Shown: positions 1-49,882 of the stretch, piece after piece
Layout: each line of letters opens with the position of its first letter
Numbering within the stretch: position 1 is the stretch's first letter
IMG/VR virus record: IMGVR_UViG_3300009548_000502
Coordinates: 1 to 49,882 of that record
Direction: 5' to 3' (one strand)
Source: a virus
DNA: 49,882 nt
The notes under the pieces: model-generated
Seen by the model: only the letters and a program-made list of their open reading frames with translations
The model's database searches: none
What the model was told of the DNA's origin: nothing
Translations under genes and position numbers: made by a program

Positions 1-531
1 TTAAATTGCCTCGTCTTGCCCAGATCCGCCCAATATGCCCTTTTTCTTCAAGCGTTCTTCCAAAGAGCCCATCTTTTCCTCCAGGCCGCTTAACCTTCCT
101 TCTATTTCTACGGCATGATTAAAATAGCGGATATTTCTTTCAAGGGCGTCTGCCGCCTGGCGGTTTCCGCTTAAAAGCACCTTTTTAGCCATCCTCAGCA
201 ATTCATTGACCACACCCCTGGCATCATCGAGTCCTCCCGGCATTTCCGGAAGATTGTACCCATAGGCCGGTTCCGCACTCTCGCCCTCCGGAGGAGAGCC
301 ATAAGGATCGCCTTCGCCGCTTACGAGCCAATTTATATTTACATTAAATGTATCACGAATGCGTAACAGATGCTCGTGAGTTGGAAACCTTCCATTCACA
401 TATCCAAACAAGGTGCTGGGCGGGATCCCGGCCATCCTCGCGAAGATAGTGGGCTTCCCATTGGCTTTTTCGCCGATCAATTGCAAAAATCTTTCAATAA
501 ATTCTGCGTTCGCGTTTTTTTCTGTTGACAT
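1..531 (-). CDS. CI-like phage repressor, HTH_XRE
   Basis: This 176-residue protein is the only leftward gene. Residues about 15-65 form a helix-turn-helix of the CI/XRE type, with a SxLFGYVNGR recognition-helix region followed by the phrase NINWLVSGEGDPY that is common in phage CI-type repressors. No LexA-like peptidase domain is present. The C-terminal third is Lys/Glu-rich and probably coiled coil (GRLSGLEEKMGSLEERLKKK). The start chosen is the ATG at 531, because upstream in-frame sequence runs into the rightward early gene. Its place, divergent from the early operon, is that of Mu c. Inferred role: maintenance of lysogeny by repressing the rightward early promoter. The stop codon lies on the window edge. 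Confidence 0.85.
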   Translation of the reverse strand: MSTEKNANAEFIERFLQLIGEKANGKPTIFARMAGIPPSTLFGYVNGRFPTHEHLLRIRDTFNVNINWLVSGEGDPYGSPPEGESAEPAYGYNLPEMPGGLDDARGVVNELLRMAKKVLLSGNRQAADALERNIRYFNHAVEIEGRLSGLEEKMGSLEERLKKKGILGGSGQDEAI

Positions 532-592
532 CTCGTTGCGCACTTGCGTAAGATTGTCTACACGTTGACAGACAGAATGGAAGATACACGAA
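532..592. promoter_or_regulatory. Divergent early control region / candidate operator
   Basis: This is the 61-bp gap between the divergent repressor and first early gene. It holds a perfect TTGACA hexamer at 565-570 and an inverted repeat TGTCT-N10-AGACA (555-574) centred on it, a plausible operator overlapping a -35 box. No convincing -10 box with 16-18 bp spacing was found before the ATG at 593, so the rightward promoter is not proven. GGAAGA at 579-584 could serve as the ribosome binding site. Confidence 0.4.
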
Positions 593-1048
593 ATGACGCT
601 CAGCGCAACTAAAAAAATCGGACATTCCGGGCGCCAGCTATCCATGCGCGACCTCTTATCCCTCGATCCCGTAGATGCCTTAAAAGTTGCCATCCAGGAA
701 GCCATAAAGGGCTGTTCGTTGTCTCGGGCCCAGATCGCCGAGGACATGAACCGGCTGGCGAAAAAAGCCGGTATCATCCATGAGGGCCGAAGCGACTGCA
801 TAACTGAAGCGATCCTGGATAAATGGGCCGCCCGGGGATCAAAAACCCACCAGATACCAGCTCGATATATCCTGATTCTGTGCATGATTACCGATTCCAT
901 TGCTCCGATTGAGGCGATTTTACCGCCCGGCCACCAGATCATATCCGGGGAAGAGATCGCTTGCCTGAAATGGGCTCAAATAGAGAAAGACCGCAAAAGA
1001 TTAAACCGGGAAAGCCGCAGGATCGCGCAGGAAGCGGGGATCGAATGA
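593..1048 (+). CDS. Early phage protein, likely DNA-binding regulator
   Basis: First rightward gene, 151 residues. The central part (SLSRAQIAEDMNRLAKKAG, followed by an acidic and aromatic stretch) looks like a helix-turn-helix region of the kind found in Ner-position proteins of transposable phages. I do not recognise the family with certainty. A second in-frame ATG at 644 (MRDLLSLDPVDALKVAI) could be the true start, but the ATG at 593 has a purine-rich site (GGAAGA) about 8 bases upstream while 644 has none. It ends in an ATGA overlap with the next gene, so translation is coupled. Position suggests a role in early gene control. Confidence 0.6.
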   Translation: MTLSATKKIGHSGRQLSMRDLLSLDPVDALKVAIQEAIKGCSLSRAQIAEDMNRLAKKAGIIHEGRSDCITEAILDKWAARGSKTHQIPARYILILCMITDSIAPIEAILPPGHQIISGEEIACLKWAQIEKDRKRLNRESRRIAQEAGIE

Positions 1049-1278
1049 AGTCAATAAGCATAAAAAAATGGCTTTTAGAGAAAGGCCTGACGCAGGCCGA
1101 CATAGCCAGAAGCCTAAACGTGTCCAGGTCCCTGGTTGGCAAGGTGATCAAGGGTGAGCGTCAAAATAGCCAGGTGATTCACGAACTCAGATTGAAGGGA
1201 TGTCCGGAGAAATATCTTGGCCGGCAGCGGGCACGAGCTGCTGGGCAGAATGGACAAGGGAGGGAGCTAAAAAGATGA
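1045..1278 (+). CDS. Small HTH DNA-binding protein (Ner-like position)
   Basis: A 77-residue protein starting at the ATG that overlaps the previous stop (ATGA). Residues 10-40 (LLEKGLTQADIARSLNVSRS, then LVGKVIKGER) are a clear XRE-type helix-turn-helix. The rest is basic. It ends in another ATGA overlap with the next gene at 1275-1278. In Mu-like phages this slot is filled by Ner, a small negative regulator of early transcription, and I infer a similar role. The sequence is closer to a generic phage XRE protein than to Mu Ner. Confidence 0.75.
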   Translation: MKSISIKKWLLEKGLTQADIARSLNVSRSLVGKVIKGERQNSQVIHELRLKGCPEKYLGRQRARAAGQNGQGRELKR

Positions 1279-1571
1279 CTGCAGGCTATAAGCGGATCGC
1301 GGCGGTAAAGACCACGTTTGAAATCCTTGAATACCTTTCGGACCATCCCGGTCCGGTATCGCAAAAAGAGATCGGCATCGCATTGAAACTCCCCTACGGC
1401 ACGGTCATGAGTCACGTTGCGACGCTTTGCGACGGCGGCTACCTGGTCCAGGCCGGCGACGGCATCCGGATCGGGCCGCGCATGTCCGTATTCTGGCTGA
1501 AGATGAAGGCGCACGTTGAAATGAAACGCGCGACGATCGAGCAGGCCCTGAGCGTTCTGGGCGGGATCTAG
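1275..1571 (+). CDS. IclR-type winged-helix protein
   Basis: 98 residues. Residues 8-62 match the N-terminal winged helix of IclR regulators: AVKTTFEILEYLSDHPGPVS, then QKEIGIALKLPYGTVMSHVA and a wing ending GDGIRIGPRM. The C-terminal effector domain of full-length IclR proteins (about 250 residues) is absent, so it is a DNA-binding domain alone. It overlaps the previous gene by ATGA. Such IclR-headed small proteins are known in early regions of Mu-like prophages. A role in early transcription control is inferred from position. Confidence 0.75.
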   Translation: MTAGYKRIAAVKTTFEILEYLSDHPGPVSQKEIGIALKLPYGTVMSHVATLCDGGYLVQAGDGIRIGPRMSVFWLKMKAHVEMKRATIEQALSVLGGI

Positions 1572-1582
1572 GAGAGAGCAGG

Positions 1583-1690
1583 ATGATTTCTTTATGGCTT
1601 GGTTTCCTCTTTTTTGCGGGCTGCTTCATATGGATCGCGATTTGTGGCGGGAGAGATGTGGCAGCCAGGAGAAGGGGGAAGCGCGTATGA
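1583..1690 (+). CDS. 35-residue single-pass membrane protein
   Basis: A short frame, MISLWLGFLFFAGCFIWIAI followed by a polar, very basic tail (RRRGKRV). A GGAGAGAGCAGG ribosome binding site lies upstream and the frame ends in an ATGA overlap with the start of the next gene at 1687. The hydrophobic segment covers residues 2-21 and the tail would be cytoplasmic by the positive-inside rule. The overlap at both the expected RBS distance and the next start supports real translation. No family is recognised; an early membrane effector such as a superinfection-exclusion peptide is only a guess. Confidence 0.6.
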   Translation: MISLWLGFLFFAGCFIWIAICGGRDVAARRRGKRV

Positions 1691-3069
1691 AAGGCAATCC
1701 CAGCGTTACCCAATATGAAAGTGAAGCAGTGAAGTGGATCCGCTATTGCTCTGTTTCTGATCTGAATTGGGCAGGCGCCTTGAAGAGGCTGAGCGATAAA
1801 GAGATTTTCTACTGCATTGAATGGGATGGAAGGGTGACCGCGCAGAAAAAGCTAAGGGCCGAGGCGATGAGGCGGGGATTAGGAGTCGAGCTGGTGAGGC
1901 GCGAGGCCAGTGTTCACGCGGATTGGAAGCTTCACAATACGAGAAATAGTTGGACCCGCGAAAGCGAGGGCCAATCGGCGTTTGTCGCTGAAGCCGGAGG
2001 TGGGAAATATTTTCTGACTTTCAAGAGCAGGACCAGTGCGAGCAGGACGATCGGACGAAGTTTTATGTCGGCCGGGGAGGCAATGCGGAGAGGGGACGAG
2101 CTGCTGGATTCCGGCCTGCGCCGGAATGACGGCAGCGACGAAGGCCGGAATGACGGGACTGATGAAGTTATCGATATTGAACCGGAGGGCAAGGAAATGA
2201 AACAAAATCAACGGCCTGAAGTGGCCGCAATCGACGAGGCTTATAGCCTGGGTAAAAAACATGCGACCGCAGAGCAGGCATCGGAAATGTTGGAATCGGC
2301 GGTGTTCGCAAGCGAAGCCATCGGGAAAGTAAAAGCGGCGGAATTCAACATCAAAACCAACGAGTTGCTCAAGTATGTCACCATTTACCAAGTCAAGCAG
2401 AGCAAGGAATACCGGGAAGGTGGACAGACCTGGGTGGATTTTTGCCGGAGCATCGGAGAGCCGGTAAGAACCGTGGACCTCATTCTTGGTGAATTAAGTC
2501 CTCTTTTCACGCAGATTTCGGCAAAACAAGCCGAAATTTTAGGCATGCCATTAAGTAAAATCAGGTTCTTGGGCCGATCCGTTTCGGCAAATCTTGCCGA
2601 AATTTCCGAAAATGCCGTGGTTATAGGCGACCAGAAAATCGAAATCATTCCCGAGAACAAAGAAGATATCGAAGCGGCGATCGACATGATGAAGGAAGGC
2701 CGCGAAAAAGAGCGTTCGGATCATGAAAAGGAAGTCGCGCGGCTGAAGAAGCGGGCCGAGAACGCGGCGTCAGAGGAAACCAACTCCCTGACCGTGGAAC
2801 GTGATGCCCTGGTGAAGGAACTCGCGAGACTCAAGGTTTTCGATCCGGAGGGCAAGGATATCACCTGGTCCGTCGAGCAGATCAAAAAAATCAAGGAAGC
2901 GGCCCTCGAGTTCGTGCGCCTGTGCAGCAAATTCATTTTGGATGACCGGCTAGAGGGGGAAATAGTGCTCCAGGCCGAGGTCGAGAAATGGCAGGACGTT
3001 TGCCGGAATGCATTGAGCGATCTGCGCAAAAGCTGGAACGAAAGGTTTGAGAGCAATTTCGGGGAATAG
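1687..3069 (+). CDS. Early phage protein, two-part with repeat linker, coiled coil
   Basis: 460 residues from the ATG at 1687, translationally coupled to the preceding small gene. Part one (residues about 1-135) is basic and of unknown function. Residues about 138-160 (LLDSGLRRNDGSDEGRNDG) are encoded by a palindromic repeat at 2103-2131 and act as linker. Part two begins at an internal ATG at 2197 with its own RBS-like GAGGGCAAGGAA, so a separate shorter product is possible. It has an alpha-helical region, then a coiled coil (about 345-405). The DNA inside part two carries two TTTCGGC-N7-GCCGAAA palindromes. I do not recognise the family. It may represent two genes fused across the repeat. 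Confidence 0.65.
   Translation: MKGNPSVTQYESEAVKWIRYCSVSDLNWAGALKRLSDKEIFYCIEWDGRVTAQKKLRAEAMRRGLGVELVRREASVHADWKLHNTRNSWTRESEGQSAFVAEAGGGKYFLTFKSRTSASRTIGRSFMSAGEAMRRGDELLDSGLRRNDGSDEGRNDGTDEVIDIEPEGKEMKQNQRPEVAAIDEAYSLGKKHATAEQASEMLESAVFASEAIGKVKAAEFNIKTNELLKYVTIYQVKQSKEYREGGQTWVDFCRSIGEPVRTVDLILGELSPLFTQISAKQAEILGMPLSKIRFLGRSVSANLAEISENAVVIGDQKIEIIPENKEDIEAAIDMMKEGREKERSDHEKEVARLKKRAENAASEETNSLTVERDALVKELARLKVFDPEGKDITWSVEQIKKIKEAALEFVRLCSKFILDDRLEGEIVLQAEVEKWQDVCRNALSDLRKSWNERFESNFGE
2103..2131. repeat. REP-like palindrome, in frame
   Basis: CTGGATTCCGGC-CTGC-GCCGGAATGACGG type palindrome. When translated it gives SGLRRNDG, and from the other strand the well-known 'PAQAGIQ' peptide of dispersed bacterial palindromes. 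A second partial copy follows at 2140-2157. It lies in frame inside the early gene at 1687. Confidence 0.75.
2515..2602. promoter_or_regulatory. Two identical palindromes TTTCGGC-N7-GCCGAAA
   Basis: Two inverted repeats with the same half-site and the same 7-bp spacer lie at 2516-2536 and 2582-2602, 66 bp apart, inside the coding sequence. The first extends to ATTTCGGC/GCCGAAAT and the second to TTTCGGCAA/TTGCCGAAA. Matching half-sites and spacing suggest a dimeric protein binding site pair. No protein can be assigned from sequence. Confidence 0.4.
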
Positions 3070-3181
3070 AAGCATTCACCACAGAGGCACAGAGAGCACA
3101 GAGAGATTCAAGGCAAAAATCAAAAGCGAAGAGCAAAAGCGGACCACGGATCACGCGGATAATCACGGATAGGAGCAATTG

Positions 3182-3562
3182 ATGGGCGGGAAATTACAAT
3201 GCGAGTGCGGACGGATTGTTTATTGGGAGCCATGCCCGAAGTGCGATGAGGAAAGCCCGGACCCCGGCCTGCGCCGGGGTGACGGGGAAGCGGGGAGCGG
3301 AGAGCGAGAAGCCACGAAAAATCTGAAAAATTTTAAGCCTTTATTTTCCGGATGCACCAAGAAGCAAGAGAAGAGTGTGAAGGTTTGGTGGCGCGATCAA
3401 ATTAATCCAAACGCGGGCGATTTCAATTCATCAAAGAAGACTGCAGCCGCAAATCCAAGAGCAGTGCGGCCGCCTGGAGCGCGAGGCATTAACGAAAGAG
3501 TTGCGGCAATCAGAAAGACTTTTGCGGGCGCGGCCTATTCACGGGGGAGCATTCGGGGATAA
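3182..3562 (+). CDS. Small zinc-ribbon protein
   Basis: 126 residues. The N-terminus has a zinc-ribbon pattern (CECGRIVYWEPCPKC), then two repeat-encoded stretches, PDPGLRRGDG from a palindrome at 3255-3286 and EAGSGEREA from a GGAAGCGGGAAGC-type repeat, then a basic tail ending just upstream of the transposase. The ATG at 3182 is chosen because AGGAG sits 6 bases upstream; a TTG at 3179 is the alternative. Only the zinc ribbon looks structured. Function unknown; early DNA-binding accessory by position. Confidence 0.6.
   Translation: MGGKLQCECGRIVYWEPCPKCDEESPDPGLRRGDGEAGSGEREATKNLKNFKPLFSGCTKKQEKSVKVWWRDQINPNAGDFNSSKKTAAANPRAVRPPGARGINERVAAIRKTFAGAAYSRGSIRG
3255..3286. repeat. REP-like palindrome, in frame
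   Basis: CCCCGGC-CTGC-GCCGGGG palindrome with the flanking GTGACGGGG of the same family as the copy at 2103-2131. It encodes DPGLRRGDG in frame within the zinc-ribbon gene. Confidence 0.75.
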
Positions 3563-3567
3563 CCGGC

Positions 3568-5163
3568 ATGGCTTTGGCGGATTCGATAAAAGCTCAGATT
3601 AGATCGGAATGGCTGGCCGCTCAAAACGGGGCCAGGTCCGGCATTATCGCCCGATGGGCGCAGACGGTCGGATGTTCGTATCAATCACTCTACAGGACGC
3701 TGGATATCGGGCGTAAGCGGTGCGGCGAGAGAAAGATATGCGGAATCGAAGACGCTGCGGCGCTGGTCGCCCAAATCAAGAAGCGCCCCCCCAAAGACGC
3801 CGGCGAAATCGCAACCGACCAGGCTGTCGAGCTCGCGATTGCAAACGGGATCATCCCGGAAGAAATGGCGGACGTATCCATCGGCACGTGGAACCGGATC
3901 ATGCGCGAAGACGGGCTGTCAAAGAAAAGCCGGCGCGTGCAGCGCTTCCAGGCCGAATATCCCAACCAGCTCCATCACGTCGACGCGAGCACATCGGCCT
4001 TTTTCTACATCCACAGGCAGGAAGGCGACGAATACATTCTGCGCATGCACGGCGGATCGGCGCTCGGATACAAAAACAAGCCGGTGCCTATCAGGCTCCG
4101 GCCCTGGGTCTATGGACTGACCGATGATTATTCCGGGTATCACCTTGCCCGCTATGTTGCCGCCGCCGGCGAATCGCTTGCCGACAATCTCCAGTTTCTA
4201 AGCTGGGGTTGGAGTTTCAATGATGACAAACCGTTTTTCGGGATCCCGGACAGGATCAAAGCCGACCAGGGGCCGCTCATGAAGGGCGATGCGTCCCGCG
4301 AATGGCTGGACCGGCTGGGCGTCGAGCTCGACGGGTCCACTCCCTACGAAAAGGAAGCCCACGGCAAAATCGAGCGGCCCTGGCGGACCCTTTGGGGACG
4401 ATTCGAACGGGTATTCTTCGCAGAGGCGGACTGGCGGAAATTCGAAATAACCATGTCGGAGCTGCAGCGACGCTTCCGCATCTATCAGAATACTTATTAC
4501 AACATGCTGCCGCACCGCTACGAGCCGGGAATAACGCGGCTCGATGCCTGGCGTCGGATAAATACCCTTCGCGGCGGCGCCGTCGCGATGCCGGAAAACG
4601 CCATTGCCACTGCAGCCAGGCGTCACATTCGCACCGTGAGCATGGATGGATGCATTTCCTTGGACGGCACGATCTACGAAGTAAAAGGGCTGCATGACGC
4701 CAAAGTGCGCGTCTACGAAGGAATATTCGAAGACCGGCTCGTCGTGGAGGATATCGCTACGGGCGAAAAATACGAAACGAGGAAATTCGCGCCGGCCAAG
4801 CTGGATGATTACCGGCGCGAGAAAGATACGCCTCATCAGAAAGCGGTCAAGGCGGCGGAGGACCTGGTGATGAGGAACACACTGTATGGAGGAGTGGGAA
4901 GCGAGGAGCGGGAAGCGGGAAACAAAAAGGTTACGCGGCTGCCGACACGGATTCGGGAGCGAAGAGAGATCAGCAATCCCCTGGGCGTAGATTCGTATGG
5001 GTCGATAGAAGCGGCGATGAGGGAGTTCTTGAACATATGCCCGGTGCGGCTGACGGCAGAGGACCGGGCATCCGTGCGGGAACTCATTGTAGAGAACGGG
5101 CTGAACAGAGCATTTGTAAGGGAATTGGCGCTGGAGGTACAGGCAGAAAGCGCAAACAACTAA
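3568..5163 (+). CDS. Phage DDE transposase (MuA-like, rve family)
   Basis: 531 residues, the strand-transfer enzyme for phage integration and replicative transposition. Residues about 1-125 are helix-turn-helix DNA-binding regions for the phage ends. The rve/RNase H core shows the catalytic triad candidates D139 (HHVDAS), D233 (IKADQGPL) and E269 (EAHGKIERPW). There are exactly 35 residues between D233 and E269, a D,D35E pattern as in IS3/IS481 and retroviral integrases, whereas MuA has 55. A Mu-type C-terminal beta barrel follows (about 345-410, ISLDGTIYEVKGLHDAKVRV). A linker near residues 445-452 (GSEEREAGNK) is encoded by a GGAAGCGGGAAGC-type repeat. It acts with the ATPase at 5580. Confidence 0.93.
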   Translation: MALADSIKAQIRSEWLAAQNGARSGIIARWAQTVGCSYQSLYRTLDIGRKRCGERKICGIEDAAALVAQIKKRPPKDAGEIATDQAVELAIANGIIPEEMADVSIGTWNRIMREDGLSKKSRRVQRFQAEYPNQLHHVDASTSAFFYIHRQEGDEYILRMHGGSALGYKNKPVPIRLRPWVYGLTDDYSGYHLARYVAAAGESLADNLQFLSWGWSFNDDKPFFGIPDRIKADQGPLMKGDASREWLDRLGVELDGSTPYEKEAHGKIERPWRTLWGRFERVFFAEADWRKFEITMSELQRRFRIYQNTYYNMLPHRYEPGITRLDAWRRINTLRGGAVAMPENAIATAARRHIRTVSMDGCISLDGTIYEVKGLHDAKVRVYEGIFEDRLVVEDIATGEKYETRKFAPAKLDDYRREKDTPHQKAVKAAEDLVMRNTLYGGVGSEEREAGNKKVTRLPTRIRERREISNPLGVDSYGSIEAAMREFLNICPVRLTAEDRASVRELIVENGLNRAFVRELALEVQAESANN

Positions 5164-5174
5164 GGGATGAAGGG

Positions 5175-5310
5175 TGTTTCACCACAGAGGCACAAAGGTC
5201 ACAGAGGAAGAGCAAAAGAGCATAAGCGCGGGGAGCTGAGCTCCCCACACCCCGCAGGACCGGCGCGCGTGCATTCCGCACGCGGCCGGGCAGCCGGCGA
5301 AGCGCATAAA
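5175..5310 (+). repeat. Repeat A arm followed by repeat B (copy B1)
   Basis: After the transposase stop comes a CACCACAGAGGCACAAAGG arm (family A), then repeat B at 5225-5310. B starts GCGGGGAG-CTGAG-CTCCCC, continues ACCCCGCAGG and CCGGCGCGCGTGC, and ends GGCCGGGCAGCCGGCGAAGC GCATAAA. B contains several inverted repeats and would fold strongly as RNA. The order A then B recurs at every full B copy in the window. Confidence 0.8.
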
Positions 5311-5320
5311 GGATGAAATC

Positions 5321-5518
5321 ATGGACTCATATATCATCGAGATTGGCGGCATGCGTTGTGAGGTTGAGCCAATGCCCGAGCCAGATTTTGAGATTTTCCA
5401 GTTAAATAAAGAGACTATTGAGCTTCAATTTTCAAGATTGTTCATGCGGGAAGTCAAGGCATGGGCGCATCGAGTCTGTAAGCAGGCCTATTTCTTTTAT
5501 TTGGCCGGGGAGCATTGA
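5321..5518 (+). CDS. Hypothetical 65-residue early protein
   Basis: A small acidic N-terminal half (YIIEIGGMRCEVEPMPEPDF) and a helical C-terminal half. There is no recognisable domain. A purine-rich AAAGGA lies 5' of the ATG. The gene sits between a 5' arm of repeat family A plus B (5175-5310) and a 3' arm of the GCGTCTTCGCGTGA family (5526-5555), so it looks like cargo inside a repeat bracket. Function unknown. Confidence 0.55.
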   Translation: MDSYIIEIGGMRCEVEPMPEPDFEIFQLNKETIELQFSRLFMREVKAWAHRVCKQAYFFYLAGEH

Positions 5519-5525
5519 TGTCTTC

Positions 5526-5555
5526 TTTCGCGGCTTCGCGTCTTCGCGTGAAACA
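5526..5555 (+). repeat. 3' arm, TTCGCGTCTTCGCGTGA family
   Basis: TCGCGGCTTCGCGTCTTCGC followed by GTGA, immediately before the AAGGAGG ribosome binding site of the ATPase gene. The matching 5' arm family (TCACGCGAAG...) is absent here; the upstream arm is of family A instead. Confidence 0.75.
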
Positions 5556-5579
5556 AATCTTTTAAAAGGAGGTTTTTAG

Positions 5580-6473
5580 ATGAGCAACAAATTGGAAATT
5601 CTTTCGTTGTTCGGTTTTGAGCGGGACCCCTTTTCGAATTATGTCATCGAGACGGCCGATATGGCCAGGGTGAAAAAACTGGTTTTGATGGCGTGCGCGG
5701 CGAGGGCGCAGATCTCGATTGTCGGAGATCGCGGCATAGGAAAAACGCGGGCCGTGAACGCGGTCCTCCGGGAGATGAAAACGGCAAAAATCGTGAGGAT
5801 ACTGAGCCCGGACAAGTCACGGATAACCGCAAGCGACATCCAGGAAGCGCTGCTCATCGAGCTCGCGCCGGCTGAAAAGATCCGGCAGGACCGTGAAATC
5901 CGCGTACGGCAGCTCCGAAAGATACTGGGCCAGGCTTCGCAAAAAGGGCCGGTCATTGTGGTGCTCGAAGAGGCGCACAGGCTGCACGGGAACACGCTCC
6001 GGAGCTTAAAAAATCTGAGAGAACTCGACTGGATGGGCGAAACGCATCTTTTTACCGTTATCCTGATCGGGCAAAGCGATTCGACTCAGAATATCGGCTT
6101 GAGCGAAGTGCGGCTGCGGACTGAAATCGTTCCCATGCACGGACTCACTCAGGCTGAAATCACCGCTTATATCGGTGCAACAGTCGGCAAAGTTTTTTCC
6201 GAATCAGCGATTAAAGCCGCCTCGAGTATCCAGGATGCACGCAATTATCTCGACCTCCACGAGATCCTTGTCCGCGCCATGTCAAACGCTCTGGCTGCGG
6301 GCCGCGAAGATGTCCTGCCCGAGGACCTGGCGGAATTTTTGGCAGAGGCGACCAGGCGCCGATCCACAGTGATTGCTGCCGCAGATCAGGGGAAAGCCAG
6401 CAATGCATTACGGTCAGTTTTGAATCGCAAGCGAACGGAAAACGGACAGCAGGGGACGGCGAAAACAGCATGA
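5580..6473 (+). CDS. Transposition ATPase (MuB / ExeA-like AAA)
   Basis: 297 residues. Walker A is GDRGIGKT at residues 49-56 and Walker B VIVVLEEAH at 125-133; R-finger-like arginines lie around 175-182. The architecture resembles the ExeA/TniB-type AAA proteins that serve as the MuB equivalent in BcepMu-like transposable phages, where they select target DNA and stimulate the transposase. The start has a strong AAGGAGG site 7 bases upstream. The C-terminal region (about 215-265) is helical and may bind DNA. It overlaps the next gene by ATGA. Confidence in the role comes from both the motifs and the position after the transposase. Confidence 0.9.
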   Translation: MSNKLEILSLFGFERDPFSNYVIETADMARVKKLVLMACAARAQISIVGDRGIGKTRAVNAVLREMKTAKIVRILSPDKSRITASDIQEALLIELAPAEKIRQDREIRVRQLRKILGQASQKGPVIVVLEEAHRLHGNTLRSLKNLRELDWMGETHLFTVILIGQSDSTQNIGLSEVRLRTEIVPMHGLTQAEITAYIGATVGKVFSESAIKAASSIQDARNYLDLHEILVRAMSNALAAGREDVLPEDLAEFLAEATRRRSTVIAAADQGKASNALRSVLNRKRTENGQQGTAKTA

Positions 6474-8206
6474 GCGCTAATGTCGAAGCGTGGCTTGAAC
6501 AAAATACAATCCGGTGTCCAATCGGCAGAGTGACGCAGGCTCAGTGCCGGCAGAATCGGGCGAGGCCGACCATAGCGCAATGGGCGCATGGAGATGCTCA
6601 CGGCCGTCCGGGAGAGATCACGCTGTTTCGGCCGAGGGAATGCGAAGCGTGCAGGGAGTGGAAAGAGCTTTTCGGGGGGGAGAAGCTTACCACAGAGACG
6701 CAGAGAGCTCAGAGGGCGCAGAGGAAGGACAAAAGATTAAAAGCGCGGGGAGTCGCACTCCCCGCACCCCGCATTGTCGACGCGCGTGCGCTGGAAGGCG
6801 CACGCGGCCGAGACGCCGGCGCCAAGGGCGCGATAAAAGAGCCGGAAGTGAAACCTTTGCCTACGCCCGCAGACGCCGCCGTGCGCCCTCACAGGAGATC
6901 GGACGCGAACTTGAAACGTTTAACATCGGCCGCCAGTGTTAGCGCGAATCCGAACGAAGTGAGGGTTCAAGGCGGCGCTACCAGCACGACAAAAGAGCCG
7001 GAAGCCATTCTTGTTCCTGTTCCAGACAAGCGGGAGAAAGAGCCAAAGGATAAATGGGGAAAACCCATCAGGGAATGCCTCGAATGCCACGAGCATAGGG
7101 GGATCGTGGGCCGGGGGCTTTGCTCAAAGTGCTGGTGGCATCAACCGGACGTCAAGGCGAGGAGAGATCAAAAGCGCCGGAAGGATGAACCCGCTGGCGC
7201 CGCCGGCGTGGTCATCGATCAATCGCTTCCTGTTTATAACAAAAAAGGCCGGGCAATCCTTCCGTGCCCTCCTTTAGAAAAGGTAGCGCCTATCATCCCG
7301 GCGTCTTCTATCGACAAAAGAGACGGGACCCAGACGGCGGCGATCATTCCCCCTCCCACGGCCGCAATCCTTGCGCCCGTGGTTCGGAAAAAAGGCCGAA
7401 AATATCCGGATTTTACCCCGGAGATGGATGCGGAGATCCGTCGCGTCTATGAAACCGAAGTGGGGATGATTGCGCCGCAGAAAGGGCGCCCGGTCCGTGA
7501 ATTGGCGGAAAAGTTCGGCTTGCCCCGCTGGAAGATAAGCAAAAGGGCGTTCAGATTAGGCGTAGTCCCCGTTTGCCATATCAAAAAAAAGGAGCCGGTT
7601 TGGGCGAAGGCCGAGCTGGCGCTTTTGAGGAAATATGCGGCGCTGACGGTGGAGCAAATACAGAGACGGCTCCGCACTGCCGGATACAGCCGGGGATTGA
7701 ACGCCATCAAAATTAAAGTCTACAGGATCGTCGGCCGCAAGCCCAGGGACGGCTATTCGTCGGGTTCCCTGGCCAAACGCTTCGGTATTGATTCGCACTA
7801 CATTGAACGCCTGATTAAATCCGGGCTTCTCAAGGCTGAAAGGCGCGGAACAAACAGGACTCAAGAGCAGGGAGGCGACTGGTGGATCATCCAGGAAGCC
7901 GCCGTTCGCGATTTTATAATCAAAAACCCGGAGATGGTGGATTTCAGGAAAGTTGATGGTCCCTGGCTGGTGGACGTTGTGGCCGGAAATTCTATTCACC
8001 ACGGAGACACAGAGAGCACAGAGAATGAACCACTCAGCACTCAGTCCTCAGGGCTCAGTGCTCGCGCTTCGCGCGCGGGGGGGGGGCATTATCCGAAAAA
8101 AATCGCGAAATGCGAAGGATGCCGGCGAAGGATGAAGATCCAAGGCCGGGGATTATGCGGCCGATGTCTTTACCACATATTGAAGGCCGAGAGGGCGCAA
8201 GGATAG
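6470..8206 (+). CDS. DNA-binding protein with duplicated zinc ribbon and HTH, repeat-invaded
   Basis: 578 residues, coupled by ATGA to the ATPase. It has two nearly identical four-cysteine modules, CLECHEHRGIVGRGLCSKCW (about 202-222) and CEGCRRRMKIQGRGLCGRCL (about 548-568), that flank a middle region with Myb/HTH-like segments (LAEKFGLPRWKISKRAFRLG and SLAKRFGIDSHYIERLIKSG near 435-455). About 100 residues (73-171) are encoded by dispersed repeats A, B, C and D in frame, and a further stretch near 508-535 (HHGDTESTENE and LSTQSSGLS) by other repeats. These segments are low-complexity and probably disordered. A role in early or middle regulation is inferred. No family name is assigned. Confidence 0.7.
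   Translation: MSANVEAWLEQNTIRCPIGRVTQAQCRQNRARPTIAQWAHGDAHGRPGEITLFRPRECEACREWKELFGGEKLTTETQRAQRAQRKDKRLKARGVALPAPRIVDARALEGARGRDAGAKGAIKEPEVKPLPTPADAAVRPHRRSDANLKRLTSAASVSANPNEVRVQGGATSTTKEPEAILVPVPDKREKEPKDKWGKPIRECLECHEHRGIVGRGLCSKCWWHQPDVKARRDQKRRKDEPAGAAGVVIDQSLPVYNKKGRAILPCPPLEKVAPIIPASSIDKRDGTQTAAIIPPPTAAILAPVVRKKGRKYPDFTPEMDAEIRRVYETEVGMIAPQKGRPVRELAEKFGLPRWKISKRAFRLGVVPVCHIKKKEPVWAKAELALLRKYAALTVEQIQRRLRTAGYSRGLNAIKIKVYRIVGRKPRDGYSSGSLAKRFGIDSHYIERLIKSGLLKAERRGTNRTQEQGGDWWIIQEAAVRDFIIKNPEMVDFRKVDGPWLVDVVAGNSIHHGDTESTENEPLSTQSSGLSARASRAGGGHYPKKIAKCEGCRRRMKIQGRGLCGRCLYHILKAERAQG
6685..6984 (+). repeat. In-frame repeat block A-B-(C inside D)
   Basis: Inside the gene at 6470, without interrupting the frame: an A arm (CACAGAGACGCAGAGAGC, about 6690-6725), repeat B (6742-6838, copy B2), then repeat C (6884-6968, copy C1) inserted in palindrome D. 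The D halves GCCGCCGTG and AAGGCGGCGCTACC flank C directly. Confidence 0.8.
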
Positions 8207-8209
8207 ACG

Positions 8210-8419
8210 ATGGGCGCGATTAAATCATGGATCAGACGGAAATTGGCAATCAGGCCTCGGAATAAGCGCTGCGTCGAATGCACCTGGTTCAAGTTATGGC
8301 AGCCGAACAGGATGCCCTATGAAGGGGCCGGAAGCTGCAGATGTAATAAAAAAGGGTTGAGGCCGGCTGGATTGATTGCGGCTTATGACAAGGCTTGTCC
8401 ATGCTTTGAGGAGTTTTAA
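8210..8419 (+). CDS. Small Cys-rich (4-Cys module) protein
   Basis: 69 residues with CVECTWF near residue 21, SCRC near 43 and ACPCFEEF at the C-terminus. The arrangement C-x2-C-x2-[FY], a middle Cys, then [AG]C-x2-[FW] recurs in four other proteins of this window (9024, 10775, 11254, 16612). It very likely binds a metal, probably zinc. The N-terminus is basic. It lies 4 bp after the previous gene and 2 bp before the nuclease gene, in the same transcription unit. Function unknown. Confidence 0.65.
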   Translation: MGAIKSWIRRKLAIRPRNKRCVECTWFKLWQPNRMPYEGAGSCRCNKKGLRPAGLIAAYDKACPCFEEF

Positions 8420-8421
8420 AT

Positions 8422-8982
8422 ATGAGGAAGCATCTTATTGCCCTTTTTGCTGTCTTGTTGTTGGCCGGCGCGGCTGCGGCCGCAGAAGTGCATGAACCGG
8501 CGCTTGCGCCCGGAGCGTGTCCCTTATGCGCGCCTATCGAAGTATTCTTCAGCCCTAATGGCGGGATCACAAGCGTGATAGTCCGCGAGATCGGCAATGC
8601 CAAATTCAGCATTCACGTCCAGGCGTACGGTTTTACGAGCGCGCCGATCGCCGGGGCGCTTGCGGCCGCATCCGCCAGGGGAGTCCAGGTCCACATCATC
8701 CTGGATAGGTCCAATATGACGAACAGGTATAGCGCAGCGGATTATTTCAGAAATCACGGGATCACGCCGCTGATCGACAGCATGCACGCCATCGCCCACA
8801 ACAAGATCATGATCTTCGACGGCCAGACGGTGCTGACCGGTTCTTTCAACTTCACCCAGGCCGCCGAACATTCCAACGCCGAAAATATCGTCATCCTCCG
8901 GGACAAGGGCATTGCGGCCAAATATCTGGCTAACTGGACCATGCATGCCGGTCATTCGGTCCCTTATGCGGGGAGGGAATAG
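8422..8982 (+). CDS. Secreted phospholipase D-type nuclease (Nuc-like)
   Basis: 186 residues. Residues 1-21 are a Sec signal peptide (basic MRKH, hydrophobic core, AAA cleavage site). The single PLD motif is H126-N-K128-x4-D133 followed by GSFNFT (140-145) and the downstream NAEN, as in the Nuc/Nuc-like endonucleases that dimerise to form one active site. Length matches that family (about 150-180 mature). It would act in the periplasm or outside, degrading DNA. Such nucleases occur on plasmids and mobile elements. In a phage it could supply nucleotides or act on competing DNA; that use is inference. Confidence 0.88.
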   Translation: MRKHLIALFAVLLLAGAAAAAEVHEPALAPGACPLCAPIEVFFSPNGGITSVIVREIGNAKFSIHVQAYGFTSAPIAGALAAASARGVQVHIILDRSNMTNRYSAADYFRNHGITPLIDSMHAIAHNKIMIFDGQTVLTGSFNFTQAAEHSNAENIVILRDKGIAAKYLANWTMHAGHSVPYAGRE

Positions 8983-8991
8983 CGTTAAAAA

Positions 8992-9020
8992 TCCACCACA
9001 GAGACACAGAGGCCACATAG
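8992..9020 (+). repeat. 5' arm of repeat family A
   Basis: CACCACAGAGACACAGAGGC just after the nuclease gene and just before the next start. No partner 3' arm lies in the same gap. Confidence 0.75.
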
Positions 9021-9023
9021 GAA

Positions 9024-9278
9024 ATGCGAATCGATGTCGAAATAGTGAAAAGATCAAGGGCCATAATAAAAGAAAACCCGATGCTCAGACTCGGGCGGTG
9101 TCCGGTCGAGGGCGAGACATGCAAAATGTGCAAATTCCTTATCGGGGATGCCGGTATTTGCCCCGAGCCGGAATGCGAGCTGCGCGGCAAGAAGGCGCAT
9201 GATCCGAACTGGGCTGCTTGCGCGAAGTTTATAACATGGAAAAAATGGAGAGAACAGCGAATGGAGGTCAAAATATGA
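9024..9278 (+). CDS. Small Cys-rich (4-Cys module) protein
   Basis: 84 residues. It shows CKMCKF, two middle cysteines (ICPEPEC) and AACAKF, matching the C-x2-C-x2-[FY] ... C ... [AG]C-x2-[FW] module seen in its neighbours. It probably binds zinc or another metal. The C-terminus is basic. Its last codons contain the ribosome binding site (GGAGG) and the ATGA overlap that starts ThyX, so the two are translationally coupled. Function unknown. Confidence 0.65.
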   Translation: MRIDVEIVKRSRAIIKENPMLRLGRCPVEGETCKMCKFLIGDAGICPEPECELRGKKAHDPNWAACAKFITWKKWREQRMEVKI

Positions 9279-9955
9279 AATTGATCCGGCAATATTGGGA
9301 GTTCGAAGAAATGGTGGATGGCGCGGAGATACTTAAGAAGATCGAACGCGCCGGCCGCACCTGCTACAAAAGCGAGGACAAAATAACTGACGATTCGGCC
9401 ACGCGATTCTGTTTAAATATGCTCAAAAGCGGCCATCATTCCGTTATCGGACATCATAACATAACAGTCAGAATAATCACCAACCGTGGCGTGACGCACG
9501 AGATCGTCAGGCACAGGCTCGTATCTTATAGTCAAGAATCAACCCGCTATTGCAATTATGGCGGGGATGATCTGGTCTTTATCCTCCCGGTATGGATGGA
9601 CAATTATCCTGTGCCCTTAAACCAATCGATCAGTTTTCTTGAAGGGCCAGTCCATCTAACGGCCGAGGAATCTTTTCTCTATAGTCTCCACTTATCTGAA
9701 ATCTATTACAAATATCTTTTGAAGGAAAGCTGGCAACCTCAGCAGGCGAGAGAAGTACTCCCGAATGCCTTGAAGACCGAACTTGTCATGACGGCGAATA
9801 TCCGGGAGTGGCGGCACTTCTTCTCTCTTCGATGCTCCAGCGCCGCTCATCCACAGATGCGGGACCTGGCCAAAAGTATGCTTACCGGATTCTACCAAGC
9901 CATTCCGGCAATGTTCGATGATTTATACGGGAAGCATATTGTCGGGGGTGAATAG
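9275..9955 (+). CDS. thyX: Flavin-dependent thymidylate synthase
   Basis: 226 residues, the normal ThyX length. The signature RHRX7S is present: R79-H80-R81 then S89 (RHRLVSYSQESTR), along with SGHHSVIGHH near 52-61, the usual substrate/FAD-binding segment. ThyX converts dUMP to dTMP with methylenetetrahydrofolate, FAD and NADPH. The start is the ATG at 9275, which overlaps the previous stop and has GGAGG 7 bases upstream; longer in-frame starts lack such a site. A phage copy would support dTMP supply in replication. It may also be present because host ThyA is absent; that is not visible here. Confidence 0.95.
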   Translation: MKLIRQYWEFEEMVDGAEILKKIERAGRTCYKSEDKITDDSATRFCLNMLKSGHHSVIGHHNITVRIITNRGVTHEIVRHRLVSYSQESTRYCNYGGDDLVFILPVWMDNYPVPLNQSISFLEGPVHLTAEESFLYSLHLSEIYYKYLLKESWQPQQAREVLPNALKTELVMTANIREWRHFFSLRCSSAAHPQMRDLAKSMLTGFYQAIPAMFDDLYGKHIVGGE

Positions 9956-9957
9956 CG

Positions 9958-10509
9958 ATGAGCAAAGTGAATGGCCTATTCGGTACTTACGAAGTGAAGC
10001 GGCTGGTGACCAGCGCCCAAGTCGGCAAATGGTGCAGGCTGTCGTATCCCGGTCATAAGCGCGGATGCCCGAACTATGGCAGGCCGAACTGTCCGCCGGG
10101 CGCTGGCAGCATTGTCGACGTGATCGATACCACGCAACCCATGTACCTGGTTTCCGCCATGTTCAACCTCAAATATCACGCGGAGTTGATGAAGATCAGG
10201 CACTCCGGCTGGTCGGACCGGCAATGCCGCAATGTTTTGTATTGGCAGCAAATAGTGAGGGCAGACTTGAGGCGCGCCGTGAAAGCCGCAATGGGATTTT
10301 TGGGCTGCGATGTTGTCACATATTGCCCGGAAGGGTTCGGCGTAAATGTCTTTGTGACCGCCAGGGCGGCCGGGCTCAAGCTCGATAAAACCAGGCGCAT
10401 ATGGATCGATCATCATGTGGCGTTGATTGGGACTTCGATCGCCGCAGAGGCGCAGAGAACAGGGAAAGAGATCGGGGAGCAATATGGGGAAAGTGCATCA
10501 ACTTTGTAA
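9958..10509 (+). CDS. Conserved phage metal-binding protein, CPNYGxxNCPP type
   Basis: 183 residues. A cysteine cluster W-C-R-L-x-Y-P-G-H-x-x-G-C-P-N-Y-G-R-x-N-C-P-P lies near residues 25-48, with later cysteines (C93, C116, C122) in a mixed alpha/beta region that ends VNVFVTARAAG. I have seen this GCPNxG...CPP pattern in phage hypothetical proteins and infer metal or Fe-S binding, but no enzyme is known to me. It starts 2 bp after thyX, in the same operon. The C-terminal 26 bases overlap the next gene. A link to nucleotide metabolism is suggested only by location. Confidence 0.6.
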   Translation: MSKVNGLFGTYEVKRLVTSAQVGKWCRLSYPGHKRGCPNYGRPNCPPGAGSIVDVIDTTQPMYLVSAMFNLKYHAELMKIRHSGWSDRQCRNVLYWQQIVRADLRRAVKAAMGFLGCDVVTYCPEGFGVNVFVTARAAGLKLDKTRRIWIDHHVALIGTSIAAEAQRTGKEIGEQYGESASTL

Positions 10510-10774
10510 TCAAGAAGGATGCACGCGGGATGGCAGCGTCGAATGCACTGAGCCATGTGGCCCTGGCGAAGAAGAGAGAATCAGCCATTATTGTCCGGAG
10601 CACTGCACTGACAATGGTTTCTGTTGGTATTGCGGGCGATTCTGGGCCGGCGTGAATGCCTTCGACTTTAATCCGGCAGGGTTGTGTCCAGATTGCAAGG
10701 ATGAGGTCTCTTGTGATTTGGCCGAAGATTTTGAGGATGAATGGGGACCTGATTTTTTCGAGGATTATTCATAG
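10484..10774 (+). CDS. Small Cys-rich zinc-finger-like protein
   Basis: 96 residues with eleven cysteines. They form two or three clusters: CNQEGC and CTEPCG near the N-terminus, CPEHCTDNGFCWYCGRFW in the middle, and GLCPDC further on. The C-terminus is very acidic (DLAEDFEDEWGPDFFEDYS). The CWYCGRFW segment is typical of zinc ribbons. The ATG at 10484 is used because GGGGAGC precedes it; the gene overlaps the upstream gene by 26 bp and abuts the next ATG. Function unknown. Confidence 0.6.
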   Translation: MGKVHQLCNQEGCTRDGSVECTEPCGPGEEERISHYCPEHCTDNGFCWYCGRFWAGVNAFDFNPAGLCPDCKDEVSCDLAEDFEDEWGPDFFEDYS

Positions 10775-11257
10775 ATGGAACGAATAATTAGCCCACATCT
10801 GATGCGGCGTCGAGCTGGAAGAGGACCGCACGGAAAGGTCTGTGCGGAGTGCATCTCTTATGAGGAAGATGATGCGGAATATGAAGGGCTTTGCATTCAT
10901 CAGGAGCGGCCGTTCAATCCTTTTTATGTAGAGCGTTTATTCCCGGCCTGCGGCCTTTTCAGATCAGAATGGCAATATGAGCGCGAACTACTCGAGGCCC
11001 AGGGGCAATTGAGGCTCGGTATGTGTAGCCGCGTGAAAAAGGAAAGGCATTTTTATGATTTGCCTCCGGGGGCGGAGATGGCCGACCAGGACTGGACAAC
11101 TCCCGGATTTTGGCCGAGGACGCAAGGATCTTCCGCCGCCGTGCGCCCTCAAAAAGGATCGGACGCGAACTTGAATCGTTTAACGTCGGCCGCAAGTGTT
11201 AGCGCGAATCCGAACGAAGTGAGGGTTCAAGGCGGCGCTACCGGTGAGAATTTATGA
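10775..11257 (+). CDS. 4-Cys module protein with repeat-encoded C-terminus
   Basis: 160 residues. The functional part seems to be residues 1-115, with CAECISY, a middle LC and ACGLF giving the same four-cysteine module as its neighbours. Residues about 122-157 are encoded by repeat C inserted in repeat D (11135-11243), and read AAVRPQKGSDANLNRL and VSANPNEVRVQGGAT, almost the same peptide as in the protein at 6470. The natural C-terminus was probably replaced by this insertion. It ends in an ATGA overlap with the next gene. Confidence 0.65.
   Translation: MERIISPHLMRRRAGRGPHGKVCAECISYEEDDAEYEGLCIHQERPFNPFYVERLFPACGLFRSEWQYERELLEAQGQLRLGMCSRVKKERHFYDLPPGAEMADQDWTTPGFWPRTQGSSAAVRPQKGSDANLNRLTSAASVSANPNEVRVQGGATGENL
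11135..11243 (+). repeat. Repeat C inserted in D (copy C2)
   Basis: C occupies about 11144-11228 (CCTC... to GTGAGGGTTC), flanked by D halves GCCGCCGTG and AAGGCGGCGCTACC. It is a near-duplicate of the composite at 6875-6984. The two composites lie in two unrelated genes in the same reading frame. Confidence 0.85.
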
Positions 11258-11919
11258 AGCTTGTCTGCCCCGGATGCGGGGGAACATACAGCCTGGAAGG
11301 ATGGGAAAACGATGCGGCAGTGCGGCAGTTCAGCGCCGTGATGTCCGGGCTGCCTCATCATGTTCAGCATCATGCGGCGAACTATCTGGGGCTATTCAGG
11401 ATCGGCACGCGGGGATTGTCGTGGAAGCGGGCGCTGCGGATACTCCAGGAGCTAAAAGACCTGGTTGCTGCCGGTTCTGTCCATTGGGAGGGCGGGGAAA
11501 CCCGGCCGGCGCCTCCGGAGCTGTGGGCCGAAGTGATGTTGGAAATGTGCGAGAAGGGCAAAAGGGAGCTGGAGAACCACAACTATCTGAGAAAGGTAGT
11601 GTGGACGAAGGCGCGCGGAATCGCAGCGCAGGCAGAGAGAGAGCAGGTTCACGCGAAGCCGCGAAGCCGCGAAGAGGATACGGTAGCGCAGCCTTCCACG
11701 GCTGCGCATAAACCAACCCGAAGAGGTTGTTTTACGTGTGAATCATTCCGGCCACCGAGAGGATGTGAAGTAAAAAGCAGCCCGACTTCTGGGAATCAAA
11801 TGTTGGGTTGCGGGCAATGGAAGGAAAAGGCTGCGGCGCGAGCCGTTGGAAATTTGATGGGCGAAATCCTGGGAGTGGCATTGGTCCACCACGAAGGACA
11901 CGAAGAAGAGGAAGAGTAA
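11254..11919 (+). CDS. Conserved transposable-phage protein with zinc ribbon and 4-Cys module
   Basis: 221 residues. It begins with a half zinc ribbon (CPGCGGTY). Residues 34-75 contain LPHHVQHHAANYLGLFR and GLSWKRALRILQEL, which resembles a conserved protein of B3/D3112-like transposable phages. Residues about 128-150 (VHAKPRSREED, TVAQPSTAAHK) come from an in-frame GCGAAG repeat and a D palindrome. Then follows the four-cysteine module CFTCESF ... CEVK ... GCGQW. The last ten residues (VHHEGHEEEEE) are encoded by the 5' arm of a repeat pair. Probably DNA-binding; function not known. Confidence 0.65.
   Translation: MKLVCPGCGGTYSLEGWENDAAVRQFSAVMSGLPHHVQHHAANYLGLFRIGTRGLSWKRALRILQELKDLVAAGSVHWEGGETRPAPPELWAEVMLEMCEKGKRELENHNYLRKVVWTKARGIAAQAEREQVHAKPRSREEDTVAQPSTAAHKPTRRGCFTCESFRPPRGCEVKSSPTSGNQMLGCGQWKEKAAARAVGNLMGEILGVALVHHEGHEEEEE
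11682..11706 (+). repeat. Repeat D palindrome, in frame
   Basis: GGTAGCGCAGCC-TTCCA-C-GGCTGCGC hairpin. It encodes VAQPSTAA in the gene at 11254. The same sequence lies at 19743-19768 with the same frame. Confidence 0.8.
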
Positions 11920-11972
11920 AAAATGAAGATATCTTTTTCTTCGTGAGCTTCGTGGCCTTCGTGGTGAAAAAG
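11887..11972. repeat. Repeat bracket, CACCACGAAGG family
   Basis: 5' arm CACCACGAAGGACACGAAG lies at the end of the upstream coding sequence. The 3' arm CTTCGTGGCCTTCGTGGTGA lies before the AAAGGAGCGG ribosome binding site at about 11980. The two arms can pair around a short AT-rich loop. Confidence 0.8.
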
Positions 11973-11991
11973 CTTTTCAAAGGAGCGGACA

Positions 11992-12696
11992 ATGGAAATC
12001 GGATCTCTTAAAAGCGCCCGGGCGGCGCTGGATGGAAACAGGCTCGATGACAACGAACGGCTGATACTGGCTGCGCTGGTACAGGCTGGATACGACGAAA
12101 GTGGAAAACCCCTCGGGCACGCGGGAAGGCTATCGTCCAATGCCCTGGCGCAGATCATCTATCCGACGATCTGGGAATCGGAAACGCCGAACTGGAATGA
12201 AGAGCGCACGCGGATCGAATCCTGCAAACGGCAGGTGCGGGAGACCATAAACAGCCTCATTATAACGCACGGCATATCAATCTGCTGCATGGCCGGAAAC
12301 GGCGGCGGATACTGGCTGCCGGCGAGCAAGGAAGACGTCGAAGGTAATTACAGGGCGTTTCACCGGCGCGCAATGACGGGCCTGGTCAAAGCCGCGCGGG
12401 GCCGCAAAGCCGCTTATGCCGACGCAATGGTGCAACTCAGTCTTGGGTTTGAAGGCGAGGCAAAGATGCACCGCGATATCGCCGATGTTCCGGGACCCGG
12501 CGAGGACGGTCCTCCGGCATGGGTGGCGGTCGTGACCGGGCTCCTTCAGCAGGTAAAAGGAGACCCGGCCAAATATGCGGCCGAGATCAAGCGGATCCAG
12601 GAGGAGTTCGGCGATATTTTTGTGCGCCGGGACCAGGTGGCGAAGATCAAGCAGCTTTCGAGTGAATTGAGCCGGGTGCTGGAGGGGCTGCAGTAG
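11992..12696 (+). CDS. Replication/regulatory phage protein with winged-helix features
   Basis: 234 residues. The N-terminal half (ERLILAALVQAGYDESGKPL, SSNALAQIIYP, RQVRETINSLIITHGISICC, then GGGYWLPAS) has the layout of a winged-helix DNA-binding domain. This arrangement with a final GGGYWL wing is common in phage replication-initiation-type or transcription proteins. The C-terminal half is helical (ITGL/AEIKRIQEEF, with heptads at 205-233). An AAAGGAGCGGAC site precedes the ATG. I infer DNA binding in the replication or regulatory module; the exact family is not assigned. Confidence 0.6.
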   Translation: MEIGSLKSARAALDGNRLDDNERLILAALVQAGYDESGKPLGHAGRLSSNALAQIIYPTIWESETPNWNEERTRIESCKRQVRETINSLIITHGISICCMAGNGGGYWLPASKEDVEGNYRAFHRRAMTGLVKAARGRKAAYADAMVQLSLGFEGEAKMHRDIADVPGPGEDGPPAWVAVVTGLLQQVKGDPAKYAAEIKRIQEEFGDIFVRRDQVAKIKQLSSELSRVLEGLQ

Positions 12697-12702
12697 GGCC
12701 TT

Positions 12703-12812
12703 CACCACGAAGGACATAAAGGACACGAAGAATGACTAAGCATTTAAGGCAGACAGATCCGGGAGCTTTTTCTCGAAAAGATATCTTCGTGCTCTCTGTG
12801 CTCTTCGTGGTG
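12703..12812. repeat. Repeat bracket, CACCACGAAGG family
   Basis: 5' arm CACCACGAAGGACATAAAGG just after the upstream stop. 3' arm CTTCGTGCTCTCTGTGCTC plus TTCGTGGTG just before the next ribosome binding site. Variable 50-bp middle with no gene. Confidence 0.85.
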
Positions 12813-12845
12813 AGACATTTTTAAGTTTTTAAGGAGCGATAGGCG

Positions 12846-13082
12846 ATGCTCAAAAAAAAGAGAAAGCCGAAGGCAGGCAAGCAGGGAGTCAGAATGCGGC
12901 CGGCGCGATGGGTGGATTTAATTAGCAGGCGCATCCTGTGGGGCGTAGAGATCGAGATTGCGGGCCGGTGGTATCCATGCACAACAGGCGGCCGCAGCGT
13001 GTGTTTTGATTACCAATATGATGCATGCGCGTACCTTGCGATGCTGGCCCAGGAAAAAGGGATTGCCTGGAGTGTTCGATAA
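12846..13082 (+). CDS. Hypothetical 78-residue basic protein
   Basis: A very basic N-terminus (LKKKRKPKAGKQGVRMRPAR) followed by a small domain VEIEIAGRWYPCTTGG. GGAGCGATAGGCG precedes the ATG. There is no known family. It lies between a repeat bracket and two 3' arms of the TTCGCGTGA family (13084-13149). Function unknown; a nucleic-acid-binding role would fit the basic tail. Confidence 0.55.
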   Translation: MLKKKRKPKAGKQGVRMRPARWVDLISRRILWGVEIEIAGRWYPCTTGGRSVCFDYQYDACAYLAMLAQEKGIAWSVR

Positions 13083-13083
13083 C

Positions 13084-13149
13084 TCTTCGCGGCTCCGCGT
13101 CTCCGCGTGAGATGCTTTCGAATTTTCGCGGCTTCGCGTCTTCGCGTGA
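13084..13149 (+). repeat. Two tandem 3' arms, TTCGCGGCTTCGCG family
   Basis: CTTCGCGGCTCCGCGTCTCC and TTCGCGGCTTCGCGTCTTCG, each ending GCGTGA, separated by a short spacer. No 5' arm is present in this gap. The endolysin start follows. Confidence 0.75.
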
Positions 13150-13170
13150 ACAAAATGAAAGGAAAAATCG

Positions 13171-13827
13171 ATGCAACTGACATCTGAGGGATTGCAGCTT
13201 CTACTCGATTGGGAAGTGGGCGGCGGCGAGAAATATTACAGCAAATTTTGCGTCCATCCGACCGTGCCGGGCGGCAAAGATACAACGTCCGGAATCACTA
13301 TCGGCATCGGCTGGGACGTGGGCCAGCATCCAACGGCAGACTTGATGCAGGAATGGCAGGAATTTCTCTCCGTGGAAGCGCTTGCGAAGCTGGCGACGAT
13401 GGTAGGGGTGAAGGGAGATGCTGCGAAGCGGTTTTTGCCCCAAATGCAGGAGGTTTCCATTCCGTGGGAAATCGCCCTGGCGCAGTTCAGGCGCTACACG
13501 GTGCCTCGTTATTTCAAGATGGCACAGGTAGCCTTCCCTGGGGTCGAAGAGGCGCCACAATGCGTCCAGGAGGCCTTGCTGTCGGTTGTGTTCAATAGGG
13601 GCTCATCGGTATACGGCCCGAGCCGGATAGAGATGATGAATATACGCAAGGACGTCGCCGGCGGCAAGTGGGCGGCGATCCCGGCCGAGCTGCGGGCAAT
13701 GAAGCGGCTGTGGCCGGATACGAAGAGCTTGCAGGAGAGGCGCGAAGCCGAAGCCGTATATATCGAAAAGGGATTGGGACAAAGCATTCACCACGAAGGG
13801 CACGAAGATCAGGAAGAAAAGTCATAA
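13171..13827 (+). CDS. Endolysin (lysozyme-like)
   Basis: 218 residues. The N-terminal pattern E15 in LLLDWEVGGGEKYY, then SGITIGIGWDVG at 40-51, fits the Glu ... Thr/Asp active-site layout of lysozyme-fold phage endolysins (GH24 and pesticin-like). The core ends near residue 200. There is no signal peptide, so a holin or other export route is needed. The last 13 residues (IHHEGHEDQEEKS) are encoded by a 5' repeat arm (13789-13815). It would hydrolyse peptidoglycan at the end of infection. It sits just upstream of gemA, apart from the membrane-protein lysis genes at 15.8-18.5 kb. Confidence 0.75.
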   Translation: MQLTSEGLQLLLDWEVGGGEKYYSKFCVHPTVPGGKDTTSGITIGIGWDVGQHPTADLMQEWQEFLSVEALAKLATMVGVKGDAAKRFLPQMQEVSIPWEIALAQFRRYTVPRYFKMAQVAFPGVEEAPQCVQEALLSVVFNRGSSVYGPSRIEMMNIRKDVAGGKWAAIPAELRAMKRLWPDTKSLQERREAEAVYIEKGLGQSIHHEGHEDQEEKS

Positions 13828-13872
13828 AAATCAGGATTTTTATTCTAAAAACCTTCGCATTCTTCGTGGTGG
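13789..13872. repeat. Repeat bracket, CACCACGAAGG family
   Basis: 5' arm CACCACGAAGGGCACGAAG lies inside the endolysin frame; 3' arm CTTCGCATTCTTCGTGGTG at about 13854-13872 lies just before GAAAAGGGG and the GemA start. Confidence 0.8.
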
Positions 13873-13886
13873 AAAAGGGGTCTCGA

Positions 13887-14471
13887 ATGAATCGCAGCAC
13901 ACAAACATCAACAAACAAATTCCCGGACCCGATCAGCCGGGGACAGATCCAGATCATCAAGATCGCCCAAAAGGAACTGGGCATGGATGATGATACATAC
14001 CGGGCCATGCTCCTGGAGCAGTTCAAGGTATCGAGCTGCACGCAGCTCACAAGAATGGAAGCGACAAGGCTAATCGAGCGCTTCGAGATTTTGGGGTTCG
14101 AGACGAAGAAAAGAACGCGGAGGACCGGGAGCAGCTATTCAGGTTGGGTGCGGCGCCGCCGCCCGCAGCGGGAAACGGGGCGCGAGGATGGAAAGCTCGT
14201 GCGCCTGGCCAGCTTCCAGGAGCTTGCGAAAATCGACGCCCTGGCCGCGCTGATCGATTGGGAATACCGCGACGGCCTCAAGCGCTGGATGGAAAAGCGG
14301 CTCAGGATCGACAGAGTGAGGACCTCGCGCGAGGCGTGGCTCGTTATAGAAGGCCTCAAGAAGATGTTTGAGCATCGCATGGAGAAACTGTGCGGGAAGG
14401 ATTGGTGGGACAAGCAGTTTGACGATCCGAAGATCATGAGGTTTATCGAAGAACATAGGCCGAGACGGTAG
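13887..14471 (+). CDS. gemA: GemA-like protein (Mu gp16 family)
   Basis: 194 residues, matching Mu gp16/GemA (DUF1018). Residues 17-70 show the family core: ISRGQIQIIKIAQKELGMDD, DTYRAMLLEQFKVSSCTQLT and ATRLIERFEILGF. The C-terminal domain is the expected helical, basic region ending KDWWDKQFDDPKIMRFIEEH. The start is the ATG at 13887, with GAAAAGGGG 9 bases upstream; the open frame extends further left but only into the endolysin gene. In Mu, GemA modulates host gene expression and DNA topology in early infection. This is one of the strongest pieces of evidence for a Mu-type early region. Confidence 0.9.
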   Translation: MNRSTQTSTNKFPDPISRGQIQIIKIAQKELGMDDDTYRAMLLEQFKVSSCTQLTRMEATRLIERFEILGFETKKRTRRTGSSYSGWVRRRRPQRETGREDGKLVRLASFQELAKIDALAALIDWEYRDGLKRWMEKRLRIDRVRTSREAWLVIEGLKKMFEHRMEKLCGKDWWDKQFDDPKIMRFIEEHRPRR

Positions 14472-14535
14472 CGCCGCCTGCCACGGCGGCGACTTCAAGC
14501 ATTTCACGCGAAGACGCGAAGCCGCGAAGAAAGGA
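14467..14535. repeat. D palindrome then 5' arm, TCACGCGAAG family
   Basis: D at 14467-14491 (GGTAGCGCCGCC-TGCCAC-GGCGGCG) right at the GemA stop. It is followed by a TCACGCGAAGACGCGAAGCC arm at 14502-14528 that leads into the next ribosome binding site. Confidence 0.8.
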
Positions 14536-14541
14536 AAAGTC

Positions 14542-14811
14542 ATGGCTCAGTTGCAACAATCTCCATTCTTAAGGCCGGAAGCATTGAAAAAATTTGAGGA
14601 AGTAACCGGAAAGTATGCTGTGGCTGTTGACCAATTACGGGCACTTTTCGATCAGGTGAGCGAGCACATGGTTGGCCCGGCGGTTGAGCTTGAAACACAA
14701 AAATCCGGCGAGCCAATCGTGACATTGCACGAGCCTGGAGAAATTGTCGAAATGTCGGACGGCCGTAAATACGAAGTACAGGATAATGGGCAGTGGAAAA
14801 GGATCAATTAG
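14542..14811 (+). CDS. Hypothetical 89-residue protein
   Basis: Predicted mainly helical N-terminal half (PEALKKFEEVTGKYAVAVDQ) and beta-rich C-terminal half (GEIVEMSDGRKYEVQDNGQW). An AAGGAAAAG ribosome site precedes the ATG. No family recognised. It sits among middle-region genes between GemA and Com. Function unknown. Confidence 0.55.
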   Translation: MAQLQQSPFLRPEALKKFEEVTGKYAVAVDQLRALFDQVSEHMVGPAVELETQKSGEPIVTLHEPGEIVEMSDGRKYEVQDNGQWKRIN

Positions 14812-14873
14812 AGATTTTTTCCCTCCATGCCCTCTGTGCCTCTGTGGTGAGCATCTTTTGAAAGGAGCATGAA

Positions 14874-15155
14874 ATGATTACGGACATTTTACAGCGGAAA
14901 ATAGACAACAGGCGGGAGATGGTGAATGCGGGGATTACGCCGCATCACCAGGTCAAAGGGGACGGATACCTCGATCACATGGCCGAGCGGTTCATTGGTT
15001 TGCGGATCCGCGAATACACTCATATCACTTTCGCGCGCTACCTTGAGAGCCCGGAGGATTTCGAGCTGGCCGCGAAGATACTCAAAGGCGGCGGGGCCCT
15101 GCACCTGGTTGTCGATAAGCCGGGAAAAGTGAGCGTGCTGAGGAGGGCATCGTAA
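14874..15155 (+). CDS. Hypothetical 93-residue protein
   Basis: Contains RKIDNRREMVNAGITPHHQV near residues 8-27 and a compact alpha/beta end (LAAKILKGGGALHLVVDKPG). AAAGGAGC lies 8 bases upstream of the ATG, directly after a CTCTGTGCCTCTGTGGTG 3' arm (14831-14851). No family recognised. Confidence 0.55.
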   Translation: MITDILQRKIDNRREMVNAGITPHHQVKGDGYLDHMAERFIGLRIREYTHITFARYLESPEDFELAAKILKGGGALHLVVDKPGKVSVLRRAS

Positions 15156-15203
15156 CGGAGGTCGGAGGTAAGAGGGCGGAGGTAGGATAAAAGAGGGAAG
15201 GCG

Positions 15204-15389
15204 ATGCTCGGAATGGCGGTAGCTTTCATGGCAGGCGTAGCGGTTGGAAGCGGGATAATGGGCCTTTTATGGGCAGGCATGGATCGGCTTAAGCCAAAAG
15301 ATGCGCCCGGCCTCGCCCTTGGAGGCGTGGGCAGCCGGAAAAACCGGGAAAACTTACTTACTAATCATATACCGGCGAGGAAGGTCTAA
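15204..15389 (+). CDS. Small membrane protein
   Basis: 61 residues. Residues 2-25 are a glycine-rich transmembrane segment (LGMAVAFMAGVAVGSGIMGL). The remainder is basic and Asn-rich. It abuts the com start, separated by no bases, so the two are in one transcript. Function unknown; could be a small holin or antiholin-like peptide but nothing proves it. Confidence 0.5.
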   Translation: MLGMAVAFMAGVAVGSGIMGLLWAGMDRLKPKDAPGLALGGVGSRKNRENLLTNHIPARKV

Positions 15390-15599
15390 ATGCTTTTAGG
15401 AGGGGGAAGCGTACGAACGCAACTGGAGAAAGTGCGTTGCAGGCGATGCAGCCGCCTTCTCGGGAGGGCTGATTTCGTCGGCGTCCTCGAAATCATCTGC
15501 CATAGGTGCGGATGCAAGCAGCTTATTTTTTTATTGAGCAATAACGAATTAAAATCTGAAATTGTTCTTGACAATGCCGAGGCGTCTGATATTTTTTAA
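15390..15599 (+). CDS. com: Com-like zinc-finger translational regulator
   Basis: 69 residues. The core is RCRRCSRLLGRADFVGVLEI followed by ICHRCGCKQLI, the CxxC ... CxxC pattern with the LLxxA and EI(x)C features of Mu Com. In Mu, Com binds mom mRNA and activates its translation. No Mom gene follows here: the next 250 bases are non-coding and hold a terminator. The only DNA-modification gene seen is the methylase at 49118. The ATG immediately follows the preceding stop codon, and an AGGAGGGGG stretch lies just inside the gene, so the RBS is not clear (GAGGAAGG at about 15377-15384 is best). Confidence 0.82.
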   Translation: MLLGGGSVRTQLEKVRCRRCSRLLGRADFVGVLEIICHRCGCKQLIFLLSNNELKSEIVLDNAEASDIF

Positions 15600-15851
15600 C
15601 GTGACAATTTAGAGCCCCCTTGAGGGCCGAAGCGGAGAAATAAAGCCGCCGGACGGGAAGGGCAGTTTTTGGTTGGGAGTTTTTGGTTTTGAATAATTAC
15701 TAAAAACTCGAAACTGGAAACTCAAAACTCTTCCAGTCGCCCCAGAGGCACACGATGCCCGGTCACCACGCGAAAGCGTGGGGCCGGGCTTTTTTTGTTT
15801 TGGGGGCTTAAGGGCAGTGAACAGTGAAGAATGAGCAGTGAGGAGAAATAA
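15600..15851 (+). other. Non-coding gap after com with terminator and repeat arms
   Basis: There is no gene here. It contains AGTTTTTGGTTGGGAG and, 45 bp on, ACTCGAAACTGGAAACTCAA; these are arms of another inverted-repeat family (15667-15730). The intrinsic terminator follows (15757-15797), then a CAGTGAACAGTGAAGAATGAG stretch of a simple repeat before the AGGAG site of the next gene. Confidence 0.7.
15757..15797 (+). terminator. Strong intrinsic terminator
   Basis: Stem GCCCGG (15757-15762) pairs with CCGGGC (15784-15789), inner stem CCACGC (15766-15771) with GCGTGG (15776-15781), loop GAAA. Eight T residues follow (15790-15797). It closes the early/middle transcription unit after com, so the lysis and late genes need their own promoter, which I could not identify. 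Confidence 0.9.
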
Positions 15852-16475
15852 ATGAAAACGCTTATCGGAATTGCAGTCGGTTTTATGTTGATCGCTTTGG
15901 TCCTCATCTTCGTTCTGTTGACCATCGCGCCAATGATAGCCCTTGGATTATTGTTTGTGGCCGCTCTCATTTTCATCCTGTTTGGACAACGCAGAGCATA
16001 CCGCAAATTCATGCCCGTTGGCGGCGCCAGGTTCGCAATCGCAATTGTATTGATCGCCACGTTCGCATGTGGCGGCAGTTTCTGCGCCACCACTCAGCGC
16101 TCGACGAACGCACCCTCCACGGCAGCTCAGCCTTCATCCTCTGGAACCAATTGGGCCACCATGAGCCAATTCTATCATACCTATGTTGCGGGCCTTATCG
16201 CCCCGGTGGGCCTGGCGGTTGCAACGATAGCCGACCCCTCAGCCGGTCCCGCAATAGCGTTGGCAAGCAAGGAAGTCGGTAACCTTGATAACCTGCTGGC
16301 CGCAAAGGCGTCGGACACGAGCGTCGCGGCACAGGCTGCGATTGTGGATAAAGCAGTAACGGACGCCTCTTCGAAAGTGGGAAGCGTCTTAGCGGCAGCT
16401 CAAGCAGCCACGAACCCAGGAGTCGCGCCTGCGGTCCCTACGCAGCCGGCTACCCCCGCTGGCTCCTCGAAGTAG
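15852..16475 (+). CDS. Membrane protein, lysis region, with lipoprotein-like segment
   Basis: 207 residues. Two or three transmembrane segments lie in the first 80 residues (about 3-25, 27-46, 59-76), with RRAYRKF between. The third is followed by ATFACGGSFCATT, which looks partly like a lipobox but is internal. The remaining 125 residues are Ala/Ser/Pro-rich and extracytoplasmic in style. AGGAG precedes the ATG. A holin/pinholin-like or spanin-related role is possible from the neighbourhood, but no family match is visible. It is the first gene after the terminator. Confidence 0.55.
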   Translation: MKTLIGIAVGFMLIALVLIFVLLTIAPMIALGLLFVAALIFILFGQRRAYRKFMPVGGARFAIAIVLIATFACGGSFCATTQRSTNAPSTAAQPSSSGTNWATMSQFYHTYVAGLIAPVGLAVATIADPSAGPAIALASKEVGNLDNLLAAKASDTSVAAQAAIVDKAVTDASSKVGSVLAAAQAATNPGVAPAVPTQPATPAGSSK

Positions 16476-16624
16476 CGGCGGAGCTGGATCAACTCGCCGG
16501 GAGCGATGAGGTCCCGGCCGGCTGGCCCGGCTGGACCGGAGTGAATGGATTCGGGGAACAGGATACAGTCCTGCCGCAGACAGGGAAGAAGATGCTCTAC
16601 TTTCAGCGCAGATGGGATTGGTGA
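16352..16624 (+). other. Open -1 frame with protein-like C-terminus, no start codon
   Basis: In the -1 frame of the gene at 15852 a 90-codon open stretch ends at 16624. Its last 60 codons look like a protein (YPRWLLEVAAELDQLAGSDE, GWPGWTGVNGFGEQDTV, GKKMLYFQRRWDW) yet it has no ATG/GTG/TTG with a ribosome site before a GTG at 16541. It may be a frameshifted gene end, an embedded lysis gene or chance. The gap 16476-16611 is otherwise without a gene. Confidence 0.3.
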
Positions 16625-16830
16625 TGGAGATGGAAGCGGGAAGCGAGAAGCAGGGAGGGGAAGGTTGCCGACCGCTTGGTTCGCCGCCGTGGAAGGCGGC
16701 GCTACCTCCCATCCCATTCGATTGTCCCTGCTATAACTGCGTGAATTATCGAGTAATCGCGGGGATATCGGAGTGTCGCGACCTCTGCGAACGGTTTCGG
16801 GAGTGGGAAAGGGAAAGAAAAACGCAATGA
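16612..16830 (+). CDS. 4-Cys module protein, repeat-encoded N-terminal half
   Basis: 72 residues. The first half is encoded by repeats: MEAGSEKQGG by a GGAAGCGGGAAGC-type repeat and GSPPWKAALP by a reversed D palindrome (16682-16706). The second half has CPCYNCVNY and CRDLCERF, the same four-cysteine module as in the proteins at 8210, 9024, 10775 and 11254. It overlaps the next gene by ATGA, which supports translation. The start is uncertain (16612 or 16624). Function unknown. Confidence 0.5.
   Translation: MGLVMEMEAGSEKQGGEGCRPLGSPPWKAALPPIPFDCPCYNCVNYRVIAGISECRDLCERFREWERERKTQ
16682..16706 (-). repeat. Repeat D palindrome, in frame
   Basis: CGCCGCCGTGGAAGGCGGCG then CTACC: the reverse orientation of D, encoding PPWKAALP in the gene at 16612. 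Confidence 0.8.
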
Positions 16831-17240
16831 GCGATGTATTTGCCGAGATCGTAAACACTCCCGGCGGCATGATGCTACCCCGGATTGTGGCTGAACTCAG
16901 CTCCGAGCAGCTCAAGAACATATCGAACGGCTGCGGGCCGGAGAGCATGAAGCGCAAACTCGTCCCCGATTCGATCCTGGGCGTCGATTTCTACCCCGCC
17001 TGCTGTGGCCATGATGCCTGCTACCATTTCGGGGAAACGGAGAAGCATAAGAGGATCGCAGACCGGTGCTTCCTTTATAATTTACTCCTCGCAGTCGATG
17101 AGCATTGTGTCCTCAACGGAATCATAGAGCACGTTCAGCGCGTGGCATGCAGATCCGCAGCGTTTGAATACTACAAATTCGTCGCGTCCTGGGGGGATGA
17201 TGCTTTCTGGGCGCACAAGAACAAGGAGCAGGCGAAATGA
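16827..17240 (+). CDS. Phospholipase A2-like protein
   Basis: 137 residues. DFYPACCGHDACYHFG (54-69) has the His-Asp catalytic dyad H62-D63, a following Tyr66, and a cysteine-rich loop. A second Asp79 (KRIADRCFLYNLLLA) sits where the PLA2 family keeps its dyad-supporting Asp. GCGP near residue 35 may be the calcium-loop region. The spacing (CCGHD) is one residue shorter than in secreted animal PLA2s. There is no signal peptide. By analogy it would hydrolyse membrane phospholipids. The start is the ATG overlapping the previous stop. It lies among lysis genes, so membrane disruption is inferred. Confidence 0.6.
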   Translation: MSDVFAEIVNTPGGMMLPRIVAELSSEQLKNISNGCGPESMKRKLVPDSILGVDFYPACCGHDACYHFGETEKHKRIADRCFLYNLLLAVDEHCVLNGIIEHVQRVACRSAAFEYYKFVASWGDDAFWAHKNKEQAK

Positions 17241-17587
17241 CAGTCGAAATCCCGATCTGGATCTACGTCATCTGCCCAGTGGGTTATTTGCTCTTTTATC
17301 TCTCCGAGGCAATTGGCAAATCAACGCAATTGCGGCCGAATTATGTACTTGAGTTCCTCTCTCAGTTTTTCATCGCCGGCTGGCAGGGCGTACAAGCCGA
17401 TTTGCCCGAGCCTATTAGAAAAACATTTGATGTTGTTGGCCCTAAGATCGAGCAGGAGATGCAGGACCTAATCGATGGGGACCCGTCGAAGATTGCAGGG
17501 CAGGTCCAGCAGCTAAACCGGACCCTCAATGCGGGAGCGGGAGGAGCGCCTTTGCAACCTTCAGCATCAATAAGTCATGAAGAGTGA
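17237..17587 (+). CDS. Small membrane protein, lysis region
   Basis: 116 residues. A single N-terminal transmembrane helix (PIWIYVICPVGYLLFYL, about 6-22) is followed by a polar, helical domain (DLPEPIRKTFDVVGPKIEQE). ATGA overlap with the PLA2-like gene suggests they work together. Could be an envelope-associated partner. No family recognised. Confidence 0.55.
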   Translation: MTVEIPIWIYVICPVGYLLFYLSEAIGKSTQLRPNYVLEFLSQFFIAGWQGVQADLPEPIRKTFDVVGPKIEQEMQDLIDGDPSKIAGQVQQLNRTLNAGAGGAPLQPSASISHEE

Positions 17588-17612
17588 GGTAGCGCCGCCT
17601 TCCACGGCGGCG
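17588..17612 (+). repeat. Repeat D palindrome
   Basis: GGTAGCGCCGCC-TTCCA-C-GGCGGCG immediately after the stop codon of the preceding gene. Confidence 0.85.
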
Positions 17613-17645
17613 AACCAAAGGCATCAATAACGGGAGGAAAGTGAA

Positions 17646-17906
17646 ATGGCACAGCTTAAAATCGAACCTCTTGAAAACGTTGAGTATTACCAGGTGCAGG
17701 GACTTCCGATCCCGAATGGGCAAATAATCCCCGAGGCAGACGGTTCGGCCCTGGTCGATTTTATTGCGGTTCCGGGGACGGAATATAAGGCCGTTATCGT
17801 CGCGGTCAATAAAGCCGGGACATCGGAAGCCTTCACCACGCCGCCGTGGACCGCGCCGCTTCCGATTCCGCCGCCTGCTCAGCCGAATGCGGCGATCACG
17901 GAATAA
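17646..17906 (+). CDS. Hypothetical 86-residue beta-rich protein
   Basis: The sequence alternates hydrophobic beta strands (YYQVQGLPIPNG, ALVDFIAVPGTEYKAVIVAV) and ends in a proline-rich tail (WTAPLPIPPPAQ). This resembles one fibronectin-III-like strand set, but too short for a firm call. GGGAGGAAAG precedes the ATG. Possibly a virion or lysis accessory protein. Confidence 0.5.
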   Translation: MAQLKIEPLENVEYYQVQGLPIPNGQIIPEADGSALVDFIAVPGTEYKAVIVAVNKAGTSEAFTTPPWTAPLPIPPPAQPNAAITE

Positions 17907-17918
17907 GAGAAGAATTCA

Positions 17919-18074
17919 CCACGAAGGGCACGAAGGACACGAAGAAAAGACTCGTTATGGATAAAAACCAAAACTTTTTAGGCATTGCCTCTCCCTATGA
18001 ATTTTTTCCTTCGTGCTCTTCGTGCTCTTCGTGGTGATAGATTTTTTGTTTTTACGCCAACAATCTTCGTGGTG
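17919..18074. repeat. Repeat bracket, CACCACGAAGG family, double 3' arm
   Basis: 5' arm CACCACGAAGGGCACGAAGG then a variable middle. First 3' arm CTTCGTGCTCTTCGTGCTCT plus TCGTGGTG ends near 18037; a second short arm CTTCGTGGTGA ends at 18075 next to GAGAAAG, the ribosome site of the next gene. Confidence 0.85.
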
Positions 18075-18090
18075 AGAAAGATTTTTGCCC

Positions 18091-18474
18091 ATGAACGATC
18101 TGACGTTAATCAAGAGCCTGGTGGACCTCGGATGCACCGTGGTCATCTGCGCGCTCATCGTGGTCGTTATCTATAAATTGTCCATAAGGTTCGGCGTGGC
18201 GTTCATTGCGACTCAGGAGAAAATCGCAGAAGCGATGGCCCAGCAGGCGCTGAGCATGACGGGCATGAGCGCCGCGATACAGACCTACATCCAAAGGGAC
18301 AATAACGATCACCGGGAGATTTTGCTCGCCGTGCAGGTTGTGGGCCAGGAATTGAAGTGGTTGCGCGATGAAGTACGGACAGCAAAGGAAGAAGCCGCTC
18401 GCATTGGAAGCCTTGAGAAGACATTAAAAATGGTCCATTCACAAAAGCCAATAGCTGCCGAAGGAGATGAATAA
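18091..18474 (+). CDS. Membrane-anchored coiled-coil protein (Rz-like or DUF2730-like position)
   Basis: 127 residues. One transmembrane helix (about 12-29, CTVVICALIVVVIYKLS) is followed by a long helical region with heptads (LLAVQVVGQELKWLRDEVRT). This is the shape of Mu-type Rz/DUF2730 proteins that precede terminase genes. A TTG at 18085 is an alternative start; the ATG at 18091 has GAGAAAG at good distance. Spanin-type function is a guess. Confidence 0.5.
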   Translation: MNDLTLIKSLVDLGCTVVICALIVVVIYKLSIRFGVAFIATQEKIAEAMAQQALSMTGMSAAIQTYIQRDNNDHREILLAVQVVGQELKWLRDEVRTAKEEAARIGSLEKTLKMVHSQKPIAAEGDE

Positions 18475-18770
18475 TGGCCGTCGATGAGCTCGCGAACGTC
18501 CGGCATAACATGATGAGACGGCACATTTTGACAATCGCCGCAAAGGCCTATCCCCGGTCCGTGGATTCGGAGCTTCTGCGGGCGACTATGGCGACCCTTG
18601 GGTATCCGATGGATTCGCATACGCTGGATTTTTATCTGAATTACCTGGCCGAAAAGAGTTGCCTGACACTCGACAGGAAAGAAGGGTTCGGGATAACGCT
18701 CGTAAGGATCACCGCGTATGGGATCGATGCAATGGATGGGCGCGTGAAGGATTGCGGGATTGAGTGCTGA
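18474..18770 (+). CDS. Winged-helix phage protein upstream of terminase
   Basis: 98 residues. RHNMMRRHILTIAAKAYP, SELLRATMATLGYPMDSHTL and LNYLAEKSCLTLDRKEGFGI outline a winged helix with a beta wing, similar in style to a conserved protein that lies just ahead of terminase genes in Mu-like prophages. The start overlaps the previous stop (TAATG). A DNA-binding role is inferred from the fold. Confidence 0.6.
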   Translation: MAVDELANVRHNMMRRHILTIAAKAYPRSVDSELLRATMATLGYPMDSHTLDFYLNYLAEKSCLTLDRKEGFGITLVRITAYGIDAMDGRVKDCGIEC

Positions 18771-18772
18771 TT

Positions 18773-18890
18773 CACCACGGAGACACAGAGGGCACAGAGA
18801 AGAGAATTGCTATGCATAAAATCCAAGAGCTTTTAGCCCTGCATTCTCCCCACGAATGCTTTTCTCGGTCCCCTCTGTGCCTTTGTGGTG
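18773..18890. repeat. Repeat bracket, family A
   Basis: 5' arm CACCACGGAGACACAGAGGG, loop of about 75 bases, 3' arm CCCCTCTGTGCCTTTGTGGT G immediately before the terminase small subunit ATG at 18901. Confidence 0.85.
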
Positions 18891-18900
18891 GAGTTTTTTT

Positions 18901-20067
18901 ATGAGTGAAAAGACACAGGCAAGAGAGCTTGCATACCGGACCTGGATCGAATGCGGGCAGAATTTTTCCGAGACGGAGCGCAGGCTCAAGCGCGCCGATC
19001 TCGGGCTGCCGGTCAGCCGGCAGACGCTCATGGCCTGGGCGCAAAAATATGATTGGAAAAACCGGGCGGCTAGCCTGGAAGCCGAGATGCAACGGCAGGC
19101 GGCATCCATTGCGGAGAATGGCCTGGTGGCAGCCCTGGGGAAGCAGAAGCAACGTTATGAAGATTATTTCGAGGCGCTGGCGGCCGGCGTGGTGGACAAC
19201 CAGGCCTGTTATGCGTTTTGCGGCCTGGTGAAGACGATGATAGCCGTAAGACGGAGGACTGAGGACCGAGGACTGAGGACTGAGGACGAAGCGCCAAAGA
19301 CGGAGAATGAAGTTCCGGCGCGGGTGATAAGTGGTGATGAGGAGCGGATCGCAGCCCTCGAAGAGTTGGTCGACGTCCGGATCGGGCGGGTGCTCGGAGA
19401 TCCGGAGAAAGTCAACGCGGGCACATTCCGGGAGATCCGCGAGGCGCTGGCGGTGATAGAGCAACTTAAAACTGGCGATATCACCGATCGTGGACGGGGC
19501 AAGGAAAGCCGCGAAGGCCGCGAAGAAGATCAAAAATTGGAAGCCGCAATGCGCGGAATTACAAGCCCTGAAGATGCGCGCGAGGCTCTTTGGGAGGCGT
19601 TTTCAAGAATGATAAACGCCATGCTCGATCATCCGGAGAAAATAAAAGTCGCGGAGATCGAGCGGGCGCAGGCGTATCTGGCAAGGATGACAGAGCGGGC
19701 AGACAGTGCCGCCATAGAAGACGGCGCCACCAAATCAGAAGCGGTAGCGCAGCCTTCCACGGCTGCGTCAATAGGGGCCCCAGAAGAAGCCGTTGTGCTG
19801 ACCGATGTCGGGCTTATGACCGAGGAAGAGGCAATCGAGGCGCTGCAGAATTTCGTGAGGCATCAATTATGGCTTATGCAGACTGCCCGGGGCGTGGCCA
19901 GGCCGGCCCAGGTAAAGGCCGTAAAGGATGCGATGGAACTGATCGAAGTTCTCAGACGGAGATCGGAGGACGGAAGGCAGAAGACGGATAAGGAGAAACG
20001 GAAAGGACTTTCAAGCGAGATGGCGGAAGAACTGCGGCGCAAATTGCTTATGGGAGAGGGTTCATGA
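18901..20067 (+). CDS. Putative terminase small subunit (HTH, DUF3486/gp27-like position)
   Basis: 388 residues, larger than usual. Residues 8-70 contain a helix-turn-helix (ARELAYRTWIECGQNFSETE, LPVSRQTLMAWAQKYDW) typical of terminase small subunits. Several linkers are repeat-encoded: RRRTEDRGLRTEDE from GGACTGAGGAC repeats (19251-19290), AVAQPSTAAS from D (19743-19768) and RRRSEDGRQKTDKEK further on. The C-terminus is helical. It overlaps the large subunit by ATGA. Role: recognises phage DNA and recruits the large subunit; assigned from HTH and position. Confidence 0.7.
   Translation: MSEKTQARELAYRTWIECGQNFSETERRLKRADLGLPVSRQTLMAWAQKYDWKNRAASLEAEMQRQAASIAENGLVAALGKQKQRYEDYFEALAAGVVDNQACYAFCGLVKTMIAVRRRTEDRGLRTEDEAPKTENEVPARVISGDEERIAALEELVDVRIGRVLGDPEKVNAGTFREIREALAVIEQLKTGDITDRGRGKESREGREEDQKLEAAMRGITSPEDAREALWEAFSRMINAMLDHPEKIKVAEIERAQAYLARMTERADSAAIEDGATKSEAVAQPSTAASIGAPEEAVVLTDVGLMTEEEAIEALQNFVRHQLWLMQTARGVARPAQVKAVKDAMELIEVLRRRSEDGRQKTDKEKRKGLSSEMAEELRRKLLMGEGS
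19251..19290 (+). repeat. GGACTGAGGAC tandem repeat, in frame
   Basis: CGGAGGACTGAGGACCGAGG and two further units; encodes RTEDRGLRTEDE. The same family occurs at 31467-31497 and 35165-35195 between genes and, reversed (CTCAGTCCTCAGCACTC), at 20085-20112. Confidence 0.8.
19743..19768 (+). repeat. Repeat D palindrome, in frame
   Basis: GGTAGCGCAGCC-TTCCA-C-GGCTGCG; encodes VAQPSTAA, same peptide as the copy at 11682. Confidence 0.8.
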
Positions 20068-21542
20068 GTTCTCAATCTTCCATCCTCAGTCCTCAGCACT
20101 CAGCACTCAGTCCTGCACCTGTGGCGCCGGCCCTTCTTTTGCCTTATCAGAACCGGTGGAACGAAGACCGGGCGGCCATAAAGTTCTGGGAAAAATCACG
20201 GCGCATAGGGGCATCCTATGGGGACGCTTCGGAGAGTTGCCTGCTTGCGGCCGAAGACAAGATGAATACGTTTTACATCTCCTACGATAAATCCATGACC
20301 GAGACATACATAGGCGACGTCGCCATATGGGCGAAACGGTTCGAGATGGCCGTTTCCGATATCGAAGAAGAAACGATCCTGGAAGATGACAAAGAAATTC
20401 ACATCTACCGGGTGAGATTTGCCTCGAGGCGGCACGTGAGCGCACTGACCAGCGCGCCCCGGAACCTGCGGAGCAAGCAGGGCCGCGTAGTCCTCGACGA
20501 AGCGGCCTTTTGCGACGACCTGGACGAGCTTTTGAAGGCCGCGATCGCGCTCGTCATGTGGGGCGGCCAGGTCGAAGTGATATCCACGCACAACGGCGAA
20601 GACAACGAATTCAACCAGTATATCCAGGACATAAGGGCCGGTAAGAAAAAATACTCGCTGCACAGGGAGACGCTCGACGAGGCCCTGGCCGAGGGACTTT
20701 ACAGGCGGATCTGCCTCGTAAAAGGCGAAGAATGGAGCCAGAAAAAGGAAGAGGAGTGGCGCCAGCAACTCATAGATTTTTACGGCGACAACGCCGACGA
20801 GGAACTCTTTTGCATCCCGAGCAAGGGCAGCGGCCTTTATCTGACGCGGGCGCAAATCGAAGCGTGCATGAGGGCCGAAATCCCCGTTATCAGGTGGGCC
20901 CCGCCGGCGCAGGATTTTGTCGATTGGAGTGAGGCGCAGCGCGTGCTGGAAATACAGGACTGGTGTGAAGAAAATCTCGCCCCGCTTTTGAGCCGGCTTG
21001 CGCCCGCACTGCCGAGCTATGTCGGGGGGGACTTCGGAAGGCTGGGAGATCTTTCCGTATTTTGGCCGGCGCAGGAAATGCCCAATCTTCTTCTGGCGAC
21101 GCCTTTTATCCTCGAACTGCGCAATATGCCGTTCGAGGCGCAGAAGCAAATATTTTACTTCATTTGCGACCGGCTCCCGCGATTCAGCGGCGGGGCGCTC
21201 GACGCCAGAGGAAACGGCCAATATCTGGCCGAAGTCGCCCGGCAGAAATACGGTCCGGACCGGATAGCCGAAGTGATGCTGACTGAAGGCTGGTATCGCG
21301 AAAACATGCCGAAATTCAAGGCGCGGATTGACGACAAGGAATTGCTCATCGCCAAAGACAGCAGGGTCATGGAGGATTTGAGATCGCTTAAGATGATCAA
21401 GGGCGTGGCGAAGGTCCCGGAGTCTAGCCGGGTGAAAAAAGACGGCGAGCAGAGGCACGGGGACGCCGCAATCGCCGGGGCGATGGTCGTCTTCGCGACG
21501 TCGATGGAGGCGGAATTTCCGCTGGCGCTGGGAAGCATATAA
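20064..21542 (+). CDS. Terminase large subunit
   Basis: 492 residues. The N-terminal ATPase domain starts LLPYQNRWNEDRAAIKFWEK, then the atypical Walker A region EKSRRIGASY (43-52), a coupling-type segment and Walker B RVVLDEAAFCD (about 134-144), followed by ISTHNGED (motif III-like). The nuclease domain shows GGDFGRLGDLSVFW (about 315-328) with an acidic Asp, and GALDARGNGQ. This layout matches Mu gp28-type terminases. Residues 1-20 (SSQSSILSPQHSALSPAPVA) are encoded by a TCAGTCCTCAGCACTCAGC repeat (20085-20112). It powers DNA packaging into the prohead. Confidence 0.9.
   Translation: MSSQSSILSPQHSALSPAPVAPALLLPYQNRWNEDRAAIKFWEKSRRIGASYGDASESCLLAAEDKMNTFYISYDKSMTETYIGDVAIWAKRFEMAVSDIEEETILEDDKEIHIYRVRFASRRHVSALTSAPRNLRSKQGRVVLDEAAFCDDLDELLKAAIALVMWGGQVEVISTHNGEDNEFNQYIQDIRAGKKKYSLHRETLDEALAEGLYRRICLVKGEEWSQKKEEEWRQQLIDFYGDNADEELFCIPSKGSGLYLTRAQIEACMRAEIPVIRWAPPAQDFVDWSEAQRVLEIQDWCEENLAPLLSRLAPALPSYVGGDFGRLGDLSVFWPAQEMPNLLLATPFILELRNMPFEAQKQIFYFICDRLPRFSGGALDARGNGQYLAEVARQKYGPDRIAEVMLTEGWYRENMPKFKARIDDKELLIAKDSRVMEDLRSLKMIKGVAKVPESSRVKKDGEQRHGDAAIAGAMVVFATSMEAEFPLALGSI
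20085..20112 (+). repeat. CTCAGTCCTCAGCACTCAGC repeat, in frame
   Basis: Encodes SPQHSALSP at the N-terminus of the large terminase. It is the reverse complement of the GGACTGAGGAC family; a copy in the same sense is at 8034-8066 in the gene at 6470. Confidence 0.75.
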
Positions 21543-21576
21543 GAAAGACTTCTCACCATAGAGGCGGAAAAGCATT

Positions 21577-21693
21577 CACCACAGAGGCACAGAGGACATA
21601 GAGGAAACTTCTTTGGGTAAAAACCAATACTTAAAGCTTTTAGGTTTTATGCATAGTGAGGCTCTTCTCTGCGCTCTCTGTGCCTCTGTGGTG
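21577..21693. repeat. Repeat bracket, family A
   Basis: 5' arm CACCACAGAGGCACAGAGGA and 3' arm CTCTCTGTGCCTCTGTGGTG around a 75-base AT-rich middle. A partial extra 5' arm (CTCACCATAGAGG) lies at 21552-21564. The portal start is 14 bases on. Confidence 0.85.
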
Positions 21694-21706
21694 AGGATTT
21701 GATTTT

Positions 21707-23038
21707 ATGCCGGGATTGATGAAGCGAGCCTGGGAGAAGGCGAAGAAAATCGGCAGGCGCAGACAGGAGCCTGTGCGGGAAACGAGGCTTTATCCCAGGT
21801 TAATGAACGTCGGGGGCTACACGACGCGGGAAAAACCGCTCATCAAGCCCACGGCGATGAACGTCCGGAAGTTTTCGCGGACGCCGTATGCCAGGCGCGC
21901 AATAAATACGATCAAGGACCCGATTGGCACTCTATGCGATAGAGGTCAGTGGGAGATCGTACCAAAGCCAGGCGTAGCGTTAACGTCTGAAATTAAAAGG
22001 CAAATCAACATTACAACATCATGTTTGGAGAGGCCAAATCGCGATGATTCGTTCGAAAGCCTGGCCGAGCAAACGGTTGAGGACATTTTAGTATGTGGCG
22101 CCGGCGCGATAGAACAGCAACTCGGATCGGACCCGAAACGGCCCGTATGGCTTTGGCCGGTCGATGGGATGTCCATACAGATATACGCCGGATGGACCGG
22201 GGCGTGGGATGAAGCGAGATACCTGCAGACGCTCGGATACGGCAACATAGGCGGCGTCCAGGGAATCCAGCTTCGGAATGACGAACTAATCTATATCCGC
22301 AAAGATCCGACAACCGAGAACCCGTTCGGCTTCGGGCCGCTAGAAATAGCATTCGCAACCCTCAACCGGCAATTGACGACGGCTGAATATTCCGGGAACG
22401 TAGCCGGAAATGCGCAGCCACAAAATATAATTCTTTTTCAAGGAGCGACTGAAGATCAAATCAAGAGGGTGAGGAGCTGGTGGCACGATGAAATTGAAGG
22501 CCAGGGGGCCATGCCGATTGTTGGCTACCAGGACCTCAAGGCCATAAAGCTCCATGCGGGTAGCGATGCAGCCCTCTATCTCAAATATCAGGAGCATATC
22601 ATCAGGGAGATCGCAGTTCCCTTCGGAATCTCCCCAATGAATATGGGCCTTGAAGCTGATGTCAATCGGAGCACAGCCGAGGTCGCAACAGATCGCGATT
22701 GGGAGATAGCCATCATCCCGACTGCCGGTCTCATTAGACGGCATATAAATAGGGAAATGATCGAAGGGAAACTGGGCTTCTACCAGATACATTTTCGATG
22801 GACCACGCTGGACAGAGAGGACGAAACGGAAGTCGCAAGGAGATATGGAATTGAATACCGCAATAATGCAACTACGCCGAATGAGTATCGAGCAATGACA
22901 AGCAGGCCTCCGATGAAGAGCAAATTCGGGGACATGACTGCGGCGGAAACGCAGATGCTCGTAGGGAAGAAGAAAGACATTCACCACGGAGACACAGAGG
23001 ACACAGAGGACCCGGAGGGAAAAAACGGAAAAGATTAA
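21707..23038 (+). CDS. Phage portal protein
   Basis: 443 residues, the dodecameric ring at the packaging vertex. Features consistent with the HK97/PBSX-type portal family: RKFSRTPYARRAINTIKDPI, LVCGAGAIEQQLGSDPKRPV with GMSIQIY, LIYIRKDPTTENPFGFGPLE and the long helix region LKYQEHIIREIAVPFGISP. Residues 425-437 (IHHGDTEDTEDPE) are encoded by a 5' arm of repeat family A, added at the C-terminus. It is closer to the PF04860-type portal than to Mu gp29. Confidence 0.88.
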   Translation: MPGLMKRAWEKAKKIGRRRQEPVRETRLYPRLMNVGGYTTREKPLIKPTAMNVRKFSRTPYARRAINTIKDPIGTLCDRGQWEIVPKPGVALTSEIKRQINITTSCLERPNRDDSFESLAEQTVEDILVCGAGAIEQQLGSDPKRPVWLWPVDGMSIQIYAGWTGAWDEARYLQTLGYGNIGGVQGIQLRNDELIYIRKDPTTENPFGFGPLEIAFATLNRQLTTAEYSGNVAGNAQPQNIILFQGATEDQIKRVRSWWHDEIEGQGAMPIVGYQDLKAIKLHAGSDAALYLKYQEHIIREIAVPFGISPMNMGLEADVNRSTAEVATDRDWEIAIIPTAGLIRRHINREMIEGKLGFYQIHFRWTTLDREDETEVARRYGIEYRNNATTPNEYRAMTSRPPMKSKFGDMTAAETQMLVGKKKDIHHGDTEDTEDPEGKNGKD

Positions 23039-23040
23039 GA

Positions 23041-23208
23041 GCGCGGAGCGGTGACCGTCCCGCACCCCTCAATATCCGGCGCACGTGCGCGCCCTCACAA
23101 AAGATCGGGCATGAGTTTGAAGTACCGAACGCTGGTTCTAATGCTCAGCGCGGACCTGAACGAAGTGAGGGTTCCGCACATGGCCGGGCAGCCGGCGAAA
23201 CGCATAAA
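23041..23208 (+). repeat. Repeat B interrupted by repeat C (copies B3/C3)
   Basis: B begins GCGCGGAG-CGGTGAC-CGTCCCGC and ends GGCCGGGCAGCCGGCGAAAC. Between CCGGCGCACGTGCGC and CGCACATGGCCGG sits a complete repeat C (23090-23174, GCCCTCACAAAAGATCGG ... GTGAGGGTTC). The uninterrupted B at 31627-31710 has CACGTGC-TATA-GCACGTGG at this place, so C lies in B's loop. Confidence 0.88.
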
Positions 23209-23232
23209 TCATAAATTAGAAAGGGCAATCAT

Positions 23233-23601
23233 ATGAGCGAGCGGAAAAATAAGGGCAAAAAAAAGGCGGAAGCGCCCAGGGAGCCGGGACCGATGGACAC
23301 GGCAGTTATGGTTTGCAAAATTTGCGGGCATCCGGAGTTCGAGGCGGTTTATCAGGTAGTCTGGATAGCCGAAGACCATCCGGCGAATCAAACCGGTCAG
23401 CCATTCTTTCAATCGAGCCTGTTCAAGTACGTCTGCAAAAAATGCGGCGGTGAAGATGCGGTGCTGCCGCCGGGGTTCGAGGCGCTGAGGGCGGCGATGA
23501 AGCAGGCACAAAATCCGATGAGGATCGTGGAAAAGCAATCTCACCACGAAGGACACGAAGGACACGAAGAAGAGCAAAGGCAAAATGGGGATGCGGCTTA
23601 A
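23233..23601 (+). CDS. Zinc-ribbon protein with repeat-encoded tail
   Basis: 122 residues. A zinc ribbon is formed by VCKICGHPEFE (about 31-41) and VCKKCGGED (about 73-81), with a beta hairpin between. The start region is Lys-rich (SERKNKGKKKAEAPREPG). The tail SHHEGHEGHEEEQ is encoded by a CACCACGAAGG arm at 23541-23575. Located between portal and structural genes; function unknown. Confidence 0.6.
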   Translation: MSERKNKGKKKAEAPREPGPMDTAVMVCKICGHPEFEAVYQVVWIAEDHPANQTGQPFFQSSLFKYVCKKCGGEDAVLPPGFEALRAAMKQAQNPMRIVEKQSHHEGHEGHEEEQRQNGDAA

Positions 23602-23613
23602 AAACGGGTGCGA

Positions 23614-23697
23614 AGGCGCCGCCGTGGAAGAAGGCGGCGCTACCGGATAGGAAGATATCTCAATTTATGAGGTAGCGCCGTCTTCCACGGCGGCGCC
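23614..23697. repeat. Two inverted D palindromes forming a long stem
   Basis: D in reverse orientation (23614-23644, GGCGCCGCCGTGG...GGCGGCGCTACC) and forward orientation (23671-23697, GGTAGCGCCGTC...GGCGGCGCC) face each other across 26 bases. They can form one ~28-bp stem, or two separate hairpins. There is no T-run, so termination is not implied. Confidence 0.85.
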
Positions 23698-23729
23698 TTT
23701 GTCAATTTAGCGCAAAAAGGAGAAAACCA

Positions 23730-25403
23730 ATGGCAATCGGCAATGTGAACAACGTCAACCTGGTAGTGAAAGATGCCAACCAGGCGGCTCAGAACATCCG
23801 GGTCAATCAATTCGTTTCGGACAGTTCCTATGGCGGGATCAGCACGATTTGCGATCCGGCGAGCGGGTATGGGGCCACGGTGGCCCAATACCACAACGCG
23901 GACAACCAGGCCCCGGGCGCTACGGCTTACGGCTTGCTGACCGGTGGAGTGGCGCAATTGATCAATCTTGCCGGAAACATCGACCGGCAAAGAGAAGCAG
24001 GCGCCGATAACATACCGGCCGTAGGCTTGCCGATGGGACTCGGCATGAAGGCCATGATCTTCCAGGTCGGGACATCGACGGCCGTTGCAGCGCCGGGATC
24101 CACGACGATCACGCTTGTAGGCGCAACGGGACTTGTGGGCAAGAGCAACGGCGTGCCCTGGCAAATCCAAGTAGGGGACGTGCTCAATTACGACGTCGGA
24201 GGTGCGAATGTTGAACTGGTTATCGTCACGGCGGTGAACAGCGCCACGCCGAGCATCACCGCGACTTTTGCGAAAACGCACGGGGCGAGCGTCGTGGTGC
24301 AGGGATTCACGTTCAACCAGGAGCGGGACGCCAGTGGTGAGAATGATGGCGCGTCCGGAAGTGGCACTTCGGTGGCCGCAGAGTACGAGTATAACGCGGG
24401 CGGCCCCGGCGGCGCCGCCAACTTCGACCGCGCCCGGAACGTCATGGCCAAGGGGATTACGACCGGGACCCTTTCGGGCTATGTGGCGCAGACCGGGAAT
24501 GTCAGCCTGACCCTTTCCGGGGCCCCTGCCGTCAGCGGCATCGGCTCGCTCCAGCCGGGACAGATGATCGTTCTCTACGGCTCCGCAGGCCTCACCGGCA
24601 CATCGAGCCAGGTCGAGGTTGCCTACGTCGGACTGAACTACGTGCCAGGTTCGACAACCGTCCCGATCCTGTGCGGCACGCTCGCTTCTCCAGGCACAAT
24701 CAACAGTTACGCATATACCACAGTCGCCTGGGATTCGTTTGCGGCTCAAAGCCCAGGCATAACCGGGTTCCTGCCCTTCGGCATGGGCGTCGAAAGCGAT
24801 GCGCTTTTCAACTCAGTCGACGGCAAGTTCTACCTGCCCAGGATTGCAGCGGGCAATCCGGGCGCGCTCCTTGTATCGAGCGACGGCTATAAGGCCACAT
24901 ACCGCTATGCGGTGCAGGCTTTCTCTATGGTAGCCACACCTACCGCCTTCCTGGTGATCCAGGGATCTGCCACCAAGACAGTCAGGGTAAAACTGATCAA
25001 GGTCGGCGGCGTCGCAACGGCCGCCGGAAACATGCAGATCCAGGCATCCAGGTGGTCCACTGCAGGGTCGCTCGGGTCCGCCGTGCTTACGGCCGTTACG
25101 GCAGTCAAGCACGATCCGAACGATGCGGGCGCAACGGCCACCATTTCGACGGTCGGGACGGCCAACTATACAACCCAGGGCACAGGGAACAGCACGATTC
25201 TGAGCGCGGACCGCATTCAGTTCTCGGCGGCCGGCACCGGCCTGGCGTACAACCCGGTGGTTTTGGACTTCTCGACCCGCCAGGATAAAGCCTTCGTGCT
25301 TCGCGGCACGTCGGATTTCCTGGTCCTTTCGGGCAATGGAAGCGCGATCCCGGCCGGTGGGGTTGTAGATATCACGGTCGAGACCGAGGAAGATGCGAGC
25401 TAG
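23730..25403 (+). CDS. Large beta-rich structural protein
   Basis: 557 residues with very low cysteine and many short beta-like segments rich in Gly, Ala, Thr and Ser. Repeated phrases such as GSTTITLVGATGL, GTSSQVEVAYVG and TVGTANYTTQGTG suggest beta-sandwich or fibre modules. AAAAAGGAG precedes the ATG. It sits between portal and capsid genes, and is transcribed with them. It is likely a virion protein, such as a head decoration fibre. I do not recognise the family. Confidence 0.6.
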   Translation: MAIGNVNNVNLVVKDANQAAQNIRVNQFVSDSSYGGISTICDPASGYGATVAQYHNADNQAPGATAYGLLTGGVAQLINLAGNIDRQREAGADNIPAVGLPMGLGMKAMIFQVGTSTAVAAPGSTTITLVGATGLVGKSNGVPWQIQVGDVLNYDVGGANVELVIVTAVNSATPSITATFAKTHGASVVVQGFTFNQERDASGENDGASGSGTSVAAEYEYNAGGPGGAANFDRARNVMAKGITTGTLSGYVAQTGNVSLTLSGAPAVSGIGSLQPGQMIVLYGSAGLTGTSSQVEVAYVGLNYVPGSTTVPILCGTLASPGTINSYAYTTVAWDSFAAQSPGITGFLPFGMGVESDALFNSVDGKFYLPRIAAGNPGALLVSSDGYKATYRYAVQAFSMVATPTAFLVIQGSATKTVRVKLIKVGGVATAAGNMQIQASRWSTAGSLGSAVLTAVTAVKHDPNDAGATATISTVGTANYTTQGTGNSTILSADRIQFSAAGTGLAYNPVVLDFSTRQDKAFVLRGTSDFLVLSGNGSAIPAGGVVDITVETEEDAS

Positions 25404-25407
25404 GGCG

Positions 25408-25492
25408 AATTGAGGGATTGAAAAACAATTAAGGGATTGAGGGATTGAAGTTCTAAATTCCTCAATTCTTAAATCCCTAAATGTCTTTCAAT
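25408..25492. repeat. Repeat bracket, AATTGAGGG family
   Basis: 5' arm AATTGAGGGATTGAAAAAC with further units; 3' arm TAAATTCCTCAATTCTTAAA and TCCCTAAAT. The unit AATTGAGG pairs with CCTAAATT except for one G/A mismatch per octamer. The next ribosome site (GGGAG) follows directly. Confidence 0.8.
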
Positions 25493-25507
25493 TGGGAGTT
25501 AAAAATC

Positions 25508-25816
25508 ATGGCTTTTGAACAACATACGATTGAGCGCACTCCCGGATCGAACAGGCCGGCATTGCAGGACCGGTGCATCATCGGGGTGCTTGTGGCCGTG
25601 GCGAACGGGGCCGGAGGCGGCGCAGGGCAAAGCGTAACCACGGCCGTTGCCGGACTTCGGCTGCCGGCAGCCTATGACGTGATCGTGACGCCGAACCAGG
25701 ACGCGGTCGCATACGTGACGAGCAAGACGCTGACCGGGTTCAGCGTGGTGCTCAACCCGAGGCTTGCGGCCAATACGCTCGCGGCCGGGACGTTTGATGT
25801 TTTGATCGTGGCGTAA
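25508..25816 (+). CDS. Small structural protein, possible head decoration
   Basis: 102 residues from the ATG at 25508 (GGGAG about 9 bases upstream). Hydrophobic beta-like strands ADYDVIVTPNQDAVAYV and TLTGFSVVLNPRL, with an Ala/Gly-rich start, suggest a compact beta domain. Placed among head genes. It could be a capsid cement protein or a minor virion component. No family recognised. Confidence 0.5.
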   Translation: MAFEQHTIERTPGSNRPALQDRCIIGVLVAVANGAGGGAGQSVTTAVAGLRLPAAYDVIVTPNQDAVAYVTSKTLTGFSVVLNPRLAANTLAAGTFDVLIVA

Positions 25817-25820
25817 GAAT

Positions 25821-25890
25821 TAGGTCAGGGGTCCGGGGTTAGGGGTTATAGGTGTTTACCCATAACCTATTACCTCTCACCCATTACCCA
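25821..25890. repeat. Repeat bracket, GGGTTATAGG / CCTATTACC family
   Basis: GGGGTTAGGGGTTATAGG and CCCATAACCTATTACCTCTC, CCCATTACCC fill the whole gap between two genes, followed directly by AGGAG. A partial 5' arm (GGGTAATGGGTGATGGGTGA) is found at 36887-36906. Confidence 0.75.
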
Positions 25891-25900
25891 GGAGTTCATC

Positions 25901-26188
25901 ATGGGCTTAATGCAGGGATTATCAGGATTTTGTATAGATTTCAACCTGATGCCGGTCAATTCGTTTGTGCCGGTAGGGACTTACACGGCGCTTGGGTCGG
26001 TGCTTTCGATGTCGGCCGCCGATAAAGTGGCGGGAGAGATCTATGGCGAGGACATGGCCGGCATGCTTACAAGCGCCCAGGTCAAAGCCCGCGAGTTGAT
26101 CATGCAGCTCAATTCGATTTTGAGCCGGCTGCCGGCAGGCGACAGTAACATAGCGACGCTGCAGACGTTGATTGCGGATTTGAGCTGA
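25901..26188 (+). CDS. Small structural protein, paralogue of the next gene
   Basis: 95 residues. The C-terminal half (KARELIMQLNSILSRLPAGD, SNIATLQTLIADLS) matches the end of the protein at 26434 (KCAELIDLLGFIV, ANIATVNTQITNLS), so the two are tandem paralogues. The N-terminal half is hydrophobic and may be structural. AGGAG precedes the ATG. Function unknown. Confidence 0.55.
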   Translation: MGLMQGLSGFCIDFNLMPVNSFVPVGTYTALGSVLSMSAADKVAGEIYGEDMAGMLTSAQVKARELIMQLNSILSRLPAGDSNIATLQTLIADLS

Positions 26189-26200
26189 CAAATAACTGTC

Positions 26201-26416
26201 TCACGCGAAGACGCGAAGCCGCGAAGAGGTAAAAGACAAAGAAGTATCACACGGAGACGCGGAGACGCAGAGAGGGGGAAGGAGAATGCAGAAAAAACAG
26301 AAAGCATCGGGGGGTGGCTTCCTGTTTTGCCTGCTAAGCCAAAAGTTTTCTCTGCGGCTCCGCTTCTCCGCGTGAGAGGTTTTTGTTTTTCTTCGCGTCT
26401 TCGCGTCTTCGCGTGA
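26201..26416. repeat. Nested repeat brackets
   Basis: Outer pair: TCACGCGAAGACGCGAAGCC at 26200 and TTCGCGTCTTCGCGTGA ending 26416. Inner pair: CACACGGAGACGCGGAGACG at 26248 and CTGCGGCTCCGCTTCTCCGC ending 26375. The gap of 245 bases contains no gene besides these. Confidence 0.85.
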
Positions 26417-26433
26417 AAAAGGAGAATTAAATC

Positions 26434-26655
26434 ATGGGAGTGAAGACCGTACTTGCAGGCATTACCCTGACCGCCGCCGACTTGACGCAGGCGGAAAAGA
26501 TCAGCGCAGACCCGAACGGATTGATGCAGCAGGCGCAGGAAAAATGCGCGGAACTGATCGATCTGCTCGGTTTCATCGTGGCCGATATCCTGACTCCGGC
26601 CAGCGATGCGGCCAATATCGCCACTGTGAATACTCAGATTACGAACCTAAGCTGA
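26434..26655 (+). CDS. Small structural protein, paralogue of the previous gene
   Basis: 73 residues. Helical, with PASDAANIATVNTQI near the end and KCAELIDLLG in the middle, both shared with the preceding gene. AAAAGGAG precedes the ATG. The duplication is flanked by repeat brackets. Function unknown; possibly a minor capsid or scaffold component. Confidence 0.5.
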   Translation: MGVKTVLAGITLTAADLTQAEKISADPNGLMQQAQEKCAELIDLLGFIVADILTPASDAANIATVNTQITNLS

Positions 26656-26657
26656 GC

Positions 26658-26805
26658 ATTCACCGCAGAGGCGCGGAACGGCCTCACCACAGAGACACGG
26701 AGAGCATCGAGGAAAGAAAACGGCATAGTTAAAGAAGGGGACCTCTTGTCCCCTCTTGATTGTCTTTCTCCGTGACCTCTGTACCTCTGTGGTGGAATTT
26801 CGAAA
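26658..26805. repeat. Repeat bracket, family A
   Basis: 5' arm CACCGCAGAGGCGCGGAACG and CACCACAGAGACACGG; 3' arm CTCCGTGACCTCTGTACCTC then TGTGGTGG. AAAGGAGC follows, ahead of the ATG at 26816. Confidence 0.8.
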
Positions 26806-26815
26806 GGAGCTAATC

Positions 26816-27097
26816 ATGGCGACGAAAACGAGCGAAAAAGCGGTGGCAGGAATGCTGCCTGGTGAAGGGCTGGTGAAGGAAGAAGCGGCAAAAGCCAAGC
26901 CCGAGCAGCAAAAAAGCCATACCGCAAAGCTTATGGAAGCGCAGTCTCAGCTCGAAGCTGCCGCAAATGCCGCGCAGAAGGCCGGAGACTACCCGGCCCA
27001 CGCGTTGCTTCACGCGGCGTATGTGAGCATTAACGATCTTATGCTGCGCCTCAAGGCGGCCAAGCCGCATTTGGCGAAGTACGGGAAGGCGGATTGA
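26816..27097 (+). CDS. Small helical protein
   Basis: 93 residues, almost entirely helical and charged, with LMEAQSQLEAAANAAQKAGD and HALLHAAYVSINDLMLRL. AAAGGAGC lies 5 bases ahead of the ATG. It precedes the protease-scaffold gene. A scaffold or head-assembly accessory role is inferred from position and composition. Confidence 0.5.
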   Translation: MATKTSEKAVAGMLPGEGLVKEEAAKAKPEQQKSHTAKLMEAQSQLEAAANAAQKAGDYPAHALLHAAYVSINDLMLRLKAAKPHLAKYGKAD

Positions 27098-27102
27098 GGG
27101 AT

Positions 27103-27256
27103 TCTCCATTTAGGAATTTAGGAATTTAAGAATGAACCCTCACTTCATTCGGATTCGCGTTGAATATTTCAACCCGTGTGAAGCGATTTAAGTTCGGCGT
27201 CCGATCTTTTGTGAGGACGCAATTCTTTAATTCCTCAATCCTTCAATCCCTCAATT
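27103..27256. repeat. Repeat bracket of TAGGAATT family enclosing reversed C (copy C4)
   Basis: Arms TTTAGGAATTTAGGAATTTA and TTTAATTCCTCAATCCTTCA flank C on the minus strand (27134-27220, GAACCCTCACTTC...GTGAGGACGC). There is no gene in this 172-base gap. Confidence 0.85.
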
Positions 27257-27269
27257 AGGAGTAATCGCA

Positions 27270-28682
27270 ATGGCCAAACTGACGCAAAAAGAAAGAGATG
27301 CGCTTCCGGCGAGCGATTTCGCCGTGCCGGGCAAGCGAGAACTCCCGATGCACAACGAAGAGCACGTGAGGCTCGCCTGGGACATGGTAAATCGGACCAA
27401 GGACCTCACTCCCGAAGAAAAAAAGCGCGCGCGGGAGCGGATACTCGAGAGGGCGAAGAAATTCGGGATCGATACCAGAGAATGGCAGAAGCAGGAAGCA
27501 GGAAGCGGGAAGCAGGAAGCAAAATCCCGGCAATTCGCCGGTGTGCGCTTTGAGGCGATGGCGCTGGAACTGCCCGAAGTATCCGGCCATCCGAACAGGG
27601 CCCCTTTTTCCGGCGTGCTCCTGCGGGTGAACGAACCGAGCGATTATGCGGTCGGAGGCGCGGACGGGCACAGGACCTTTATTCCGAAAGAAGCGGCGGA
27701 AAAGGCATTGCCGAGCCTGCTCGGAATGGGCGTGGATTTTAAGGCCACTCTTGACGGCCACGATCCCAAGAAGAAAATCGGTCTGATTACCGGAGACGAT
27801 ATCGACCGGAACGCGCTCACCATAGAAGGCTTTTTCTACGCGAAGGATTTCCCTGAAGAAGTGGCCCTCATCCGCGAGGAAAAGGACCTGCTCGGATTCA
27901 GCTATGAAGCGGACGTCCGGGTTCGGGACATGGACGAAGATCCCTGGGTAATCGAGGAAATAACATTTACGGGGGCGGCGGTGCTCTACAAGGCCGATGC
28001 CGCATACACGACAACGTCTTTGGCGGCGCAAGCCGAAAAGGAGAGTGCTGAGATGGAAGAGTTGAAAAAGCTCTTGGGAGAACTCGGAAAAAGGCTGGAG
28101 AAGCTGGAAGCAGCGCAGACATCAGCGCAGAGCCAGATTGAGGCCAACAAGGCCATCATGGACAAGGTGCACCCGCATGCCGAGGCGTGCAAGGCCTGCG
28201 CAGAAGCTTGCAGGGCCGAAGGGATCGGGCTGCATGCGACACGCGGTCATGTGGCGGTCCTGCACAAAATTGCGCATCACATGGAAACCGAGGCCGCACA
28301 GGGCCGGATGCCGCATGAACTGCCTTCGAGTGTTTTCCACGATACGAATTGGATGTATGCAATGCAGGCCGGCGCGGAGGGCGAAACCAAAAAGCTGTTC
28401 GAAGGCATCAAGGCCGAGATCGAATCCATCGGGACGCAAATGAAGGACCTCCAGGCGAAGGCTTTTGAGGCTGCCGCAAATCCGGGAAGAAAGACACTCA
28501 CTCCGGAAATCACTGCCCTGCTCAACAAAACCGGCTTGCTCGCCAGCATTGAAAAGGGCGAACTGAATGTCGAGGATGTGGACAGAACGCTCGAAGCAGC
28601 CGGGATTAAGGGACGTGCGGCCATAGAGGCGAAGCTCAAGCTGGCAGCCGGGGGACTTCTGCCGATGGGGAAAGCTGCGTAA
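27270..28682 (+). CDS. Prohead protease fused to scaffold domain
   Basis: 470 residues. Residues 1-68 (KLTQKERDALPASDFAVPGK, PMHNEEHVRLAWDMVNR, RERILERAKKFGI) match the DUF6582-type domain often found at the start of phage head-maturation proteins. A linker EAGSGKQEAKSR is repeat-encoded. The central region LGFSYEADVRVRDM with VIEEITFTGAAVLYKADAAY (about 210-245) fits the prohead protease fold. A long coiled-coil scaffold follows (about 258-300). AGGAG precedes the ATG. It would process and shape the procapsid before capsid maturation. Confidence 0.8.
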   Translation: MAKLTQKERDALPASDFAVPGKRELPMHNEEHVRLAWDMVNRTKDLTPEEKKRARERILERAKKFGIDTREWQKQEAGSGKQEAKSRQFAGVRFEAMALELPEVSGHPNRAPFSGVLLRVNEPSDYAVGGADGHRTFIPKEAAEKALPSLLGMGVDFKATLDGHDPKKKIGLITGDDIDRNALTIEGFFYAKDFPEEVALIREEKDLLGFSYEADVRVRDMDEDPWVIEEITFTGAAVLYKADAAYTTTSLAAQAEKESAEMEELKKLLGELGKRLEKLEAAQTSAQSQIEANKAIMDKVHPHAEACKACAEACRAEGIGLHATRGHVAVLHKIAHHMETEAAQGRMPHELPSSVFHDTNWMYAMQAGAEGETKKLFEGIKAEIESIGTQMKDLQAKAFEAAANPGRKTLTPEITALLNKTGLLASIEKGELNVEDVDRTLEAAGIKGRAAIEAKLKLAAGGLLPMGKAA

Positions 28683-28691
28683 AAAACTCTT

Positions 28692-28846
28692 CACCGCAGA
28701 GACACAGAGAGTATAGAGGCTAGGCAAAAATGATCTCACGCGAAGCCGCGAAGACGCGAAGCAAGGCAAAAGTTGGGCTTTTCGTATTCCCTTCTTCGCG
28801 TCTTCGCGTCTTCGCGTGAAAACTCTTTCTCTGCGCCTCTGTGGTG
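28692..28846. repeat. Nested repeat brackets, reverse nesting order
   Basis: Outer pair is family A (CACCGCAGAGACACAGAG at 28692 and CTGCGCCTCTGTGGTG ending 28846). Inner pair is the GCGAAG family (TCACGCGAAGCCGCGAAGAC at 28736 and TTCGCGTCTTCGCGTGA ending 28819). At 26201-26416 the order is the opposite, with the GCGAAG family outside. Confidence 0.88.
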
Positions 28847-28874
28847 AATAACTGCTTTTAAGGAGGGAAAGGCG

Positions 28875-29900
28875 ATGAATAGAATCACGGCAAAAATGAT
28901 AGCGCTTTCAGGCGACCCTACCCATCTCGGGCTCCAGGCTGCGGCCGACTACCTCGGGACCGGGGCCATCGAGGTCCCGATCTTCGAACGCGAGATCATG
29001 GACATAATCAGGCGGACGAGCATTACGATGCAGCGGTTGGCGTCCGCGCAGTGCCCTGCCACAGGGCACCCGCACAGGTATTTCGAGCAGACGGCGGTTG
29101 CCCAGGCGGCAGCGGTCGATCCACGAAACCTGTCCGCAACTGCTACCGGTCCGACCAGGGTCGAGCGGCCGGCCTTTATCAAGGCTGCGACGGCGCAAAG
29201 CAACCTCAGCCTGTTCGACCGGGATGTTACCGAACAGCAGGGGCAATTTGCCTCTGTTGTTGCTAAAGACGTGGACGATATCATCAGTGCAATCGAAAGG
29301 CTGCGGGCGCAGATGTTCTGGTCCGGAAACGACACCAGCCTGATGACGCCCACGCAGCTCCAGTGGATGGGCGCGCTTGCGCAGATCACGCTGCAGTTCA
29401 CGATCAGTCCTGCCGCATCCATTATCGACGGCCTTAAGAGCCAGGTCGCGTTGATGCTGGCTAACCAGTTGTATAAGCCTAAGCCAAGCGCCATCTATGT
29501 GAACCCTGTACTGGGCGACTACATCGACCAGGAATTGAAGGCCGCAAAACTCGAATTGAAACCCGTTGAAGTAGTGGCCGGTGTAACGGTTGGGGGGCTT
29601 TCGACCCAGGCGGGAGTGCTGCCGATCATCGGCGACGCCTTCATGCCTACCGATGCAGGGGCAGCTTACGGGTTCGGCGCGCCTCCGGGTGGGAACCAGA
29701 ATTATTACGCCGCGATCCTGTCTGAGGATGACATCGAAATTCCGGTCATCTCCGGCAAGGAATTCAATCCCAATCCGAGGCTGTTCCAGTTGGGATTGGT
29801 GGGCAACCTGGCCGGGCAGTTCGTCGGCGTGAAGTTCGATACTTTGGTCGTTAAGGGCGCAGCTTACGCGCACAGTGTCGGGGTGGTGCAGAGGCCGTAA
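28875..29900 (+). CDS. Major capsid protein
   Basis: 341 residues, the expected size for an HK97-fold capsid protein. Early residues IEVPIFEREIMDIIRRTSIT fit the N-arm. PRNLSATATGPTRVERPAF, AIERLRAQMFWSGND and SIIDGLKSQVALMLANQLYK (about 185-205) match the spine-helix region, and IYVNPVLGDYIDQEL the P-domain. It follows the protease-scaffold gene, the normal order. Phage capsid protein; the fold is inferred, not shown by a search. Confidence 0.82.
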   Translation: MNRITAKMIALSGDPTHLGLQAAADYLGTGAIEVPIFEREIMDIIRRTSITMQRLASAQCPATGHPHRYFEQTAVAQAAAVDPRNLSATATGPTRVERPAFIKAATAQSNLSLFDRDVTEQQGQFASVVAKDVDDIISAIERLRAQMFWSGNDTSLMTPTQLQWMGALAQITLQFTISPAASIIDGLKSQVALMLANQLYKPKPSAIYVNPVLGDYIDQELKAAKLELKPVEVVAGVTVGGLSTQAGVLPIIGDAFMPTDAGAAYGFGAPPGGNQNYYAAILSEDDIEIPVISGKEFNPNPRLFQLGLVGNLAGQFVGVKFDTLVVKGAAYAHSVGVVQRP

Positions 29901-29908
29901 GGGCGAAT

Positions 29909-30044
29909 CACCACGAAGGGCACGAAGGGCACGAAGGGCACAAAGGGTAAAGAGAAAAGATCTCTTGGACAAGGAATAGATTTCTGCAGATTTCTTTTCT
30001 TTTCCACAAGTTTCTTCTTCATGTTCTTCGTGGTCTTCGTGGTG
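29909..30044. repeat. Repeat bracket, CACCACGAAGG family
   Basis: 5' arm CACCACGAAGGGCACGAAGG with two further units; 3' arm CATGTTCTTCGTGGTCTTCG then TGGTG. The next gene uses a TTG start 16 bases on. Confidence 0.85.
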
Positions 30045-30060
30045 AGAATGGGGTTTCGAG

Positions 30061-30981
30061 TTGGCTTCGATTTACCTGCAAGCGCAGGACTATGCCACGT
30101 TCGGCGTGGCAAATACAACGGCGCCCCAGGTGTACCAGGCGTCCGCCATGCTGGACAGCGCCTATTTGAGGAGGCCCGAAGGGCTTATCTGGGCGCCCGA
30201 CGGCGCCGGGCAGCCGTCCTGGATGCAGGCGCTTTCTGCGGAGTTTTCCCTTGCAAGCGTGGGAGCAATAGTGCCCGGAGCAAATGTCGTTGTACAGGTC
30301 ACGGGGCCTCTGCTTATGCTCCAGGTAGGGGACGTGCTCATCCTGGACAGGGCAAATCCGGCGGCGGCCGAGGCTTGCATTGTCGTATCGATAACCGGAA
30401 CGCCTCCGGGTCAGCTCAGCCTAACTCTACGGAATGTAATGTTTTCGCACGGGGCAAATTGCACGATGGAGAGCGGCCTGGTCATCACCGAGCAGAAATA
30501 TATGCCGAAGGACCGGCCGCTTACGATCCTGTCCCGGACGCCGGTAGTGCGCGTCATTGGCGGCACGGGCAGGTACGGTTACGGGCGGCGCGGAGATGCG
30601 GGGAACTATAACGTCGATGATTTCAACCTGCTCGCGGCCTTGAGCAAGTTCGGCGGACCGCCCGCCTGGGAAATATGGGATCCGGCGACGTGCGGGGTCG
30701 ACCGGGCGACCGGGCAGATCTGGATCCCGGCCGGGATAATGATTGCGTATTATTCCGAGACCAAGATCCGGTACATATCCGGATTCACGTATGCGAACCT
30801 TCCGGACGGCGTTAAGCTGGGTACGGCCCAGCTTATAACGGCCCTGCAGATGAATCCCATGTACGGGGCGGTAAAAAGCAGCCGGACCGGAGAGACGTCC
30901 ATCCAAAACTTCGTTGCATCGAATTTAAGCGAGGACGTGAAGGCAATGCTGAGGCCGTGGGTGGTAATGCCGCTGGGATAA
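30061..30981 (+). CDS. Head structural / head-tail connector protein
   Basis: 306 residues starting with TTG, because GGGG lies 7 bases upstream and no ATG exists in frame nearby. Contains a beta-rich segment (VVVQVTGPLLMLQVGDVLIL) and a helical C-terminus (NFVASNLSEDVKAMLRPWVV). WEIWDPATCGVDRATGQIWI and IAYYSETKIRYISGFTYANL are characteristic phrases. It follows the capsid gene, so a connector or neck protein is likely. No exact family is assigned. Confidence 0.6.
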   Translation: MASIYLQAQDYATFGVANTTAPQVYQASAMLDSAYLRRPEGLIWAPDGAGQPSWMQALSAEFSLASVGAIVPGANVVVQVTGPLLMLQVGDVLILDRANPAAAEACIVVSITGTPPGQLSLTLRNVMFSHGANCTMESGLVITEQKYMPKDRPLTILSRTPVVRVIGGTGRYGYGRRGDAGNYNVDDFNLLAALSKFGGPPAWEIWDPATCGVDRATGQIWIPAGIMIAYYSETKIRYISGFTYANLPDGVKLGTAQLITALQMNPMYGAVKSSRTGETSIQNFVASNLSEDVKAMLRPWVVMPLG

Positions 30982-30988
30982 AGTATTC

Positions 30989-31101
30989 ACCACGAAGCGC
31001 ACGAAGAGCACAGAGAAGATCAACGGGAAGCAAATGCAAAAGATTTTTGTCTTCAGCCAAGCCAGTTTCTTTTCTCCGTGTCCTCTGTGCCTCTGTGGTG
31101 A
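30989..31101. repeat. Repeat bracket, mixed families
   Basis: 5' arm CACCACGAAGCGCACGAAGA (CACCACGAAGG family) and 3' arm TCCTCTGTGCCTCTGTGGTG (family A), just before GAAAGGG and the next ATG. Confidence 0.8.
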
Positions 31102-31110
31102 AAGGGTCCT

Positions 31111-31461
31111 ATGAGCTTTTTATACGACCGGACGATCAGCATAACGCGCGCTACAGCGCAGACCGGGGCCGGGCTGCAAGGATATGGAGGCGACGTGGAG
31201 GCCTCCGAGACGGTGATCGTTTCGGAGATCGCGGCCGGGATACAGCCAAGGAGAATAGGACAAAAGAACGACCCGAATTTGCCCCTGGACGTGACAAAGG
31301 CCCAATGGAGCATCTATTTCCGGCTTGCTCCCGGATTCGACGCGACGACGGTCCAGGACCGGGATTTTGTGACAGACGATCTTGGCAGAAGATTCCAGGT
31401 AGTTTCGGCATATCCGAATCCATTCGGGTTCATGCTACATTGCGTGAGGATGGAAGCCTAA
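31111..31461 (+). CDS. Head closure / head-tail adaptor protein
   Basis: 116 residues, a compact beta-barrel layout typical of head-closure proteins: YDRTISITRATAQTGAG, QPRRIGQKNDPNLPLDV, IYFRLAPGFDATTVQDRDF and FQVVSAYPNPFGFMLHCV. GAAAGGG precedes the ATG. It lies between head genes and the tail-completion gene. Role: seals the portal and connects the tail. Confidence 0.72.
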   Translation: MSFLYDRTISITRATAQTGAGLQGYGGDVEASETVIVSEIAAGIQPRRIGQKNDPNLPLDVTKAQWSIYFRLAPGFDATTVQDRDFVTDDLGRRFQVVSAYPNPFGFMLHCVRMEA

Positions 31462-31514
31462 GGGAGAGGACTGAGTTGCTCAGGACTGAGGACTGAGTGG
31501 AAAAGATAAGAGAG

Positions 31515-31640
31515 ATGGAACTTTTAGCAGTTTTTATAGCACTTTTCGTAATCTGGCTTTTGGCTGAAAACAAAAGCATTCACCACAGAGGCACAGAGGA
31601 CACAGAGGAAGGGCAAAAAATAAGGACCGCGGGGAAGTGA
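31515..31640 (+). CDS. 41-residue membrane peptide with repeat tail
   Basis: MELLAVFIALFVIWLLA is a full transmembrane helix, followed by ENKSIHHRGTEDTEEGQ, which is encoded by a 5' arm of repeat family A, and ends inside repeat B. GATAAGAGAG precedes the ATG. It lies between GGACTGAGGAC repeats and the A-B-C repeat block. May be an expressed small membrane protein or a chance frame. Confidence 0.4.
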   Translation: MELLAVFIALFVIWLLAENKSIHHRGTEDTEEGQKIRTAGK

Positions 31641-31828
31641 CTTCCCCGCACCCCGCAGGGCCGGCGCACGTGCTATAGCACGTGGCCGGGCAGCCGGCGA
31701 AGCGCATAAAGATTTTTTCGCGCGTCCTCACAAAAGATCGGACGCGAACTTGAAGTATTTAACATGGGTTGAAATGTTCAACGCGAATCCGAAAGAAGTG
31801 AGGGTTCCTTCGTGATCTTCGTGGTGAG
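31575..31828 (+). repeat. Repeat block A - B - C - CTTCGTGGTG arm (copies B4, C5)
   Basis: A 5' arm at 31580-31609 (CACCACAGAGGCACAGAGGA), uninterrupted B at 31627-31710, C at 31722-31807, then CTTCGTGATCTTCGTGGTGA at 31809-31828 and a GAGAAGGG ribosome site. With 31515-31640 this fills the 378-base gap between genes. Confidence 0.88.
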
Positions 31829-31839
31829 AAGGGTTTTGA

Positions 31840-32706
31840 ATGGCTGATCTTTCCGATGTCATGAACGTGCTGGCCCAAACGGTTGAGGCGGCGCTTTATC
31901 CGGGCGGCGTATCGGGTCCTACGGCGCCGAGCGTTGCCGGACCTATCGTACCAGTTTATCCCGGCTGGCCGAATCCGCAGCAACTCGATAAGGATTTGCC
32001 GCAAGGCTTAAAGCCGGGGGATTCGCGCACACCGATCGTGCATGTGAACATCTATCCGTGGAAAGCGGACAGAAATACCACCAGGTACATGGAGACCTGG
32101 CAGGTTCAGGCGGCGCCGGCGCCGACGATCACGGCGGCCATAAACGGCGTCACGGTCACTCTCGGCGGCACTCCCGGGCCGGGACAAAATATTGCCATCC
32201 TCGCAAACGGGCTGGCGTTCGTTTATCAGACCGTCTCCGGCGATACGCTTTTGAGCGCAGCAGCGGCCCTGGCGGCGCTCATAAATGCAGTAATTCCAGG
32301 GACCACGTCGAGCGGCGCACAGATAATCCTGCCGGCGACCGCGCGGATCGCGGCGGCGAGGGTCGGGGGTTCCGGCGTTGCGGCGAAAGGGATCCGGAAC
32401 CAGGAACGCATATTCATGGCCGGGATATGGGCCGGAAGTCCGGCGCTGAGAGACGCCGTGGCCAAAGTGGTCGACCCGGCGATCTCGACTCCCAGGTTCC
32501 TTACCCTTCCGGACGGATATGCGGCGCGGATCATCTATCATGGGTCGGCGCTGAACGATTCCGAGCAGAAGATGGGAATTTACCGGCGCGATCTGCTCTA
32601 CAGCGTCGATTATGCGACCACGATTACCGAGGAAGAATGGGAAGTCGTGGTTGTGCAGCAAAATATCACGCCGGCGAATGCGCCGGAGACGAGCGTTTAT
32701 GCATGA
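31840..32706 (+). CDS. Head-tail joining / tail terminator-like protein
   Basis: 288 residues. An N-terminal helical segment (ADLSDVMNVLAQTVEAALYP), a beta-rich middle (TWQVQAAPAPTITAAINGVT, GPGQNIAILANGLAFVYQTV) and a C-terminal part that looks like a neck/terminator domain (LYSVDYATTITEEEWEVVVV). It precedes the sheath gene. Assigned to tail completion by order; no strict family. Confidence 0.6.
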   Translation: MADLSDVMNVLAQTVEAALYPGGVSGPTAPSVAGPIVPVYPGWPNPQQLDKDLPQGLKPGDSRTPIVHVNIYPWKADRNTTRYMETWQVQAAPAPTITAAINGVTVTLGGTPGPGQNIAILANGLAFVYQTVSGDTLLSAAAALAALINAVIPGTTSSGAQIILPATARIAAARVGGSGVAAKGIRNQERIFMAGIWAGSPALRDAVAKVVDPAISTPRFLTLPDGYAARIIYHGSALNDSEQKMGIYRRDLLYSVDYATTITEEEWEVVVVQQNITPANAPETSVYA

Positions 32707-32715
32707 AAAGCATTT

Positions 32716-32797
32716 CACCACGAAGCACGAAGGGGACACTAAGGAAAAGATTTATTTATACAAAAAGCCCTTCTTCATGATCTTCGTGCTCGTGGTG
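32716..32797. repeat. Repeat bracket, CACCACGAAGG family
   Basis: 5' arm CACCACGAAGCACGAAGGGG and 3' arm ATCTTCGTGCTCGTGGTG, with GAAAGG directly following as the ribosome site of the next gene. Confidence 0.83.
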
Positions 32798-32813
32798 GGA
32801 AAGGTTTTGGCCT

Positions 32814-32999
32814 ATGTCAACTTACATTGTGACCAGTCCATTCACTTCGGTGTCGGGGGCCCACCAGGTCGGCGCCATGATTACGAACGCCGTGGAAATA
32901 GCGGCCATATTGGACGATGACGACGCGGCCTTTGTGGTTCACGGGGCCGATCCGAGCCCGACGCTTACGATTTTGACCGCTATAGGGATGGTGGGATGA
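32814..32999 (+). CDS. Small tail-region protein
   Basis: 61 residues. YIVTSPFTSVSGAHQVGAMI and IAAILDDDDAAFVVHGAD suggest a small beta-rich domain. Placed immediately before the sheath gene, where Mu-like phages also keep a short protein of unknown function. GAAAGG precedes the ATG. Confidence 0.5.
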   Translation: MSTYIVTSPFTSVSGAHQVGAMITNAVEIAAILDDDDAAFVVHGADPSPTLTILTAIGMVG

Positions 33000-33003
33000 A
33001 ATC

Positions 33004-33075
33004 AATAAACAAATTCAGGAATTGAGGGATTGAAGAATTGAGGAATTGAATTCCTAAATCCCTAAATCCCTAAAT
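33004..33075. repeat. Repeat bracket, AATTGAGG family
   Basis: 5' arm ATTGAGGGATTGAAGAATTG and 3' arm CCTAAATCCCTAAATCCCTA fill the gap. AGGAGGG follows, ahead of the sheath ATG. Confidence 0.8.
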
Positions 33076-33088
33076 TCAGGAGGGCAAC

Positions 33089-34636
33089 ATGCCTGTAGTT
33101 CAGCAGGGACAAATCAATTTAACGGCGCTTATCGTGCCCGACGTGTACGTGCAGATCATTCCGCCGAGCAATTACCTCATAAACGGTCTGCCGACGAACA
33201 TCCTGGGCGTTGTGGGAACTGCGGCCTGGGGGCCGGTCAATTCGCCCACGATCATCGGAGACATGTGGCAGTACGCGCAGCTTTTCGGGCAGATCCAGGC
33301 GCGCAAGTACGACATGGGTACGGCCGTTGCCGGGGCGGTCCTTCAGGGGGCGAGCAATTTCAGGTGCGTGCGCGTTACGGACGGCACGGACCTGGCGGCG
33401 AATACGACCATCCAATCCACCTGCCTCACGGTGACATCGAAATATACCGGGAGCCTCGGAAGCGGCCTCCAGGTCACCATCGCGGCGGGGTCCGCCGCCA
33501 ATAGCTGGAGGGCCACGGTTTCCATGCCGGGCGTCATGCCCGAAGTCTTTGACAACCTGGCCGCCGGGCTCGGCGGAAATGCGGTCTGGCTTGCCATCGC
33601 AAGCGCCATAAATAACGGCATATCGGGTCTTCGGGGTCCGAGCCAGCTCATCGTGGCGAGCGCCGGGGCCGGGACTGCCGCACCTTCGCCGGGGACAGTC
33701 ACTCTTTCCGGAGGAACGGACGGCGCATCGGGAGTTACGGCGAACACCCTTCTCGGCCAGGACACCATCCCGAGGCAGGGCATGTACGCTCTCAGAAATA
33801 CCGGGGCATCGGTCGGGATGCTCGCCGACTGCGATACTTCGGCCACGTGGACAACGCAGGTAGCCTTCGGACTAAGCGAAGGCGTCTATATGATCATGGT
33901 CGGGCCTGCCGGGGACACGATCAGTAATGCCACGGCGACGAAGGCCTCAGCCGGCATCGATTCCTACACGGCTAAACTCCTGTTTGGCGACTGGATCTAT
34001 TTCAACGATACGGTCAACAACCTGGTGCGGCTCATCTCGCCGCAGGGGTTTATAGCGGGGCTTCTCTCGAACCTCTCCCCGCAGAATTCGACCTTGAATA
34101 AGCAGCTCTACGGGATCGTCGGGACCCAGAAGAGCATGCAGAACCAGGTTTACTCCGCTGCCGACTTGCAGGCCCTGGGCCAGGCGGGGATCGACCTGAT
34201 TTGCAACCCGGTGCCCGGCGGCAATTATTTCGGGGCCCGGTTCGGCTGGAACACGTCGAGCAACCAGGTCATTCACGGCGACAACTATACGCGCATGACG
34301 AACTACATCGCCTACACGCTCAACGCCGGCATGGGCTATTACGTGGGCAAGACGCAGAGCCTCGATCTGCAACGGCAAGCAGCCGCGACTCTCACTGCCT
34401 TTCTCATGAACTTATGGACCATCAACCCGCCCATGATCGGGAACAGCCTCGGCACGATACCTTTTTCGGTCGAATGCGACGCGGGCAACAACCCGCAGAA
34501 CATGGTGGCCCTGGGATACATGACGGCCTCCGTGATGGTCACATACCTGTCCATAGTGGAGAAGTTCATCATAAACCTGGAAGGCGGCCAGAGCGTACAG
34601 GTGAACAAGGTCAGCACGCAGATCGCGCCGCAATAG
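33089..34636 (+). CDS. Tail sheath protein
   Basis: 515 residues, the contractile sheath. Typical sheath features: PDVYVQIIPPSNYLINGLPT and VGTAAWGPVNSP early, a variable beta-rich insertion, and the conserved C-terminal domain LDLQRQAAATLTAFLMNLWT with MVTYLSIVEKFIINLEGGQS. AGGAGGG precedes the ATG. Downstream lies the tube gene, the usual sheath-tube order of myoviruses. It contracts to drive the tube through the envelope. Confidence 0.9.
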   Translation: MPVVQQGQINLTALIVPDVYVQIIPPSNYLINGLPTNILGVVGTAAWGPVNSPTIIGDMWQYAQLFGQIQARKYDMGTAVAGAVLQGASNFRCVRVTDGTDLAANTTIQSTCLTVTSKYTGSLGSGLQVTIAAGSAANSWRATVSMPGVMPEVFDNLAAGLGGNAVWLAIASAINNGISGLRGPSQLIVASAGAGTAAPSPGTVTLSGGTDGASGVTANTLLGQDTIPRQGMYALRNTGASVGMLADCDTSATWTTQVAFGLSEGVYMIMVGPAGDTISNATATKASAGIDSYTAKLLFGDWIYFNDTVNNLVRLISPQGFIAGLLSNLSPQNSTLNKQLYGIVGTQKSMQNQVYSAADLQALGQAGIDLICNPVPGGNYFGARFGWNTSSNQVIHGDNYTRMTNYIAYTLNAGMGYYVGKTQSLDLQRQAAATLTAFLMNLWTINPPMIGNSLGTIPFSVECDAGNNPQNMVALGYMTASVMVTYLSIVEKFIINLEGGQSVQVNKVSTQIAPQ

Positions 34637-34644
34637 GGGCGAAT

Positions 34645-34712
34645 TGAGGGATTAAGGAATTGAGGGATTGAAGAATTGAATTCCTAAATTCCTAAATTCT
34701 TAAATTCCTAAA
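34645..34712. repeat. Repeat bracket, AATTGAGG family
   Basis: 5' arm TTGAGGGATTAAGGAATTGA and 3' arm CCTAAATTCCTAAATTCTTA, followed by AGGAG and the tube ATG. Confidence 0.8.
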
Positions 34713-34728
34713 TTTTCAGGAGAATAAA

Positions 34729-35160
34729 ATGCCGATCAATAATTTCAGTGTAGGGCGGGACGTCAGCCTGGTTATCCAGACGCCGGGAGGTCCGCTGATC
34801 TCGAGTCTCGTTACTCATTTTTCGTCCAAGGCCGACATGACGGAAATAAAGGTCAAAGGCCTGGACGGCATAACGAGGCACGTGCGCTTTTTCGACGGCT
34901 GGAGCGGCAAGTTCGAATACGAGCGCCAGGACAGCGTATTGGATGATTATTTCGCGCAACTCGAGGCGAACTATTACCTCGGGGTCCCGGAGCAGCCGTG
35001 CATGATCCAGGAGACAATCCAGAACCCCAACGGGAGCATTGTCCAATATGTATATCCCGGCGTCTTGCTCAAATACGACAACGCCGGCTCCTGGGAAGGC
35101 GACAAAACGGTCAAGCTGGACATAAGCTGGGTGGCGATCAGGCGGCTTAAGACGGCGTAA
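34729..35160 (+). CDS. Tail tube protein
   Basis: 143 residues, a normal tube size. Characteristic tube beta-barrel pattern: GRDVSLVIQTPGGPLISSLV, IKVKGLDGITRHVRFFDGW, GKFEYERQD and YPGVLLKYDNAGSWEGDKTV. It lies next to the sheath gene. AGGAG 7 bases before the ATG. Forms the inner tube of the tail. Confidence 0.87.
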   Translation: MPINNFSVGRDVSLVIQTPGGPLISSLVTHFSSKADMTEIKVKGLDGITRHVRFFDGWSGKFEYERQDSVLDDYFAQLEANYYLGVPEQPCMIQETIQNPNGSIVQYVYPGVLLKYDNAGSWEGDKTVKLDISWVAIRRLKTA

Positions 35161-35164
35161 AGAG

Positions 35165-35203
35165 CAGGACTGAGGACTGAGGACTGAGGACTGAGCGGAG
35201 GGG
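35165..35203 (+). repeat. GGACTGAGGAC tandem repeat
   Basis: GGACTGAGGACTGAGGACTG plus one more unit directly after the tube stop. The terminal GCGGAGGGG is the ribosome binding site of the next gene. Confidence 0.8.
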
Positions 35204-35205
35204 AA

Positions 35206-35601
35206 ATGCCTTGGGCATGCAGGCTGATTGAATGGCGGAAGGGGATGATTGGAATGGATCTCCGGATCGGGGATATGTGGTTTCATTCTGAGCTGTTCCG
35301 AGACGCGGCCGGCTATCTCGATTGGCCGTTCATGATGTCGAAATCGCCCAGGCTTTCCGATTTTTACAAGCAACACAATACCCGCCGCGAACCGGTTCTG
35401 GTCTGGATGCCATGCAAAGAAGTCTTTTGCGTGGATGGCATGTGCTGGAATCATGACAGGGTTTTTTATGAAGGTTGGGAAGTGACAGGAGAACCGCCAT
35501 TAATCACGGTATCTCCGAGCATCAATATCCTTGGGGCATATCACGGATGGATCCGGGACGGAATAATCAGCGATGATTGTGAAGGGAGAACCTACGAATG
35601 A
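35206..35601 (+). CDS. Hypothetical protein, DUF6527-like
   Basis: 131 residues. Contains CRLIEWR at the start and SINILGAYHGWIRDGIISDD near the end, a pattern I associate with the DUF6527 family (xHxWIRxG). No known activity. It overlaps the next gene by ATGA. GGAGGGG is very close to the ATG. Its presence between tube and chaperone genes is not typical of model phages; probably accessory. Confidence 0.5.
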   Translation: MPWACRLIEWRKGMIGMDLRIGDMWFHSELFRDAAGYLDWPFMMSKSPRLSDFYKQHNTRREPVLVWMPCKEVFCVDGMCWNHDRVFYEGWEVTGEPPLITVSPSINILGAYHGWIRDGIISDDCEGRTYE

Positions 35602-35999
35602 AAGTCACAATGCACGATACGGGAACGGCGCCGGTGGAGGAAGAGAAAACCACGGTCATCAAGCCTTCGGGCGATACGGAGTTAATAACCGACGACCTGG
35701 GCCGGAAGATCCGGACGCGGATCCCTGATATCCTGGAGGAATATGAACTCATGGCCGCGATCGGCGGGAACGAAGCCGGGAACCCGGCGACGTCCTCGAT
35801 GGCCCGGATGACCTTATACGTGGCGCAGATAGATGATGTGATAATTGTGGTGCCCAGGACCAGGCCGCAGATGCGCGTGGTCTTAAAGCAGCTCGGCAAT
35901 GAAGGCATAAAGGCGCTCATGCCGGTTGCCGTGAAACACCAGGCGAAATTTTCCATCGACGAGGAATTACTAAAAAACTACTCCGGGACGACCGCGTAA
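35598..35999 (+). CDS. Tail assembly chaperone, short form
   Basis: 133 residues, located between tube and tape measure genes. Helical, with acidic N-terminus (KVTMHDTGTAPVEEEKTTVI) and RMTLYVAQIDDVIIVVPRTR. The C-terminus DEELLKNYSGTTA contains the slippery codons. This matches the G part of the G/GT chaperone pair of long-tailed phages, which coat the tape measure during tail assembly. A frameshifted longer product is predicted (separate entry). Confidence 0.75.
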   Translation: MKVTMHDTGTAPVEEEKTTVIKPSGDTELITDDLGRKIRTRIPDILEEYELMAAIGGNEAGNPATSSMARMTLYVAQIDDVIIVVPRTRPQMRVVLKQLGNEGIKALMPVAVKHQAKFSIDEELLKNYSGTTA

Positions 36000-36160
36000 G
36001 AGAGAGGCTGTGGCTCGTGAAAAACGGCCTTCGGCTCGACGAGGCGTTCCTGCTCAACCCGCTAAGCGCAAGGGCGTTTGCGATAATGTTCAGTGAAATG
36101 GAAGGGCATAAGTTCGATTTGGACAGGATGGATTTCGTTAAGCCGCCAGCGGGCGAATGA
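35598..36160 (+). CDS. Tail assembly chaperone, -1 frameshift form (G-T type)
   Basis: The zero frame has CTA-AAA-AAC at 35970-35978, containing A_AAA_AAC at 35972-35978, a canonical -1 slippery heptamer. After slipping, translation continues in the -1 frame from 35978 to the TGA at 36158-36160, adding about 60 residues (LLRDDRVRERLWLVKNGLRL, DEAFLLNPLSARAFAIM, then FDLDRMDFVKPPAGE). The predicted product is about 187 residues. The extension has no convincing ribosome site of its own; a GTG at 36017 is the only internal start. Location and layout fit the classic phage G/GT frameshift. Confidence 0.85.
35972..35978 (+). promoter_or_regulatory. Programmed -1 ribosomal frameshift site A_AAA_AAC
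   Basis: Seven-base slippery sequence in the correct phase (xxA AAA AAC) seven codons before the zero-frame stop. A downstream stimulatory structure is not obvious by eye; GC-rich sequence at 35984-35996 and 36023-36045 could fold. Confidence 0.8.
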
Positions 36161-36165
36161 TATTT

Positions 36166-36327
36166 CACCACGAAGGAGGAGCGCAGCGCGGTGAAGAGCA
36201 CAAAGGAAAGGCAAAAGTGGGAAAACTTCTTCAAAAAAGCATCACCAGGTCGCTCGATCGGAGCAGCTCTTTATCGCCAAAGTGGTGATTCTATATTTTC
36301 TTCGTGTTCTTCGTGCTCTTCGTGGTG
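36166..36327. repeat. Repeat bracket, CACCACGAAGG family
   Basis: 5' arm CACCACGAAGGAGGAGCGCA with the insertion GCGCAGCGCGGTGAAG; 3' arm TTCGTGTTCTTCGTGCTCTT and CGTGGTG before GAGAAAGG. The middle holds AAAGTGGGAA, a phrase shared with the spacers at 40499 and 44262. Confidence 0.85.
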
Positions 36328-36343
36328 AGAAAGGCTTTGCATA

Positions 36344-36880
36344 ATGGAAGTTTTTGATCTGGAAGGATTTGCCGTTTACCTCACCCACTGCGCGGAGAAG
36401 GGCAAGCAATCGCACTTGGGCCTGGAGCTTTGCGCGCAGATTGTGGAGCAGACTGCCAAAGCCGAAATCGGCGAATATCAGCCGGAAGCATATCCTTTTC
36501 CGGCCTGGGCGCCGCTTGCCGAAAGCACGCTGGAGCAGAAAGAAAAACTCGGATACTCACCTCCGGACAATCCGCTCTGGCGCACGGGAGCGCTCCGGGA
36601 CTCGATCAGCCACGAAGTGGAAAACGATATAGCCACTATCGGCTCAGACAGCGAAGTCATGGTTTATCATGAATTCGGCACGAGCAAGATGCCCATGCGC
36701 CCAGTCCTGGGGCCGGCGCTAATGAATAATCTCAAAAATATCGATGCCATATTAGGCCACGCGGCAACGGGCGGATTTATAAGAGAGACGCTGACGAAGA
36801 CGTTGCCGGACGGAACTATTGCTACGCTCTCGCGCATGGTCGAGGCCCACTCGACCCTTGGATATGATTGGTCCTTTTAG
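36344..36880 (+). CDS. Tail completion / virion morphogenesis protein (Mu gpG-like)
   Basis: 178 residues. The motif MVYHEFGTSKMPMRPVLGPA (about 105-124) is the hallmark of phage virion-morphogenesis / HK97-gp10-type proteins, and LWRTGALRDSISHEV precedes it as usual. GAGAAAGG lies upstream. These proteins usually sit near the head-tail genes, but here the gene lies between chaperone and tape measure. It completes the tail or neck. Confidence 0.8.
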   Translation: MEVFDLEGFAVYLTHCAEKGKQSHLGLELCAQIVEQTAKAEIGEYQPEAYPFPAWAPLAESTLEQKEKLGYSPPDNPLWRTGALRDSISHEVENDIATIGSDSEVMVYHEFGTSKMPMRPVLGPALMNNLKNIDAILGHAATGGFIRETLTKTLPDGTIATLSRMVEAHSTLGYDWSF

Positions 36881-36906
36881 GAGCCGGGTAATGGGTGATG
36901 GGTGAA

Positions 36907-37005
36907 ATGATTACACTGCCCTTGTGCACGCTTGGAGTTGGCGCGACGTTTTTTCTCATGATCGGCCTGGCGATTGGGGTGTCTTTGCTTAGCAAGATAA
37001 AATAA
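36907..37005 (+). CDS. 32-residue membrane peptide
   Basis: MITLPLCTLGVGATFFLMIG then LAIGVSLLSKIK: one transmembrane helix with a short basic end. Alternative start ATG at 36898. It is preceded by a GGGTAATGGGTGATGGGTGA repeat that may have replaced its own leader. No family. It may be a small membrane protein read from the late transcript. Confidence 0.4.
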   Translation: MITLPLCTLGVGATFFLMIGLAIGVSLLSKIK

Positions 37006-37006
37006 T

Positions 37007-37144
37007 TGAGGAATTGAGGGATTGAGGAATTGCGTCCTCACAAAAGATCGGACGCCAAACTTAAATCGCTTCACATGGGTTGAAATGTTCAACGCGAATC
37101 CGAATGAAGTGAGGGTTCATTCCTAAATCCCCAAATTCCTAAAT
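37007..37144. repeat. AATTGAGG bracket enclosing repeat C (copy C6)
   Basis: 5' arm TTGAGGAATTGAGGGATTGA at 37007-37030, C at 37032-37118 (GCGTCCTCACAAAAGATCGG ... GTGAGGGTTC), 3' arm CCTAAATCCCCAAATTCCTA ending 37143. AATGGAG follows at 37143-37148, the ribosome site of the tape measure gene. Confidence 0.88.
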
Positions 37145-37156
37145 GGAGAATTTAAA

Positions 37157-38992
37157 TTGCCTACAGCGTACCAGGTAATGGTCACGATAGGCCTCAAAAA
37201 CCAGGTCTCTCCCGGTCTCATGACCATATCCGGGCAGCTCACCGGCCTGAGCGGCCAGGTGCAGAAGATAGGCAATGTATTCGCGCAGATGATGGCCGGC
37301 CGCATGATCGAGAACTTCGGGACCAAGATGGTGCACGGCTTTAAATCCGCCGTATCGAGCGCGGCCGAACTGCAACGGCAGATGATCGGGATCCAAGCGG
37401 TCACCAAGGGCAGCGTAGGTGAAATGACTCGCCTCGAGGCGGCCATTATGAAGGTGACCGGCGTTACGACCTTTTCCAACGTCCAGGTCGCTCAGATGGC
37501 GAAAACCCTGGCCACGAGCAATAAACTCACCGTATCTCAAATCACGGACCTCATCCCCGTTTTTGCAAAGTTCGCCGATGCACAATATGTGCTCAAAGGG
37601 ATGCCTCCCCAGCAGTCGGTTGTCGAGGCCGTGCGCCTGGCGCATACGGCGCAGCATTATACGCCGGCGGAATTGACGAAATATCTCGATCTTCTCACCC
37701 GCGCTTCGCTTATTACGCCGGGCAGCCTCACCGAAGTCGGGCACGCTCTCAAATACTCCCAGGGGGTCGGCAAGACGGCGCTCGGCATAAGCGACGATCA
37801 GATAGTCCTCATGACGGCGCTCTTAAACCGGATGGGCTTTGCGGGATCGAGAGGCGGAACCAATCTTCTTGCCGCCATGACGCGGACGATCCCGGGCGTT
37901 TTCGGCTCCGGGCTGCTCCGAGGCAAGAGCGCCGAAGCACTGGCCGCAATGGGATTTATCGATGAAAGCGGCCATTCGACAATATTCGATAAAGGCAAAT
38001 TCAGCGTCGAAAAATGGATGATGCAGCTCAGCACGTACCTCGGACGCGAGTTTGCGACCAAGTCCGAAGCCATCGCCCGCCAGGATATCATGAAGAATTT
38101 TCAACACGCTTTCGGCGTGCAAGGCGGCAGAATTGCTTCTCTCTTGTCTAACCCGGCAGCGCTGGAGCAGATGAAATCGCTCCTGCAGGAATTCAAAATG
38201 CTGCCCGGAAACGCCGAAATTCAAGGCAAATTCGCCGATGAATCCGTATGGCAGAAGGCGATCAACGCGCAGACGAACATGAAGAGCATCCTCACGCTCC
38301 TGGGTGAAAAGACGCTCCCGGAAGTGGGAAAAGGCCTCAGCTTTTTCAATGCGCGCCTGGCGGAACTGATCGAACACCTGGGCAAAGGCGGCCCGGAAGT
38401 GTCGGCCCAGGCAAGACTGATCGTTTACACTCTCGGCGGACTCGGCGGGGCGCTCGTGATCTTCGGGAAAGTCCTCATGGGACTGGCCCTCCTGAAATAC
38501 CTGGGAGGAGTGACCGGGGCGCTGGGTCTCCTGGCTGGGACGGCCGGGACCGTGGCCGCGCCTGTTCTTGCCATAGTGGGAGCGCTTGTGGCCCTGGGGG
38601 CTGCGGCGGTCGCCATTTATTCGAATTGGGACAAGGTGCAGGCGAAGTGGCGCCGCGATCAGGCAGCCTTCGGCAATTGGTGGGACCAGACGAAGCGCGA
38701 TCTGGGGCAGACATGGCATACCGGTCCGCACCGGTCCGGAGGTCCGCCTGATGCGACAATCAGGGGCGCCCATCCGGACGAGCACAGCAGCCTGGCCACC
38801 GGCAAAAGCTACGCGAGCAACTATACGCGCGGCGGCGGCAGCCAGAGCGTGCAGGTGCATAGTACGATAAACATCGATGGGCGAAAGGTGGCCGAGGCGG
38901 TAACCGACCACCAGGTGAAGGAATCGACCAGGGCGCTCGGCGGCGGCTATCCGGATTATACGTACGGCGCGCCGACCGTTGGCCTGGGTTGA
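37157..38992 (+). CDS. Tape measure protein
   Basis: 611 residues, TTG start, supported by GGAGAA 7 bases upstream and an overlapping ATG frame that stops at once. The first ~360 residues form the phage tail tape-measure domain (VTKGSVGEMTRLEAAIMKVT, TTFSNVQVAQMAKTLATSNK, NLLAAMTRTI). Hydrophobic transmembrane-like segments lie at about 420-490 (YTLGGLGGALVIFGKVLMGL, GTVAAPVLAIVGALVALGAA). It fixes tail length and may enter the host membrane during DNA injection. At 611 residues a tail of roughly 90 nm is expected by the usual 1.5 A per residue rule. Confidence 0.88.
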   Translation: MPTAYQVMVTIGLKNQVSPGLMTISGQLTGLSGQVQKIGNVFAQMMAGRMIENFGTKMVHGFKSAVSSAAELQRQMIGIQAVTKGSVGEMTRLEAAIMKVTGVTTFSNVQVAQMAKTLATSNKLTVSQITDLIPVFAKFADAQYVLKGMPPQQSVVEAVRLAHTAQHYTPAELTKYLDLLTRASLITPGSLTEVGHALKYSQGVGKTALGISDDQIVLMTALLNRMGFAGSRGGTNLLAAMTRTIPGVFGSGLLRGKSAEALAAMGFIDESGHSTIFDKGKFSVEKWMMQLSTYLGREFATKSEAIARQDIMKNFQHAFGVQGGRIASLLSNPAALEQMKSLLQEFKMLPGNAEIQGKFADESVWQKAINAQTNMKSILTLLGEKTLPEVGKGLSFFNARLAELIEHLGKGGPEVSAQARLIVYTLGGLGGALVIFGKVLMGLALLKYLGGVTGALGLLAGTAGTVAAPVLAIVGALVALGAAAVAIYSNWDKVQAKWRRDQAAFGNWWDQTKRDLGQTWHTGPHRSGGPPDATIRGAHPDEHSSLATGKSYASNYTRGGGSQSVQVHSTINIDGRKVAEAVTDHQVKESTRALGGGYPDYTYGAPTVGLG

Positions 38993-39000
38993 GAAGAGAT

Positions 39001-39033
39001 CCACCACGAAGGATACGAAGAGCACGAAGGGAG
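39001..39033 (+). repeat. 5' arm, CACCACGAAGG family
   Basis: CACCACGAAGGATACGAAGA then GCACGAAGG, right after the tape measure stop. The next gene's ribosome site (AGGGAGCAGG) follows. The matching 3' arm (another family) lies at 39507-39529, after the Tat-signal gene. Confidence 0.8.
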
Positions 39034-39038
39034 CAGGG

Positions 39039-39488
39039 GTGGACATAACAAGACGGCAATTTTTAAAAGCTTTGGCTGCCGCAACGGTGGCAGCTCAAAT
39101 TCCCGTCTCCGCTTTTTCTGCGACACGCATGCCATATGTAAATGTCGGAGAGGCCGTCGATTACATCGGCCACCATCCTTATCCAGGACCATTAGGCTCA
39201 CCAATTGTACTGGAAGTCGGATCTTGGGATGGCCTTGGATATCCAATTGTCTTGGATATCTGCGGGCGATATCCATCAGCGGTCGCAAAGGGTTATGACT
39301 TCGATTTTGCAGTTCTGAGAAATGAATACCCACCCGACATCTGGGGGCATCCAGAGAACAGGGCGAAATATCCCAATGTGCAAACCTATATTCGGACGCG
39401 TCGATTTGGCGAAACAGTAGAAGAGGCTATTCGTCACTTGAATTATACAAGTACTGAAAAATGGCTGAAGTATGGGTGGAGTTTTTAA
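39039..39488 (+). CDS. Tat-exported accessory protein
   Basis: 149 residues from GTG (AGGGAG 5 bases upstream). The N-terminus has a twin-arginine motif TRRQFLKAL followed by AAATVAAQIPVSAFSAT, a typical Tat leader with AFSA cleavage region. The mature part (MPYVNVGEAVDYIGHHPYPG, WDICGRYPSAVAKGYDFDFA, EEAIRHLNYTSTEKW) is of unknown fold. It is placed inside the tail operon between tape measure and hub genes and is bracketed by repeat arms of two families. It is not a virion gene by any recognised motif; a moron-like lysogenic or lytic effector in the periplasm is inferred. Confidence 0.7.
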   Translation: MDITRRQFLKALAAATVAAQIPVSAFSATRMPYVNVGEAVDYIGHHPYPGPLGSPIVLEVGSWDGLGYPIVLDICGRYPSAVAKGYDFDFAVLRNEYPPDIWGHPENRAKYPNVQTYIRTRRFGETVEEAIRHLNYTSTEKWLKYGWSF

Positions 39489-39506
39489 TGGGATGCTATT
39501 TCCCTT

Positions 39507-39529
39507 CGCGTCTTCGCGTCTTCGCGTGA
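39507..39529 (+). repeat. 3' arm, TTCGCGTCTTCGCGTGA family
   Basis: CTTCGCGTCTTCGCGTCTTC then GCGTGA, followed by AAAGG and the ATG of the next gene at 39542. No 5' arm of this family precedes it; the Tat gene lies between this arm and the CACCACGAAGG arm at 39001. Confidence 0.8.
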
Positions 39530-39541
39530 AAGGTTCTTTTG

Positions 39542-40492
39542 ATGCCTGATACGACTTTGCAGCTTGGAGATTTTATCTTTCGGGACATGGAAATCCCGGA
39601 AGAAATCATCTTCGGAGGCCAGCAAAGGCTCGCAGTACATGAGCTAATCGGCGGCGGGCGCCAGGTGGATGCTCTCGGCCGGCGCGAAAAGGACCTCGAT
39701 TGGAACGGCCTCATCCAGGGGCCGGACGCGATGGACCGGGCGCTTCATCTCGATTATCTGCGCGTGCAGGGAAATGCCCTTTCTCTTACCTGGGGAAGGC
39801 TTGCCTATTCGGTGACAATCGAAGAATTTCATCCCGCATATCAGCGATTTTACCAGATCCCTTACCGGATCCGGTGCATTGTTGTCGATAACCTCTCGGC
39901 CCCCGTGCCCCAGGTTCAAAATACGGGGCTTGACGATCAGATTTCTGCGGACATGACGACGGCCACGGCCCAGGTGGCCGTTGTGAACGATTCGGTCCTG
40001 ACCGGGCTTTGGGGCACGTTTCAGACGGCAGTCGCCGGCGTGGCCAGCTTTGTGAACCTTGCCGCGAGCGCCGCGGCGGTTGTCACTCAGTCGCTTGCCG
40101 CCGTGCAGGCGCGTGTGATTGCCCTCCAGGTTACAGCCGAAGCAGCGATCGGGGCGAATACCGGGATCGCAGCGGCGGGGACGCTTCCTCTTGTGACCTC
40201 GGCGGCCATTGCGGCGGCGATAACGGCCATGAATCAAATGCAGGCGCTCGTATCGCTTGCGGGGATGCTCGGCAGAATACAGGCGAACGTCGGGGCCGTA
40301 TCGCAGACGAGCGCGCTGGTGCTTATGGCTGGAGGTGATCTTTTCTCCCTGGCGGCAGCCACATACGGGCAGGCACAGGCCTGGAGCACGATCGCGGCGG
40401 CAAACGCCCTGGTCGATCCGGTCATCCAGGGGATCGCGAATTTGACTGTGCCAAGCGTGTCCGATACGAACGATGGAGTGCTGGAAAGCTAA
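39542..40492 (+). CDS. Baseplate / tail protein with hydrophobic C-terminal half
   Basis: 316 residues. The first 130 residues look like a DNA circularisation/hub-associated protein (LQLGDFIFRDMEIPEEIIFG, LIGGGRQVDALGRREKDLDW, IQGPDAMDRALHLDYLR). The second half is very Ala/Val-rich and helical (AVAGVASFVNLAASAAAVVT, VTSAAIAAAITAMNQMQALV). A TTG at 39539 is an alternative start. It precedes the hub gene; similar proteins in Mu-like phages (Mu gp43-like N) connect tape measure and hub. Confidence 0.65.
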   Translation: MPDTTLQLGDFIFRDMEIPEEIIFGGQQRLAVHELIGGGRQVDALGRREKDLDWNGLIQGPDAMDRALHLDYLRVQGNALSLTWGRLAYSVTIEEFHPAYQRFYQIPYRIRCIVVDNLSAPVPQVQNTGLDDQISADMTTATAQVAVVNDSVLTGLWGTFQTAVAGVASFVNLAASAAAVVTQSLAAVQARVIALQVTAEAAIGANTGIAAAGTLPLVTSAAIAAAITAMNQMQALVSLAGMLGRIQANVGAVSQTSALVLMAGGDLFSLAAATYGQAQAWSTIAAANALVDPVIQGIANLTVPSVSDTNDGVLES

Positions 40493-40498
40493 AGCATT

Positions 40499-40634
40499 CA
40501 CCACGAAGAGGGAGCGAAGCGCGGTGAAGGCGCACGAAGGAAAGCAAAAGTGGGAACACATAAAAAAAATAATTCCTTTTGGTTCTATCGCCTCGCGACG
40601 GGAACTCTTCGTGCTCTTCGTGTTCTTCGTGGTG
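40499..40634. repeat. Repeat bracket, CACCACGAAG family
   Basis: 5' arm CACCACGAAGAGGGAGCGAA with GCGCGGTGAAGG; 3' arm CTTCGTGCTCTTCGTGTTCT and TCGTGGTG followed by AAAAGG. The middle has AAAGTGGGAA. Confidence 0.85.
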
Positions 40635-40647
40635 AAAAGGATCTTGA

Positions 40648-41751
40648 ATGTCAGCGATAAATCCGGTCCCATTGAAAAACGCCCTCCGGCTGCCTCGGGC
40701 CATTGTCCAGGTGAACGGGGCGGCGCTGCCCGGCTGGGTCGAGTGGGACGTGAATAATAATACCCACCGGCAAGCAGACACCTTCCGGGTGACTTACGCC
40801 TGCGGGAAGCTCCCCGCGAGCCAAAACGCCGGCTGGCTGACGGCTCAGGGCAAAATCCAGGTGCAGATATTCGCCGGATTTCCTCAAAATCCGAACAGCT
40901 TCTCCGCCGCCGAGCTGACGAGTTTGATACTCGGCAACTGCGACCGGCAATCATACGATCCGGAGCAAAATATAATCGAGCTTTCCGGCCGGGACCTCAC
41001 GTCGGAAATGATCGACACGAAGACCAGCGAGAATTTTTTAAACCAGACGGCGTCGCAGATCGCGACAACGATTGCCGGCCGCCACGGCCTTACTCCGGAC
41101 GTCGATAGTACGGGCGGTTTGGACGGGACGTTTTACGAAATAGATTACGCCCGGCTGAACAACGCATCGAGCGAATGGGACCTCCTATCCGAGCTCGCGG
41201 ATGATTACGGCTATAACGTCTGGGTGGATGGGAACACCCTGCGCTTCAAGTCGCAGGACAGTTCAGACACGGGCATCTATCTGATCCAGTGGCTCCCCAG
41301 GAGCGCCCGGCAGGGTTTCCCGCAGGCAAACGCCATGCGGCTTCGCTTCACACGCAATAATATGCTTTCGCAAAAAAATACCCAGGTAACCATCCGCTCC
41401 TGGAACTCGAAAATGAAGGCAAAAATGACCGGCCAGGCTACGGCGACGAGGCCGAACGCAGTCGGAACGCTCAATTACTTGTACAATGAACCGGGTCTCT
41501 CACAGGCCCAGGCGAACACGCGGGCGAAAGAACGGCTGAAGGGCATCATCCAAAACGAGATGACACTCAGCGCGACCCTGCCGGGAGATAATCTTTTAAA
41601 TACGCGGGTGCTTGTCCAGGTGAGCGGAACGGGCACTGCTTACGATCAAACATACTGGCCGGTGACTGTCTCGAGGCGCATGGGCCCCGAAGGATATACG
41701 ATGGACCTGGAAGCCAAGAACCACGCTCCGGAAATGGAAACGGATTCATGA
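40648..41751 (+). CDS. Baseplate hub protein (Mu gpP / P2 gpD-like)
   Basis: 367 residues. Typical hub features: PRAIVQVNGAALPGWVEWDV, TFRVTYACGKLPAS, VQIFAGFPQNPNSFS, IIELSGRDLTSEMIDTKTSE and LLSELADDYGYNVWVDGNTL, as in late control D / gp44-type proteins. AAAAGG lies before the ATG. It forms the trimeric or hexameric hub on which the spike attaches. Confidence 0.83.
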   Translation: MSAINPVPLKNALRLPRAIVQVNGAALPGWVEWDVNNNTHRQADTFRVTYACGKLPASQNAGWLTAQGKIQVQIFAGFPQNPNSFSAAELTSLILGNCDRQSYDPEQNIIELSGRDLTSEMIDTKTSENFLNQTASQIATTIAGRHGLTPDVDSTGGLDGTFYEIDYARLNNASSEWDLLSELADDYGYNVWVDGNTLRFKSQDSSDTGIYLIQWLPRSARQGFPQANAMRLRFTRNNMLSQKNTQVTIRSWNSKMKAKMTGQATATRPNAVGTLNYLYNEPGLSQAQANTRAKERLKGIIQNEMTLSATLPGDNLLNTRVLVQVSGTGTAYDQTYWPVTVSRRMGPEGYTMDLEAKNHAPEMETDS

Positions 41752-41752
41752 T

Positions 41753-41834
41753 TGAAGGATTGAGGAATTGAGGAATTGAAAAGCAATTAAGGAATTGAGG
41801 TGCCTAATTCCTGAATTCTTAAATTCCTAAATTG
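41753..41834. repeat. Repeat bracket, AATTGAGG family
   Basis: 5' arm TTGAAGGATTGAGGAATTGA, 3' arm CCTAATTCCTGAATTCTTAA and ATTCCTAAATT, followed at once by GGAG and a TTG start. Confidence 0.8.
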
Positions 41835-41843
41835 GAGTTTTTA

Positions 41844-42449
41844 TTGAAAAATGCCGGCGATCTAAACGATGCCATGCGCAGGCAGGCGCTGCTGGCGGCC
41901 GGGACCCTGGCTGGAGAAAAAGACGGCACGATCACGTCTTATGACCCCAATGCCTATGCGGTCAAGGTAATGATCCAGCCGGACGGCTACGAAACAGGCT
42001 GGATCCCGCTGCCGTCCGTTTTTGTTGGAAACGGATACGGCGCCTATTTCGGCCCGGAGATCGGGCAGGCGGTTTCGGTCACTTTCGCGGACGGGGACAA
42101 GGACAACGGCAGAATAAGCAAATTCTTTTTCAATAATGTCGAAGTGCCGATAAAGAGTCCCAACGCCGTCCAAAGCGGTGAAATCCTCCTTCAGGACAAA
42201 GCCGGCAATATGATCCGGTGGAGTCCCGTACAGAATAAATTGATTATCACCGCCAACAAGGAAGCCGACCTGAACGTCGGGACGAACCTGGACGTAGCGA
42301 TCCAGGGCAACGCAACGATTACGGTTACCGGCAATATCAATCTCACGGCAGCCGGGGGTGATATCACGGTCGCCGGGATAAGTCTTGTGAATCATGTGCA
42401 TACTGGCGGCACGCTGGGCGGTGGGGATACCGGGCCGCCCGTAGCATAA
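41844..42449 (+). CDS. Baseplate spike protein (Mu gp45 / V-like)
   Basis: 201 residues, TTG start at 41844 with GGAG 6 bases upstream (a TTG at 41832 lies inside that site). N-terminal OB-like region (GTITSYDPNAYAVKVMIQPD, GYETGWIPLPSVFVGNGYG, IGQAVSVTFADGDKDNGRIS) and a C-terminal beta-helix (TNLDVAIQGNATITVTGNIN, SLVNHVHTGGTLGGGDTGPP). The HVHTGGTLGGGDTG ending is the iron-binding tip consensus of membrane-piercing spikes. It pierces the outer membrane on contraction. Confidence 0.87.
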   Translation: MKNAGDLNDAMRRQALLAAGTLAGEKDGTITSYDPNAYAVKVMIQPDGYETGWIPLPSVFVGNGYGAYFGPEIGQAVSVTFADGDKDNGRISKFFFNNVEVPIKSPNAVQSGEILLQDKAGNMIRWSPVQNKLIITANKEADLNVGTNLDVAIQGNATITVTGNINLTAAGGDITVAGISLVNHVHTGGTLGGGDTGPPVA

Positions 42450-42455
42450 GAGTTT

Positions 42456-42600
42456 TGAGTGGACCCTCACTGCGTTCAGGTCCGGGCTTGGCGTTGCTAA
42501 CGTGGTTCAACGATTCAAGTCCGGGCACGATCTTTTGTGAGTGCCCAGTTTTGAGTTTCTAATAATTACTCAAAACTAACAACTAATAACTAAAAACTGC
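42456..42600. repeat. Reversed repeat C (copy C7) within an AGTTTTGAG / ACTCAAAACT bracket
   Basis: Arms AGTTTTGAG (42451-42460) and GTTTTGAGTTT / ACTCAAAACTAA. C lies on the minus strand at 42472-42547 (GACCCTCACTGCGTTCAGG ... TTGTGAGTGCCC). It is the most divergent C copy. Confidence 0.75.
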
Positions 42601-42614
42601 GAGCATCGCGAGCT

Positions 42615-43010
42615 ATGGCCCAACAACTTCTAAGCGATCTCTACCAGATCTGGTCGACGGACCTGGAGGCATCAAATAGCGGGGATCTTCAGGCCGTGAC
42701 GGGCACGGAACGCGGCAAGCAGCGGATATTGAGACGCCTCATGACCAACCCGGGCGATTATATTTTCGACCCAAGCTATGGACTCGGGCTGCCGCAATAC
42801 GTGGGCCAGCCGCAGAGCAAGGATATGCTCGATAAGATCAATGGGATTGCATCGAGCCAGATACTCCAAGAGGCTGTAGTTGCGCCTTCGCCGCCTCCGG
42901 TTGTGAGCATAACGCAGCTTCCGGATTTTTCGTTGTGGGTCTGGATCCAATATGTGGACGCGCCAACGGGCACGCCGATTGTGTTGAGCTTTAACGTGGA
43001 AAACGATTGA
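42615..43010 (+). CDS. Baseplate wedge protein (Mu gp46 / gp25-like)
   Basis: 131 residues. LSDLYQIWSTDLEASNSGDL, GTERGKQRILRRLMTNPGDY and IFDPSYGLGLPQYVGQP match the Mu gp46 / T4 gp25 family of baseplate wedge proteins. The conserved 'RRLMTNPGDYxxDPxYG' region is clear. No strong ribosome site. It precedes the baseplate J gene, as in Mu. Confidence 0.85.
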   Translation: MAQQLLSDLYQIWSTDLEASNSGDLQAVTGTERGKQRILRRLMTNPGDYIFDPSYGLGLPQYVGQPQSKDMLDKINGIASSQILQEAVVAPSPPPVVSITQLPDFSLWVWIQYVDAPTGTPIVLSFNVEND

Positions 43011-43013
43011 GGA

Positions 43014-43099
43014 ATTATAAAATTGAGGCATTGGGGAATTGAAGAATTGAGGGATTAAAAACCAATTCCTAAATTCCTAAATTCTTAAATTCCTAAATT
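43014..43099. repeat. Repeat bracket, AATTGAGG family
   Basis: 5' arm ATTATAAAATTGAGGCATTG, 3' arm CCTAAATTCCTAAATTCTTA and ATTCCTAAATTT, followed by AATGGAG and a TTG start for the next gene. Confidence 0.8.
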
Positions 43100-43118
43100 T
43101 TTGAATGGAGAATTGATT

Positions 43119-44249
43119 TTGCCTCTTAATACCCAAACCTTCACTCAAATAATCCGGAACGCGGCGGCCGCGGTCCAGGGCGCGGCTAAGGCGCTCGTTG
43201 ACTTTACGGTCGGGTCGATTATCCGGGCGATAATGGAAGCGAACGCGGCCGTCGTAATGTGGCTGCAGGCCCTCGTCCTCCAGGTTGCGGCCCTCACCAG
43301 GGCGGCGACGTCGAACAAGAGCGATCTCGATTCCTGGCTTGCCGATTATGGATTTACGCGGCTCCCGGCAGCCTACGCCACAGGGCAGGCGACTTTTTCC
43401 AGGTTTACCCCTACTCAGCAGGCGGTCGTGCCCGTCGGCGCCCAGGTCCAAACAAGCGATGGCACTCAGCAGTATGCCGTCACTCTCGATACGACCAATC
43501 CCGCCTACAGCGCGGGCCTGAACGGTTATGTAATCGTGGGCGGAAATTCAAGCGTAACCGTTACAGTGAAGGCCGTCAACGCAGGCAGCCAGGGCAACGC
43601 CACTGCCGGGGCCATAAATACGCTTAGCCAGGCGATCACCTACGTCGATGCGGTGACAAATGCGAGCCCCTTCACCACGGGCGCCAACGCGGAGACCGAC
43701 GCGGCGGCGCGGGCCAGGTTCGTGGCATGGCTCAGCTCTCTTTCGAAGGCAACTTTGGCCGCTATCCAGTATGCGATCCAAAGCCTCGGAAACGTTGTGA
43801 GCTATACCGTTACGGCCAACCAGGCGTACAACGGCGCCACGCAGATGGGCTATTTTTATGTCGTGGCCGATGACGGAAGCGGCAGCCCGCCATCCGACTT
43901 TTTAAATGCCGTTTATTCGGCGGTCAATGCCGTGCGGGCATTCACCGTGGCGATTGCCGTCTTCAGCCCAAGCATCGTGACCGCAACCGTGGGAATGACC
44001 CTGACGACGGCTGCCGGACAAAATCACACGGCGATTGTGAGCACGGTCGAACTCGCGCTTCAAAATTATATCAACGGCCTGGGGATCGGGAATGCGCTCT
44101 CTTATGCCCGGCTCTCCCAGGTGGCCTATGACGCGGCGCCGGCGGGAGCGATCACGACGATCACGAATATACTTTTGAACGGCGGCACGGCCGACGTAGC
44201 CGCTACGAATCAGCAGGTCGTCCGGGCGGGCAGCATAAATGTGCTTTAG
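43119..44249 (+). CDS. Baseplate J-like wedge protein (Mu gp47-like)
   Basis: 376 residues. Start TTG at 43119 (GGAG 8 bases upstream); TTGs at 43101 and 43113 are less well placed. VDFTVGSIIRAIMEANAAVV, TSNKSDLDSWLADYGFTRLP, VVPVGAQVQTSDGTQQYAV and AETDAAARARFVAWLSSLSK match baseplate J / Mu gp47 proteins. It forms the wedge ring of the baseplate. Confidence 0.88.
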   Translation: MPLNTQTFTQIIRNAAAAVQGAAKALVDFTVGSIIRAIMEANAAVVMWLQALVLQVAALTRAATSNKSDLDSWLADYGFTRLPAAYATGQATFSRFTPTQQAVVPVGAQVQTSDGTQQYAVTLDTTNPAYSAGLNGYVIVGGNSSVTVTVKAVNAGSQGNATAGAINTLSQAITYVDAVTNASPFTTGANAETDAAARARFVAWLSSLSKATLAAIQYAIQSLGNVVSYTVTANQAYNGATQMGYFYVVADDGSGSPPSDFLNAVYSAVNAVRAFTVAIAVFSPSIVTATVGMTLTTAAGQNHTAIVSTVELALQNYINGLGIGNALSYARLSQVAYDAAPAGAITTITNILLNGGTADVAATNQQVVRAGSINVL

Positions 44250-44261
44250 GAAAAGAGCTTT

Positions 44262-44415
44262 TCACGCGAAGCCGCGAAGGCGCGAAGAAAGGCAAAAGTG
44301 GGGAAAGTGGGAAAATATCTTCTGCCGGCAGCGCGGATCTCGCCCGAGTCGAGCAAGTTTTTGCCCTTAAAGTGGGAATTTTATATTTCCCTTCGCGTCT
44401 TCGCGCCTTCGCGTG
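44262..44415. repeat. Repeat bracket, GCGAAG family
   Basis: 5' arm TCACGCGAAGCCGCGAAGGC and 3' arm CTTCGCGTCTTCGCGCCTTC then GCGTGG before GAGAAGG. The middle holds AAAGTGGGGAAAGTGGGAA. Confidence 0.85.
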
Positions 44416-44429
44416 GAGAAGGTTCTTGA

Positions 44430-45275
44430 ATGGCAATAGGCGACCAAAACGACATCAAAACCAGGCTCATAAGCTACCTGCCGCGCTCGTGGTTCGACGG
44501 CGATTCGAACCCGGTCCGCGACGCCGTGCTGTCGGGCCTGGCTGCCGGGCATTCGTTCATATATTCGCTGCTGGCCTATGTGCGCCTCCAGACCCGCATA
44601 AAGACGGCAACCGAAGGCTTCCTGGACCTGATCAGTCAGGATTTCTTCGGCGGGGCGCTCCCGAGGCAGATCAATGAGAGCGATGCGCGGTTTCTGTCGC
44701 GCATAATCGTCAATATTTTCCGCGAACGGGCCACTCGGAACGGCGTGATCGATGTCCTCGAACAACTGACCGGCCTGGCGCCAAAGATTATCGAACTCCT
44801 GAATCCGGGCGATTGCGGCGCGTACGGGGCGCCGAACAGCGGCTACGGATCGGCCGGCGCTTACGGCTCGATGCTTTTGCAGTATCAGGCTTTCGTGCAG
44901 GCGTTCAGGCCGTCCCCATCCGGTATCAAAAATGTGGCGGGATATGGATTTAGCGGGCCGTCCGATTCGGGGATTAGCGCCCTGCTTTTTAATGGCATGC
45001 CGGTTGCGCCGGCGCCGAGCGCCGGGTCCAAAACCAACGCGGATCAATCTCTTTCGCCGGCGTCGCTGCTCTTTGACGGTGCGCCGGTGCAGGACACCTA
45101 CTGGACCATCGGGGCTTATCCGCCCGCTCCGGGAGGCTATGGCGCCGGGCAGATCGAATACTGCACGCTGGATATGATCCAGGGCGCGGTTACGGACGCG
45201 GATATTTATGCGGCCATCGCGAGCGTGCTTCCTGAAGGGACAATTGCGTGGGTGAATATCAGCAACCCACCATAA
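44430..45275 (+). CDS. Tail protein (Mu gp48 / P2 gpI-like)
   Basis: 281 residues. Helical N-terminus (RLISYLPRSWFDGDSNPVRD, DAVLSGLAAGHSFIYSLLAY) and YVRLQTRIKTATEGFLDLIS resemble the gpI/gp48 tail protein family. The C-terminal half is Gly/Pro-rich and less conserved (APNSGYGSAGAYGSM). It is located between baseplate J and tail fibre genes, the usual place for this protein. Confidence 0.75.
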   Translation: MAIGDQNDIKTRLISYLPRSWFDGDSNPVRDAVLSGLAAGHSFIYSLLAYVRLQTRIKTATEGFLDLISQDFFGGALPRQINESDARFLSRIIVNIFRERATRNGVIDVLEQLTGLAPKIIELLNPGDCGAYGAPNSGYGSAGAYGSMLLQYQAFVQAFRPSPSGIKNVAGYGFSGPSDSGISALLFNGMPVAPAPSAGSKTNADQSLSPASLLFDGAPVQDTYWTIGAYPPAPGGYGAGQIEYCTLDMIQGAVTDADIYAAIASVLPEGTIAWVNISNPP

Positions 45276-45289
45276 ACGGATTGAGGAAT

Positions 45290-45391
45290 TGAAGAATTGA
45301 GGAATTGAGGAATTGGCTAAAACTAATTGAAGAATTGAAAAGCAATTGAGCTCTTAATTCCTAAATTCCCAAATTCCTGAATTCCTAAATT
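45290..45391. repeat. Repeat bracket, AATTGAGG family
   Basis: Several 5' units (AATTGAGGAATTGAGGAATTG) and 3' units CCTAAATTCCCAAATTCCTG then AATTCCTAAATT, immediately followed by GGAG and the tail fibre ATG. Confidence 0.8.
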
Positions 45392-45400
45392 GGAGTCTTT

Positions 45401-46729
45401 ATGGACAGACAAATCGTATATTCAGGGCAAATTCCTCTTTCGACCGATCTTTTAAGCGCCGAAAAAAACGCATACCTGGCCCTGCTGAAACTGGCGGCCG
45501 GGGTCCTGGGGACGAATACACTCATCAACGGCCTTTCATGCGTCCCGACGAATCCGGCGAGCGATTCCGTGATTGTCAATCCCGGCGAGGTTTATTCGCT
45601 CCAGACGCTGGACGCCAATGCCTATTCGGACCTCGGGACCGATTCCCGGTCAGTCCTGAAGCAGGGGATCATCACGAGCCAAACGACGCTGAACCTGGCG
45701 CAGCCGGCGACTATCGGCTACAGTGTGAATTACCTGATCGAGGTTGCGTTTTCTGAAACCGATGCCGGATCGACTATTTTGCCCTATTACAACAGCGGCA
45801 ATCCTGCGCAGCCATACAGCGGGCCGGGCGGAACAGGGGCATTCCAAAATACGGTCAGGCAGGATACTATCATCATCCAGGCCAAAGCCGGGATTGCGGC
45901 GCCTACCAATAGCCAGGCGACGCCCACGGTCGACGTGGGCTTCATCGGGTTATTTGTGGTCCAGGTGGATTATGGGCAGACTGCTATTGGCAGCAATCAT
46001 ATCACCCATGTATCCGGGGCCCCCTTCATCAGCGAAACCCTTACCCAGAAGATCAGCGAGGCGACAGCAGACCTCCGCTATGCGCAGCCGATCAACGTGC
46101 AAAACGGCTCATACGTCTATGGCGCGGATACCGGATCGGCCAATGCTTATGCGGTAACCTATACGCCGGCCATCAGCGCGCCCAGTGACGGGATGGTGCT
46201 CATTTTCACACCGGCCCATTCCAGTACCGGCCCTTCAACTCTTAACGGGGCGCCGATCTATGGGCTGGCCGGAGCGTCTCTCCAGGGCGGGGAAATCTTT
46301 GCCGGAGGCCGGGCTCAGGTTAAATGGAATTCATCGCTTGGAGTTTGGATTTTACTGAATTGCGAAGGCGGCCCGCTCCAGGTTGCAGATGCTACCGCGA
46401 GCAAGCATGCCCTGAACCGTGAATCCGCAGACGCCCGGTATCTCCAGTCAGTCAATTTATTCAGCAATGTATACAATGTCAGGTCCGGGCGGCAATTCGG
46501 CACTGTGTATACGAACAATACGGGCAAGCCGATGTTTGTTTCAGTAAATGCCTTATCAAATCCGTCACAGGGCGGGACACTGAATCTGTATGTAAATGGA
46601 CTCACTATAGCTTCGAGCGCCGGAGGCTTTGACGTAAATATAACCGTTTGTGGAATTGTTCCTGTGGGAGGCACTTATGAGGCCGGCACGGACTATGCGA
46701 CGCTTACGAATTGGACGGAGACATATTAA
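45401..46729 (+). CDS. Tail fibre protein, copy 1
   Basis: 442 residues. The first ~220 residues are closely similar to the next gene (VYSGQIPLSTDLLSAEKNAY versus IYPGQVPLETDLLNVNKMAY, and the conserved NYLIEVAF, PYSGPGGTG, SGAPFISETLTQK). This would attach to the baseplate. The C-terminal half (VTYTPAISAPSDGMVLIFTP, GRAQVKWNSSLGVWILL) is a fibre and knob region and is different. It binds the host receptor. Confidence 0.85.
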   Translation: MDRQIVYSGQIPLSTDLLSAEKNAYLALLKLAAGVLGTNTLINGLSCVPTNPASDSVIVNPGEVYSLQTLDANAYSDLGTDSRSVLKQGIITSQTTLNLAQPATIGYSVNYLIEVAFSETDAGSTILPYYNSGNPAQPYSGPGGTGAFQNTVRQDTIIIQAKAGIAAPTNSQATPTVDVGFIGLFVVQVDYGQTAIGSNHITHVSGAPFISETLTQKISEATADLRYAQPINVQNGSYVYGADTGSANAYAVTYTPAISAPSDGMVLIFTPAHSSTGPSTLNGAPIYGLAGASLQGGEIFAGGRAQVKWNSSLGVWILLNCEGGPLQVADATASKHALNRESADARYLQSVNLFSNVYNVRSGRQFGTVYTNNTGKPMFVSVNALSNPSQGGTLNLYVNGLTIASSAGGFDVNITVCGIVPVGGTYEAGTDYATLTNWTETY

Positions 46730-46744
46730 AACCATTATAGGCAT

Positions 46745-46775
46745 TTTCTCTGTGATCTCTGTGCCTCTGTGGTGA
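46745..46775 (+). repeat. 3' arm of repeat family A
   Basis: CTCTGTGATCTCTGTGCCTC then TGTGGTG after fibre copy 1, immediately followed by AAAGG and the ATG of copy 2. No 5' arm precedes it. Confidence 0.8.
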
Positions 46776-46786
46776 AAGGCTGAAAC

Positions 46787-48421
46787 ATGGATCGTAAAAT
46801 CATATATCCAGGACAGGTCCCGCTCGAAACCGACCTGCTCAACGTTAATAAGATGGCCTACCTGGCGCTGGCGAAGCTCGTAGGCGCCGTGCTCGGGCCG
46901 GGGCCGCTTGTAAACGGTCTTGCCTGCACGCCCACAAGCCCCGCGAGCATGTCGGTCCTGATCGGCGCGGGCGAAATCTACGCGCAGGAAGTAACGGACC
47001 AGAATGCCTATTCCAGCCTGGGGACCGATTCCACGAGTATCGTCAAGCAGGGCATTCTCGCCAGTCCGGTACAGCTCACCTTTATTGCTCCGGTCACCAA
47101 CGGATATTCGATTAATTATCTGATCGAGGTCGCATTTGAGGAGCAGGACATCAACCCGATTGTCCTGAGCTATTATAATGCCGCCAATCCTCAGCAGGCG
47201 TACAGCGGCCCGGGCGGGTCCGGGACGGCGCAAAACACCATGAGGCAGGATACGGTCGCGATCCAGGTCAAGGACGGGACTCCGGCGCCGACCGGATCTC
47301 AAACGACCCCCGCTGCGGACTCCGGATATATCGCCCTCTATGTCGTAACCGTTGCGTACGGGCAGTCGACGATCACTGCCGCCAGTATCTCAGCGGTCTC
47401 CGGGGCGCCTTTCATCGGCGGAACTCTTACGCAAAAAGCCAGCGGCACGATGCCGATTCGAGGCTTTGTCAATCTTTTGGTCAACGGGACCCTCGATATT
47501 TGGCCGACGGGAACCGGCCCAATGACGGTCACACAATCCGGCGCTTATACCGCCGAAGGCTGGATCGTTACCCCAACCGGGGCAAGCTGTACGGTTCAAC
47601 AGGCGCAGGGGAGGACCAATGGCCTGACGTTGAACAGTTTGCAATTGACAGGCGCCTCCGGCGTCACAGATATTCAGTGCGCGCAACTAATCGAAAGCTA
47701 TGCGGCCCAACAAATGGCCGGCCAGACTGTTACCGTTCAGGCGCAGATTTTCAACGGCACCGGAGGCCCCATCACCCCCACCCTCACAACATGGATGGCC
47801 AGATTGCAAGATAACTGGGGGTATAGTCCCTTCACCGATCTTAATACAACGAGTTTGCAATCCTGCCCAAATAACGCGTGGACGCAAATAGCCTATACAT
47901 TTACGGCTTCAAGTTATGCCGGGACCGGCTATGGGCTTGTTTTCGACTTTGGAAATAATTTTAGCAACTCAGGCCGGTACGTTCGGATTGGCGAGGTTGA
48001 AATTCGAGTGACACCAGGTGTCACGACCGGCCTTAACAGCAGCCCGCCCGTGCCCGAGATGCGGCCGATTGACGTCGAATTGGCGCGCTGCCAGCGGTAT
48101 TTTCAGAGCAGCTATGATTTCGGCGTTGCTCCGGGCACGATTACTTCAGCAGGCGCCCCTTCGCACGTTGTGGAAAATACTTTTTTCTATGCAGCCATTC
48201 CGATCACTATTCCAGTAAAAATGAGGATCGGTCCTACGATTACTCTTTACAGCCCCGGAACAGGGGCGAGCGGCAAGATATATAATAATAATACAGCCAC
48301 CGATATAGCTTCAGGTATTTATTTTACCGGTGAGTCGGGTTTCTTGCCCTTCGTAAATAATGTGTCCGTCTCAACCGGGCAATCTGTCAGTGTGCATTAT
48401 ACTGCTTCGGCGCGGCTTTAA
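46787..48421 (+). CDS. Tail fibre protein, copy 2
   Basis: 544 residues. It shares ~220 N-terminal residues with copy 1 and then diverges. The C-terminal half starts NLLVNGTLDIWPTGTGPMTV and ends MRPIDVELARCQRYFQSSYD, a pattern common at the ends of phage fibre or carbohydrate-binding modules. Together with copy 1 it may broaden host range. No invertase gene (Gin-like) or inverted repeats that would switch the fibres were found. Confidence 0.82.
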   Translation: MDRKIIYPGQVPLETDLLNVNKMAYLALAKLVGAVLGPGPLVNGLACTPTSPASMSVLIGAGEIYAQEVTDQNAYSSLGTDSTSIVKQGILASPVQLTFIAPVTNGYSINYLIEVAFEEQDINPIVLSYYNAANPQQAYSGPGGSGTAQNTMRQDTVAIQVKDGTPAPTGSQTTPAADSGYIALYVVTVAYGQSTITAASISAVSGAPFIGGTLTQKASGTMPIRGFVNLLVNGTLDIWPTGTGPMTVTQSGAYTAEGWIVTPTGASCTVQQAQGRTNGLTLNSLQLTGASGVTDIQCAQLIESYAAQQMAGQTVTVQAQIFNGTGGPITPTLTTWMARLQDNWGYSPFTDLNTTSLQSCPNNAWTQIAYTFTASSYAGTGYGLVFDFGNNFSNSGRYVRIGEVEIRVTPGVTTGLNSSPPVPEMRPIDVELARCQRYFQSSYDFGVAPGTITSAGAPSHVVENTFFYAAIPITIPVKMRIGPTITLYSPGTGASGKIYNNNTATDIASGIYFTGESGFLPFVNNVSVSTGQSVSVHYTASARL

Positions 48422-48431
48422 GGAGTAATCA

Positions 48432-48932
48432 ATGGGCGCATATCAATTAACTGGTGGCAGCTTGATCGTCCGCGAAAGTGATGGAGCATTTATCCCGGCC
48501 GATCCGCGCAATGCCGATTATCGCACTTATTTGCAATGGGTGGCCGCAGGTAATGTCCCCGATCCTCCTCCGGCTCCAGCTCCGGCGCAAGTTGGGCAGG
48601 CGGCCTATAATGCCGCTATCGCGGCTGGCTGCCAGATCGTGTCGACAGGGACGCCGGCGCTCAATGGGACGTATGCGCTCGATGACGCGAGTCTCCTGAA
48701 GCTGGTCGGCGAACAGAATTATATCCAGCTTAAATCGACATTTACAAACGGTCAGGCTACGCGGGCCTGGCTGGATGCCGCAGGGGCGCCGCACATATTC
48801 CCGTCGACGTCAGCTTTTACCAGTTTCGCCGAGGCCCTGGGCGCATATATCGATGCATTGCAAACCGCCCTGGCGGCGGCATTGGCGGGCGGGGCATGGA
48901 TAGCGCCGGCTCAGCCGGTGGCGATTCCATAG
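48432..48932 (+). CDS. Tail fibre assembly or fibre-tip protein
   Basis: 166 residues. Residues 1-60 (LTGGSLIVRESDGAFIPADP, NADYRTYLQWVAAGNVPDPP) match the start of tail fibre assembly / DUF4376-type proteins. The middle is Ala/Pro-rich, and the C-terminal 90 residues end in FAEALGAYIDALQTALAAAL. AGGAG precedes the ATG. It lies directly after fibre copy 2. It acts as fibre chaperone or tip. Confidence 0.72.
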   Translation: MGAYQLTGGSLIVRESDGAFIPADPRNADYRTYLQWVAAGNVPDPPPAPAPAQVGQAAYNAAIAAGCQIVSTGTPALNGTYALDDASLLKLVGEQNYIQLKSTFTNGQATRAWLDAAGAPHIFPSTSAFTSFAEALGAYIDALQTALAAALAGGAWIAPAQPVAIP

Positions 48933-48949
48933 CCCAGATTATTGTATTT

Positions 48950-49010
48950 GGCCCCGCTTCGGTGGGGCCTGCTCGAATAAAGGAGCAGGCGGGGAGGCTG
49001 CAACCTCCCC
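48950..49010 (+). promoter_or_regulatory. Hairpin chain upstream of the methylase
   Basis: Three stems in a row: GGCCCCGC-TTCG-GTGGGGCC (48950-48969, UUCG tetraloop), GCCTGCTC-N8-GAGCAGGC (48967-48990, overlaps the first so only one can form) and GGGGAGG-CTGCAA-CCTCCCC (48991-49010). No T-run follows. The third resembles repeat B's first stem. Could be a regulatory leader or a partial B repeat. Confidence 0.55.
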
Positions 49011-49117
49011 ACCGACCCGCAGATTGCGCTGCGGATCACAGCCGAAACTGCTGCCCCTACCCACGTGGGCAACGAGGAGGGTAGCAGACCAGGCATTTAC
49101 TTGTAAAGGTGATCCGG

Positions 49118-49882
49118 ATGAAAAGCCCATTGTGTTGGATGGGAGGAAAGAGTCGGTTAGCTCAAAAAATCATAGCTTTAATCCCGAAACACCGGGCATA
49201 TGCAGAAGTTTTCGCTGGAGGAGCTTGGGTTTTCTTCGCTAAATCCGAATCTGAATTTGAGTCTATCAATGATCTTAATTCTGACCTGGTGGTTTTCTAT
49301 AGAGTGCTTCAGAATCATCTGGAGGAATTTTGCCGGCAGTTTAAATATCTGCTCTCATCGAGGGAATGGTTCAATGATTGGAATCGACAACTGGCAGCCG
49401 GGGGCTTGACTGATATCCAACAGAGCGCCCGGTTTTATTATCTCCAGCGCCATTCATTTGCCGCCGATATGATCGGCCGTTCTTTCGGGCGCAGCACGCA
49501 CAAGGCGCCGCGAATCAACCTCCTCCGCATGGAGGAAGAACTGTCAGCGATCCATCTGCGCATGTCACAGGTCACAATCGAGAACCTGCCCTGGCAGGAA
49601 TATGTTAAACGCTATGATTCGCCGACCACCTTCTTTTACGTCGATCCGCCTTATTATGGCTTCGAATCTATATATGGTAAAGGGATGTTCTCTCGTGACG
49701 ATTTCGGCCTCATGGCCGAACAATTGGGAGCTATCAAGGGTAAATTTTTGATGAGCATTAATGATGTCGCAGCGATCCGGGAACTGTTCGGGTCCTTCCG
49801 TATCCGCGAAGTCCAGACGACCTATTGCAGCCGCAAAGTGGCCAATACGGCAGTCCAGGAGTTGCTGATTGGTAATTACTAA
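49118..49882 (+). CDS. DNA adenine-N6 methyltransferase, D12 (Dam-like) class
   Basis: 254 residues. Motif X/I at the start: CWMGGKSRL and AEVFAGGAWVFF (29-40), an SAM-binding variant of FxGxG. The catalytic motif IV is DPPY at 176-179 (FFYVDPPYYG). The length and D12 layout match Dam-type phage methylases. ATG at 49118 with AAGGTGA upstream; GTG at 49109 is the alternative. It would methylate adenine in phage DNA, giving protection against host restriction. It is the last gene of the window, and the stop TAA is at its edge. Mu places mom/com here; only a methylase is present, with com far upstream. Confidence 0.9.
   Translation: MKSPLCWMGGKSRLAQKIIALIPKHRAYAEVFAGGAWVFFAKSESEFESINDLNSDLVVFYRVLQNHLEEFCRQFKYLLSSREWFNDWNRQLAAGGLTDIQQSARFYYLQRHSFAADMIGRSFGRSTHKAPRINLLRMEEELSAIHLRMSQVTIENLPWQEYVKRYDSPTTFFYVDPPYYGFESIYGKGMFSRDDFGLMAEQLGAIKGKFLMSINDVAAIRELFGSFRIREVQTTYCSRKVANTAVQELLIGNY

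Follow-up and report, generated by a model that had tools for sequence, protein, structure and literature searches.

Nested inverted-repeat brackets in a phage genome as probable short derivatives of an element that carries a GxxExxY nuclease gene

MITEs with autonomous partners, for example the Correia elements, are short, non-coding, multicopy sequences that are bounded by inverted repeats and lie between genes. Dispersed intergenic palindromes that occur in pairs are also known as REP, BIME or REPIN sequences, which are accompanied by the Y1 transposase RAYT. In Rickettsia, palindromic elements can be read in frame as protein and insert inside ordinary genes, and we know of no nuclease partner for them. 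The Rpn/YhgA-like (transposase_31) proteins are small PD-(D/E)XK nucleases that have been linked to RecA-independent recombination and gene acquisition; RpnA shows little or no sequence specificity, two separate acquisitions of rpnC at one syntenic location were suggested, and the term "inverted repeat" is absent from that paper (PMC5350276).

We analyzed a 49.9 kb stretch of viral DNA from IMG/VR, hereafter the window, in which a first-pass annotation had claimed two nested brackets with opposite nesting order, at 26201-26416 and 28692-28846, each with both of its symmetrical arms. Coordinates and folding confirmed both brackets, and all four arm pairs were found. The arms, placed from sequence and folding, are the following.

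Locus 1
26201-26227, plus strand: outer left arm, C type (CGCGAAG units)
26247-26273, plus strand: inner left arm, C' type (CGCGGAG units)
26349-26375, minus strand: inner right arm, C' type
26390-26416, minus strand: outer right arm, C type; the orthologous pair in relative L225 stands without an inner pair
Locus 2
about 28690-28718, plus strand: outer left arm, A type (CACAGAG units)
28736-28761, plus strand: inner left arm, C type
28794-28819, minus strand: inner right arm, C type
28823-28849, minus strand: outer right arm, A type; missing in relative L225

The outer C arms of locus 1 consist of TCACGCGAAGACGCGAAGCCGCGAAGA and its near-complement, and the inner pair has the sequence TCACACGGAGACGCGGAGACGCAGAGA, with one diverged unit in its right arm. 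Because the two arms of a bracket are inverted copies, a single strand folds into one hairpin. As single-stranded DNA, locus 1 was predicted to form one long nested hairpin at -72.8 kcal/mol, against -35.3 kcal/mol for shuffled sequences (z -10.9, 0/200), and locus 2 another at -49.6 against -22.8 kcal/mol (z -9.6, 0/200). The idea that each unit forms a stable GNA mini-hairpin was dropped, since A-type units do not fit it.

Arms were counted over the window as tandems of the unit pattern C[AG]C[AG]NAG. There were 47 of them, whereas each of 20 dinucleotide shuffles gave 0-2. By our own gene calls intergenic DNA makes up 18% of the window, and it contains 35 of the 47. They follow one design with different letters, which gives the types A (CACAGAG), B (CACGAAG), C (CGCGAAG) and C' (CGCGGAG); the arms of a further type, D, are made of AATTGAGG units with letters other than these. 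When arms were matched by type, 8 pairs closed properly and 31 of the 47 arms had no same-type partner, under a rule that overlooks the inner pair of locus 1 because of the diverged unit in its right arm. The phage brackets are short non-coding elements bounded by inverted repeats, with no ORF inside, and most of them follow a stop codon and precede the ribosome-binding site of the next gene. The architecture of D-type brackets (AATTGAGG / CCTAAATT units) is that of the other types, and they were seen at 25404-25480, 33005-33093, 34637-34728, 41738-41847, 43001-43101 and 45272-45405.

Un-nested arm-loop-arm units occur elsewhere in the window, at 44262-44415 and at 27101-27247 with 37005-37151. 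They are listed here with two further arrangements and with the copies of Z1, a dispersed repeat of about 90 nt that has CCTCAC/GTGAGG ends of its own and often lies within arms.

44262-44415, no strand assigned: un-nested C bracket, its ends matching the inner bracket of locus 2 (28736-28777 at 92.9%, 28769-28818 at 82%)
27101-27247, no strand assigned: complete D-arm, Z1, D-arm unit, 92.5% identical, inverted, to 37005-37151
37005-37151, no strand assigned: second D-arm, Z1, D-arm copy, inverted relative to 27101-27247
13085-13150, minus strand: C' right arm followed by a C right arm, as in the right half of a nested pair, with no left partners nearby; 85% over 67 nt to 26354-26420
31579-31828, no strand assigned: mixed bracket, an A-type left arm and a B-type right arm around Z1 and a second repeat, Z2
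27130-27220, 37032-37122, 31722-31811, 6880-6968, 11140-11228 and 23087-23175: copies of Z1

We compared the two loci with those of related phage contigs. Four contigs (L003-L006) are 99.99% identical to the window over the shared stretch and are uninformative on nesting. In L007, which is about 72% identical, locus 2 is empty, the aligned ends of the genes on either side being 25 nt apart, and locus 1 is occupied by a different, GC-rich repeat. L225, also about 72% identical, shows only the outer C pair at locus 1, the inner C' pair being absent. Its locus 2 comprises the C pair together with a left A-like arm that other sequence interrupts and that the automatic rule scores as C'; the right A arm is missing, indicating that loss or gain of a single arm also occurs. 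Over 21 orthologous gaps in phage relatives, pairs were present, absent or of another type, and turnover at these gaps is fast.

The states of L225 and L007, the un-nested units in the window and an exchange of cassettes in Sphingomonas described below support one part of the first-pass annotation, namely that an arm-loop-arm can be one mobile unit. Insertion of one bracket into another is our best reading of the nesting itself, but the order of events at the two loci does not follow from these data, given the single-arm state of L225 at locus 2 and the number of window arms that lack a same-type partner. Those same observations would be accounted for by stepwise local growth, in which slippage expands the units and hairpin-templated copying mirrors the arm, so that nothing moves and nesting is repeated local duplication: the arms consist of tandem repeats, many stand alone or in brackets of mixed type, L225 retains the inner pair with the left outer arm only, and templated mirroring would also keep both arms alike. 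We consider local growth unlikely, because orthologous gaps differ in whether they have a whole pair and of which type, one complete unit is found again in inverted orientation elsewhere in the window, the same letters occur in unrelated phyla, and arm type goes with a nuclease gene and not with the site. The gaps bear also on the proposal that the brackets are regulatory RNA hairpins, terminators or mRNA stabilisers selected at gene ends independently of mobility. Their usual position between stop codon and ribosome-binding site agrees with that proposal, yet it also fits elements that survive only where nothing breaks, and the orthologous gaps of relatives often have no hairpin or one of another type; a purely regulatory origin therefore seems very improbable.

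The C bracket had no match in annotated phage records; its plasmid matches were mostly from Sphingomonas, and one of them was annotated GxxExxY. An exact scan for C arms returned at least 119 stretches in bacteria and archaea, and those listed came, according to record titles, from Alphaproteobacteria, Chloroflexota, Planctomycetota, Verrucomicrobiota, Lentisphaerota, Acidobacteriota, Desulfobacterota and methanogenic archaea. C arms were counted in twelve whole genomes, which had 7-255 copies each, and a reversed control pattern gave none. An ORF for GxxExxY (TIGR04256/PF13366), a small nuclease (~130 aa) of the PD-(D/E)XK superfamily, was found inside three brackets, two from Sphingomonas and one from a MAG labelled Akkermansia. 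The arms were translated into both ends of the GxxExxY protein, a likeness to the palindromic elements of Rickettsia.

The arms are associated with GxxExxY genes. A GxxExxY gene was present in 20 of 24 arm-bearing genomes, and inverted arm pairs were found at 18 of 30 GxxExxY loci in these genomes, which span many phyla, whereas none of 283 random windows of the same loci had such a pair; the other 12 loci lacked a strong arm pair. Because the 24 genomes had been picked for C arms, the test was repeated on other sets. Arm pairs occurred at 15 of 24 GxxExxY loci in Syntrophobacteraceae and Methanoculleus (0/229 random windows) and, with a looser threshold, at 15 of 30 in Bacteroidota that were unselected for arms (0/287). 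ORFs of 100-215 aa in arm-rich loci served as a control; of 504 such ORFs, 12 were bracketed, 6 of them GxxExxY and 1 antisense to a GxxExxY match. The letters of the arms vary at GxxExxY genes (CGCAGAT, CACGAAT, CACGAAC, CGCTAAG and others) and the design is constant: a 7-nt unit, CRCRNA followed by G, T or C, in tandem with a period of 8-10.

The predicted structure of GxxExxY (pLDDT 87.6) has the PD-(D/E)XK topology. A fold search gave weak, generic matches to PD-(D/E)XK nucleases (lambda exonuclease, a Cas4 protein), and a sequence search of the PDB found no relative. GxxExxY resembles Rpn in being a small PD-(D/E)XK nuclease but belongs to another Pfam family, Rpn being PF04754. Since such a nuclease, rather than a DDE, Y1 or serine transposase, is encoded by the ORF of full elements, the element does not classify as an insertion sequence. 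GxxExxY/PF13366 was detected in about half of the sampled Bacteroidota genomes (73/148) and in archaea too. In the openly accessible literature we found neither an account of GxxExxY/PF13366 function nor a mention of the arm sequences; an earlier description elsewhere keeps some probability.

A single intergenic gap in Sphingomonas, between genes that we take to be fabD and fabG, allowed the full element to be compared with its derivatives. In many species (L286-L315) the gap is filled by arm-GxxExxY-arm of about 470-500 nt, and in others it is empty, at 24-53 nt (e.g. L321-L324, L329, L330). L336 has a 184-nt bracket there in which both gene ends are left and the nuclease gene is internally deleted, and L331 has 78 nt with arm remnants only, a second degree of cassette decay. 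We typed 31 cassettes by arm letters with a simple rule and mapped the types on quick trees, near copies included. On the nuclease tree, arm type required 3 changes, the minimum (shuffled mean 13.7, 0/200), whereas on the flank tree it required 14 (shuffled mean 13.9). Arm type is thus co-inherited with nuclease type and random with respect to the flanks, indicating that arm-ORF-arm is exchanged as one cassette at this site while the flanks stay. L286 and L288, for example, are near-identical in their flanks but differ in arms and nuclease. The two arms of one locus match each other (mean score 23.2, against 11.7 for arms of other type), and the nuclease is under purifying selection, dN/dS being far below 1 in close pairs (e.g. 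0.02 against 0.62). Neither a target-site duplication nor an exact junction between empty and filled sites could be defined, the flanks at empty sites being only ~75-86% identical; homologous replacement within the flanks keeps some residual probability.

One might suppose that the arms are older palindromes moved by something else and that GxxExxY genes use their loops as safe insertion sites. Many brackets do lack a GxxExxY gene, and arms also receive insertions of other repeats (Z1 and, in Methanoculleus, a different one), as docking sites of this kind would predict. At the Sphingomonas site, however, arms and gene change together while the flanks stay, with arm type random on the flank tree, and we regard such docking as quite unlikely. 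The best reading is that the arms form the termini of a nuclease-gene element spread over many phyla.

Methanoculleus offered a further set of genomes, in which C arms numbered from 0 to 247 (35 genomes). The five arm-richest (92-247 C arms) are among the six that have GxxExxY (Mann-Whitney p=5e-4, kinship ignored), and many genomes without GxxExxY keep up to 84 arms. We also asked how the arms relate to a Y1 (RAYT-like) transposase, the mover of REP/BIME/REPIN-type repeats. Like REPs, the palindromes are intergenic and number tens to hundreds per genome, but Y1_Tnp (PF01797) was absent from the five arm-richest genomes, and genomes that have it hold few arms (0-8; one weak match at 57). RAYT was accordingly rejected as the mover in Methanoculleus, where arm copy number does not depend on the Y1 transposase, and the arms differ from REP also in having no fixed REP sequence; a REP-type origin is hardly credible. 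At one orthologous Methanoculleus gap the bracket was present, absent or inverted between species, and a second repeat was inserted within an arm. Pairs of Methanoculleus genomes gave no exact empty site with a duplication. At L234 16050-16420 and its orthologues (G004 and G014 versus G024, G020 and G021), the whole bracket and some flank were inverted between species.

No GxxExxY match was found in the window or in 40 other virus records, and the phage brackets are placed in the family of GxxExxY elements solely as ORF-less derivatives. The probable host clade of the phage is the Syntrophobacteraceae, whose GxxExxY genes carry the arm types of the phage: A (L343, L346), B (L345, L347) and C (L352, L360). 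The tie to GxxExxY is made for these three types, and D-type arms lie outside it. Repeat Z1 links the phage to this family: it was present in 26 copies in a Syntrophobacteraceae MAG titled bog_1154 (G001) and in none of 25 other genomes of the family, and the right arm of a GxxExxY element in L257 is interrupted by it. G001 has 5 GxxExxY matches, two of which were examined and have A- and C-type arms; it has about 0.065 arms per kb (40 in 619 kb) against 0.94 per kb in the phage; no nested pair was found in the 619-kb sample (L409-L448). With so low an arm density, it can at most be related to the host. The arms of the phage are thus about 15-fold denser per kb, which is unusual for a compact phage genome.

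We propose, with a probability of roughly 0.68, that the phage brackets are short, ORF-less, MITE-like derivatives of an arm-GxxExxY-arm mobile element on whose arms the nuclease would act. The full element, about 470 nt in Sphingomonas, would be the minimal mobile cassette, and internal deletion of the nuclease gene would yield short brackets, an origin seen in Sphingomonas L336 and presumed for the phage copies themselves. Brackets would settle in harmless intergenic gaps and into one another, and nesting could hence arise in either order. As the phage has no GxxExxY, the enzyme would come from a host whose GxxExxY genes have matching arm types, and it probably recognises the arms in hairpin or cruciform form; that such recognition drives movement is suggested by the match between arms and nuclease, and the phage brackets would have arrived by the route of the GxxExxY element.

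Such an element resembles a MITE with its autonomous partner in kind, in that brackets share terminal arms with a coding element and an internal-deletion derivative is seen. It differs in that a lone ~130-aa PD-(D/E)XK nuclease takes the place of the DDE transposase as partner, that the arms are tandem 7-nt units whose letters differ by element type, and that no target-site duplication was defined. What is new is the nuclease-only partner together with tandem-unit arms tied to nuclease type, and an element of this sort has apparently not been described before. A broader proposal, to which we give slightly less than even odds, is that the lone nuclease recognises its matched arms in a lock-and-key co-evolution, that cassettes are exchanged at fixed sites and brackets mobilised in trans onto phages, and that this element class is common to bacteria, archaea and phages. 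If GxxExxY is the engine of a mobile element, this would give a role to a nuclease family that has none known and would account for a large class of intergenic hairpins that are so far unexplained; if true, the arm-nuclease match would make the element testable, and phages would be suggested as carriers between hosts.

Two further observations concern repeat Z2 and single arms. Z2 is a GC-rich repeat ending in GGCGAAGCGC, with window copies at 5210-5311 and 31610-31711, and is similar in style to an intergenic repeat of L007 (2330-2520, 3130-3270 and 6980-7120 of that contig). Single arms of differing type flank a whole gene at 14507-14846 (C left arm, gene, A right arm) and at 38998-39526, where a gene with a twin-arginine-like start lies between a B left arm and a C right arm; both genes look as if they were bracketed cargo.

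Follow-up and report, generated by a model that had tools for sequence, protein, structure and literature searches.

The synthesis of a tail-assembly helper by ribosomal frameshifting has long been known in tailed phages, and both the mechanism and the participation of a slippery heptamer in the tail chaperone role belong to textbook knowledge; the heptamer of phage lambda is G_GGA_AAG. In the lambda system as it has been described, most ribosomes make a short chaperone, which attaches to the tape measure protein; the few that slip produce a long form, whose extra domain brings in the tail tube subunits (PMC5009743). AAAAAAC is the proposed site in the tail chaperones of phiCbK and Loki (PMC3556154, PMC5313236), and A_AAA_AAC is reported to be inefficient in E. 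coli, yet used by insertion sequences (PMC4066793).

The virus record IMGVR_UViG_3300009548_000502 (IMG/VR), whose 49,882 nucleotides were analysed as a whole and are referred to here as the window, very probably contains a tail assembly chaperone gene expressed with a -1 programmed ribosomal frameshift, yielding gpG-like and gpGT-like products. The features of the locus are the following:

33089-34636, + strand: tail sheath gene (phrog_23, E 3.1e-42)
34729-35160, + strand: probable tail tube gene, 143 aa (phrog_12993, unknown function, E 1e-45)
35206-35601, + strand: 131-aa ORF following the probable tube gene and preceding the chaperone gene (phrog_33338, E 1.4e-26)
35598-35999, + strand: probable gpG-like chaperone, zero frame, 133 aa (phrog_20383, E 7.2e-15; its model weakly resembles tail assembly chaperones)
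35963-35968, + strand: GAGGAA, putative upstream Shine-Dalgarno-like stimulator, present in 5/5 close lineages
35972-35978, + strand: slippery heptamer A_AAA_AAC (AAAAAAC in phase, zero-frame codons CTA AAA AAC)
35978-36160, + strand: -1 frame extension (putative T-like domain), 60 codons plus stop
36344-36880, + strand: Phage_tail_S / tail completion gene (PF05069, E 1.9e-5, above the curated cut-off)
37157-38992, + strand: tape measure gene (phrog_28, E 1.8e-25)

The zero frame runs from ATG (35598) to TAA (35999), with the heptamer near its end, and the -1 frame is open from 35978 for 60 codons until TGA (36158-36160), so that the in-phase A_AAA_AAC at the end of a 133-residue frame and the 60-residue extension ending at 36160, both reported in the preliminary description of this DNA, are borne out by the sequence, as is, by frame arithmetic, the length of 187 residues predicted for the product of a slip. 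Most ribosomes would read 35598-35999 and make the 133-aa gpG-like chaperone, and a smaller share, whose P-site tRNA is on AAA and A-site tRNA on AAC, would slip back one base at the heptamer and continue to 36160, producing the 187-aa gpGT-like protein. By analogy with lambda, the part shared by the two products may bind the tape measure protein, and the C-terminal domain of the rarer product may recruit tail tube subunits. We infer the occurrence of slippage, its frequency and the roles of both products.

The chaperone gene lies downstream of the sheath and probable tube genes and upstream of the tape measure gene, and is separated from the probable tube gene and from the tape measure gene by one gene each. 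The phrog_12993 gene probably codes for the tail tube, judging by its place after the sheath gene. The order tube - G/GT - tape measure proposed earlier is thus correct in outline, but strict adjacency does not hold, and the argument from gene order holds only in part, since the 131-aa ORF and the Phage_tail_S gene interrupt the series. The 131-aa ORF, which overlaps the start of the chaperone gene by 4 nt and whose DUF6527 match falls below the family cut-off, looks like an inserted extra gene. The locus differs from that of lambda in its heptamer, in that Phage_tail_S separates GT from the tape measure gene, and in that its genes belong to a contractile tail (a sheath is present); no sequence similarity was detected between lambda gpG/gpGT and the window proteins. 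With phiCbK and Loki it shares the proposed heptamer, in the same kind of gene. Both are siphophages, and the window proteins matched no phage record by tblastn.

The window has other features in and around its genes. Directly 3' of the tape measure gene there is a 169-aa ORF (38979-39488) that matches the Tat signal family PF10518 (E 6.3e-6) and whose N-terminus reads through one of the short repeats. Short arrays of 7-, 8- and 9-base units (CACGAAGGA, AATTGAGG / AATTCCTA, GGACTGA and CGCGAAGC) fill many of the gaps between genes, for example at 17920-17944, 29912-29947, 33012-33075, 34641-34714, 36298-36324, 43006-43099 and 45280-45391; counting both strands, TCACCAC precedes the 9-base type at no fewer than 14 places, and these arrays were perhaps taken from the host. 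One 9-base repeat precedes GGGAAAAAAC (23017-23026), which holds two overlapping in-phase heptamers, G_GGA_AAA and A_AAA_AAC, about 12 nt before the stop of a portal-like ORF (21707-23038); the -1 frame there stays open for about 62 codons, and these heptamers may be due to chance.

The zero-frame protein belongs to phrog_20383, a family labelled "unknown function" that was also matched in 10 of 10 other lineages scanned; its name was not found in the literature searched. The AlphaFold2 model of this protein (mean pLDDT 78, with residues 1-24 below 50) gave as top Foldseek match in the PDB the HK97 tail assembly chaperone 2ob9, a weak one (E 1.3, 11% identity), and the VIA comparison with that structure was also weak (Z 5.2, rmsd 5.1 over 96 residues). 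Tail assembly chaperones are among its best matches in viral structures, with E values of 0.008-0.03. For the extension, the model is a small three-helix domain (mean pLDDT 86); it has no significant match among viral structures (best E 0.085), and searches of Pfam, PHROGs and NCBIfam gave the extension no convincing family. The named chaperone families in these three libraries are not matched by either frame of the window, and a search of NCBIfam with 23 members of each alignment gave no match above chance. A chaperone of the G/GT type is therefore the best reading because of the weak model match, the position of the gene and the frameshift taken together.

Relatives were searched for with the zero-frame protein and the extension, both singly and as alignments, and were found in viral contigs, in one bacterial genome and in phages phiKX1 and phiKX2 (the junction was read in phiKX1 only). 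The two phages were recovered by tblastn with the zero-frame protein of the relative L066; the same search in phages gave no match with the L066 extension nor with the proteins of the window or of L027, and a first scan of genome contigs gave no match. Removal of near-identical copies left 27 representative lineages, the window included, which were picked by eye among near-identical rows and are related to each other, so that the counts given here are not of independent events. The rows dropped were L001-L005 (which do not differ from the window across the gene), the duplicates L008, L009 (as L010), L012 (as L011), L029 (as L030), L068 (as L069) and L070 (as L071), and second copies of contigs already included; the protein alignments A5 and A6 leave out L048, L049, L054 and L073. 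Relative to L010, L009 lacks one base within its extension, which leaves the junction intact and breaks the extension frame; we read this as an assembly error or decay.

All 27 lineages sharing the extension have an in-phase X_XXY_YYZ heptamer where the extension begins. It is of the form A_AAA_AAN in 25 of them, G_GGA_AAC in L054 and C_CCT_TTT in L071, and it was not selected for, because the loci were found through their proteins. Moreover, an extension profile run over 399 and 398 bacterial genomes as a held-out test produced nine new matches beyond the known genome, of which two were judged unrelated and seven true homologues; the junction was readable in six of these seven, and A_AAA_AAN stands at the predicted base in 6/6. 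L078 ends before the junction, and L046, L081 and L082 were judged to be unrelated long proteins without the heptamer. The preliminary description had proposed conservation in relatives as a check, and the heptamer is kept in the distant lineages and, as A_AAA_AAC, in 5/5 close ones (window included), none of which has lost it. The persistence of the slip site in distant relatives is what leads us to regard the frameshift reading as right.

The zero-frame stop lies from 0 to 54 nt past the heptamer in the 27 lineages, whereas the -1 frame is conserved, so that the zero-frame tail after the heptamer is free to vary, unlike the -1 frame. This stop abuts the heptamer in 15 of the 27 lineages and in four of the six held-out loci (19/33 in all, the window not among them), as in Loki. 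Ahead of AAA, the 25 A_AAA_AAN lineages use a codon with A in third position, mostly a rare one (where the amino acid is Leu, such codons account for 1-9% of the Leu codons of the locus), and the joint chance of the heptamer codons, with the amino acids taken as fixed, lies at 0.002-0.059 in 24 of these 25 lineages and at 0.25 in the AT-rich L030; these values were not multiplied across lineages because the lineages share history. Judging from dN/dS values of 0.12-0.45 in eight of ten close pairs (the other two are saturated), the extension is under purifying selection. Downstream of it, the family usually has a Phage_tail_S gene (the ORF that follows the extension matches PF05069 in 20/27 lineages), and the start of the next gene overlaps the extension stop by 1 or 4 nt in 16/27, which fits ribosomes exiting the -1 frame there; in the window, a gap of 183 nt separates the two.

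Among the other explanations, the one that survives best, although very improbable, is that the extension is an independent small protein, made from an internal start (GTG 36017 in the window) or by reinitiation after the zero-frame stop. This GTG has a Shine-Dalgarno-like GAGAGAGG upstream of it (35999-36006), and some in-frame ATG, GTG or TTG precedes the conserved core of the extension in 10/27 lineages. A published case is Komagataeibacter phage phiKX1 (LC644975.1), which shares with the window the gene order, the phrog_20383 protein, the in-phase AAAAAAC and a related extension, but in whose annotation the latter is a hypothetical CDS of its own that starts at an internal ATG; its heptamer, unlike that of the window, stands directly before TGA, the stop of the G-like frame. 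However, GTG 36017 is the first possible start in the -1 frame of the window and falls within the conserved LWLV core, where four other close lineages have GTT, GTA, GTT and ATA. Furthermore, no ATG, GTG or TTG stands ahead of the core in 17 of the 27 lineages, the window among them, in agreement with the earlier remark that the extension has no good start codon, and an independent start would leave the conserved in-phase heptamer unexplained. A separate start of the extension is, on this evidence, not credible in the window, and its existence as an independent protein, which had been named as a ground for rejecting the frameshift, was not seen. The frameshift of the G/GT type is thus supported by the heptamer kept in close relatives and by the lack of a start before the extension core in the window.

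Even less probable is transcriptional slippage, in which RNA polymerase would add one A and ordinary ribosomes would make the long product from the part of the mRNA that is in the -1 frame. The site of the window does contain a run of six A, and A_AAA_AAA is found in 6/27 lineages, but short runs slip little in transcription. In addition, polymerase slippage would need no fixed phase, whereas the phase A_AAA_AAN is fixed in 25/27 lineages and in 6/6 held-out loci, and the exceptions G_GGA_AAC and C_CCT_TTT lack a six-base run but retain the X_XXY_YYZ form of ribosomal slip sites. A meaningless coincidence of a heptamer and an open -1 frame, the least probable explanation, has in its favour that the window holds 282 heptamers on both strands and that a screen of its 153 ORFs of at least 90 aa (both strands) for an in-phase heptamer at most 36 nt from the stop with a -1 extension of at least 40 codons retrieved three, the chaperone ORF and those ending at 23038 (+) and 44367 (-), but the conservation in 27 lineages and six held-out loci, the codon choice at the site and the purifying selection on the extension refute it in practice. 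Since 2/152 other ORFs look alike, a heptamer and an open -1 frame alone are not proof, and it is the comparative evidence (lineages, codon choice and held-out loci) that places the pattern above chance.

Returning to the ribosomal frameshift, elements that could stimulate it were sought on both sides of the heptamer. In the window, the pairing energy of GAGGAA ranks among the best 13% of controls (0.13), which is not significant; that of the internal Shine-Dalgarno stretch is below the control mean in 25/27 lineages and within the lowest 5% of controls in seven of the 27, the window not being one of these, so that a role of this stretch as stimulator is suggestive. Folds of the 60 nt downstream of the heptamer have a mean z of -1.4 over the 27 lineages (range -4.7 to +1.6; -0.3 in the window), and RNAalifold, applied to an alignment of 26 of the 27 (L071 being left out because of its length difference), predicted no pairs. 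A hairpin of several lineages has 66.9% of cells paired vs 65.4% in shuffles, 74 of 500 of which were as high. A conserved downstream hairpin is rejected as a feature common to the lineages, and individual lineages may have one.

Several observations count against the frameshift: the similar pattern in two other ORFs of the window, a heptamer reported to be weak in E. coli, the lack of a conserved downstream stimulator, weak fold matches, no named chaperone family recognised by sequence, and the broken extension of L009. It could be speculated, although we consider it rather unlikely, that phrog_20383 is a widespread and so far unannotated family of contractile-phage chaperones that frameshift without a conserved downstream RNA structure, and that weak heptamers such as A_AAA_AAC, an upstream Shine-Dalgarno-like stretch and an abutting zero-frame stop (a trait that the window does not share) together set the G:GT ratio.

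What is new here is that phrog_20383, an unannotated family, gains a likely function, and that a conserved second domain, missed by gene callers and absent from the family libraries searched, comes to light. Diverse phages keep heptamers of a type that has been judged poor in E. coli, and stimulator-poor frameshifting thereby becomes testable.
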